DNA from: Actinomycetes bacterium
Lineage (GTDB): Bacteria; Actinomycetota; Acidimicrobiia; Acidimicrobiales; Acidimicrobiaceae
Length of the DNA stretch: 39,850 nucleotides
Assembly (NCBI GenBank): GCA_021777475.1
Contig: JAJYDM010000012.1
Coordinates: 1 to 39,850, forward strand
Direction: 5' to 3'
Shown here: positions 1 through 39,850 of the stretch, in pieces
Numbering within the stretch: position 1 is the stretch's first letter
How the letters are laid out: the number at the start of each line of letters is the position of its first letter
Position numbers and translations under genes: made by a program
The notes under the pieces: model-generated
Database searches by the model: none
What the model was told of the DNA's origin: nothing
The model's input: the letters and a program-made list of their open reading frames with translations, nothing else

Positions 1-552
1 AAATGTGAAGATTCCTCCATATAAGGCCAATAGCCAAATCCCCGTTCCATCAGGGGTGAAAACAATGCGACAACTGAAACATACGGAAATAGATTGACCT
101 GAAAACTATAGTTACCATGTCATCTGCTAAAACACCGCACCAGGTACCGTATATAGCCAAAACCTTTTCCCCCTGGGGCCAGAGCCATCGCAACCACCAG
201 ATACGTTGGAACCACTCGCTAAGTAGTCGATATCGAGCGCGGAATGGCCCCGGAATTCCTGACTGCTCAAGGTACGTCGGAGGCTATGCGGCCCGTGGTG
301 AGAAACTCGGTTGCAAACCCGAACACAACCCCCTACAGCTGAAACTAAAACTAAAATTACATATAAAGCTACGGATTCGCTTGCAAGACGAAAAAATTGG
401 ATCCTTGGACTATCTTCATTCAGACATCAGCGCCTGGTTTGTCCCTAATCGATGAAATGACTCCTGGGTTTGATGCAGCCCTCTTACAATACGGTGGCGA
501 CACTCCTAACGTAGTCTTCAAAGTGGGTGAGCATCAAGCAGACCCGCGATAG
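1..552. other. Stretch without a supported gene, downstream of argH
   Basis: This stretch lies beyond the argH stop. The only open frame of any length (117-455, plus) gives a 112-residue protein rich in R, H, K and P with no recognisable motif. Part of it is a simple CTGAAACTAAAACTAAAA-like run near 340-357 that reads as alternating Leu-Lys. A small dyad (CCCC...GGGG near 41-56) has no T tract. I found no tRNA T-loop signature and no clear terminator for argH. It may contain the 3' untranslated end of the arg transcript. Confidence 0.5.
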
Positions 553-1944
553 CTACGCGCTCACGAGCGTCTGAAGCCTCATGTCCTCCCTTGCAACCAT
601 GGACCTGAAGCTCTCGAGCTGGATCTTAACAGCCTCTGTGCCTGATCCGCCAAGAGAGAGCCGCCGCTCCACTGATACACCCGGCACCAGCAACTCCGCT
701 GCTTCCGATCCAAGCTGGGGATGGGCCTCTACCAGTTCGCCCAAGTCCACATGACGCTCGAGAGAATCACGTACTAGACCGCCGATGATCGCATGAGCCT
801 TACGAAATGGAACACCTCTCGCCACTAACCACTCAGCAAGGTCTATCGCGCAAAGATACTGCGAATCGGCAGCCCTACGCATCTTCGAGAAGTCGAAACC
901 CGCGCTTGAAAGCATGCCGGAAAGCGACGAAAGCCCTAGAGACAGCTGATTTAGTGCGTCGAACAATGGCTCCTTATCCTCCTGAAGATCCCTGTTGTAA
1001 GAGAGTGGAAGTCCTTTTAGCGTGGCCAGAAAACCGGTCAGCGACCCGATTACCCTGCCAGACTTTCCACGTGCAAGCTCCGCGATATCCGGATTCTTTT
1101 TTTGCGGGAGCATAGAGGAGCCGGTGGAATAAGCGTCATCCAGACGCAGATATCCAAACTCCTCTGTCGACCAAAGAACCAGCTCTTCCCCAATTCTCGA
1201 AAGATGTACCCCAAGCAGCGCTAGATCAAAAAGGGACTCGGCCACAAAATCCCTGTCCGACACCGCATCGAGCGAGTTGTCAAACCTCTTGGCAAAGCCA
1301 AGTTCCATTGCGACGAAGTCTGGATCAAGTGGCAGTGATGAGCCGCCGAGCGCCCCTGCACCCAAAGGCGAGACGTCCAGTCGGGCAATTGTCTCCGTCA
1401 TGCGCTCGAAATCTCTCGCTAGAGCCCAGCCGTGAGCCAGAAAATAATGAGAAAGCAAAATTGGCTGTGCCTTCTGAAGATGTGTGTAACCCGGCAGATA
1501 TACATCCTCCGCCGACTCTGCAAGACCCAGGAGCAACTTTTGAAATTCCAAGATTCTGGCACAAATTCCGCCGAGTTCCCGCTTCGTGAAAAGCCGCAGG
1601 TCGGTAGCAACTTGATCGTTGCGGCTTCTTCCAGTGTGCAGCTTTGCGCCGGTGTCCCCGGCAATCTCCGTGACCCGGCGTTCAATGGCAGTGTGGATGT
1701 CCTCGTCAGAATAAGCAAAGCTAAATTCGCCACTGGCAAGTTCCGTCTCGACTTTATCCAGTGTCTCGAGAAGCTGTCGCGACTCCACTTCAGTGATAAT
1801 TCCCGAAATAGCCAGCCCTTTCACATGCGCTTTTGAGCAAGTTATGTCGTCATGAGCGAGCCTCCTGTCAAAGCTCAACGACTGTGTATACGCAAGAAGC
1901 TCTGACGAGGGGGTTCCCTCAAATCTTCCATGCCATAGGGTCAT
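553..1944 (-). CDS. argH: Argininosuccinate lyase
   Basis: Cytoplasmic last step of arginine synthesis: argininosuccinate is split into arginine and fumarate. The 463-residue length is normal for the family. It opens with LWHGRFEG, typical of ArgH, and carries the fumarase/aspartase superfamily signature GSSMLPQKKNPDIAEL near residue 280, whose flexible loop holds the catalytic Ser. HTGRSRNDQVATDLRL near residue 105 is the other conserved block. The ATG start is supported by an AAGGTGG Shine-Dalgarno just upstream. It is the last gene of the argCJBDFRGH cluster, 81 bp after argG, and no terminator is obvious after it. Confidence 0.98.
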   Translation of the reverse strand: MTLWHGRFEGTPSSELLAYTQSLSFDRRLAHDDITCSKAHVKGLAISGIITEVESRQLLETLDKVETELASGEFSFAYSDEDIHTAIERRVTEIAGDTGAKLHTGRSRNDQVATDLRLFTKRELGGICARILEFQKLLLGLAESAEDVYLPGYTHLQKAQPILLSHYFLAHGWALARDFERMTETIARLDVSPLGAGALGGSSLPLDPDFVAMELGFAKRFDNSLDAVSDRDFVAESLFDLALLGVHLSRIGEELVLWSTEEFGYLRLDDAYSTGSSMLPQKKNPDIAELARGKSGRVIGSLTGFLATLKGLPLSYNRDLQEDKEPLFDALNQLSLGLSSLSGMLSSAGFDFSKMRRAADSQYLCAIDLAEWLVARGVPFRKAHAIIGGLVRDSLERHVDLGELVEAHPQLGSEAAELLVPGVSVERRLSLGGSGTEAVKIQLESFRSMVAREDMRLQTLVSA

Positions 1945-2025
1945 TTGTCCACCTTAAAAGTCTCCACTAAGCGCCTTCAATTCTGACCGGAGAGAGATCG
2001 ATCCTGGCTGAAAAGCGTTATTAAC

Positions 2026-3219
2026 CTAGTCCGAACCGAGTTGTTTCCGTGACCAAGTCTGAACTCCAAGTCCCCAAAGTCTCACGAAACCTTCAGCATC
2101 CTGATGTCTGAAAGCGTCGGCAGGATCGTAGGTTGCAAGTTCATAATCGTAGAGGCCTACCGGCGAGCGCCGACCCTCGACCATCACCCGTCCTGGTTCA
2201 AGTGAAAGCCTGACATCACCGGTCACGTACTTTTGACTGTAGTGCATGAAGGAGTCAATAGCCTGTTTCAACGGCGAATACCATAGACCATCGTAGACAA
2301 GTTCGGTCCACCTTGGACCGAGACGGAGTTTCTCGTGTGACAGATCTCGTTCAAGAGTCAGATCCTCAAGATCTGAGTGCGCCATGACCAAAGCCAATGC
2401 CGCGGGAGCTTCGTAGACCTCGCGAGATTTAATGCCGACACGGCGATTTTCCACCATGTCGATGCGACCGAATCCATATGAGCCAACTATTTTCGTGAGC
2501 TCGGCGATGAGCTGCACTAGCGTCATCCTCTCGCCGTTCAAAGCGGTTGGAATGCCGGATTCAAAGGAGATTACCACCGAGGACGGCTCACTAGCAGTTT
2601 GGATGGTCGTCTGGTATATCCCATTCGGAGGCCTTACCCACGGATCCTCCATCTCGCCGGCCTCAATTGCGCGTCCCCAAAGATTTTGATCGATGGAGTA
2701 AACCTTCTCCTTTGTGGCCATGATCGGAATGTTGTGCCGGGCCGCATAATCGATGGAATCTTCGCGCGAAAGGCCCCATGTTCTAACGGGTGCAAGTATC
2801 TCCAGATCGGGACGTAGTGCGCGAATCGAAACCTCAAAGCGCACCTGGTCATTTCCTTTTCCGGTACAGCCGTGCGCCACCGTTTGAGCCCCATAGCGCT
2901 TTGACGCCTCCACAAGATGTTTTGTTATCACCGGCCTTGACAGGGCGGAAACAAGCGGATACTTGTTTTCGTACATGGCATTTGCAAACAGGGCGGGGAT
3001 TATGAAATCCCGCGCAAACTCATCTTTGGCATCAACCACCTCCGCCTCCACCGCACCAGCGGCAAGCGCGCGATTGCGAATGACATCAAAGTCCTCTCCC
3101 TGTCCAACGTCCACCGCCAACGCAATGACCTCTAGGTCGTGCACCTCCGATATCCATTTCACCGAAACCGAGGTGTCCAGTCCACCAGAATACGCAAGTA
3201 CTACTCTTCCCTTAGACAT
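2026..3219 (-). CDS. argG: Argininosuccinate synthase
   Basis: Condenses citrulline and aspartate with ATP to argininosuccinate in the cytoplasm. The 397-residue product starts MSKGRVVLAYSGGLDTSVS, which contains the N-type ATP pyrophosphatase P-loop SGGLDTS. HGCTGKGNDQVRFE near residue 115 is the conserved citrulline/aspartate-binding block. The start is the ATG preceded by GGAG at a 7-nt spacing. An 83-bp gap separates it from argR upstream; I saw no ARG box there, so expression probably depends on the argC promoter. Confidence 0.98.
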   Translation of the reverse strand: MSKGRVVLAYSGGLDTSVSVKWISEVHDLEVIALAVDVGQGEDFDVIRNRALAAGAVEAEVVDAKDEFARDFIIPALFANAMYENKYPLVSALSRPVITKHLVEASKRYGAQTVAHGCTGKGNDQVRFEVSIRALRPDLEILAPVRTWGLSREDSIDYAARHNIPIMATKEKVYSIDQNLWGRAIEAGEMEDPWVRPPNGIYQTTIQTASEPSSVVISFESGIPTALNGERMTLVQLIAELTKIVGSYGFGRIDMVENRRVGIKSREVYEAPAALALVMAHSDLEDLTLERDLSHEKLRLGPRWTELVYDGLWYSPLKQAIDSFMHYSQKYVTGDVRLSLEPGRVMVEGRRSPVGLYDYELATYDPADAFRHQDAEGFVRLWGLGVQTWSRKQLGSD

Positions 3220-3302
3220 CTATGCACTCCATCCAAATTCTTCCATCACACCAAAAACCCTACCCATCTGCGACTTTATTTGCCCTGAAAGAACCACCAA
3301 GT

Positions 3303-3764
3303 CTAAAGCCCGGCCAGTAAACGCATTGTATGAGCGACGCTTTCTCCGCCCATGTCCTCGTTTGCTATCACCATCACAGTGTCATCGCCCGCAACCGTGC
3401 CTAGGATCTCCTTCATCTGAGACCGGTCGAGAGCGGACGCAACGACATGGGCGCATCCCGGCGGAGTTCTCAACAAGACGATCACGGATGAATAGGTCAC
3501 TTCGACAACCCAGTCCGACATCACGCGCTTCAAGTGCTCTTCCGGTGCAGTCTGATCCTTGGGAAGCTCCGGAACGGCGTAAACGCTGTCCCGCCCTGAA
3601 ACACGCACCTTTATTGCCCCGAGTTCCTCCAAATCCCTAGACACTGTGGCTTGCGTAGCGATGATACCGTCTTCTGCCAACAGCTCAACCAGCTGCGCCT
3701 GCGAAGTCACAACATTATTTTCCAGAATCTTTCCGATCCGGTGTTGACGTTGGTTCTTTGCCAC
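3303..3764 (-). CDS. argR: Arginine repressor ArgR
   Basis: Arginine-responsive hexameric transcription regulator of the ArgR/AhrC family. The N-terminal half is a winged helix (QRQHRIGKILENN, then ATQATVSRDLEELGAIKV, the recognition region). The C-terminal half is the oligomerisation and arginine-binding domain with GTVAGDDTVMVI, whose GDDT motif contacts arginine. I chose the GTG at 3764 (153 residues), 2 nt after the argF stop, because AAGGAG lies 6 nt upstream and the protein then begins VAKNQRQHRI as in relatives. A start at 3845 would only add a tail overlapping argF. Its likely target is the operator before argC, so the cluster would autoregulate. Confidence 0.96.
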   Translation of the reverse strand: MAKNQRQHRIGKILENNVVTSQAQLVELLAEDGIIATQATVSRDLEELGAIKVRVSGRDSVYAVPELPKDQTAPEEHLKRVMSDWVVEVTYSSVIVLLRTPPGCAHVVASALDRSQMKEILGTVAGDDTVMVIANEDMGGESVAHTMRLLAGL

Positions 3765-3766
3765 CT

Positions 3767-4678
3767 TTAACTCCTTGGCCTCACTCCACTCATGAACAAG
3801 AACAATCCCCTCATCACATGCATCCGATTTCGGGCCTGCTCCCAAACGACAGAAGCCGAAGACTCCAAAACATCCCTCGAAATCTCCTCACCCTCATGAG
3901 CCGGAAGGCAGTGCATGACAATTGCATTTGAGCCCGCTTCAGCCATCAGGTTTGAGTCAACCGTAAATCCCGAAAAGTCAGACAGCCGCCGATCGCGCTC
4001 ACGCTCCTGACCCATCGACGTCCAGACATCGGTGTATACCACATCAGCTCCCATGACCGCTTCAGCCGGATCAACATAGAACTCCACCGCACCCATCGAC
4101 TTGAGCCTTTCCCGCTCAAGCTCCTCAAACCAGTATCCTTCAGGCGATGCGATTGAAACTTTCAGTCCCAGCATTAGGCAGCCAAGGGAAAGCGACCGTA
4201 TCACGTTGTTTGAATCTCCAATGTAGGCAATTTTCAAGCCGGGGTGAAATCCAAAGTGAGTCTGAATAGTCGCCAAATCCGCCAAAGCCTGGCAAGGATG
4301 GGAGGCATCAGAGAGCAGGTTGACGATCCCAACATCGGAGCCCAACTTGTCCACCGCACTTACCATTCTGGTCAAAGTGGAATGGGCGAATACCCGCGCA
4401 CCGATATATCTGTGGTAGCTGGCAAGCGTCCGCGCCACGTCCTCCGCGGACTCCCTCTTGTCGATACCGACTTCACCCGAAACCATTGAAACCGGAAGTC
4501 CCCCAAGCTGAAACACTGCGGCTTCACATGAGTTGCGGGTTCTCAGGGAAGGCTTCTCAAAGACTAGACCAACGGAAACATCCGTAAGTACCTTCGGCGG
4601 CGAAGCAACCCGGGACAACTCCAGGATCTCAAGAAGCTCTGCCTTGGAAAGATCGTCTATCTCCAACAAGTGTTTCAC
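3767..4678 (-). CDS. argF: Ornithine carbamoyltransferase
   Basis: Transfers the carbamoyl group of carbamoyl phosphate to ornithine, giving citrulline. Motifs visible in order are FEKPSLRTRNSCEAA (the carbamoyl-phosphate-binding SxRTR block), HPCQALADL, and HCLPAHEGEE near the C terminus with the catalytic Cys. The reading frame is open to 4714, but I place the start at the GTG at 4678. It overlaps the argD stop as GTGA and has GGGGAGG just upstream, giving 303 residues, the usual size, beginning VKHLLEIDDLSK. The substrate carbamoyl phosphate is made by CarAB, encoded at the other end of this window. Confidence 0.97.
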   Translation of the reverse strand: MKHLLEIDDLSKAELLEILELSRVASPPKVLTDVSVGLVFEKPSLRTRNSCEAAVFQLGGLPVSMVSGEVGIDKRESAEDVARTLASYHRYIGARVFAHSTLTRMVSAVDKLGSDVGIVNLLSDASHPCQALADLATIQTHFGFHPGLKIAYIGDSNNVIRSLSLGCLMLGLKVSIASPEGYWFEELERERLKSMGAVEFYVDPAEAVMGADVVYTDVWTSMGQERERDRRLSDFSGFTVDSNLMAEAGSNAIVMHCLPAHEGEEISRDVLESSASVVWEQARNRMHVMRGLFLFMSGVRPRS

Positions 4679-5907
4679 GATGCCTCCCCAATCGATTCTG
4701 TTAGCAAACTGCATGCGCGATCGATTTGCGACGTCGACACAATGATTGGAGGAGCAAGACGAATGATGTGATCACCAATAGCGTTCACGATCAATCCTTT
4801 CTCCTGGCAAAGCTCCACGACCCGCTTGGCTATGGGCCGGTCCAAATGGACCCCCCGCAACAACCCTGAGCCCGACACGTGCGAAACTTCCCGGTTACCT
4901 TCCAAGTGTTTGTCAAATAGGACACCAAGCCTGGATGCCCTTGCCGGTGCGTCAATCTCGATCATCTCTCTAATTGTGGCAAGCGCGGCTGATGCCGCAA
5001 GGGGTTGACCTCCAAATGTTGATCCATGATCTCCTGCCGTAAAAGCATCAGCTACCACATCTTTGGCCCAGCAAGCCCCTATCGGCATCCCTGATCCCAA
5101 AGCCTTAGCCATGGTAACTACATCAGGCAGAATTCCATGGTGTTGAAATCCGAACCATGCTCCCGTACGACCAAGCCCAGTCTGCACTTCATCAATGATG
5201 AGCAGCAACCCCCTACGGTCACACAGGTCACGAACCGCCTGGAGGTAACCGGGACTTGGATCAAGAACCCCGCCCTCACCCTGGATCGGTTCCAACATGA
5301 CGGCGACAGTTTGCGCGGTGATTGCTTCCTCTATGGCCGCCACATCGTCCCAGACGATGTGGGTGAAACCGGGCAAAAGTGGCTCGAATGAAGCCTGCTT
5401 CGATCTCTGCCCCGTAGCACTGAGAGATCCCATGGTACGTCCATGGAAAGAGCCCAATGCGGTTATGATGTGGTGCCGTCCGGTCTCCAGGCCGTACTTC
5501 CTTGCCAGTTTTATCGCAGACTCGTTGACTTCAGCGCCTGAATTGGCGAAGAACACCCGGCCAGATACGTCTTCCGAGCTGCCTAAGAGAATCAGATGGT
5601 TGAGCATGGCCGCTACTTTTGGACCGACTTCGTTTGCAAAAATATTGGAAACGTGCAATAGCTTTTCAGACTGGGCAGAGACTGCTGCCGCAACCATTGG
5701 ATTGGCATGACCAAGTGAGGTCACGGCTATACCCGAGAGAAAGTCCAGGTAAACTTTACCATTTGAGTCGTACACCCAAGCGCCGCTGCCTCGGACCAGG
5801 CATAAAGACGGGTTACCGTAGTTCTTCATCAGAACCGACTCGCTTAGAGCCAAAGGATCAATGCTCTCCAGCGAGTTGTAGAAATCGACCAGAGACTGGT
5901 CCATCAT
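4675..5907 (-). CDS. argD: Acetylornithine aminotransferase
   Basis: PLP-dependent class III aminotransferase converting N-acetylglutamate semialdehyde plus glutamate to N-acetylornithine; such enzymes can also serve lysine synthesis. The 410 residues include FFANSGAEVNESAIKLAR near 120, IIDEVQTGLGRTG near 237 (the Asp that contacts the PLP ring nitrogen), and the Schiff-base lysine in TMAKALGSGMPIGA (Lys268). The start ATG overlaps the argB stop as ATGA, and the end overlaps the argF start, so translational coupling is likely on both sides. Confidence 0.97.
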   Translation of the reverse strand: MMDQSLVDFYNSLESIDPLALSESVLMKNYGNPSLCLVRGSGAWVYDSNGKVYLDFLSGIAVTSLGHANPMVAAAVSAQSEKLLHVSNIFANEVGPKVAAMLNHLILLGSSEDVSGRVFFANSGAEVNESAIKLARKYGLETGRHHIITALGSFHGRTMGSLSATGQRSKQASFEPLLPGFTHIVWDDVAAIEEAITAQTVAVMLEPIQGEGGVLDPSPGYLQAVRDLCDRRGLLLIIDEVQTGLGRTGAWFGFQHHGILPDVVTMAKALGSGMPIGACWAKDVVADAFTAGDHGSTFGGQPLAASAALATIREMIEIDAPARASRLGVLFDKHLEGNREVSHVSGSGLLRGVHLDRPIAKRVVELCQEKGLIVNAIGDHIIRLAPPIIVSTSQIDRACSLLTESIGEAS

Positions 5908-6839
5908 CCGACCTCTTTCGTCGTTTCGCCCAGGTCATCTGACCTGATCATCGTTCCAATACCTTTGTCAGTGAATATCTCTACCAGAATTGCGTGATCC
6001 CGCGTACCATCAAGGATGTGGGCAGATTTCGCACCATTTGCGATGGCGTTAAGACACGATAGAACCTTTGGAATCATTCCACCTGAAACCACTCCCTGCT
6101 CAATCAGGGTTCTCAAACCGTTCGCGTCAATTTGGCGTATAAGAGTGGAGGAGTCCTCTGCCACCATCCGAATCCCCTCGACATTTGTCAGATAGATCAG
6201 CTTTTCAGCATTTATAGCGGCAGCGATAGCTCCGGCAACGGTGTCGGCGTTGATATTGTAGGACTGGCCATTCGCGTCAACTCCGATCGTCGCCACCACC
6301 GGCACTAGACCTTGATTCAACAGCTTCTCAAGAATTGCCGGATTGACCAAATCTACCTTTCCGACGAATCCATGTTCACTCGAATGGGCCGAAGCCATTA
6401 TCAGCCCTGCGTCAGAGCCCGACAAGCCAACGGCAACCGATGCCAGCGAGTTGATGGCAGTTACAATCTCAGGATTTACCTTGCCCACCAACACCATCCT
6501 CGCAATTTCAAGCGTCTCGGCATCGGTCACCCTCAGTCCATCGACGAATTCGGAACCCTTTCCCAGACGCATGAGGTAGTCGCCAATCTGAGGCCCGCCA
6601 CCGTGAACCACCACCGGAAGTATTCCCACCGAGTGCATCAATACGACGTCCTTGGCAAAGGATAACAGGCTATCATCAACGCTGGACGATGAGTCGACAA
6701 TGGCATTTCCACCGTATTTTATGACGATCACCTTGCCGGTAAATCTTCTGATATACGGTAGAGCCTCCACCAGAACCTGGCTCTTTTGCCAGGCACTCTC
6801 GATCTCGTTAGCGCTAAAGTTCGTAACAGAATCAGACAT
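5904..6839 (-). CDS. argB: Acetylglutamate kinase
   Basis: Phosphorylates N-acetylglutamate, the usual control point of the pathway, as a member of the amino-acid kinase family. VIVIKYGGNAI near residue 40 and VVVHGGGPQI near residue 80 are the nucleotide/substrate glycine motifs. The N terminus carries an extra helix (WQKSQVLVEALPYIRRF) before the first strand. In characterised relatives such a helix goes with hexameric, arginine-inhibited enzymes, so feedback inhibition by arginine is a reasonable inference. The ATG follows the argJ TAG directly with no gap, and AGGA lies upstream inside argJ. Confidence 0.97.
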   Translation of the reverse strand: MSDSVTNFSANEIESAWQKSQVLVEALPYIRRFTGKVIVIKYGGNAIVDSSSSVDDSLLSFAKDVVLMHSVGILPVVVHGGGPQIGDYLMRLGKGSEFVDGLRVTDAETLEIARMVLVGKVNPEIVTAINSLASVAVGLSGSDAGLIMASAHSSEHGFVGKVDLVNPAILEKLLNQGLVPVVATIGVDANGQSYNINADTVAGAIAAAINAEKLIYLTNVEGIRMVAEDSSTLIRQIDANGLRTLIEQGVVSGGMIPKVLSCLNAIANGAKSAHILDGTRDHAILVEIFTDKGIGTMIRSDDLGETTKEVG

Positions 6840-8009
6840 CTATGAGGTCCTCATATTCTCGGCTATGTAACCAGGGGTCAGGTCCGTGGTTATGATCTCG
6901 GCGCTTCCATTCCCAAGTCCCAAATCACATACGACCTCAAATTCACGTTGAGACATATACTTTTGTAGCTCCACCGAATCAAAAGCCACTGTGATACCCT
7001 CCCTCGCAACCACAGTTCCGCCATACTTCACCTGCAGCCGGTCAAGGTCAAAACTAGCTCCACTGCTCCCCAGTTCCGAGGCAAGCCGGCCCCAGTAGGG
7101 ATCTGCCCCGTAGAACGAGCACTGGACCAGCTGCGAAGCCGACACCTTTCTTGCAGCTCGGTCAGCCTCGGCATCGCTAGCTGCGCCCACGACCTTTACT
7201 GTGACGCATTTAGTCGCTCCCTCGGCATCCATAGCCATCTGCATGGCAAGAGACCGACACGCCTTAGTCAACAGGTCCTGAAATTCCGCCAGGTCCGCCT
7301 TACCGCTTTTGGCCGAAGAACAACAGATCACCGTATCGTTTGTTGAAGTGCAACCATCGATCACCAGGCGATTAAAGGATTCATCTACGGCTTTCTTCAA
7401 ACAAGAATCAAGGGCTTCACCTGAAATCACGGCATCGGTTGTCAGAACCGCCAACATCGTGGCCATGTTCGGAGCCAGCATTGCCGCGCCCTTTGCCATT
7501 CCCCCGATACGAAAGTTAGACCCTTGCAACGCTATGAGCTTCTCTTTTGTGTCGGTCGTCATGATGGCTTTGGCTGCATCGAGACCATGAGCGGGGGTGC
7601 CACCAAGAAGGTTCACAAGCTTTGGAATACCGGACTTAATCTTTTCAGTGGGCATTGGAATTCCGATAAGGCCGGTGGAGCAAACGAGCACTCGCTCCGA
7701 TGGAATTCCAAGGCCAGCGGCGACAAGCTCACACATTAGCTTGGCATCCGACAACCCCTTGGCGCCAGTGGCCGCATTAGCGTTGCCACTAGAAAGAACG
7801 ACGGCAGATACTTTGTGACCAGAACTATTGAAATGGTCCCTGGAAACCTGGACCGGAGCAGCAGCAGAGAGATTCTGGGTGAACGTGACCGCAGCCGTGG
7901 CCGGTTCGTCCCCGATCACGGCGACCAGAGAGAGGTCCATGCCGCCAGAGTCCTTGATTCCGGACGCAAATCCGGATGCCAGAAATCCCTGCGAAAATAA
8001 AACACTCAT
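6840..8009 (-). CDS. argJ: Ornithine acetyltransferase / N-acetylglutamate synthase ArgJ
   Basis: Moves the acetyl group from N-acetylornithine to glutamate, closing the acetyl cycle; many ArgJ enzymes also make N-acetylglutamate from acetyl-CoA. The precursor self-cleaves before the nucleophilic Thr in the AMLAPNMATML block (Thr184), yielding alpha and beta chains. The family KGxGM motif reads KGAAM here. The frame is open to 8273, but the first 88 residues of that version are basic, do not look like ArgJ, and overlap argC. I start at the ATG at 8009 (389 residues, MSVLFSQGFLASGFASGIK), with an AAAGG ribosome site 7 nt upstream and a 16-nt gap after argC. No argA or argE is seen, consistent with recycling. 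Confidence 0.97.
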   Translation of the reverse strand: MSVLFSQGFLASGFASGIKDSGGMDLSLVAVIGDEPATAAVTFTQNLSAAAPVQVSRDHFNSSGHKVSAVVLSSGNANAATGAKGLSDAKLMCELVAAGLGIPSERVLVCSTGLIGIPMPTEKIKSGIPKLVNLLGGTPAHGLDAAKAIMTTDTKEKLIALQGSNFRIGGMAKGAAMLAPNMATMLAVLTTDAVISGEALDSCLKKAVDESFNRLVIDGCTSTNDTVICCSSAKSGKADLAEFQDLLTKACRSLAMQMAMDAEGATKCVTVKVVGAASDAEADRAARKVSASQLVQCSFYGADPYWGRLASELGSSGASFDLDRLQVKYGGTVVAREGITVAFDSVELQKYMSQREFEVVCDLGLGNGSAEIITTDLTPGYIAENMRTS

Positions 8010-8025
8010 GCGTAACCTTTCAAGA

Positions 8026-9096
8026 TTATGGGTAGAGTCCCAGCAAACCAAGGCCCGTCGTCTCAGGAAGTCCAAGCGCAATATTCGCACACTGAACCGC
8101 CTGGCCAGACGCCCCTTTAACGAGATTATCCAAGGCTGACACTGTAATGACGGTATTGGTCCTTTGGTCATAAGTCCCAAATACCAAGGCATTGTTGGAA
8201 CCCAAGGTGGCTTTGATCGACGGAGGTGACGCAGTCGCAAAGACGAAGGACTCCTCACGGTAGCTTTTGGCAAGCTCTGAGAGAATCAGGTCTGATCCAA
8301 ACATTTCAGGATCGGAGACAGCGGCAATTGCCCTCTGGAACTTCGTCGTGGGCCGGGAGTACGTTGTTGCAAGAATGCCACGATTTGTTGGCAGTAAATG
8401 CGGGGTGAAGAGTACCTTCGAACCCAGGTTCTGTTCGATCTCAGGAGTATGGCGATGGTTCTTAAGCCCATAGACCGAGTAGTTCTCGTCAACCTCGCTG
8501 AACAAATAGCTTGACTTTAGAGAGCGCCCAGCACCGCTCACGCCGCTCGCCGCATCAATAATTATCGAATCGCGCTCAATTAGCCCCGCAGAGAGAAGTG
8601 GAAATAGAGGGAGGGTGGAGCAGGTCACATAGCAGCCCGCGACTGCTATCAGTCGCGCCCCCTTGAGTTGGCTCCTAGTCAATTCAGGAAGCCCGTATAC
8701 CGCCTTTTTGAGGTAAAAAGGAGACGCGTGAGCCGCTTTATACCAAATCGGATAGGCCTCAGGATCCCTCAGCCGAAAATCCGCGGAGAGATCCACGATC
8801 AGTCCGACCTTGTCATACAGCCGCGGAACAATCGCCTGACTCACTCCGTGTGGCAGGGCAAGAAACGCAATGTCCGCATGTTCAATTCCGTCTTCGAGAT
8901 CGTTGATCAACCGATCGGCATCACTGAACACCATGTCACCGTAGTGCGGGAAAAGAGACGGAAACAGTTCAGAGATCGGCTGACCGGCATGGCTCGAAGC
9001 GGCCGCCAATATCACCTCGATATCAGGATGAAACGCGAGTATCCTTAGAAGTTCCGCTCCGGTATATCCGGACGCACCAATCACCACAGATTTCAT
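8026..9096 (-). CDS. argC: N-acetyl-gamma-glutamyl-phosphate reductase
   Basis: NADPH-dependent reduction of N-acetylglutamyl phosphate to the semialdehyde. The 356 residues begin with a Rossmann motif, VIGASGYTGAELLRIL. The catalytic Cys is in AVAGCYVTCSTL (Cys155), and the conserved LSADFRLRD block is near residue 103. This is the first gene of the arg cluster. There is no Shine-Dalgarno before the ATG. Instead, a -10 hexamer ends only 6 nt upstream, so translation probably starts at the mRNA 5' end (see the promoter entry). Confidence 0.97.
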   Translation of the reverse strand: MKSVVIGASGYTGAELLRILAFHPDIEVILAAASSHAGQPISELFPSLFPHYGDMVFSDADRLINDLEDGIEHADIAFLALPHGVSQAIVPRLYDKVGLIVDLSADFRLRDPEAYPIWYKAAHASPFYLKKAVYGLPELTRSQLKGARLIAVAGCYVTCSTLPLFPLLSAGLIERDSIIIDAASGVSGAGRSLKSSYLFSEVDENYSVYGLKNHRHTPEIEQNLGSKVLFTPHLLPTNRGILATTYSRPTTKFQRAIAAVSDPEMFGSDLILSELAKSYREESFVFATASPPSIKATLGSNNALVFGTYDQRTNTVITVSALDNLVKGASGQAVQCANIALGLPETTGLGLLGLYP

Positions 9097-9102
9097 AATC
9101 TA

Positions 9103-9131
9103 ATAATACACAGTACTGAATGATTATGCAA
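9103..9131 (-). promoter_or_regulatory. Predicted argC promoter, leaderless architecture
   Basis: On the minus strand TTGCAT (9131-9126) and TATTAT (9108-9103) are separated by exactly 17 nt, a good sigma-70-type promoter. Six nucleotides then lead to the argC ATG at 9096, so the expected +1 falls on or next to the start codon. The whole element sits in the 41-bp gap between the pheT stop and argC. The distance and the missing Shine-Dalgarno fit leaderless initiation, which is common in actinobacteria. The assignment comes from sequence only. Confidence 0.72.
9117..9130 (-). promoter_or_regulatory. ARG-box-like ArgR operator before argC
   Basis: TGCATAATCATTCA on the minus strand has the TGnAT-N4-ATnCA form of ARG boxes: an imperfect dyad of TGCAT and ATTCA around a 4-nt centre. 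It overlaps the -35 hexamer and the spacer of the predicted argC promoter, where a bound repressor would block polymerase. The repressor gene argR is five genes downstream in the same cluster. I could not discern a clear second box; ArgR often uses two. Confidence 0.65.
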
Positions 9132-9137
9132 GACCAG

Positions 9138-11612
9138 TTATGCCCGCAACTTCGCTTTGAAACGACTTTCGACCACCGAGATACAGTCGGCCCGGATTCC
9201 ACTGATCTCAGATTCGGTCAGAGTGTGATCAACTGAGGACATTCGAATCGAAAACGCCAGCGATCGACTGCCGGACTTTAGCGACCCTCCCCTAAATACA
9301 TCAAACAGTCTTGCGGACGTGACATGCGCATTTGCCTCGTGAGTAAGCACGTGTTCAATATCCCAGGCGCTGACCGCATCGGGCACCTCGAACGCCAGAT
9401 CAACTTGTGCCAGGGGAAACTGCGAAATTGCCTTCATGATTCCCGGAGGCGGAATCAAAGCGACAAGCCTTGCAAAGTCGATCTCCAGATAGCCAACCCT
9501 TCGCTCAAATTCAACTCCGATCTTGGCAAGAGCGTGACGGTCGATCTCGCCGACCTGGCCTATGATATTGCCGTTCGCTACCAGATAGGCACTCCTGGTT
9601 GGATGCATGCCATTCCACGACTCTGACAGAGCATTCGCGTCCAGCAACCCCCGCCTGTCGGATCCAAGTTCGGAACAGTTGACTATCGAAATCCGCTCAA
9701 GTGAAAAATAGTCTCGGATCCTCGAAAAAACCGAGAGAGCAGAAGTTACATCATCGCCCGCATTGGCCATAAGAAATCCAACCCGCTCGGTTTCGATTAT
9801 CCCTGCATCAATTAGGGAAAACACCTTGCCAGTCTCGAAGAATCTGACCTCCTCCTCTTTTCTATTGAGGTTGAAACGCAACGCCCTGACGAGTCCGGGG
9901 AGCAGCGACCTCCTCAGAACTGACTCCTCTTTTGCAAGAGGATTCTCGACCTCGAGGAAGGCACCTCGGTCACCAAATGTTTCCTGTTCACCTGGAGCAA
10001 GAAGGGTTGCGCTCCAAGTCTCGTAGAAACCCATACCTACGGCAAGACACCCAATTTGCCTGCGAACCCTCTGGGATGGTTTTAGAGTCCCGATGATCTT
10101 CGAATCCGGCCGAACCTTGTCGATCTTGCGGTATCCGTAGTGCCTTGCCACCTCCTCGATCACATCAATTTCGCGCTCGACATCGGGCCTGTTGGTCGGC
10201 ACCACTATCTTCAGAGTTCCTCGGCCAGCACTTTCGGCGCCGAATCCCAGCGGGACCAGTATCGGTGGAACCTGTTCAGCTTTCAGAGACGTTCCAAGTA
10301 TCGCGTTAAGACGCGATACCCTGAGGTCGATCCTCCTCCTATCGAGCGCTGATGGCAACGATACATCGACAATTTCCACCGGAGACTGGCCAAGCATCTC
10401 GCTGAACCGGGCCAGAGTAACTTCGGCAATCCGAGGGTCAACTCCCCGCTCATATCTGGCGGAAGCCTCAGAACGCAACCCTAGCCGCTTGGAGGTTCGG
10501 GCTATCGTCATCGGCTGGAAATGAGCCAGCTCCAACAGGATGTTCTTCGTAGAGGGCTTAATCTCAGATTCTTCTCCACCCATGATCCCGGCCAGACCCA
10601 CGAGATGATCGTCACCATCGACTATCACCACATCGGTTGATTCACGCCCTCTGGCATCGGGCATACCAAGTATCCTGGTAGCTCCGTCGAGTGTAGTCAA
10701 TGACTCACCCCGGTTGGCCAACCGAACCGAGATCGCCGCGCCCGCCAAAGCGTCAACATCATAGGGATGAGTCGGTTGACCCAGCTCAAGCATCAGGTAG
10801 TTGGATATGTCGACAATTGGAGATACGGTCCGCATACCCGCCAGACTCAGTCTCCTGGCCACATACTCCGGCGTCGGCCTGGGTTCAACACCTTCATAGA
10901 GCGCCACAAGCAACCGATCGCATTGCTCCAAACAATGAACTTCCACATTTGACAAATTCTTGGATAACTCCGGAGGAAGTGTCGGCAACACCGGAATGGC
11001 CGGTTCAGCAAATGGAACCTTTAACCATGCGGCCAAATCCCGAGCTACCCCCACGACACAGTTTGCGTCAGGCCGGTTGTTTTCAATGGCGAGATCAAAG
11101 ACCACGTCCGGCACTATTCCAAGAGCCTCCGAGATACTCACTCCCACCTGGACATCATCCGGAAGAATCATCAAACCACTTTGATCATTTCCAAGACCAA
11201 GCTCAATGGGAGAGCACAACATCCCAAAGGAGTCGACTCCTTTCATCTTACGCTTGGCAATTAGGAACTCTCCCGGCAGCACTGCGCCAATCTTCGCAAG
11301 TGGAACCTTTTGCCCAACCTCGAAATTGAACGCTCCACATACTATCTGAAGAGGCCGATCCTCGTCGGCCTGAACAATGACTCGCCTGATCTTGTCAGCC
11401 CCTTCGATGCTGTGGATCTCCAAAACCTGGGCAACGACTACGCCGTCTAGACCAGCTCCAAACCACTCCACACCTTCGACGACAAGACCCAGATCATTCA
11501 TCGAGTCTGTCAGCAACTGAGTTAGTTCATAACTGGGAGAAGACGAAGACTTCTTGGACTCGAGAGTCTGGAATGGAGCAAAGTCACAAAGCCAGGAGTA
11601 AGGAATTTTCAT
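9138..11612 (-). CDS. pheT: Phenylalanyl-tRNA synthetase beta subunit
   Basis: Beta chain of the alpha2-beta2 enzyme that charges tRNA-Phe. The 824 residues show, in order, an OB-fold tRNA-binding domain (about 45-155), the B3/B4 editing region (about 215-400), B5 (about 405-480), a class-II-like core (to about 715) and a C-terminal anticodon-binding FDX-ACB domain (SQFPLAQVDLAFEVPD onward). The ATG is preceded by AGAGG about 10 nt upstream and lies 19 bp after the pheS stop, so the two subunits are co-transcribed. The argC promoter begins just beyond its stop codon. Confidence 0.97.
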   Translation of the reverse strand: MKIPYSWLCDFAPFQTLESKKSSSSPSYELTQLLTDSMNDLGLVVEGVEWFGAGLDGVVVAQVLEIHSIEGADKIRRVIVQADEDRPLQIVCGAFNFEVGQKVPLAKIGAVLPGEFLIAKRKMKGVDSFGMLCSPIELGLGNDQSGLMILPDDVQVGVSISEALGIVPDVVFDLAIENNRPDANCVVGVARDLAAWLKVPFAEPAIPVLPTLPPELSKNLSNVEVHCLEQCDRLLVALYEGVEPRPTPEYVARRLSLAGMRTVSPIVDISNYLMLELGQPTHPYDVDALAGAAISVRLANRGESLTTLDGATRILGMPDARGRESTDVVIVDGDDHLVGLAGIMGGEESEIKPSTKNILLELAHFQPMTIARTSKRLGLRSEASARYERGVDPRIAEVTLARFSEMLGQSPVEIVDVSLPSALDRRRIDLRVSRLNAILGTSLKAEQVPPILVPLGFGAESAGRGTLKIVVPTNRPDVEREIDVIEEVARHYGYRKIDKVRPDSKIIGTLKPSQRVRRQIGCLAVGMGFYETWSATLLAPGEQETFGDRGAFLEVENPLAKEESVLRRSLLPGLVRALRFNLNRKEEEVRFFETGKVFSLIDAGIIETERVGFLMANAGDDVTSALSVFSRIRDYFSLERISIVNCSELGSDRRGLLDANALSESWNGMHPTRSAYLVANGNIIGQVGEIDRHALAKIGVEFERRVGYLEIDFARLVALIPPPGIMKAISQFPLAQVDLAFEVPDAVSAWDIEHVLTHEANAHVTSARLFDVFRGGSLKSGSRSLAFSIRMSSVDHTLTESEISGIRADCISVVESRFKAKLRA

Positions 11613-11631
11613 AAATCAATGACCTCTGTCG

Positions 11632-12693
11632 CTAGAACTGGCGGAGAAACCTGACGTCGTTGTCCAGAAGGACCCGCATGTCAGAAATTGCATAGCGCAT
11701 TTGAGCCAAGCGGTCGATGCCAAAACCAAAAGCAAAGCCGTTCCAAACCTCGGGATCGAGTCCGACAGCGCCGAAGACGTTGGGATCGATCATCCCACAT
11801 CCTCCAAGCTCGATCCATCCGGTACCGGAACAGGTCCTGCAGCCGGCTCCCTCACAGATGGCGCAGGTGACCTCGAACTCCGCAGATGGCTCGGTAAAAG
11901 GAAAGAATCCCGGCCTTAGACGCGAAACGATATTCGGTCCGAAGATGGCCTTGGTGAAAGTCTCTATCGTGCCGGCCAAATTGGCAAAGGTGATTCCTTT
12001 GTCGACCACCAGACCTTCAATCTGGTGGAAAGCCGGAGTGTGGCGGGCGTCTGCAGTGTCCCTGCGATATACTCGACCAGGCATCACTGCATAGATTGGC
12101 GGCTGCTGGCTGGTCATGACCCTGATCTGAACCGGAGAAGTATGGGTCCTCAGCAGCATCGATTCCGGTTGCCCATGTTTCAGGTAGAAGCTGTCCTGTC
12201 CGGCACGTGCCGGGTGGTACGGAGGAATGTTCAGTGCCTCGAAGTTGTACCAGTCCGTCTCGACCTCAGGTCCCTCCTCAACAGTGAACCCCATACCAAT
12301 AAAGATGTCCTCAAGCTCCTGCCTGGTCCTTGTTATCAAGTGGGTCCTACCCGAGCGAAAACTGGAATCAAAAACAGTCTCAGACAGGTCAAGTTTCTCA
12401 CTTTCCAGCTCCTTGATACGAGCCTGGACCAACAGCTTCGACAATGCTTTTTCATAGTCGGCACTCAACTCGGCACGGGCCTGGTTTATCACTGCACCAG
12501 CGGACTGCCTCAACTCCTGATCAAGGGAACCAAGCTGCCTGTTGAGGGATGCGATCGAACCCTTCTTCGAGAGCGTCTCCGACTCAAGCGCTTTCGCATG
12601 ATCCACATCGTCGAGATTTTCGAGCGAAGAGCGAAAGTGTTTCTTCAGCTTCTCCACTATGTCAATGATCTCCTGCAAAGACAGTTGAGACAC
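11632..12693 (-). CDS. pheS: Phenylalanyl-tRNA synthetase alpha subunit
   Basis: Catalytic alpha subunit of PheRS, a class II aminoacyl-tRNA synthetase. An N-terminal coiled coil (about residues 1-100) precedes the core, with LLRTHTSPVQIRVM and FHQIEGLVVDKG (motif 2 region), GGCGMIDPNVF, and GFAFGFGIDRLAQMRYAI (motif 3). A four-Cys knuckle CAICEGAGCRTC (Cys-x2-Cys-x4-Cys-x2-Cys) sits before the GGCGM block, as in a subset of bacterial PheS, and could bind zinc. The start is a GTG with GAGGAG 9 nt upstream. I saw no convincing T-box or Phe leader peptide in the upstream sequence. Confidence 0.97.
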   Translation of the reverse strand: MSQLSLQEIIDIVEKLKKHFRSSLENLDDVDHAKALESETLSKKGSIASLNRQLGSLDQELRQSAGAVINQARAELSADYEKALSKLLVQARIKELESEKLDLSETVFDSSFRSGRTHLITRTRQELEDIFIGMGFTVEEGPEVETDWYNFEALNIPPYHPARAGQDSFYLKHGQPESMLLRTHTSPVQIRVMTSQQPPIYAVMPGRVYRRDTADARHTPAFHQIEGLVVDKGITFANLAGTIETFTKAIFGPNIVSRLRPGFFPFTEPSAEFEVTCAICEGAGCRTCSGTGWIELGGCGMIDPNVFGAVGLDPEVWNGFAFGFGIDRLAQMRYAISDMRVLLDNDVRFLRQF

Positions 12694-13377
12694 TTAACCA
12701 AACTCCTCAATACGAATAGGACCGGCAAGCTTGGAACCGAACCCTCGATCTGCATGATTCGGCCAAGACAATCATACAAACTAGCAGCCTGTTCGCTCGC
12801 CGCCTAACCTGACTTTTGGTTTCACACCATTCACAAGCGACGGCCTATCGACAATTGTAAGAACCGAAACTATCCAGCCTGAATTAGAGAACCGCAGAAA
12901 ACATGTATAAATGTCAAGCCTTTTTGGATATACGTCGTCGATGAAGACTCGCATCCATGTGCGGTTGCAAAGAGCTTTGGAAACGGTGATTTATACGCTG
13001 AGAGGCATTTAACCCGCCCAATTGGTGCAAAGCATTGAGTGAAACGAAGAGAAATCATCCAACTGCCTGAATACACGATGAGAATAGAGCCGGAAAAAGA
13101 GTGTGAATAATGGATTGATCCCACACTTCTCAAAAATCAGTGGCTAAACTGTTGCTAACCCACCAAGCGACGGAATCCAATGTTGGCAATTCGACAAATC
13201 CAGGAACCAACTGTACCATCTCAAGAAGTCTTACAAACGAGTCGCATGGAGATACTACCCGGTAAAGATGTTTTTGGACTCGATCGACTAATAGCTTTAG
13301 CGCTAGAACAGCCACGATGCTTATCTTCGGGTCTATGCCCGTGTTAGACGTGGAACCGAACTTGGGGTTTTCAGCCA
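12694..13377. other. 684-bp gap between pheS and the membrane-protein gene
   Basis: No convincing gene lies in this stretch, which looks more A+T-rich than its flanks. It must hold the pheST promoter (minus) and that of the membrane protein (plus). Two short minus-strand frames (12870-13133 and 13130-13378, the latter from TTG) have no recognisable motif. On the plus strand a stretch without a usable start codon reads ...FWIYVVDEDSHPCAVAKSF..., ends at a stop near 13039, and continues in the same frame to another stop near 13110. It could be the remnant of a gene, but I recognise no family. TAGCGCTA at 13298-13305 is an 8-bp palindrome of unknown meaning. Confidence 0.45.
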
Positions 13378-14871
13378 ATGTCTAGGCTCGAAAGCGTTTT
13401 TGACGAGAGCGGAGCTCAGACTGGAATCGAAACCGGCTCCACTCTTCGCTGTTTGGAACGGCTGTTTACCGCCCTTTGGAGCAGAGTTCGGCAGCTGCCT
13501 TCCGAAGCTGCAGATGCAGCTTTGTATTTTGGGTCAACCATATTCGCGGTGTTAACGTTAGAGATATCCTCAATAGCGATCTACAGGTGGTGGGGGAAGA
13601 TGGCTGCATTGCCATACCTCATAGCCGCCATTGCATCGGCCTGGACGGTCATACGCCCTCCCAGAAGGCGAACCGCTTTCCGCATAGCCATCGTGATGCT
13701 TGTGTTCGTAACCGCCGTCCTCATACCGCTCTTGGCTCAGATTGTCGACCAGGCCGGTTCAGTAGGCACCATAGCGCACGCCCAGCCTGAGGTGCTCGCA
13801 ATCGAGGCAGCTGGCTCGCGACTAATGACAGGAAAAGCTCTGTATCCGGTGATTCACAACGCGGGAGCCGGACTGGTTTCACCTTCTTCTGTTCCGCTCA
13901 CAAATGCTTTTTTCCCATATCTGCCGGGAATGGCATTGTTCGGCATTGGCAGCGCGCTCATACACAAGCCAGCGGCACTTGGTGACCCCCGTCTCGGATT
14001 TGTACTCATCACGCTCATCGCGACGACCCTGGCCATAATTTGGCGTCCACGAACCAAGAGATCACCCATGCTCGCATTCCAGGCCATGACAATTCTACCG
14101 ACAGCGGCACTACCGCTAGTGACAGGCGGTGACGACATACCGGTTGTTGCGTTGATGGCCCTTGGAATCGTGCTCCTTGCCCGCCAGAGGTGGGGCTGGT
14201 CCGGAATTGTGCTCGGCTTGGCCGCCATCCTGAAGTTTACGGCTTGGCCACTTGTAATTATTGCTGGCTTTGTCCTGGCAGTCCGAAACGGATGGCGGGC
14301 GGGACTGAAACTGGCACTTCCGGCATTGACCATAATGACATGGACTCTTGGCCGGGAGGTAATTCACAATCTTTCAGCTCTCGTAAACAACGTGATAAAG
14401 TTCCCAGCAGGCATCGCCTCTCTGAAATCACCAGCTGCCAGTCCTCTACCTGGACACATTCTTGACACCATTTGGAGAGGATACCCCAAGATCGCATTCG
14501 CCATTGGCATCGCAATCGGCATCGCCACCTTGGCACTTATCATCTACCGCACACCAAAGGTTCACACCGGGGCTTCGTGGCTGTCGGCGCTTGTCCTATT
14601 CATTGCCATTCTCATTGCTCCGGCCACCCGGGTCGGATATCTTCTCTATCCGGTGGACCTGGCTGCCTGGGCATGGGTTCTTACAACCACCGGAGAACCT
14701 CTGAAACCAAACCTCGGGAAGGGTTTAGCAGGTGGCAGACACCTCCTGCAAACGGTATCGGCCAAGGCTTACCGAGACTTACAGACCAGTCTGGCCCACC
14801 GTAATGGAAAAGCCACCTGCGGTGTCAAACAGGTTTTGCGCCAAGACATTCCAAATCCTGCCGCAAAATAA
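13378..14871 (+). CDS. Polytopic membrane protein, GT-C / DUF2029-like (putative glycosyltransferase)
   Basis: The 497-residue protein has about ten to twelve hydrophobic helices (roughly 46-67, 75-92, 101-122, 175-195, 206-222, 231-248, 253-269, 274-300, 308-325, 372-390, 401-418 and 420-438) and a basic cytosolic-type tail. An extracytoplasmic-looking loop after helix 3 contains AQPEVLAIEAAGSRLMTGK and then NAFFPYLPGMALFGIG. Together with GLAAILKFTAWPL and ATRVGYLLYPVDLAAW, this resembles actinobacterial GT-C-fold proteins of the GT87/DUF2029 type that use polyprenyl-phosphate sugars. The substrate cannot be told. The ATG has only a weak GGGG upstream. The gene runs opposite to its neighbours, converging on the methyltransferase gene with a 45-bp gap. 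Confidence 0.75.
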   Translation: MSRLESVFDESGAQTGIETGSTLRCLERLFTALWSRVRQLPSEAADAALYFGSTIFAVLTLEISSIAIYRWWGKMAALPYLIAAIASAWTVIRPPRRRTAFRIAIVMLVFVTAVLIPLLAQIVDQAGSVGTIAHAQPEVLAIEAAGSRLMTGKALYPVIHNAGAGLVSPSSVPLTNAFFPYLPGMALFGIGSALIHKPAALGDPRLGFVLITLIATTLAIIWRPRTKRSPMLAFQAMTILPTAALPLVTGGDDIPVVALMALGIVLLARQRWGWSGIVLGLAAILKFTAWPLVIIAGFVLAVRNGWRAGLKLALPALTIMTWTLGREVIHNLSALVNNVIKFPAGIASLKSPAASPLPGHILDTIWRGYPKIAFAIGIAIGIATLALIIYRTPKVHTGASWLSALVLFIAILIAPATRVGYLLYPVDLAAWAWVLTTTGEPLKPNLGKGLAGGRHLLQTVSAKAYRDLQTSLAHRNGKATCGVKQVLRQDIPNPAAK

Positions 14872-14916
14872 AGAAGCACCCTTGGATACCTCGACAGGTA
14901 ACCGTACAATGCGGCA

Positions 14917-15711
14917 TCAGTCTTTCTTATCCATGGTCAATCTCTGACGCATCGCCTCAAACATGAGCACGGACGCAGCAACGCCGACGTTTAGTGACTC
15001 CGCCCTTGCATCGATGGGTATCGTGACCGAACCTTCGAAAAGACCTGAGTACCCTTCGTCCAGTCCGCTGCCCTCGTTTCCGAGCACGATCGCCACCTTA
15101 CCTGTGAGATCCGCGTCCCAATACCAGGTCTTGGCATGTGAAGAGGTCCCAATCATTCGATATCCGTTCGCTCTGAGAAATTCGCTGACCTCCGCCAAGG
15201 AATCCACCATCGCAATAGGTACGCTGAAAAGCGCGCCGGCACTGGCCCGTACCGTCTTTGGATTGTAGATGTCAACACACTGATCGCACAAGATAACCGC
15301 AGCAGCGCCCGCGGCGAGACCAGTCCTTATAATGGTGCCCGCATTTCCGGGATCCCGTACCCCAGCCATCACCACTACAAACGAGTCGAGCTCAAGGGCG
15401 GAAATCTCCTGGTCAACGAAGGATGCCACGGCCACTACGGCCTGGGGCGTAACCGCGTCAGCAGCTCTCTCAAGAGTTCCCGAAGCCACTTCATAAATCC
15501 GGTATCCGATTCGAGAGGCCTTTTCGAGGACATTGACAGCGATTTCATTGTCCGACGCCTCGAAGTAGATCGCCTCCAGCTCCACCTTGGAGAGAATCGC
15601 CGATTCCACTGCCCGCGACCCTTCAATTACAAATTTGCGCTCGGCTTCACGCAAAGAACGCCTTCGGAGCAGTCTCCGAAGGCGAACAATTCTCTGATGC
15701 TTGAAAGTCAG
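14917..15711 (-). CDS. TrmH/SpoU-family RNA 2'-O-methyltransferase
   Basis: SPOUT-class enzyme methylating ribose 2'-OH in rRNA or tRNA with S-adenosylmethionine. All three SpoU motifs are present: AGVRDPGNAGTIIRTGLAAG, KVAIVLGNEGSGL and IPIDARAESLNVGVAASV, forming the trefoil knot. The first ATG/GTG/TTG in frame is a TTG at 15654 (245 residues), but family-like N-terminal sequence (IVRLRRLLRRRSLREAERK) continues upstream in frame. I therefore extend the gene to a CTG at 15711, which has AGGTG 5 nt before it, giving 264 residues. An ATT at 15729 is the other option; the frame is closed by the rplT stop. In M. tuberculosis the gene at this place is called tsnR. The exact RNA target is unknown. 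Confidence 0.88.
   Translation of the reverse strand: MTFKHQRIVRLRRLLRRRSLREAERKFVIEGSRAVESAILSKVELEAIYFEASDNEIAVNVLEKASRIGYRIYEVASGTLERAADAVTPQAVVAVASFVDQEISALELDSFVVVMAGVRDPGNAGTIIRTGLAAGAAAVILCDQCVDIYNPKTVRASAGALFSVPIAMVDSLAEVSEFLRANGYRMIGTSSHAKTWYWDADLTGKVAIVLGNEGSGLDEGYSGLFEGSVTIPIDARAESLNVGVAASVLMFEAMRQRLTMDKKD
15659..15684 (-). terminator. Perfect 11-bp inverted repeat after rplT, terminator-like hairpin
   Basis: CGCCTTCGGAG and its exact complement are separated by a 4-nt loop. On the minus strand the hairpin is followed by TTCTTTG, a weak U-rich tail. It starts 55 nt after the rplT stop, where a terminator or attenuator for infC-rpmI-rplT would be expected. It also lies inside the apparent 5' coding part of the methyltransferase gene, so it may instead limit expression of that gene. 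The function is inferred from structure and position only. Confidence 0.5.
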
Positions 15712-15738
15712 TGGCGCACCTGCCGTAATAACCCCTAA

Positions 15739-16104
15739 TTAGTTCGAAACCACTAGAGCGGATCGCGCCTTTTCAACCAAGACAGAAAATGCGTGTGGAT
15801 CAGCTACGGCGAGATCCGCCAAGACCTTACGGTCGATCGTTATTTCGGCCGCTTTCAGACCGGCAATCAAACGGGAATAGCTGATTCCGTTCACTCGAGC
15901 CTGAGCGTTAATGCGCTGAATCCAAAGTTGACGAAACTCTCCCTTGCGTGCACGCCGGTCCCTGAACGCGTAAGCCATCGAGTGCAAAACCTGCTCATTT
16001 GCAGACCTAAAACTTCTCGACTTGTTGCCGTAATAGCCTTTGGCCTGTTCCAGCACCGCCTTATGATGCTTCTTGGCATGTACTGACCTTTTCACCCTTG
16101 CCAT
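15739..16104 (-). CDS. rplT: 50S ribosomal protein L20
   Basis: Large-subunit assembly protein that binds 23S rRNA. The 121 residues open [29 protein letters not shown], the standard basic N-terminal extension (Arg/Lys/His/Tyr-rich) that threads into the rRNA. The globular half contains [22 protein letters not shown], typical of L20. The ATG has AGGAG 5 nt upstream. It is third in infC-rpmI-rplT. In other bacteria L20 represses this operon, but I could not identify such a site here. Confidence 0.98.
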
Positions 16105-16146
16105 CTCTACTCCTGACCTCGAAAACTAGAAAATAAATGAACAGAG

Positions 16147-16341
16147 CTAAATGCCCAGCATCCTGCGAACTTGACGAAGATCACCCTTCGCGACATCCGC
16201 CTCGCGTCCTAATCGGCGGGTTCTGGTTGAGGACTTCTTCTCCAGCAGGTGAGACCTGTTCGGCCGGCGGCGACGCAGTTTACCGCTTCCCGTGATCTTG
16301 AACCTCTTTGCTGCACCACGGTCAGTCTTGATCTTGGGCAT
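16147..16341 (-). CDS. rpmI: 50S ribosomal protein L35
   Basis: Small basic large-subunit protein of 64 residues, the normal size. MPKIKTDRGAAKRFKITGSG is the family signature start, followed by KLRRRRPNRSHLLEKKS and a C-terminal RQVRRMLGI. The ATG is preceded by AAGGAG at a 7-nt spacing. It lies between infC (116-bp gap) and rplT (42-bp gap) in the conserved translation operon. Confidence 0.97.
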   Translation of the reverse strand: MPKIKTDRGAAKRFKITGSGKLRRRRPNRSHLLEKKSSTRTRRLGREADVAKGDLRQVRRMLGI

Positions 16342-16457
16342 CTAACAACTCCTTGATTTTCCCGGCATTGCTTTCAAGCCAGGTTCTACGATTAAGCAAT
16401 TTATCGTTCCGTCTTCAACTCGACAGAACCGGCAACAGCAAGAACTTGCCGTGCCTA

Positions 16458-17069
16458 CTACTGAGACTTGCCGTTCGGTGAACTCTCATTCCCAGATGGT
16501 GCTACTGAATGATGTTCATCTTTGGAGCTATTTGTCTTAATTGCACTCCGCTTGTCAGGACCCAGCACCATAATCATGTTTCGACCATCAAGCTTTGGAA
16601 CTGACTCCACTTTCCCCGCACTCTGAGCCTCCTCCGCTATCCGGTCAAGAATGCTCTTTCCAAGCTCTGGGTGATATAGCTCCCGTCCCCTAAACATGAT
16701 GGTGATCTTGACTTTGTGTCCTTCCTGAAGGAACTTGATCACCTGTCTGGTCTTGGTGTCAAAATCACCCGCACCGATCTTTGGCCGGTATTTCATCTCC
16801 TTCATCTGCGCGCCCATAGACTTTCTGCGGGATTCCTTGGCCTTCTGGGCGGCATCAAACTTAAACTTGCCATAATCCATGATTCGACAGACTGGGGGAA
16901 CAGCCATAGGAGCCACCTCAACGAGGTCCAAGTCCATCTGCCTGGCCAGCGCCATTGCTTCGTGGAGGCTCTTAATTCCAAGCTGGGAACCGTCTGGATC
17001 TACAAGCCGAACCTCTTTAGCCCTGATTCGGTCATTGATACGAGGCTCGTTTGTTGTGGGTGCGACTAT
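16458..17069 (-). CDS. infC: Translation initiation factor IF-3, apparent AUA start
   Basis: IF-3 binds the 30S subunit, blocks premature subunit joining and rejects non-canonical start codons. The frame has an ATG at 16955, but this would remove most of the N-terminal domain. In-frame sequence upstream reads NEPRINDRIRAKEVRLVDP, then GSQLGIKSLHEAMALA, the classic IF-3 N domain. No ATG, GTG or TTG occurs before the in-frame stop at 17078-17076. The best start is ATA at 17069, with AAGGAG 9 nt upstream, giving 203 residues. The C domain has KMKY-like EMKYRPKIG and VKITIMFRGRE. A polar tail of about 30 residues ends the protein, as in many actinobacteria. Confidence 0.93.
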   Translation of the reverse strand: MVAPTTNEPRINDRIRAKEVRLVDPDGSQLGIKSLHEAMALARQMDLDLVEVAPMAVPPVCRIMDYGKFKFDAAQKAKESRRKSMGAQMKEMKYRPKIGAGDFDTKTRQVIKFLQEGHKVKITIMFRGRELYHPELGKSILDRIAEEAQSAGKVESVPKLDGRNMIMVLGPDKRSAIKTNSSKDEHHSVAPSGNESSPNGKSQ

Positions 17070-17078
17070 TCGGCATCA

Positions 17079-17084
17079 CTCCTT
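17079..17084 (-). promoter_or_regulatory. Shine-Dalgarno site deciding the infC start
   Basis: AAGGAG on the minus strand is followed by TGATGCCGA (9 nt) and then the ATA codon at 17069 in the IF-3 frame. The ATG inside that spacer is out of frame and reaches a stop after 14 codons, so it cannot encode IF-3. No comparable site precedes the internal ATG at 16955, which lies inside conserved domain sequence. Confidence 0.75.
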
Positions 17085-17290
17085 CATCACCAACTACAAA
17101 ATCTCTTTCATAGTTTCAAACCGTGCACGAAAAAGCGAAGGCGACAAAAGATCTTGCCTATAATCAACCCTGTCTACTTTGGGAGCGACAAGGTGGGAGC
17201 CAAAATCTGCTTGCTCCGCTTTCTCATTAAACTTCCAAAGTAGTCTAACAGCACATTTCAATAATTGACACCAGAGCGGAGAAATGCAAC

Positions 17291-17620
17291 ATGTCAAGCA
17301 CTTCTGATCAAGTTCAGCCGGAGTCTGATGACGCGAAAATTGAGAACGAAGACGGTACGGCCAACCTCGATCAGCTACGAAAAGAAATACTCGCATCGAC
17401 GCCTGAGGTAATCATTGCCAACCACTGCTTCGGGTTGTTTGAGCTGGCCGCGATCTATCTTTCCGACAGCCCTCCACAACTCGGACCAGCCACACTGGCA
17501 ATCGACGCCCTTGCGGGAATCACCGAAGCCCTCAAAGGACGTCTGGGCAATCATGAGCAGGAGTTGTTGGAGGGAGTGTCACAATTGCGCCTTGCCTATA
17601 TTCAGGTTTCGGCACTTTGA
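17291..17620 (+). CDS. DUF1844-like small protein divergent from infC
   Basis: A 109-residue acidic protein. The first 40 residues are polar and probably disordered (MSSTSDQVQPESDDAKIEN...). The rest looks helical and amphipathic (PEVIIANHCFGLFELAAIYL, then PATLAIDALAGITEALKGRL, then LEGVSQLRLAYIQV). This matches, from memory, the DUF1844 proteins that sit next to infC in streptomycetes and relatives; no biochemical role is established. The ATG has GGAG 9 nt upstream. A TTGACA at 17264-17269 is too close to the start to serve with a normal -10. It is divergent from infC across about 220 bp, a layout that would allow shared control. Confidence 0.75.
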   Translation: MSSTSDQVQPESDDAKIENEDGTANLDQLRKEILASTPEVIIANHCFGLFELAAIYLSDSPPQLGPATLAIDALAGITEALKGRLGNHEQELLEGVSQLRLAYIQVSAL

Positions 17621-17690
17621 CGCACTCTCCTCTGGTGAGAGAGGGACCTGTGCACCCGCTTGGACCACCTATCGGCCACAGCCAGAAAAA

Positions 17691-17918
17691 TTAGAGCTTT
17701 TCCACCCTCAAAGCTTCCACACGTCCTCCTAGGGCCGGAAAGATCGAAAAGTAGACCGCGGTACCAGGTTCAATGACCCGGGTCCCGTCGGAGATGGTTG
17801 TGCAATGAAAGGGCACCTCGGTGCCGTCTAATCCGGCAATGACACCCAGACCAGCCGACTCGTCGAACCGGGCCACTACCCCGCGTCCACCGCCCGACAA
17901 AAGCACACTCAAATGCAT
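17691..17918 (-). CDS. Cold-shock-domain-like small protein
   Basis: A 75-residue single-domain protein beginning directly after the hisG stop (TAAATG). The pattern GVVARFDESAGLGVIAGLDG...VPFHCTTISDGTRVIEPG follows the cold-shock OB fold: a GxVxxFD strand, a GxGxI strand in the RNP1 position, an FH strand in the RNP2 position, then IxDGxRxIxxGxxVxF. The RNP1 aromatics of classic Csp proteins (GFGFI) are replaced by GLGVI, so single-stranded nucleic acid stacking may be weak or different. Tight linkage to hisG suggests cotranscription. The role is unknown. Confidence 0.78.
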   Translation of the reverse strand: MHLSVLLSGGGRGVVARFDESAGLGVIAGLDGTEVPFHCTTISDGTRVIEPGTAVYFSIFPALGGRVEALRVEKL

Positions 17919-18794
17919 TTAGGGAACAATCTTTGACAGAGGTATTTCCAGAATGTCGGTTGCTCCGGCATCCTTGAGCGCGGGGATCAAGGTGTTTATC
18001 TGCGATCTCGCGACAACAGCCTCGACAGCGTAGCCAACATCGCCAAAAAGCTTGGAAATGGTCGGCGCCTTCATGAATGGAATTGTCGCTATTACCGAGT
18101 TCAGATCACTCTCACCAACATTCAGCTTGACGAGCACATTGCCACGCGCCTTCAACGTACCGGTTAAGAGGGTCATGATCTGATTCATGGCGTGTGACTT
18201 GACGGGGTCGCTGACCGATGTCGGATTGGCTACGACCTCAGTGTAAGAGACCAATATGGTGTCCACGATTCGCAGACCAGATGCCCTGATCGCCCGTCCA
18301 GTCTCTGTTATCTCTACAATTGCGTCGGCAATATCGGGGATTTTCGCCTCAGTGGCGCCATATGATAGCGAAATATGTGCGGGAATCCCAAGCGAATCGA
18401 AATACCGCTTGGTCAGGGCAGGATACTCGGTTGAAACCCTAAGATTTGGCTTCAGGTCCTTGCTCGACTGCACCGGCGAATTGTTTGCCACCGCCAGCAC
18501 TATCCGAATCGGGTTTGAGGTGGCCTTAGAGTACCCAAGCTCGCCGAGGGAAACCACGTTTGCCCCCGTCTCTTCGATCCAGTCTCTCCCAGTGATTCCA
18601 AAATCAAACCGGCCCTCGGCAACGTAACTAGCGATCTCCTGTGGCCGGAGAATCCTCACCTCGTCAATTCGAGGGTCATCGATCCTTCCTCTGTAGTCCA
18701 CATCGGAAGCACGTGAAACCGATAGATCGGCCTGGGAAAATAGGTCAAGAGTTGCCTTCTCTAGCGAACCCTTGGGAAGTACCAATCGAAGCAT
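17919..18794 (-). CDS. hisG: ATP phosphoribosyltransferase (long form)
   Basis: First step of histidine synthesis: ATP plus PRPP gives phosphoribosyl-ATP. MLRLVLPKGSLEKATLDLF is the standard start, and FDFGITGRDWIEETGANV near residue 70 is conserved. The PRPP-loop region includes DAIVEITETGRAIRASGL. At 291 residues it is the long HisG with a C-terminal regulatory domain (from about residue 215, GNVLVKLNVGESDLNSVIATIP). That domain binds histidine in characterised relatives, so it should act without HisZ and be feedback inhibited. No other his gene is in the window; here hisG is at the end of the riboflavin cluster, 35 bp after ribH. Confidence 0.97.
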   Translation of the reverse strand: MLRLVLPKGSLEKATLDLFSQADLSVSRASDVDYRGRIDDPRIDEVRILRPQEIASYVAEGRFDFGITGRDWIEETGANVVSLGELGYSKATSNPIRIVLAVANNSPVQSSKDLKPNLRVSTEYPALTKRYFDSLGIPAHISLSYGATEAKIPDIADAIVEITETGRAIRASGLRIVDTILVSYTEVVANPTSVSDPVKSHAMNQIMTLLTGTLKARGNVLVKLNVGESDLNSVIATIPFMKAPTISKLFGDVGYAVEAVVARSQINTLIPALKDAGATDILEIPLSKIVP

Positions 18795-18829
18795 CTAAAA
18801 ATTCCGTTCTGAATATCGGCCACTCAACA

Positions 18830-19318
18830 CTAGATCGAGCGCTTGAGGCTGACCATTTCAATTGCGGTCTCCGCGAATTCGCGGCCTTTGTTCCCTAAAG
18901 TCATCTCACTTCTTTCGATCGCCTGCTCAATATTCTCGGTGGTGAGCACTCCGAATATGGTCGGAATTCCAAACTCCAAACCCACCTGTGCCACTCCGTT
19001 GGAACAGGCGTTTACCACAACTTCATAGTGAGTTGTGGCTCCGCGAATAACCGATCCGAGACAGATTATCGCGCTATACTTACCGCTCTCAGCAAGCCAC
19101 TTTGCCGCAATCGGAATCTCCATCGCACCAGGAACTCGGACGATCTGAATATTCTTTTCCCCAATGCCGTGGAATTTCAACCCACCAACGACTCCTTCAA
19201 TCAATTCCTTGGTGATGAAGTCGTTGTAGCGGGAAGCCACCAGAACGTACGTATCTGACTCGCCGGTCACCAGCGGTTCAGGCTCAGGATCTACTAAGGC
19301 TTCACTCCCACCGGGCAT
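18830..19318 (-). CDS. ribH: 6,7-dimethyl-8-ribityllumazine synthase
   Basis: Condenses 5-amino-6-ribitylamino-uracil with dihydroxybutanone phosphate to lumazine, the penultimate riboflavin step. Of its 162 residues, VLVASRYNDFITKELIEG, IVRVPGAMEIPIAAKWL and SVIRGATTHYEVVVN are the family motifs; His of THYE is the general acid/base. The first 20 or so residues are an acidic, Pro-rich extension. The ATG has a GGAAGGTG ribosome site. It lies 43 bp after ribBA. Confidence 0.97.
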   Translation of the reverse strand: MPGGSEALVDPEPEPLVTGESDTYVLVASRYNDFITKELIEGVVGGLKFHGIGEKNIQIVRVPGAMEIPIAAKWLAESGKYSAIICLGSVIRGATTHYEVVVNACSNGVAQVGLEFGIPTIFGVLTTENIEQAIERSEMTLGNKGREFAETAIEMVSLKRSI

Positions 19319-19361
19319 TAAGCTTCACCTTCCTCGACACCAAAAATTACTTTTGACTAGC

Positions 19362-20591
19362 CTAATCGTCCAAGCCATCCAGAAGGTGACCCATACGCTC
19401 CCTTTTGGTTCTTAGGTAGTTGATATTTTCGGGATTTACGGAAGCTGGCAACTTCACCCTCTCGACAATATTGAGCCCAAATCCTTCCAGCCCTCCGTAT
19501 TTGGCTGGATTGTTGGTTATGAGCCTCGTCTCGGTGATTCCCAGGTCGACCAGCATCTGAGCTCCGATGCCGTACTCCCTGGAGTCGACCGGAAGCCCCA
19601 ACTCCAGGTTTGCATCGACTGTATCGCGCCCCTGCTCCTGAAGGCTGTATGCGCGGACTTTGTGAGCCAAGCCAATACCTCTTCCTTCATGACCACGGAG
19701 ATAGATGACTACGCCGGCGCCCTCCTTGGCGATCATTTGAAGCGCAGCATCCAACTGAGGTCCGCAGTCGCACCTGAGCGAGCCGAACACGTCGCCAGTC
19801 AGACATTCCGAATGGACCCTTACGAGCACAGGGGAGCCATCGTCGATGGTTCCCATCGTAAGTGCAACATGATTCTCTCCGTCAAGTACCGACTCATAGA
19901 CAATGCAGGTGAAATCGCCATAGACAGTCGGAATTCTAGCGGTGGCGCCCTCAACCCGTCTAACCAGCTTGTCCTTCTTGCGACGGTATCTGACCAGCTC
20001 GGCTATGGACACCATTACCAGGTCATACTTCTCGCTAAACTTCTTCAACTCTTCGAATCTCGCCATCTGGGACTTGTCTTCGGACACGATCTCGCATAAG
20101 ACACCGGCCGGCTCGAGACCTGCCGCAATCGCCAAATCAACAGCGGCCTCGGTGTGGCCGGCCCGCTTCAGGACACCACCTTCCCGATAGCGAAGTGGAA
20201 GGATATGGCCTGGACGCGCAAAGTCCGTGGCTCTGAAGTTCCGGTCCGCAAGGGCCCTTATCGTCGCCGAACGGTCATGCGCCGAGATTCCAGTAGTCGT
20301 GCCGTGTGTGTAGTCCACGCTGACCGTAAACGCAGTCCTCTGTGACTCGGTATTGTCGACCACCATCAAAGGAAGCTCAAGCTCATCCAAACGGTCGCCC
20401 TTCAGCGAAACGCAAATGAAACCAGAGGTATGCTTGATGAAGAACGAAATTGCGTCCTGCGTAGCGTACTGCGCAGCCATAATGAGGTCGCCCTCATTCT
20501 CACGATCCTCATCGTCGACCACGACAACCATCTCGCCTCGAGCAATCGCCGCAACGGCCTCTTCGATGGTTCCAAGTCCCACTGTCATCAC
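19362..20591 (-). CDS. ribBA: Bifunctional DHBP synthase / GTP cyclohydrolase II
   Basis: The N-terminal half (about 1-205) makes 3,4-dihydroxy-2-butanone-4-phosphate from ribulose-5-phosphate: [13 protein letters not shown] binds metal and substrate, [18 protein letters not shown] and [12 protein letters not shown] hold catalytic residues. The C-terminal half (about 210-409) opens [19 protein letters not shown] carries three zinc-binding Cys, followed by GHEGRGIGL, then [16 protein letters not shown]. The fusion is common in actinobacteria and means both riboflavin branches start from one protein. The frame opens GTG ATG ACA GTG; the first GTG, the ATG at 20588 and the GTG at 20582 are all possible starts near an AGGGTG. 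Confidence 0.97.
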
Positions 20592-20623
20592 CCTGTCTGT
20601 TTAGATAAATTGCGCCCTTGTCA

Positions 20624-21196
20624 TCAGCTGGGTATTCCTAGGGTGTGCATACGTTCAACATACTTAGCTACTATGTCAAACTCCAGATTCACCCTCTCAC
20701 CGATATCTCTGCTCCCCAGTGTAGTCACTGAGCTGGTATGAGGAATAATCGAGACTGTGGCAAAATCCCGTCCGGCCTCCACAACGGTAAGTGAAACCCC
20801 GTCGATGGCTATGGAACCCTTCTCAACCACATACTTGGCAAACTCCGGGTCAAAGCCGATAATCATGTTCGGAGCAGGCTCCCTGACAATCCCCACAGTG
20901 TCAACGTGACCCTGAACAATGTGGCCCCCCAAACGATCGGACACCCTGACTGGCCTTTCAAAATTAACGGGATCTCCAGGTCTTAGATAGCCGAGGTTGG
21001 TCCTTGCCAACGTCTCGGAAATGGCATTTGCTGTCCAGTCGTCCCCTCTGAAGTCGATAACGGTCAAACAGCAGCCGTTAACGGCTATCGATTCCCCAGC
21101 CTCATAGGGAGACTCATTGCCGGGCCAGCTGAAGGTGAACCTATCTCCGTCCCTCGACTTGAAAGACCCAAGCCCCTCCACTAAACCAGTAAACAT
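20624..21196 (-). CDS. ribE: Riboflavin synthase, alpha chain
   Basis: Dismutates two lumazine molecules into riboflavin and the ribityl pyrimidine. The 190 residues contain two tandem lumazine-binding beta barrels: the first begins MFTGLVEGLGSF, the second has GGHIVQGHVDTVGIV, and each is about 90 residues. The ATG has GGGAGGA 5 nt upstream, the strongest ribosome site of the rib genes. The symbol ribC is used in some species. It lies 41 bp after ribD and 32 bp before ribBA. Confidence 0.97.
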   Translation of the reverse strand: MFTGLVEGLGSFKSRDGDRFTFSWPGNESPYEAGESIAVNGCCLTVIDFRGDDWTANAISETLARTNLGYLRPGDPVNFERPVRVSDRLGGHIVQGHVDTVGIVREPAPNMIIGFDPEFAKYVVEKGSIAIDGVSLTVVEAGRDFATVSIIPHTSSVTTLGSRDIGERVNLEFDIVAKYVERMHTLGIPS

Positions 21197-21237
21197 CCCG
21201 ATCCTCCCTTGGGTTTTCGAATCAGCTTATGCCGACG

Positions 21238-22263
21238 TCAGAGGGACTCGATCAGTTTAGAAGCCCGCTTGGACCAGGCTACAATCTCCACATCGTTCCC
21301 AATGGACAATACGCTCTTCGAATCAAGTCTTGTCATATCACCTATCGTTTCGGCGCCGTGTCCCGCAAAAGCAGACCTGCCATCCTGTCCTCCATGGAGT
21401 GCGGGGGCAATATAAAAGACATACTGGTCGATAAGGTCGCTATCGAGAAAACTCTTGGCCAGACTTGCCCCGCCTTCGAGGAGAACCTGAAGCACGCCAT
21501 TTTCGCCCAGCTCCTTTAAAAGTTCTTCAGGAGATCCAGAAAACTCTTCCGCTGGCAGGACCTTTGACCCGTCAGGAATTCGGCCAAAAACGATTCGCCT
21601 GGGCGATCTTGAGACTCCGGGGATTCTTACCGTCAAGCGCGGGTCATCCAATCTGATAGTATTTGCTCCTACCACCACTGCATCCGACTCAGCACGAAGC
21701 ATTTGAACACGTGTCCGGGCAGCTTCACCGGTTATCCAGTTCGAACTCCCATCGTTTGCAGCGATTCTCCCGTCAAGAGTGCTAGCCAGTTTCAAGACGA
21801 CCCACGGCAGGCCAGTCGATCTCTGCTTCAAATAAGGAGCCAGCTGCGCCTTCACCGCCTCCTTTGCAACACCTAGTATCACCTGCACCCCATGTTCCCG
21901 GAGATACGCGATTCCGGCGCCTTTTACCCTTTGGTCCGGATCGACCAACGATACCACAACCGTTTTTACGCCAGCTCTGACGATGGCATGTGTGCACGGA
22001 GGTGTCTTCCCGTGATGGGAACATGGCTCTAGCGTGACAAAAAGTGTGGACCCTGCAGCATCAGAACCAGCCAGATCAAGAGCGGCAACTTCCGCATGGG
22101 AGCTGCCGGGACTCTGAGTATGCCCGGTAACCATGCCATGATCTGTCACCAGCACAGCCCCCACCCAGGGATTGGGAGGAGCAAGCAATCGTGCCTTCTC
22201 GGCCTCTGCGACAGCGAGGAGCATTATGTTCTCGAACTGCTCCGGAGAGGTCGTAGATGACAC
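21238..22263 (-). CDS. ribD: Bifunctional riboflavin deaminase/reductase RibD
   Basis: Deaminates and then reduces the pyrimidine product of GTP cyclohydrolase II. The N-terminal cytidine-deaminase-like domain (about 1-145) shows the zinc site HAEVAAL and TLEPCSHHGKTPPC. The C-terminal NADPH reductase domain (about 150-341) has LPWVVLKLASTLDGRIA, then SDAVVVGANTIRLDDPRLTVR. The GTG start overlaps the preceding stop as TAGTG with AGGGGGAT upstream. Because that stop belongs to another coding gene, there is no room for an FMN riboswitch in front. Confidence 0.96.
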   Translation of the reverse strand: MSSTTSPEQFENIMLLAVAEAEKARLLAPPNPWVGAVLVTDHGMVTGHTQSPGSSHAEVAALDLAGSDAAGSTLFVTLEPCSHHGKTPPCTHAIVRAGVKTVVVSLVDPDQRVKGAGIAYLREHGVQVILGVAKEAVKAQLAPYLKQRSTGLPWVVLKLASTLDGRIAANDGSSNWITGEAARTRVQMLRAESDAVVVGANTIRLDDPRLTVRIPGVSRSPRRIVFGRIPDGSKVLPAEEFSGSPEELLKELGENGVLQVLLEGGASLAKSFLDSDLIDQYVFYIAPALHGGQDGRSAFAGHGAETIGDMTRLDSKSVLSIGNDVEIVAWSKRASKLIESL

Positions 22264-22754
22264 TAATCCCCCTGCTTTACGCTCTCATGGCCAGGAGAGG
22301 TGCCCGCCAGAAGCTCTAAGGCGTGTGGAATGATGTCCAGTACGGCAGACACCGTCTCCCGTGCACCACCAGGCGAGCCAGGCGTGTTGATAATTAAGGC
22401 TGTCCCCCTCGTGCCTGCAACTGCCCTGGACAGCCTTCCCAAGGGCGACACCAAACGTGTTGCCTCAGCGAGTCCGGGAGCCTCCCGCTCCAACACCATC
22501 CTGGTACCTTCCGGCGTGAGATCACGCGGCCCGAAACCAGTTCCACCGGTTGATACCACCAGACCCGTGAAAGCGTGGGTAAGAGAAACAAGAGCCCGCG
22601 CGACGCTGTCGGCACCGTCCGCTACGACCCGGCGTTCCACTACGCGAAAACCGGCCTGGGTAAGGACATCTTCAAGCACCTGGCCTGAACGGTCCTCCCT
22701 GGTGCCCGCCACCACTCCATCGGACACCGTCAGTATCTTCGCCAACAACTCCAT
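22263..22754 (-). CDS. MogA/MoaB-family molybdenum cofactor protein
   Basis: A 163-residue MoCF-fold protein. ILTVSDGVVAGTREDRSGQVL opens the domain, and VVSTGGTGFGPRDLTPEGT holds the molybdopterin-binding TGGTG and the DxTPE motif. INTPGSPGGARE and PHALELL close it. Members adenylylate molybdopterin (MogA) or are related MoaB proteins; which one applies cannot be decided from sequence alone. No other moa/moe gene is nearby. The ATG overlaps the rpe stop as TAATG with AGAGGTGAG upstream, so it is translated with the rpe-rib genes. Confidence 0.9.
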   Translation of the reverse strand: MELLAKILTVSDGVVAGTREDRSGQVLEDVLTQAGFRVVERRVVADGADSVARALVSLTHAFTGLVVSTGGTGFGPRDLTPEGTRMVLEREAPGLAEATRLVSPLGRLSRAVAGTRGTALIINTPGSPGGARETVSAVLDIIPHALELLAGTSPGHESVKQGD

Positions 22755-23422
22755 TATTCGCTCACCTCTTGCGCATGTCGTGCGGCTGCTTTAAGTTCCC
22801 TGATCGCCTTTGCTGGGTCGGGCTTTCCAAATACGGCCGAGCCTGCGACGAAGACCTCGGCCCCCGCCAGGCAGGACCTGTTAATGGTCTCGAGCGATAT
22901 GCCGCCATCGATTTCCAAAATTGTCCCAGCCCCGCTCTCATTGATCAGCTCTTTGGCCCGGCGCAATGAGTGCAGCACATCAGCAATAAAGGATTGACCG
23001 GCAAATCCCGGAAAAACGCTCATTACAAGCAACAGATCCAACTGCGGAATGAAGCTGGCGTAGTCCTCAAAGACCGCATCGGGATTCACCGCCATTCCAG
23101 CCTTCATTCCAAGATCCCGCGCCATCTTGACAAGTTCCAACGTCCGTCCCACCTCAAAATGGAATGTGACCGAGTCGGCACCGGCCTTCGCAAAGTCTGA
23201 CAGGTAGTCCCACGGATCTGTAATCATCAGATGGCAGTCAAGATAGCTATTTGTATGGCGGCGAATAGACGCCACTACCGGAGCACCAATGGTCAGATTT
23301 GGAACGAAGTGTCCATCCATTACATCCACGTGGATCCAGGATGTTTCGGGTTCAACTGCATGAATTGCCTCGCCCAAATAGGCAAAGTCGGCTGAAAGTA
23401 TCGATGGAGCGATCTCTATCAC
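22754..23422 (-). CDS. rpe: Ribulose-phosphate 3-epimerase
   Basis: Interconverts ribulose-5-phosphate and xylulose-5-phosphate in the pentose phosphate pathway. The TIM barrel of 222 residues has IAPSILSADF, HVDVMDGHFVPNLTIG (metal ligands His and Asp), VMSVFPGFAGQSFI and LEIDGGIS, all typical. The start is a GTG with AGGA about 8 nt upstream. Its place just before the rib genes fits a supply role, since ribulose-5-phosphate is the RibB substrate, although linkage to fmt/def and rib is a general actinobacterial neighbourhood. Confidence 0.97.
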   Translation of the reverse strand: MIEIAPSILSADFAYLGEAIHAVEPETSWIHVDVMDGHFVPNLTIGAPVVASIRRHTNSYLDCHLMITDPWDYLSDFAKAGADSVTFHFEVGRTLELVKMARDLGMKAGMAVNPDAVFEDYASFIPQLDLLLVMSVFPGFAGQSFIADVLHSLRRAKELINESGAGTILEIDGGISLETINRSCLAGAEVFVAGSAVFGKPDPAKAIRELKAAARHAQEVSE

Positions 23423-23465
23423 AGCTAAATCCTACTCATGAGAATATTGGGAGAATGACTAGTAA

Positions 23466-24344
23466 TCAGATAAAACGTAGGTCCTTAATTTGTTTCATCC
23501 CGTTAATCCAATCCCTGGCTTCCATGATCCGCTTGTTCTGCGGCTGAACAGACTTAAGTTCTATCGCACCACTTCCCGTGCCCACCAAGACACCGGTAAC
23601 CTCGCCCTGACCAAGAGCAACCTCGCCGGCAGTGAACTCGGACGCTGCAAAGATCTTGAAGCGAGCGCCCTGGAGAGTTGTCCAAGCTCTTCCAAGTCTT
23701 ATCTTCCTCATTACTTCAGCGGTCGATCCCGCCCAGTCGATCCTCAGATCTTCGATAGTGAGCTTGTGAGCATATGTAGCTTTGCCCACCTGTTCTATCG
23801 GAGAGCAGAAGGCGGTTTCACCAAGCGCGAGTTCGGTACCAAGTGCCTCGTTGGCTAATGTACTCAACCTCCTAGCCAACTGATCCAACGTGATCTCGCG
23901 GTCAAGTGGAAACCGTCTAGTTTGGTATACAGGTCCGGCATCCAGCTCTTTGACAAGTTTCATCACACAGATGCCTGTCTCGGAATCACCTGCGAGGATC
24001 GCTCTCTCCATTGGCGCTGCTCCGCGCCACCGCGGAAGAAGCGAAAAGTGAAGATTTATAAAAAGTCCTTTATTCAAAAGGGTATCCGATATTAGCCGAC
24101 CGTATGCGACGACAACCGCCAAATCAAAATCGACATCGAGCAACGCCTTTGGATCGTGCGATACATTCAAATTCAGTTGGAGGGCCAACTCTTTGACTGG
24201 TGATGCAGTGAGAGCCGAGCCTCGGCCGCGCTTCTTGTCCTCTCCTGTAACCACAATCGGTACTTCATAACCGTTGTCGATAAGGTAGCGTAACGTGGAC
24301 ACCGATATTTCTGGAGTTCCCAGAAACGCAATTCTTTTGATCAC
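23466..24344 (-). CDS. fmt: Methionyl-tRNA formyltransferase
   Basis: Formylates initiator Met-tRNA with 10-formyl-THF. The N-terminal Rossmann-like domain (about 1-190) starts RIAFLGTPEISVSTL and has the catalytic block NLHFSLLPRWRGAAPMERAI (Asn and His), then KELDAGPVYQTR with the Asp. A C-terminal OB-like domain follows. The 292 residues are slightly short of the usual 305-315. The GTG start has no good Shine-Dalgarno and lies 25 bp after def, so coupled translation is likely. Pairing with def is a near-universal arrangement: one adds and the other removes the formyl group. Confidence 0.96.
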   Translation of the reverse strand: MIKRIAFLGTPEISVSTLRYLIDNGYEVPIVVTGEDKKRGRGSALTASPVKELALQLNLNVSHDPKALLDVDFDLAVVVAYGRLISDTLLNKGLFINLHFSLLPRWRGAAPMERAILAGDSETGICVMKLVKELDAGPVYQTRRFPLDREITLDQLARRLSTLANEALGTELALGETAFCSPIEQVGKATYAHKLTIEDLRIDWAGSTAEVMRKIRLGRAWTTLQGARFKIFAASEFTAGEVALGQGEVTGVLVGTGSGAIELKSVQPQNKRIMEARDWINGMKQIKDLRFI

Positions 24345-24369
24345 AGCACCGACCGGGAGACCAACTGGG

Positions 24370-24912
24370 CTATCCCCTGTCCGAAAGACGCCGCCTGGCC
24401 ATTTGGTGGTCCGGAGTCAGTGCCTGCGAACGAAGAATCTTCATGGCCTGCTTGTGCTGGTCCGGATCAAGCCTTTCGATCAACAATACCCCGTCTAGAT
24501 GGTCAATTTCATGCTGGAAAACCCGCCCAAGAAGTTCGGATGCTTCCAGTTTTATTTCATTCCCACTTAGATCGATACCCTCCAAAAAGACATGATTCGG
24601 CCTAGTGATCGGCCAATACATTCCAGGAACAGAAAGACAACCCTCTTCGTAGGTCCATTCTCCGCTCGACTCGGTTATTCTCCCATTCAGCACCGCGGAA
24701 GGACCGTCGCCAATGTCATAGACAAACAGTCGCTTCTGCACCCCGACCTGGGTGGCGGCTAATCCCACTCCGGGCGCCTCATTCATCGTCTCAATCATGT
24801 CCTCAACCAGGCGCAGAACGGACTCGTCGATATTTTCAATGTCCGACGTGACCTGGCGCAGCACTGGATCACCAAATGTTCTGATTGAAAATGTTGCCAC
24901 ATGAATCATCAT
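24370..24912 (-). CDS. def: Peptide deformylase
   Basis: Metalloenzyme removing formyl from nascent N-termini. All three motifs are intact: GVGLAATQVG, EGCLSVP and HEIDHLDG (one Cys and two His ligands plus the catalytic Glu). The frame is open to 25005, but the first 31 residues of that version (GIISGLPIVSGFFKDFTL...) are unlike Def. The family N terminus is SIRTFGDPVLRQ, so I start at the ATG at 24912. A GTG at 24900 is equally plausible: TATGAT, a good -10, ends 7 nt before it, which would make it leaderless. No Shine-Dalgarno precedes either. Confidence 0.93.
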   Translation of the reverse strand: MMIHVATFSIRTFGDPVLRQVTSDIENIDESVLRLVEDMIETMNEAPGVGLAATQVGVQKRLFVYDIGDGPSAVLNGRITESSGEWTYEEGCLSVPGMYWPITRPNHVFLEGIDLSGNEIKLEASELLGRVFQHEIDHLDGVLLIERLDPDQHKQAMKILRSQALTPDHQMARRRLSDRG

Positions 24913-25073
24913 AGAGGGAAACGCCGATTTCGAGATTGTCGCCGGCAAGGTGAAGTCCTTGAAAAAACCACTTACTATTGGCAGCCCCGAGATGATACCG
25001 CGCACCTACCTTCAGAACCCCTTTTGACTAATTAGCACGAATCGGGTGGCACTGAAGGGAATTTTGCGATCTA

Positions 25074-25970
25074 ATGGTTGAAACCTCGCAACAAAAGGCG
25101 GTATCGGGATTGTCTGAGCATGTAAGCAGAGTGATGTGGCGGCTATACGAGCCGATCCATTCGGTCGTGTACTTTCACCCGAATGCCACAGCTAGTTACA
25201 GCGAGGCCGGCCTCAAAGGTGGCTGGATGAGCTACTTCGCCTCCCGCTCTGCGGCCCTTGGAACGCCAAGCGCGGAGGTTGTACAAGCCGCCTTCTACCA
25301 CTTCGCCCCGGCGATGGTAAGGAGAGCAATTCCCGATGCGTGGAGCCTTGCGAGTCCTCGCGAAATACTTAAAGTACGCCACGAGATCGCCGTCGACGCG
25401 ATTCAGAACGGAGTCGAAGGACTGGTTTCTAAAACTCAATTCGACCGCATTGCTTCGCGGCTATACGACATCGCCATCACCCTACCGATCAGCGGAAGGG
25501 TCCTCTATGCCGCGCATCTGACGGTAAACTGGGGTGACTCTGCCGCAGCTAGGCTTTTTGGTGCCGCTACCCTGCTTCGCGAACACCGTGGAGACACGCA
25601 TAACGCAGCTTTGGCCGCCCATGGCATCGATGGCGTTCAGTCCCACCTTCTGCAGATTGCCGCTGGTGCCGTCACCCACGATCTTATCTTTCCCACCCGC
25701 GGCTGGTCTGTTGAGACGTGGAATGAGGGCTTCGAGAAGCTTTTGTCTGCCGGCATCCTCTCCACCTACAGCACTCCAAGACAGCCGATACTCACCGATT
25801 TGGGACGCGACATAAAGAACCAGATAGAGTCCCAGACCGACAGCAACTCAAATCCCTGGTTTTCGCTGGAGGGGTCGAGACTGGCCAATATCCGGACTGA
25901 TCTTAAAGAGATCTCGGCAGCAGTAAGAAGTTACGTCGGGTTCCCGGCCAACAACCCGATAGGTGTCTAG
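25074..25970 (+). CDS. SCO6745-family protein (helix-turn-helix-like, unknown function)
   Basis: A 298-residue soluble protein matching, from memory, the actinobacterial SCO6745 family. VMWRLYEPIHSVVYFHPNA near the start and GGWMSYFASRSAALG are the family's typical N-terminal block, and HLTVNWGDSAAARLFGAATLLREHRGD (about 145-172) is its most characteristic segment. RGWSVETWNEGFEKL, then TDLGRDIKNQIE, looks like the C-terminal winged-helix-like part. A role in regulation has been guessed for the family, but none is proven. It is the only plus-strand gene between def and priA. Its TAG stop and that of priA share the same CTAG, so the genes overlap tail to tail by 4 bp. Confidence 0.82.
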   Translation: MVETSQQKAVSGLSEHVSRVMWRLYEPIHSVVYFHPNATASYSEAGLKGGWMSYFASRSAALGTPSAEVVQAAFYHFAPAMVRRAIPDAWSLASPREILKVRHEIAVDAIQNGVEGLVSKTQFDRIASRLYDIAITLPISGRVLYAAHLTVNWGDSAAARLFGAATLLREHRGDTHNAALAAHGIDGVQSHLLQIAAGAVTHDLIFPTRGWSVETWNEGFEKLLSAGILSTYSTPRQPILTDLGRDIKNQIESQTDSNSNPWFSLEGSRLANIRTDLKEISAAVRSYVGFPANNPIGV

Positions 25971-27874
25971 CTGGAATCAGCAGAAAAACGCACTCCTGCC
26001 GATGGCTGGGCTAACCTTTTCTCCGCAATCAGATCCAGAAGCTGCTCAATGGAACTTCCCCTCAAATTAAAGGCCCCGTCTCCTGACGGAAGCACCTCCA
26101 CGTCTTGGGCAAGTCCTATCTCCGAGCGTCGAATCCATAATGGGGCCTTCGGACCAAAAACCCGGACAATCGCACCGAATGGAGGAAGGGAGAGCCTTTG
26201 TCTCAGTTCCGCCTCACCATTGGTCACCTGACGAGGATCACCTTCCAGGGCGGCCTTTATAACAGGGTTCTGCACGTCCCGCGTCTGAATGTACAGAGGC
26301 ACGAAACCGGACGCGACAGTTCGTGGAGGTACCAGCCTCGAGGCCCTTGCCAGCAGGGCGAGTGCCGTTTCACTGGCCCCGAGGGCAGGAGCAAAGAGGT
26401 AGTGGTCAAAGTCTGCGATCACAACTCCCCTAGCCGACCGAAATCGAGAAAATACCGCCTCAGTACCGATTGTGATTGGCCCAAGACTCTCAGACCTTAT
26501 CTCCGTTGATGCATCGACCTCACTTACCCGTTTTCCGACTGCGGCCTGCAATAGAGTGCGGAAACGTTCGATGCCAAATGTGACCACCTTGAGAGAGGTA
26601 GACATACAGTTGGTGCATATCGCAGGATATTCCTCTTTACATCTTGGGCACGCGAGGCCAACAATTGAGAGGTGTTCCCTGGCGGTTCTGTTCATGTCCC
26701 CCGAGTGGCCAACACCCTCCCTGAGGTGCCTTGGCACCATCTGCATCAAGGTACTCGAGCACTTCACACAGCTGACCACCTTCTCACACTTGGAGCAGAT
26801 GAGCGTCCTTGCCCCTCCAAGCCTGTTGTAGAGAACGATGACACCGTCATAGTCGACCAGACCCTCGTCGGTCAATTTTGCAGGCGTCACCGCGCTGACT
26901 AGCACCGACCTAATCTGAGAAATCAAACCCGATGATATAAGAAAATTGAGACCCGAAACCTCCGTTATCTCCCCCACTAGGACTTTGGGCCACCCTGAGC
27001 GCTCCTCTGAGCGGGATAGTGACTTTGTCCTTGCACCATGGCTCATGTCCACTGACGGTACAGAGGAAAGCAGAAGTGCTACCTGACCTTGGCCCACACG
27101 TCCCCGCGCAACCACGTAGGAACTCCACGACGGACTTGAGGTCTCAGTGTGTGACGGATCATCAGCATCGACAACAATTACCTCTGACAGGTTGGACACC
27201 GACGCGAAAACGGCGTTCCTGGCACCGATAACCACCTGGGCGCCATCGAGGGCCTGTTCGAACTCATCCGGAAAGACGGCAACCGTGTAGCCGGCCCGGG
27301 CGAACCGCGCCGCTAAATGCTTCACCGCACTCTGAGTTGCACAGACAACGATTACTTGACCAGCCACACTAGAAGGACTGCCAATATGGCCTATGATCCA
27401 ATCTGCCCTCGAATGAGAAGGCGGAATTCTCACCACCTGGGATTCTCCACGGATTTGACGAAAACTCCTGTCGCAGTCCTGGAATTCAAGCAAGCCGCCA
27501 GGCCTTGAGGCTATCCTTTTCTTTGGACTTGCATGTGTCAAAAAGTTAACCGGTGAACCGATGAAGCGCCACCCCGCCCACTTGCACAACGCAATCACGT
27601 CGGCGTTTGGGCCACCGCCCAGCAGACGTGATATCGGCGATAGCTTGAACTCCAGACCCTCCGCATCCCGCACTGAGAGTTCGCTCAATCCAACCACCCA
27701 CCCTCTAGCACGAGAGCTGCCCAAAGGGACAGAGACATAACTCCCAATGCCGATCCGGGCCAAAAAGCGGTCGGGAATACTGTAGCTGAAAACTTTGGAC
27801 AGGCCTACCGAATCTATGAGAACTTGCGCCACTGAGACAGTTGCCGAAGATTCATCATGAACTGCCATGGCCAT
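25967..27874 (-). CDS. priA: Primosomal protein N' PriA, helicase-degenerate actinobacterial type
   Basis: Replication-restart protein. The 635 residues keep the N-terminal DNA-binding domain (AQVLIDSVGLSKVFSYSIPD, then GSYVSVPLGSSRARGWVVG) and a zinc-binding region with eight Cys (360, 363, 369, 372, 409, 412, 420, 423). The helicase core is decayed: no GxTGSGKT Walker A is visible where it should precede VIVVCATQSA, and the DEEH-type motif reads VDADDPSH (235-242). IGARNAVFAS (216-225) still matches the conserved motif Ib-like block. Actinobacterial PriA proteins are known to lack helicase signatures, so it probably acts as a DNA/protein-binding factor. The spacer between zinc Cys 4 and 5 (36 residues) is longer than in E. 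coli PriA. The ATG lies 23 bp after metK. Confidence 0.92.
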   Translation of the reverse strand: MAMAVHDESSATVSVAQVLIDSVGLSKVFSYSIPDRFLARIGIGSYVSVPLGSSRARGWVVGLSELSVRDAEGLEFKLSPISRLLGGGPNADVIALCKWAGWRFIGSPVNFLTHASPKKRIASRPGGLLEFQDCDRSFRQIRGESQVVRIPPSHSRADWIIGHIGSPSSVAGQVIVVCATQSAVKHLAARFARAGYTVAVFPDEFEQALDGAQVVIGARNAVFASVSNLSEVIVVDADDPSHTETSSPSWSSYVVARGRVGQGQVALLLSSVPSVDMSHGARTKSLSRSEERSGWPKVLVGEITEVSGLNFLISSGLISQIRSVLVSAVTPAKLTDEGLVDYDGVIVLYNRLGGARTLICSKCEKVVSCVKCSSTLMQMVPRHLREGVGHSGDMNRTAREHLSIVGLACPRCKEEYPAICTNCMSTSLKVVTFGIERFRTLLQAAVGKRVSEVDASTEIRSESLGPITIGTEAVFSRFRSARGVVIADFDHYLFAPALGASETALALLARASRLVPPRTVASGFVPLYIQTRDVQNPVIKAALEGDPRQVTNGEAELRQRLSLPPFGAIVRVFGPKAPLWIRRSEIGLAQDVEVLPSGDGAFNLRGSSIEQLLDLIAEKRLAQPSAGVRFSADSS

Positions 27875-27897
27875 AATTGTCCCTAACTGCAGACCGG

Positions 27898-29088
27898 TTA
27901 CAGCCCCAGCGCTTGTTTGAACTCGGTCAACTTTGACGTCTCTTCCCAGGTGAATCCTTTATCTGATCGGCCGAAATGACCGTATGCCGCAGTCCTGCGG
28001 TAGATAGGGCGCCGAAGATCAAGTTCGTTGATAATTGCCAAAGGTCTCAGATCAAAAACGTCGTCAATTGCCTTAGCAATCGATTCCGGACTGGTCTTTT
28101 CGGTTCCGAAGGTTTCCACCATTATCGATACAGGCCGCGCCACTCCGATGGCATAGGCAACCTGGATCTCGCACTTGTCGGCCGCGCCTGAGGCAACAAC
28201 GTGCTTGGCCACCCACCGGGCAGCATATGCACCAGACCTGTCAACCTTTGAGGGATCCTTCCCGGAAAAGGCTCCACCACCGTGACGGGCCATGCCTCCA
28301 TAGGTGTCAACGATTATCTTTCGTCCAGTAAGACCGGTGTCGGCGTGCGGCCCACCGAGCTCAAAACGGCCAGTCGGGTTGGCCAAAATGCTCATATTCG
28401 AGATATCCAAATCCTTGGGAATCATCGGCATGATTACAGACTCGGTAAGATCCGGCAATAAAAGCGTTCCTAGATCGATCCCCGGCTGGTGCTGCGTTGA
28501 GATTAGGACGGTCTTCAATGCCACCGGTCGGCCCTGATCGTACTCCACTGTGACCTGGGTCTTGCCGTCTGGACGAAGATATGGAAGGATGTTCGCGCGC
28601 CTCACCTCTGACAACCTTTGCGAAAGCCGGTGAGCGAGCCAGATCGGAAGCGGCATCAGATCACTTGTCTCATTGCAGGCGTACCCAAACATCATTCCCT
28701 GGTCACCAGCACCCAACAGATCCATCTCACCCGAGTCATGAGCACCGCTCCTAATTTCGTACGCGCTGGACACGCCGGACGAAATATCTGGCGACTGCTC
28801 ATCGATTGAGATTATGACTCCACAGGTATTGCCATCGAATCCAAAAGATTCCCGATCGTATCCAATTTCACATATAGTTCTACGAACCAACCGTGGGATA
28901 TCCACATAAGACGTAGTTGTTATCTCACCCGCCACAACCACAAGACCTGTTGTGAGAAGGGTCTCACATGCGACCCTCCCGAGAGGATCCTCGGTCAAGA
29001 TTGCATCCAGGACAGCGTCTGAGATCTGGTCAGCCATCTTGTCTGGGTGACCCTCAGTCACTGACTCAGAGGTAAACGAATATCTCAC
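27898..29088 (-). CDS. metK: S-adenosylmethionine synthetase
   Basis: Makes SAM from methionine and ATP. The 396 residues include [34 protein letters not shown] (the adenine-loop hexapeptide GAGDQG) and [19 protein letters not shown], the P-loop-like GGGAFSGKD. The start is a GTG with AAGGGAT 6-7 nt upstream. It lies 33 bp after coaBC, leaving no space for a SAM riboswitch. Its SAM is used by the methyltransferase near 15000 among others. Confidence 0.98.
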
Positions 29089-29121
29089 CTAACGATCCCT
29101 TCTATAGCTCCCGGAATTCTG

Positions 29122-30348
29122 CTACTTCGGCCAGACCCCATTGATCCGTGCCCATTCTGCCACGAAACTCAAAACCTTGATTGCTATATGCCTCTTGTCA
29201 TCCAATTCGAACGCCAAAACCGAATCGTCATATACCAGAGTCACTCGGTTGGTGTCGACGGCAAAGCCGGCATCATGCTCTAGAACATTGTTTGCCACTA
29301 CGAAGTCGGCCTTCTTCTCCTTCAGCTTACGCCTTGCTTCAGATTCAAGCTCCCCGGTCTCGGCCGCAAATCCGATAAGAATCTGATTCTTCGGCTTGAC
29401 CGAGCCCAAGTAGGCCAGGATGTCGGGGGTTGGCTCCAGAACCACCTGGGGAGCTCCCTGGCTCTTTTTGATCTTTATTGGACTGACGTCTTTGCACCTG
29501 AAGTCCGCAACCGCGGCTGCCATTACCACCAGATCAAAGCCATCGGCCACCCTAGTGGAAACTGCGTCGAACATCTGTTGAGCCGACTCGACCTCGACGA
29601 CGTCAATACCTGGTTCATCCGGCGGAGCAATTGTGCAAACAAGTGTCACATCCGCACCAAATCTGGCAGCAGCCGTGGCAAAAGCGATACCCTGCTTTCC
29701 AGACGATCTGTTCCCGATGTAGCGCACCGGATCGATCGACTCACGGGTGCCGCCAGCAGTCACAAGAACCTTCTTGCCAAGCAACAGCCCCCTGCCCTCC
29801 AAAAACAATCCTTCTACAGCGGCAAGGACCCGCTCGGTGGAGGCGAGCCTGCCCACACCCGTATCCCCGCCCGCCAATCGGCCCACTTCCGGCTCAATCA
29901 CCACTACGCCACGGCGGCGAAGAGTGGCAATGTTATCGACGACGCTCGGATGCTGCCACATCTCCGTATGCATGGCGGCAACAATTACAACAGGCGCCCT
30001 TGTGGCAATAAGTGTTGTCGTAAGAAGGTCATCGGCAAGTCCCGCTGCATATCTGGCAATCAAATCGGCAGTTGCCGGGGCAACGATAATCGCGTCAGCC
30101 TGTTTGCCAAGACTGGTATGCGGAATTGGATCATCATCATCAAACAGAGAGATCCGGGCGCGTTCGGAACCTAGGGCAGAAAACGTAGTCGCGCCCACAA
30201 ACTTAAGCGAAGCCGCCGTCAAAACCGGAGATACAAACGCTCCCGCATCGACCAAACGGCGCATAAGCTCGACCGACTTATAAGCCGCGATTCCGCCGCC
30301 TACTCCGAGGACGACTCTCTTTCCAAGAAAAGGACTGCTATTTGGCAT
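29122..30348 (-). CDS. coaBC: Bifunctional phosphopantothenoylcysteine decarboxylase/synthase
   Basis: Two consecutive CoA-biosynthesis steps: CoaB ligates cysteine to phosphopantothenate, CoaC decarboxylates the product using FMN. The CoaC flavoprotein half (about 1-190) has VLGVGGGIAAYKSVELMRRL, IVAPATADLIARYAAGLADD and AAMHTEMWQHPSVVDN. The CoaB half (about 190-408) has VLVTAGGTRESIDPVRYIGN, then RSSGKQG, and LIGFAAETGE. No Shine-Dalgarno precedes the ATG, which lies 86 bp after rpoZ, so it may have its own promoter (see 30357-30386). Confidence 0.97.
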   Translation of the reverse strand: MPNSSPFLGKRVVLGVGGGIAAYKSVELMRRLVDAGAFVSPVLTAASLKFVGATTFSALGSERARISLFDDDDPIPHTSLGKQADAIIVAPATADLIARYAAGLADDLLTTTLIATRAPVVIVAAMHTEMWQHPSVVDNIATLRRRGVVVIEPEVGRLAGGDTGVGRLASTERVLAAVEGLFLEGRGLLLGKKVLVTAGGTRESIDPVRYIGNRSSGKQGIAFATAAARFGADVTLVCTIAPPDEPGIDVVEVESAQQMFDAVSTRVADGFDLVVMAAAVADFRCKDVSPIKIKKSQGAPQVVLEPTPDILAYLGSVKPKNQILIGFAAETGELESEARRKLKEKKADFVVANNVLEHDAGFAVDTNRVTLVYDDSVLAFELDDKRHIAIKVLSFVAEWARINGVWPK

Positions 30349-30356
30349 TTGACTAG

Positions 30357-30386
30357 AGCCTAGGCTAGGTCACCATAGCGACACAA
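30357..30386 (-). promoter_or_regulatory. Weak candidate promoter with dyad before coaBC
   Basis: On the minus strand TTGTGT (30386-30381) and TAGGCT (30362-30357) are 18 nt apart, and TAGGCT ends 8 nt before the coaBC ATG, which lacks a Shine-Dalgarno. An exact dyad, CCTAG-N-CTAGG (30359-30369), overlaps the -10. Each hexamer matches the consensus at four positions only, so this is a suggestion of a short-leader or leaderless promoter rather than a firm call. Confidence 0.28.
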
Positions 30387-30434
30387 TGAATTCACACAAT
30401 TCGCGGAACCACATATGGGGGGCCGCAGAACAAC

Positions 30435-30764
30435 CTACTCGCCAGCCTCAGCGATTTGAACTTCATCCCCTTGATCCGTCGAAAGAGCATCCTCTCCGCG
30501 CTCTTCTTCGCTCGACTCAGGACGGGAGTATGTGATCTTTCCAGCGGCTATCTCTTCGAAGGCAACGGTAAGGGACTTCTTGGAAATTGAATCCACCTGA
30601 GGAGGAACTATTGAACCGATTCCGTCACCAAGTCGAGAAAAGTAGGCGTTAATTTGGCGCGCCCTACGCGCAGATATCGTGACCAAAGTGAACTTAGAAT
30701 CCACTTTTGCCAGTAAGTCCTCAATTGGGGGTCTCATCATAGAAAGATTTGATTCTTCAGCCAC
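30435..30764 (-). CDS. rpoZ: RNA polymerase omega subunit
   Basis: Small subunit that helps fold and assemble the beta' subunit. The 109 residues contain MMRPPIEDLLAKVDSKFTLV, then ISARRARQINAYFSRLGDG, the family core, and VAFEEIAAGKITY. After it comes an acidic tail (SEEERGEDALSTDQGDEVQ) typical of actinobacteria. I use the GTG at 30764, because AGGAG lies 5 nt upstream; the ATG-ATG eight codons in has none. It lies 31 bp after gmk, the usual order. Confidence 0.96.
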   Translation of the reverse strand: MAEESNLSMMRPPIEDLLAKVDSKFTLVTISARRARQINAYFSRLGDGIGSIVPPQVDSISKKSLTVAFEEIAAGKITYSRPESSEEERGEDALSTDQGDEVQIAEAGE

Positions 30765-30795
30765 AAGTGCTCCTGGTATGGAATTAGGCGTCGGT

Positions 30796-31326
30796 TTACT
30801 TAGACCGCAACGAGTTGATTATAGATGCTATTTCGGAAACTGCTCTGTTCAGGTCATCGTTGACGACAACATAATCGGCGAACTTAAGAGCCTCACTGAC
30901 CTCTCTTTGGCCTACAGCAACGCGTTCATCGATGGTACCTTTGTCGTCTCCACGCGATACCATCCTATGCCGTTGCTCATCGGACGAGGGCGCTATAACC
31001 AAGATGACCGCGGCGTCAGGATCCTTTTGGCGCACCTGTTTGGCGCCCTGAATATCGATCTCAAGCAAAAGATCAGAGTCCATGTCCGGGTCCGGCCTAG
31101 GGGTGCCATAGAGATTTCCGAGAAACTCAGCCCATTCGAAGAATCGATCCTTGGCGATGGCATCTTCGAACTCTTCCCGGGTGACAAATAAGTAAGAGTC
31201 GTCCCGTTCTCCGCGACGCCGCCGCCGAGTTGTCCAAGAACGACTCAAACTCAGATCATTGACTTCAGCGACCAACCTGGAAGCTATGGTACCTTTACCA
31301 ACGCCGCCCGGGCCGCAAATCACCAC
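30796..31326 (-). CDS. gmk: Guanylate kinase
   Basis: Phosphorylates GMP to GDP. The P-loop reads GPGGVGKGT rather than the commoner GPSGVGKGT. SLSRSWTTRRRRRGERDD is the GMP-binding segment and FFEWAEFLGNLYGTP is conserved; VILVIAPSSDEQRHRM, then DYVVVNDDL, completes the fold. With the GTG at 31326 the product is 176 residues and the P-loop begins at residue 5, which is short. In-frame sequence just upstream (LSLLIVV) looks like more of the first strand but offers only CTG or ATA as starts. The start lies 2 nt after the mihF stop, so reinitiation by coupled ribosomes is plausible. Confidence 0.95.
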   Translation of the reverse strand: MVICGPGGVGKGTIASRLVAEVNDLSLSRSWTTRRRRRGERDDSYLFVTREEFEDAIAKDRFFEWAEFLGNLYGTPRPDPDMDSDLLLEIDIQGAKQVRQKDPDAAVILVIAPSSDEQRHRMVSRGDDKGTIDERVAVGQREVSEALKFADYVVVNDDLNRAVSEIASIINSLRSK

Positions 31327-31328
31327 TA

Positions 31329-31649
31329 TCAGGAGCGAGAGGTTTCCTCTATGAGGCGAGCTCTCTGGTTAGCTCCCAGACCCTGCAACCTGCGGGTCTC
31401 ACTAATTCCAATCTGGTCCATCAACTTTCGAGCTTTGACCTTTCCAATCCCAGGAAGGGACTCGAGGACGGAGACGACTTTCATCTTCCCCACTAGCTCT
31501 TCTTTTGATGCTCGGTCAAGAAGGGAAGAAAGGGTAACGTTACCCATCTTCAACTTCTCTTTCAATTCTGCTCTTTGGCGACGGGCTTCAGCCGCTTTCT
31601 CAAGCGCTGCTGACCGTTGCTCTGGTGTTAAAGATGGAGGCAAAGGCAT
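31329..31649 (-). CDS. mihF: Actinobacterial integration host factor mIHF
   Basis: Nucleoid-associated DNA-binding protein specific to actinobacteria, needed in relatives for chromosome structure and phage integration. The 106 residues begin with a basic helix (PEQRSAALEKAAEARRQRAEL). The core follows: KMKVVSVLESLPGIGKVKAR has the helix-hairpin-helix-like LPGIGKVKA motif, then LMDQIGISETRRLQGLGANQ and RARLIEE. It sits directly before gmk, as in mycobacteria and streptomycetes. No Shine-Dalgarno precedes the ATG, and a TANNNT -10-like hexamer lies 7 nt upstream, so a leaderless transcript is possible. Confidence 0.96.
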   Translation of the reverse strand: MPLPPSLTPEQRSAALEKAAEARRQRAELKEKLKMGNVTLSSLLDRASKEELVGKMKVVSVLESLPGIGKVKARKLMDQIGISETRRLQGLGANQRARLIEETSRS

Positions 31650-31656
31650 GAATTGA

Positions 31657-31662
31657 AAGTTA
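31657..31662 (-). promoter_or_regulatory. Candidate -10 element of mihF
   Basis: TAACTT on the minus strand ends 7 nt before the mihF ATG, in the 98-bp gap after pyrF. It fits the TANNNT -10 pattern seen at leaderless actinobacterial starts, and no Shine-Dalgarno is present. No TTG-type -35 is found at 16-19 nt upstream, so support is limited. If real, it would separate the mihF-gmk-rpoZ genes from the pyrimidine block. Confidence 0.33.
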
Positions 31663-31747
31663 GCCGATTTTTACTGGTTGTGCTGCATTTAATCCGAAAA
31701 GATGCCGTTTTTGTCGCATTTTTTGACCCCAGATTGCACCGCGAGTG

Positions 31748-32449
31748 TCATTTTGAGGTGAATTCGACCAAATCGCGCACCTTTTCAGCAGCTAACCGGG
31801 GGTTCCTAGACGACGTGACGGGCCTGCCAATCACCAAAACATCCGCTCCAGCAGCGATTGCCTCGTCTGGTCCGGCAACCCTAGCCTGGTCACCCAGAGC
31901 GTCCTCTTTGCGGCGTATTCCGGGAACTACCTTAAAAAATCCTGGAGCTAACGAATTTACCAATGCCAGATCAGTTGGTGCGCAGACCAAACCGGTTGCC
32001 CCCGCCTCTCTCAAGATTGAAATTCTCGTCTCCAAATCTTCATTCCTTACCCCCGCCACAGATGTCAACACGGTAACTCCAAGTAGCTTTGGAACGGCGG
32101 TTCCTTCCGCGTCGGCTCCGTCATTCAGGCCCGTCAGTGCAGCCTTGACCATCTCCACGCCACCAACGGCATGGACAGTCGTCATTGAAACCCCAAGCCT
32201 TGCAATCACTTTGGCTGACTTTTCGACTGTCACGGGGATGTCATGCAGCTTCAAATCAAGAAATACCTCAAATCCGAGTTCCTTAAGGCGGTGAACGGCA
32301 CCGGGTCCGTACGCACTGAAAAGCTGCAGACCCACCTTTGCTATCCCGAACACGCCTCGCACTGCCGAGGCCCAAATGACCGCTTGGTCGATGCTTTCAG
32401 TATCCAATGCAATCGCCAAACGGCTTACTGGGTCAATATCATGCACCAT
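31748..32449 (-). CDS. pyrF: Orotidine 5'-phosphate decarboxylase
   Basis: Last step to UMP. The 233 residues have RLAIALDTESIDQAV at the N terminus and the catalytic FLDLKLHDIPVTVEKSAK (Lys and Asp). PGFFKVVPGIRRKEDALG, then VLVIGRPVTSSRNP, forms the phosphate-binding C-terminal part, with the R of GRPV. The frame is open to 32518, but I start at the ATG at 32449. GGAG lies 6 nt upstream, the ATG overlaps the pyrD end by 11 bp, and the longer version only adds unrelated basic residues. The sequence is the short subtype I (DLKLHDIP) rather than the longer mycobacterial form. Confidence 0.96.
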   Translation of the reverse strand: MVHDIDPVSRLAIALDTESIDQAVIWASAVRGVFGIAKVGLQLFSAYGPGAVHRLKELGFEVFLDLKLHDIPVTVEKSAKVIARLGVSMTTVHAVGGVEMVKAALTGLNDGADAEGTAVPKLLGVTVLTSVAGVRNEDLETRISILREAGATGLVCAPTDLALVNSLAPGFFKVVPGIRRKEDALGDQARVAGPDEAIAAGADVLVIGRPVTSSRNPRLAAEKVRDLVEFTSK

Positions 32450-33362
32450 GAGCAGCTCCAATGAGCTCAGAAAATGCGGAAACCGAGTTTTCCTCACACC
32501 ACTGCTCGATTTCGGCAAGAACCCTTGCCATCGCTCTTGGCTCGACGAAAGTCGCAGTGCCTACCTCCACGGCGCTGGCTCCGGCAAGAACGAGCTCAAT
32601 TGCCTCCAGTCCTGTGCTAACACCACCCACGCCGATTATCGGAACGTTCGGAATTGCCTCGTAGACGTCATAAATGGACCTAACAGCCACTGGACGAATA
32701 CTTGCCCCAGACAGCCCACCCCGAAAAGCGCCAAGAGACGGCCTCCTCGTCCTTGTGTCGATCCGCATTCCCAACAGGGTGTTCACCAGGGTAAGGCCCG
32801 TTGCACCGGCATCCATCGCGCTCTGCGCAATCTCGATCAGCTGGTGCGTGTTTGGAGACAGTTTGGCAAACACAGGCAACCTGTATCCACCAAACTGCTT
32901 AATTACTTCATGGGTTGCCAATGCCGAGTGGGCAAACATGTTGGATCGGTCCTCGATATTGGGACAGGATATGTTTACCTCCACGGCAACCACGGTGTCA
33001 GGCAAATCTTCAATAGCCGCCCGGGCAAGGGCGAAGTCCTCAATAGTTTGCCCCCATACGGAAATTATCACCTTTGCCCCAGAAGCGACCAAGTCAGGCA
33101 GAAACTCCCGCTTCCATCTATCGATTCCGGGACCCTGAAGGCCCACAGAGTTCAGCATTCCTGGTCCGGCACCCACAATCCTCGGTGCAGGATTCCCGTC
33201 CCAGCTAAAATGAGCCAACGACTTGACGACGATACATCCGATCTCAGAAAGATCAATGTACCCCCTGAGTTCCGCGCCGTGTCCTGAGGTACCTGCAGCA
33301 CTCATTACTGGATTTTCCAAACTCAGCGGTCCAACCGAAGTCGACAGATCTACCTTGGACAC
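32439..33362 (-). CDS. pyrD: Dihydroorotate dehydrogenase, class 1 (PyrD, class 1B-like)
   Basis: Oxidises dihydroorotate to orotate with FMN. The catalytic base is Cys, in VEVNISCPNIEDRS (near residue 133), which marks the soluble class 1 rather than the membrane class 2 enzyme with Ser. NPVMSAAGTSGHGAELRGY at the start, FAKLSPNT, TLVNTLLGMRID and IIGVGGVSTG are all typical of the NAD-linked class 1B family. Class 1B normally works with the iron-sulfur flavoprotein PyrK, and no pyrK is in this window. The GTG start has a strong GGAGGT 3 nt upstream and lies 17 bp after carB. Confidence 0.96.
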   Translation of the reverse strand: MSKVDLSTSVGPLSLENPVMSAAGTSGHGAELRGYIDLSEIGCIVVKSLAHFSWDGNPAPRIVGAGPGMLNSVGLQGPGIDRWKREFLPDLVASGAKVIISVWGQTIEDFALARAAIEDLPDTVVAVEVNISCPNIEDRSNMFAHSALATHEVIKQFGGYRLPVFAKLSPNTHQLIEIAQSAMDAGATGLTLVNTLLGMRIDTRTRRPSLGAFRGGLSGASIRPVAVRSIYDVYEAIPNVPIIGVGGVSTGLEAIELVLAGASAVEVGTATFVEPRAMARVLAEIEQWCEENSVSAFSELIGAAHGA

Positions 33363-33379
33363 TGCACCTCCACCTAAAA

Positions 33380-36300
33380 CTAGTTGTACCTCGACCCTAT
33401 GGCGGAATTGTCCATCTTGGAGTGGTAATCCTGGATCGCCATTACTTCAAACTTTTTTCCCGACCACTCCACCATTCCGGATACCGCCGCTCTTGCCGCT
33501 GCCATGGTGGTCACGCAGGCAACCTTGTTGCCCAACGCAGCAGTACGAATATGGTGACCGTCTGTCCTTGGACCTGAACCCCTTGGGGTGTTTACGACAA
33601 GCCCGACTTCACCCGAGGAGATCAGGGCCACCGGATCGCTCTCCAACCCATTGTTGCGCTCGCCCAATTTCGAAACCACTCTCTCGACGGGAACTCCTGC
33701 ATCTGTGAACGCCCTGGCAGTCCCCGCAGTCGCAGCAAGTTTGAAACCCACTCCCACCAACTGTTTTGCCAAATCAATACCCACAGCTTTGTCACGATCA
33801 GCAAGCGAGAGGAACACCAGTCCCGACGACGGCAGCTTAGTTCCTGCACCAAGCTGAGACTTTATGAACGCCATCTCGAAACTAGAGTCGACTCCCATCA
33901 CCTCTCCGGTCGACCTCATCTCCGGTCCCAGCAAGATATCTGAAGCAGGGAACCGCGAAAACGGCAGAACAGCCTCCTTAACGCATGTATAGCTCATCAG
34001 ATCCGCCGGAGCGAAATGGCCGCTCTCCTTGAGCTCCGCGAGTGTCTTACCCACCATTACCAGGGCTGCCAGCTTGGCTAGCGGTACTCCGGTCGCCTTC
34101 GCGACGAATGGCACGGTCCTCGACGCGCGGGGATTCGCCTCAATGACAAAAACCTGTCCTGACTTGACGGCGAACTGGATGTTGATCAGGCCGACCACCG
34201 AAAGCTCATCGGCAATCGATCTAGTGTACTCCCTGATGACGTCTTTCGTCTGTTCAGATAGAGTTGGGGGTGGAATTGCGCACGCGGAATCACCTGAGTG
34301 GACTCCTGCCTCCTCCACGTGCTCCATTATCGCCCCGATATAGAGGCTTCCTTCCCTGTCCCTCAGAGCGTCAACATCGACCTCTATTGCATCCTCCAGG
34401 AAACGGTCTACCAACACCGGACTCTTTGTGACCTGGCGTCCTTCAGCCTGGAGTTGAATTAGCCGAGACATTGCTGACCTCAGCTGATCGTCGCTGTAGA
34501 CAATTTCCATGGCCCGTCCACCCAGCACATAAGAGGGACGGACAAGCACCGGATAACCGATCCGTTGGACGACTTCCAGTGCCTGCTCTAGGTCGAAGAC
34601 ACTGGCACCAGCAGGCTGCGGAATATCAAGCCTGCTGCAAAGATCCGACCACCTACGCCTGTCCTCAGCAATGTCGATGGCTTCGGCGGATGTTCCGAGA
34701 ACCAGACCCGGGTCAATTGAGCCGGCAAGCTTTAGGGGTGTCTGGCCACCAAGAGCCACCACAACCCCGACAAACTCGCCCGCCCCTTTTATCCTGGCTT
34801 GCTCGGCTTCAATCACATTTGAGACATCTTCCGATGTCAGTGGCTCCACGTACAGCCGGTTGGAGGTGTCGTAGTCGGTAGACACGGTCTCTGGATTGCA
34901 GTTCACCATCACGGTTTCATAACCTGCCTCACGAAGCGCAAAGCTGGCATGAACGCAACAGTAGTCAAATTCGATTCCCTGGCCGATCCTGTTCGGTCCC
35001 GATCCGAGTATTACCACCCGTCGCCCATCGGTGGAGACAACCTCATCCTCGTCTTCATAGGTCGAGTAGTGGTAGGGCGTGAAGGCCTCGAACTCTGCCG
35101 AACAGGTGTCGACCGCCTTGAACGTCGTCCTCACGCCGAGACCAAGTCGGAGCTTCCTTACCTCGGATTCAATCCCCCCTGTCAGATATGCAATCTGATC
35201 GTCTGAGAATCCCATCCTCTTGGCACTGGTGATGTCGGCCTTCGTAAGCTCGGAAAGACTCTTCTGGCCAAGTTCCAGCCGCAATTTTGAAATCTGAAGT
35301 ATCTGCGCTAGGAACCATGGGTCAACCTTGCACGCCCGGTATACCTGCTCGATGCTTGCACCACGCCGAAGAGCCGACTCTATCTGGAACGGGCGCATTG
35401 GAGTGGCTATTTTGACCGCCTTAAGCAGATCGTCGACTGGGATTGAATCCACTCCTGCTTCAGCCGCATCACCGTTTAGACCGCTCCTGCCAAGTTCAAT
35501 GGAGCGAAAAGCCTTCTGAATAGACTCGGCAAATGTCCTTCCGATTGCCATCGCCTCACCCACTGACTGCATCCGCGTTCCGAGAACGTCCTCTACACCA
35601 GGAAATTTCTCAAAAGCCCATCGTGGCACCTTAGTCACGACATAATCGATTGTGGGTTCGAAAGAAGCTGGGGTCACCTTGGTTATATCGTTTCTTACCT
35701 CGGCCAGGCTGTAGCCAACTGCCAGCTTCGTCGCAATCTTTGCAATTGGAAATCCGGTTGCCTTAGACGCCAGGGCGCTGGAGCGCGACACTCTTGGGTT
35801 CATCTCAATAACCACCATCGCGCCTGAATCAGGATCAACTGCAAACTGGATATTTGAACCTCCGGTCTCCACACCGATCCTTCGTATTACAGCAAAGGCC
35901 GCATCACGCATCTTCTGGTACTCAACGTCGGAAAGCGTCTGTGCCGGTGCAACAGTGATCGAATCTCCGGTGTGGACTCCCATCGGATCAAAGTTCTCGA
36001 TAGAACAGACAATTACCGCGTTGTCACTCGAATCCCGCATCACCTCCAGCTCGAACTCCTTCCAACCTGCAATCGAACGTTCGATTAGGATTTCCGATAC
36101 CGGCGACGCCGCAAGTCCCTGAGAAGCCAGAATGGCAAACTCATCATCATCGTGGGCTATGCCCGTTCCCGCACCGCCAAGGATGAATGACGGTCGGATT
36201 ATTAGGGGGTAACCTATCGAGGAGGCAACCTGAAGCGCTTCGTCCATAGAATGGGCAAAACCTGACGGCGGCACTTCCAGGCCGATTTCGCCCATTGCAG

Positions 36301-36700
36301 CTTTGAATAGGTCCCTATTTTCTGCGGTCTTGATCGCAAGGGCATTGGCACCGATCATCTTAACGCCAAATCGGTCGAGCACGCCGGCCTCTGACAGCTC
36401 CATGGCCAAATTCAGCGCAGTCTGGCCGCCCAATGTTGGAAGCAGCGCATCGGGCCTCTCCTTATTGATGATTGAGGTGAGAATCTCCAAATCCAGCGGC
36501 TCGATGTAGGTCCGGTCTGCAAAATCAGGGTCGGTCATAATTGTCGCTGGATTCGAATTGGCAAGGATCACACGGAAACCCTCCTCCTTCAGAACCCTGC
36601 AGGCCTGAGACCCTGAATAGTCAAACTCGCATGCCTGACCAATGACGATTGGGCCGGAACCGATAACTAAAACGGAAGAAAAGTCGTTCCTACGCGGCAC
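33380..36700 (-). CDS. carB: Carbamoyl-phosphate synthase large subunit
   Basis: Makes carbamoyl phosphate from bicarbonate, ATP and ammonia supplied by CarA, for both pyrimidines and arginine. The 1106 residues show the duplicated synthetase halves. The first begins [22 protein letters not shown] and contains [14 protein letters not shown]; the second has [20 protein letters not shown] and [15 protein letters not shown]. Each has an ATP-grasp ERS/DRF-type lid and the [18 protein letters not shown] or [18 protein letters not shown] metal-binding block. The MGS-like allosteric domain (from about 950) includes [18 protein letters not shown]. The start is a GTG 2 bp after the carA stop with AAGG 10 nt upstream. 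Confidence 0.98.
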
Positions 36701-36702
36701 AG

Positions 36703-37827
36703 TCAGCTCGCCTTCCTAATTAGATCAGCAAATTGTGAAAATAGATATCTCGAGTCATGTGGTCCTGGGCCAGCTTCGGGATGGTACTGAACTGAAAACG
36801 CATTTAGTTCGGGCACCGCAAAACCCTCTATGACGTTGTCGTTTAGATTTGTGTGCGAAATCTTCACAACGACATCCAAACCTTTGAGGGAATCGGCATC
36901 GACCGCATAGTTGTGATTCTGACTGGTGATCTCAACCACCTCGTCGCTTACTCTTTGAACTGGATGATTCCCTCCGTGATGACCGAAATCCATCTTGAAC
37001 GTCTTTGCTCCAATAGCCTGCGCCAGAAGTTGATGCCCCAAACAGATTCCGAAAATTGGCACTTTGCCCAGCAGTTCACGGATTGTGGCAACCGCATATC
37101 CAACCGCGGCAGGATCTCCGGGTCCATTGGAGAGAAAGACACCATCCGGATTCATAGCCAGAATCTCCCCAGCTGTCATCGTGGCCGGCACAACTGTGAC
37201 CGACGCGATTCCGGCCAAATGGTCCAGAATGGTGCGTTTCACACCGTAATCGATGGCCACAACCCTGTTCGGCCCACCCTCTACCTCATAGACGCGACTC
37301 GTAGTGACCCCTTTTACCAGATCCTTGCCAAGCGTGCCGCCCCCGACCTGTGCCAACTGCTTAAGTTCGGTGATTTCTTGAGTGCCTATGGCCCCTGGTA
37401 GTGCGCCATGGGAACGAATGTGCTTTGTCAGTGCCCTAGTGTCAATGCCGCTAAGCATCGCCACCTTGTTGCGCGAGAGGTACGACACAAGTCCTTCCGT
37501 GGCCCTCCAGTTTGAAAAGTAGGTGCTCACTTCGCGAGCGATAACCGCTGAGCAATGAGGCTTCTCAGATTCGAAGTCCGAGGGGTTTATCCCATAGTTT
37601 CCAAGATGGGGATAGGTGAATGTCACAATCTGGCCAGCATAGGAAGGGTCCGTTATTATCTCTTGATAACCGGTCAACGCCGTATTGAATACGACTTCAC
37701 CTATCACCGGACCCGGAAAACCCGACGACTCCATGGTGACCAGCTTTCCTTCAAAGACGGCACCGTCTGCCAGAACCAGGGCAGCTCCAGTGAATTTAAC
37801 CTTCTCCTCGGCAGGTCTTAAAGACAC
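36703..37827 (-). CDS. carA: Carbamoyl-phosphate synthase small subunit
   Basis: Glutaminase subunit that channels ammonia to CarB. The N-terminal CarA domain has [14 protein letters not shown], then [20 protein letters not shown]. The class I amidotransferase domain (from about 185) has [19 protein letters not shown] with the nucleophile Cys, and [16 protein letters not shown] with the catalytic His and Glu. The 374 residues are the usual length. The GTG start overlaps the pyrC end by 10 bp and has AAGGAG 4 nt upstream. Confidence 0.98.
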
Positions 37828-39167
37828 AACTCTCCTTCTTTTAGTTTCATTTCCCCGTTAACAAATGTGTAGATGACTTTTCCAACCAGGTCGGTATCGA
37901 AATATGGTGAGTTCCTGGATCGTGAGACGAGGTCTTCGTCGCCGAGCCGCCACCGCAGCTTTGGATCGAAAATTGTAATATTGGCAGGCTTGGCTCTGAG
38001 CAACGGTCCTCCATGGACTTCGTCTATCTGAGCTATCCTTGCTGGCTTCCAGGTGAACAAGCTAATCAGATGGATCAGCTGCTCGTCGGAAAGGTCGCTC
38101 CTGCCACGACCCCCGTTTTGTGGAAGATCCAATTGCCGATGCAGCTCGCCAAGCACAGCCCCAAAAGCTCCCTGCAATCCAATCATTCCGAAAGCCGCCG
38201 CATCAAGCGTCGTGTCCTTTGCCTCTTTCTGGTGGGGAGCATGGTCGGTGGCCACTGCATCAAAAACACCAGCAAAATAGGCCTTCCACAGCCCGACCCG
38301 GTCCAAATCAGAGCGCAACGGTGGATTGACCTTGAACACAGTGTTGAAGTCCATAAGCTTGGTATCGGGTAGGACCAGATGATGCGGTGTCACCTCTGCG
38401 GTTATTGGTAGACCCTCGGCCTTGGCCATTTGAACCATTGCAGACGACCGTGCCGTGGAAATGTGGAGAAAGTGCAATCTCGCTCCCGTCAGGCGTACAA
38501 GTTCTATGTCCCGGGCAACCATCACGTCCTCTGCGGCGTTTGGAATTCCCTTTACCCCTAAAATCGCAGAAACGGCACCTTCGTTGATCGAGCCGGCATT
38601 TGCGAGCATCGCGTCTTCGCAGTGTTGCGCAAGCGTCACCCCGATCCCCTTTGCATACTCCAGCGCACGCCTCATCAATTGACCGTTTTGAACTCCAGTG
38701 CCGTCATCGGTGAATAGCCGAATCCCCATATCCGCCATCTTGGACATCTCGGTAAGACTCTCACCAAGTCTCCCCTTGGTTATTGCACCGGAAAAATAAA
38801 CGTCAAGTGGTGCCTCTTCGGCCAGTTGCTGCACGTAACTGACGGCCTCAGGCGAATCTATGGTTGGCGATGTGTTTGGCATGGCAACCAAGGCCGTATA
38901 TCCGCCAAGAATTCCAGCCTGGCTTCCACTGAGAATTGTCTCGGCCTTCTCGTTGCCTGGCTGTCTCAGGTGAGTGTGCAGATCGACAAAGCCGGGCGAA
39001 ACTATTAGTCCCTGGGCATCGATCTCAAAATAACCCTTTGACCGCTCGATTTCCGCTTCGCTGGCGGCAATCGTCCCACCTTCGAGAAGCAGATCCGCCC
39101 GACGAACCCCTGTGGAATCTACGAGAGTTCCTCCACGTATCAGATACTTCCGAATTGGCTTTACCAT
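37818..39167 (-). CDS. pyrC: Dihydroorotase
   Basis: Zinc amidohydrolase cyclising carbamoyl aspartate to dihydroorotate. GLIVSPGFVDLHTHLRQPG carries the metal-binding HxH, followed by LLGGYTALV-like GILGGYTALVAMPNTSPT. Further ligands are in LAQHCED, LHFLHIST and VATDHAPHQKEAK (catalytic Asp). This is the class I (long) type. The frame is open to 39206, but I start at the ATG at 39167 (449 residues, MVKPIRKYLIRGGTLVD). GGAG lies 5 nt upstream, and the ATG overlaps the pyrB stop as ATGGTAA. Confidence 0.97.
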   Translation of the reverse strand: MVKPIRKYLIRGGTLVDSTGVRRADLLLEGGTIAASEAEIERSKGYFEIDAQGLIVSPGFVDLHTHLRQPGNEKAETILSGSQAGILGGYTALVAMPNTSPTIDSPEAVSYVQQLAEEAPLDVYFSGAITKGRLGESLTEMSKMADMGIRLFTDDGTGVQNGQLMRRALEYAKGIGVTLAQHCEDAMLANAGSINEGAVSAILGVKGIPNAAEDVMVARDIELVRLTGARLHFLHISTARSSAMVQMAKAEGLPITAEVTPHHLVLPDTKLMDFNTVFKVNPPLRSDLDRVGLWKAYFAGVFDAVATDHAPHQKEAKDTTLDAAAFGMIGLQGAFGAVLGELHRQLDLPQNGGRGRSDLSDEQLIHLISLFTWKPARIAQIDEVHGGPLLRAKPANITIFDPKLRWRLGDEDLVSRSRNSPYFDTDLVGKVIYTFVNGEMKLKEGELCL

Positions 39168-39850
39168 ATCGACTCCAAACGTCCTTGATAAGCCCCGAAC
39201 AGCCAATACAGCACCGCCATTCGAACACCAACGCCATTACTCACCTGTTTGCGAATCAGCGACTGGGGCGAGTCGGCAACTTCGGCTGTGATCTCCACCC
39301 CCCGTATCATTGGACCCGGATGCATTACAATTGCAGTTTTCTTGGCCCTGCCAAGCCGATCGTGAGTCAAAGCAAAAGCTTTGGAGAACTCGGCCAATGA
39401 AGGCATGAGGGACTCCGAGAATCTCTCGCTCTGTATCCTCAAGAGATATATGACGTCGCAAATTGGGAGCACCTCCTCCAGGGAGTTGCTGACCTTCACG
39501 GGCCAGAGAGATAGATCCAGTGGCAATAGAGCTGGTGGCCCCACTAGGGTCACTCTTGCACCAAGCCGACTCAGTAGCTGAACGTTGGACCTTGCAACGC
39601 GGGAGTGGAGCACGTCCCCGATGATAGCTACCTCAATTCCATCCAGCCTCTTCCCAGATTCAAAGTGATCCATGATCGTCACCGCATCCAGCAATGCTTG
39701 GGTGGGATGCTCATGAGCTCCGTCTCCGGCATTTACCAGGGGTATGCCGAGCCACGAACTCACCAATTGAACTGACCCCGAAGAGAAATGCCTCATGACG
39801 ATCAGATCAGCCCCTAGAGATTCGATGGTCTCTGCGGTATCGCGTAAAGA
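39161..39850 (-). CDS. pyrB: Aspartate carbamoyltransferase catalytic subunit (partial, cut by window edge)
   Basis: Joins carbamoyl phosphate and aspartate in the first committed pyrimidine step. Only the C-terminal 229 residues are in the window. The frame runs to the edge and begins SLRDTAETIESLGADLIVMR, so the ATG at 39796 is internal and not a start. MRHFSSGSVQLV, INAGDGAHEHPTQALLD-like NAGDGAHEHPTQALLDAVT, GDVLHSRVARSN and MHPGPMIRGVEI are the family motifs; the STRTR carbamoyl-phosphate loop is off the edge. It overlaps pyrC by 7 bp. In related genomes pyrR precedes pyrB, so regulation is probably encoded just outside the window. Confidence 0.97.
   Translation of the reverse strand, partial: SLRDTAETIESLGADLIVMRHFSSGSVQLVSSWLGIPLVNAGDGAHEHPTQALLDAVTIMDHFESGKRLDGIEVAIIGDVLHSRVARSNVQLLSRLGARVTLVGPPALLPLDLSLWPVKVSNSLEEVLPICDVIYLLRIQSERFSESLMPSLAEFSKAFALTHDRLGRAKKTAIVMHPGPMIRGVEITAEVADSPQSLIRKQVSNGVGVRMAVLYWLFGAYQGRLESIW

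Follow-up and report, generated by a model that had tools for sequence, protein, structure and literature searches.

How does translation of infC, the gene of initiation factor IF3, begin when its reading frame reaches the first protein domain without passing a canonical start codon? The question is posed by a locus in the window, i.e., the whole analysed stretch of 39,850 nucleotides, which comes from a genome (G000) of 2.28 Mb in 139 contigs, 96% complete, whose closest relatives are metagenome assemblies that bear the labels Acidimicrobiaceae, Actinobacteria or Actinomycetes; in IF3, the nearest of these is 99% identical. On the minus strand, infC is followed by rpmI (ribosomal protein L35, 16150..16341), rplT (ribosomal protein L20, 15739..16104, from the ORF list and Pfam) and a gene for a SpoU-type rRNA methylase; upstream lies a divergent gene on the plus strand (17291..17620) that resembles DUF1844 at 24.5 bits, below the Pfam cut-off of 27. 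The original prediction held that infC starts at AUA behind a Shine-Dalgarno sequence, as a variant of the autoregulated start of Escherichia coli infC, and that standard gene callers would miss or truncate the gene.

The start site of infC in the window

As read from the sequence, the infC frame is closed upstream by an in-frame TGA (17078-17076, minus strand; 17076..17078 on the forward numbering), after which the codons run TGC CGA ATA GTC GCA CCC ACA ACA AAC GAG CCT, i.e., C R I V A P T T N E P, the onset of the IF3 N domain, NEPRINDRIRAKEVRLVDP, coming directly after the second ACA. A search for ATG, GTG or TTG between this TGA and the N domain found none, as had been claimed. The ATA (17067..17069, minus strand), three codons after the TGA, is preceded by the Shine-Dalgarno sequence AAGGAG (17079..17084, minus strand) across the 9-nt spacer originally described, and the same 9-nt spacer recurs in 62 of the 92 distinct Acidimicrobiales contexts compared below. 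Read from the ATA, infC comprises 203 codons and a stop (16458..17069, minus strand), and its product gives near-complete matches to both domains of a two-domain IF3: Pfam IF3_N at residues 11-79 (profile positions 1-69 of 70) and IF3_C at residues 88-171 (profile positions 2-85 of 86).

The earliest in-frame ATG (16955-16953), which is the canonical-start call, stands 38 codons downstream of the ATA, and the mechanical list of ATG/GTG/TTG open reading frames gives 165 aa from it as against 203 aa from the ATA; the anticipated truncation thus applies to any caller set to begin at the first in-frame ATG, GTG or TTG. Since IF3_N occupies residues 11-79, a start at this ATG would lose residues 1-38 and with them the first 28 N-domain positions, so that the N domain does begin upstream of the ATG, as had been stated. 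That the true start is nevertheless ATG 16955, the conservation upstream being accidental and IF3 lacking the first part of its N domain, is extremely improbable: this ATG comes before any other canonical codon of the open frame, but no Shine-Dalgarno sequence was found before it in the window, and its position varies among relatives, the distance from the ATA or ATC to the next canonical codon ranging from 11 to 64 codons across the 92 contexts. Moreover, codons 10-38, which encode the start of IF3_N, change mostly silently within the genus (64 synonymous and 27 nonsynonymous changes in 232 comparisons). Over the same 11 to 64 codons, the median loss of IF3 to a first-ATG/GTG/TTG caller is 33.5 codons, and this is the extent by which the AUA reading revises where an essential gene begins.

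The immediate surroundings of the ATA are more constant still. Codons 1-9 show 0 differences in 72 comparisons within the genus, with no synonymous change, and the initiation region from -33 to +29 around the ATA (17041..17102, minus strand) is identical in the 9 genus genomes compared. This constancy exceeds what a start codon and a Shine-Dalgarno sequence seem to need; in predicted folds the Shine-Dalgarno sequence is paired with upstream sequence in 6 of the 9.

A second alternative takes the ATA for an inner isoleucine codon, with translation starting elsewhere, either at an out-of-frame ATG followed by a frameshift or at some other upstream codon. An ATG does overlap the TGA out of frame (17076-17074), 2 nt after the Shine-Dalgarno sequence; it is, however, too close to that sequence and absent in a number of relatives, e.g. 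in TGAAGTCGAATA contexts, while in the window the TGA rules out an in-frame start further upstream. An inner isoleucine would also mostly be ATC, which accounts for 844 of the 1057 isoleucine codons in the bodies of these genes, and this alternative is accordingly very improbable. On this evidence infC is very probably translated from AUA 17069-17067, positioned by the strong Shine-Dalgarno sequence, and we infer initiation with fMet at the AUA codon.

Start codons in Acidimicrobiales and across Actinomycetota

The comparison with relatives drew on 110 infC loci, 30 from genomes related at the level of the order or more closely (with the window's own locus among them) and the best 80 of 260 contigs. 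Dropping 18 identical contexts and a second copy of the window (L001) gave 92 distinct 210-nt contexts, window included, among which near-identical rows remain. The script that chose the start was free to pick ATG, GTG, TTG, CTG, ATA, ATC or ATT up to 12 codons from the conserved core. The aligned infC 5' ends carry ATA in 69 and ATC in 23 of these 92 Acidimicrobiales contexts, and ATG, GTG, TTG or ATT in none; bases 1 and 2 are A and T throughout (92/92), and base 3 is A or C. AUA is one transition away from AUG, which occupies the aligned start in 0 of the 92. A Shine-Dalgarno sequence stands at 4-13 nt in 91 of the 92 contexts, and in 72 the frame, followed upstream to a stop or for 60 codons, contains no ATG, GTG or TTG; against an AUA/AUC start, the other 20 have such a codon further upstream, at least 9 codons before the core.

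Another 26 Acidimicrobiia loci, inspected manually (L142-L167, of which L144 duplicates L110 of the 92), divide equally between ATA (13) and ATC (13); in four of them (L145, L157, L164 and L166) the ATA lacks a Shine-Dalgarno sequence by the pattern used. The genus was examined for close relatives that start at an ATG or GTG elsewhere, and none was found. In the order-level relative L159, an in-frame ATG lies two codons before the IF3 core and nearer to it than that locus's ATC, and by the pattern used the ATC has a Shine-Dalgarno sequence and the ATG has none. The tblastn matches of the window's IF3 in two relatives (L024 in G017 and L030 in G048) each cross one in-frame stop, and a search of a plasmid collection returned IF3 of other organisms.

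Ordinary isoleucine usage does not account for these starts: ATA makes up 59 of 1057 isoleucine codons (5.6%) in the corresponding gene bodies, as against 69 of 92 at the start. The binomial figure for this excess, 3e-66, is overstated because the rows are related. An altered code in which AUA is read as methionine was considered and rejected, AUA also occurring at inner places as those 59 codons. Loci that start with ATC are richer in G+C (64.7% vs 61.1%) and poorer in inner ATA codons (1.5% vs 6.9%). Base composition may therefore decide whether A or C is used, with G avoided. Taken together, the conserved AUA/AUC and the lack of a canonical start before the domain strongly support the AUA start on comparative grounds, and suggest that selection keeps start-codon control of the IF3 type across a whole class whose members are known mostly through metagenomes.

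At the level of the phylum, an even draw of 149 Actinomycetota genomes at least 90% complete yielded 147 with IF3_N, all of which were read. The automatic call, i.e., the codon positioned by the best Shine-Dalgarno sequence, is a crude one; it gave ATC in 46, ATA in 44 and ATT in 6 (96 AUA/AUC/AUU together), GTA in 15 and GTC in 9 (24 together), CTG in 1, a canonical codon in 10 and no call in 16. Almost all of the GTA/GTC calls (22 of 24) are made up by two whole families, f36 with GTC or GTA in 9/9 genomes (GTC 7, GTA 2; L114, L122, L133, L134, L139, L232, L233, L263 and L267) and f40 with GTA in 13/13 (e.g. L179 and L215); the GTC calls of L187 and L201, outside this count, are doubtful. 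In 9/9 genomes of f36 and 9/13 of f40, an in-frame stop lies at most 20 codons upstream of the core and the interval is free of canonical codons, and the aligned spacing is 8 or 9 in the two families and 8 in the window. GTC or GTA thus appear to be the most plausible infC starts in f36 and f40.

In the gene parts available, the valine codons of f36 are GTC 62, GTG 41, GTT 7 and GTA 3, and those of f40 are GTG 34, GTC 30, GTA 10 and GTT 3. Judged by these counts, the fixed GTA of f40 is unlike ordinary valine usage, and GTG, a codon acceptable to IF3, is apparently avoided as the infC start in both families. Their GUA and GUC have two mismatches to AUG. We know of no IF3-repressed GUA or GUC start besides the GTC of Streptomyces sigR, and the survey makes it testable which triplets serve as starts sensed by IF3.

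Inspected by eye, the 16 genomes without a call include five (L112, L173, L180, L203 and L220) with ATA or ATC at a fitting place and eight (in f43, f55 and f63) that seem to start at TTG or GTG and lack a Shine-Dalgarno sequence. The canonical calls of L214 and L194 are doubtful. Six families (f43, f53, f55, f60, f63 and f67) look canonical for infC, with TTG, GTG or ATG, and a non-canonical start is therefore not indispensable in the phylum. The three remaining genomes (L138, L251 and L257, of family f33, genus g102) have AGGAGG followed 6 nt later by TTC or TTT, and in these three no AUN, GUN, CUG or UUG was found at start distance.

A structured leader RNA upstream of infC

Upstream of the initiation region, the minus strand of the window encodes a conserved element that we describe by the covariance model R1, which its core (17164..17229) matches at 41.1 bits. 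Two helices are defined in alignment A2: helix A (17196..17217) pairs 17217-17213 with 17200-17196, and helix B (17167..17194) pairs 17194-17187 with 17174-17167, pairs being changed on both sides at 3 of 5 and 7 of 10 positions, respectively. A2 was built from the 84 loci that carry the leader motif given below, of which 13, including the window's own copy L002, were lost where the 3' side of helix B fell outside a list of eight hexamers; 63 diverse loci were left, and 13 were omitted as wrongly cut or near-duplicates, so that A2 consists of 50 relatives and the window. The 15 pairs of the two helices are formed in 93.9% of cells, with 10 pairs and 47 cells changed on both sides (5.5 and 12.9 in shuffles); none of 500 shuffles reached any of five measures, and slid versions were 28.6-52.5% paired, although A2 favours pairing because rows with an unrecognised helix B were dropped and the structure was named from the same sequences. 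RNAalifold alone gave 13 pairs, nearly the same as helices A and B, and on the full leader of 71 sequences it gave no useful structure.

A second set comprised 44 loci outside A2, 12 of the lost rows among them. R1 matches 35 of these at E ≤0.01, the nine without such a match being L147, L149, L158, L160, L162, L165, L166, L170 and L220. In the 35, the pairs are held in 94.0% of cells, and 9 pairs and 42 cells are changed on both sides as against 5.8 and 12.9 in shuffles, a pair count reached by 1 and a cell count by 0 of 500 shuffles; this alignment leans towards R1 because it was fitted to the model. As judged from covariation in the two separate sets of loci, the leader RNA is structured.

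Single-sequence folds add a possible long-range pairing of 17225-17214 with 17140-17129 (17129..17225, minus strand). Because 17217-17214 would take part in both this pairing and helix A, the two are possibly mutually exclusive. This pairing is favoured in the folds of L002, L003 and L004 and not in six others of the genus; the longest run averages 6.7 over 83 relatives vs 5.3 in shuffles, and 28 reach at least 7. The folds within the genus disagree: in L002-L004 the partner of the CGCTTTTT stretch is the 5' arm, in L006, L007, L008 and L010 it is the Shine-Dalgarno sequence, and in L005 and L009 the Shine-Dalgarno sequence is paired further upstream. The predicted folds make it possible that the leader acts as a conformational switch.

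The motif itself, AAGCGG or AAGTGG followed by CCACC within 50 nt, occurs upstream of infC in 84 of the 92 Acidimicrobiales contexts as against 13 of 1840 mononucleotide shuffles, and a match to R1 in L104 brings the leader to 85 of 92. Seven loci of one genus of the window's family (g4; L016, L022-L026 and L028) have neither the motif nor a match to R1, and keep the ATA start. In the window's genome, the infC leader is the only R1 match at E ≤0.001; in relatives the matches have the orientation of the gene and precede the IF3 core by 67-232 nt, the order infC-rpmI-rplT having been read in the window.

A wider search with R1 covered 96 sources, namely the window, 33 further Acidimicrobiia loci and 62 loci of other classes, and returned 38 matches at E up to 1. 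At E ≤0.01, 22 of the 33 Acidimicrobiia loci match, one of which (L144) duplicates a training sequence, and a second match in L169 is on the opposite strand (E 0.043). Any match at all was given by 11 of the 62 loci of other classes; nine of these are weak (L124, L140, L180, L184, L185, L193, L208, L209 and L221; E 0.0012 to 0.81) when taken singly, yet every one is on the strand of the gene and 100-220 nt upstream of the IF3 core; the other two are misplaced, far away in L126 and on the opposite strand in L139. Some of the weakly matching loci we take to belong to Streptomyces and Mycobacterium. No convincing match was found in the seven g4 loci or in the 15 of the 110 loci L112-L221 that stood outside the 96 sources. 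When 100 genomes of the phylum were searched whole, under stricter filters, R1 matched in 8, comprising 5 of the 9 Acidimicrobiia genomes, all five adjoining infC, and 3 of the 91 others (G132, G112 and G090), none adjoining infC. The leader is thus well supported in Acidimicrobiia by these sequence matches, with gaps inside the window's own family, and its presence beyond the class is at most suggested.

The possibility that the element is a known Rfam family was rejected, no covariance model of Rfam 15, that of the L20 leader included, matching in the window or in 12 relatives; the leader is a concrete candidate, outside Rfam 15, for operon control in Acidimicrobiia. A scan of the window's leader for a sigma-70 promoter or a terminator found neither. 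Terminator scans of relatives showed a strong terminator-like stem of 11 pairs with T6 after the leader core in L084, and a 5-pair site only in L102 and L029.

Proposed control of infC and comparison with known systems

In every feature testable from sequence, the window matches the known pattern of autoregulated infC, and feedback of IF3 on its own AUA-started gene is probable. AUA would be poorly read by the initiator tRNA and, as a start codon without a 3' G, rejected by IF3. With free IF3 plentiful, its own message would thus rarely be initiated, and with IF3 short the message would be read more, a loop like that of E. coli in which only the codon differs. The codon classes on which this rests are set out in a review, where AUG, GUG and UUG, with their 3' G, are described as escaping IF3 and AUU, AUC and AUA as not doing so, and where the central U is named as the sole universal feature of start triplets (PMC4611024).

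An AUA or AUC could also be a plain weak start that holds IF3 low without any feedback. Sequence does not distinguish the two, and non-canonical starts gave about 10 percent, once up to 30 percent, of the output of AUG in the S. aureus reporters of other genes described in PMC13009471, as plain weakness would have it. Against this stand the role of IF3 as the factor that senses exactly this class of codons (PMC4611024), the feedback on E. coli infC, which PMC5472188 treats as established, and the pairing of a strong Shine-Dalgarno sequence with a poor codon, which would be odd if low output alone were wanted; plain weakness is thus unlikely, and IF3 feedback is the reading followed here.

The conserved folded leader would add a second control to the operon, in the manner of the L20 leader of B. 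subtilis. It is probably such a second control of infC-rpmI-rplT, with L20 as its most likely ligand, as in Bacillus, and with IF3 or another ligand possible. A broader picture, to which we give an even chance, is that in much of Actinomycetota infC is kept at central-U triplets without the 3' G accepted by IF3, namely AUA, AUC, AUU and, for two entire families, GUA or GUC, and that an uncatalogued leader with the core AAGYGG..CCACC controls infC-rpmI-rplT in Acidimicrobiia and perhaps phylum-wide, so that IF3 and a second regulator, perhaps L20, would act through two separate devices on one transcript.

Searches confined to open-licence PMC papers did not turn up an AUA start of infC in Acidimicrobiia, GUA/GUC infC starts or this leader; PMC9845219 cites an arXiv survey on genes with a preference for non-AUG starts, and this survey may overlap with the part on start codons. 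In M. tuberculosis, infC has a 326-nt 5' UTR, which is aligned with the infA 5' UTR in the source reporting it (PMC3207917).

Among the systems described, the infC of E. coli, with its autoregulated ATT start (PMC5472188), shares with the window the IF3 gene, a start without a 3' G and the same presumed feedback, and differs in using AUU where Acidimicrobiales have AUA or AUC; the window's infC also heads infC-rpmI-rplT behind a folded leader. Streptomyces, of the same phylum, starts infC with ATC, the alternative codon of 23 of the 92 contexts, and has in sigR an IF3-repressed GTC start (PMC5472188), a codon that recurs as the likely infC start in one family (f36); the window, in contrast, uses ATA, sigR is another gene, and the IF3 tests described in that source concern sigR. 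S. aureus, of another phylum, has the same gene with the same AUA codon, observed by ribosome profiling (PMC13009471). The view of AUA as a variant start therefore stands, and it is less new than originally supposed, given the AUA of S. aureus and the ATC reported for Streptomyces. The arrangement of B. subtilis is similar in that infC has a non-canonical start, ATT (PMC6097659), and infC-rpmI-rplT lies behind a leader, there controlled by L20 (PMC10931766); the leader of the window, however, matches neither the Rfam L20 leader nor any other Rfam family. Set beside these systems, the AUA start of infC is of an already known kind, and the leader and the GUA/GUC families are less expected.
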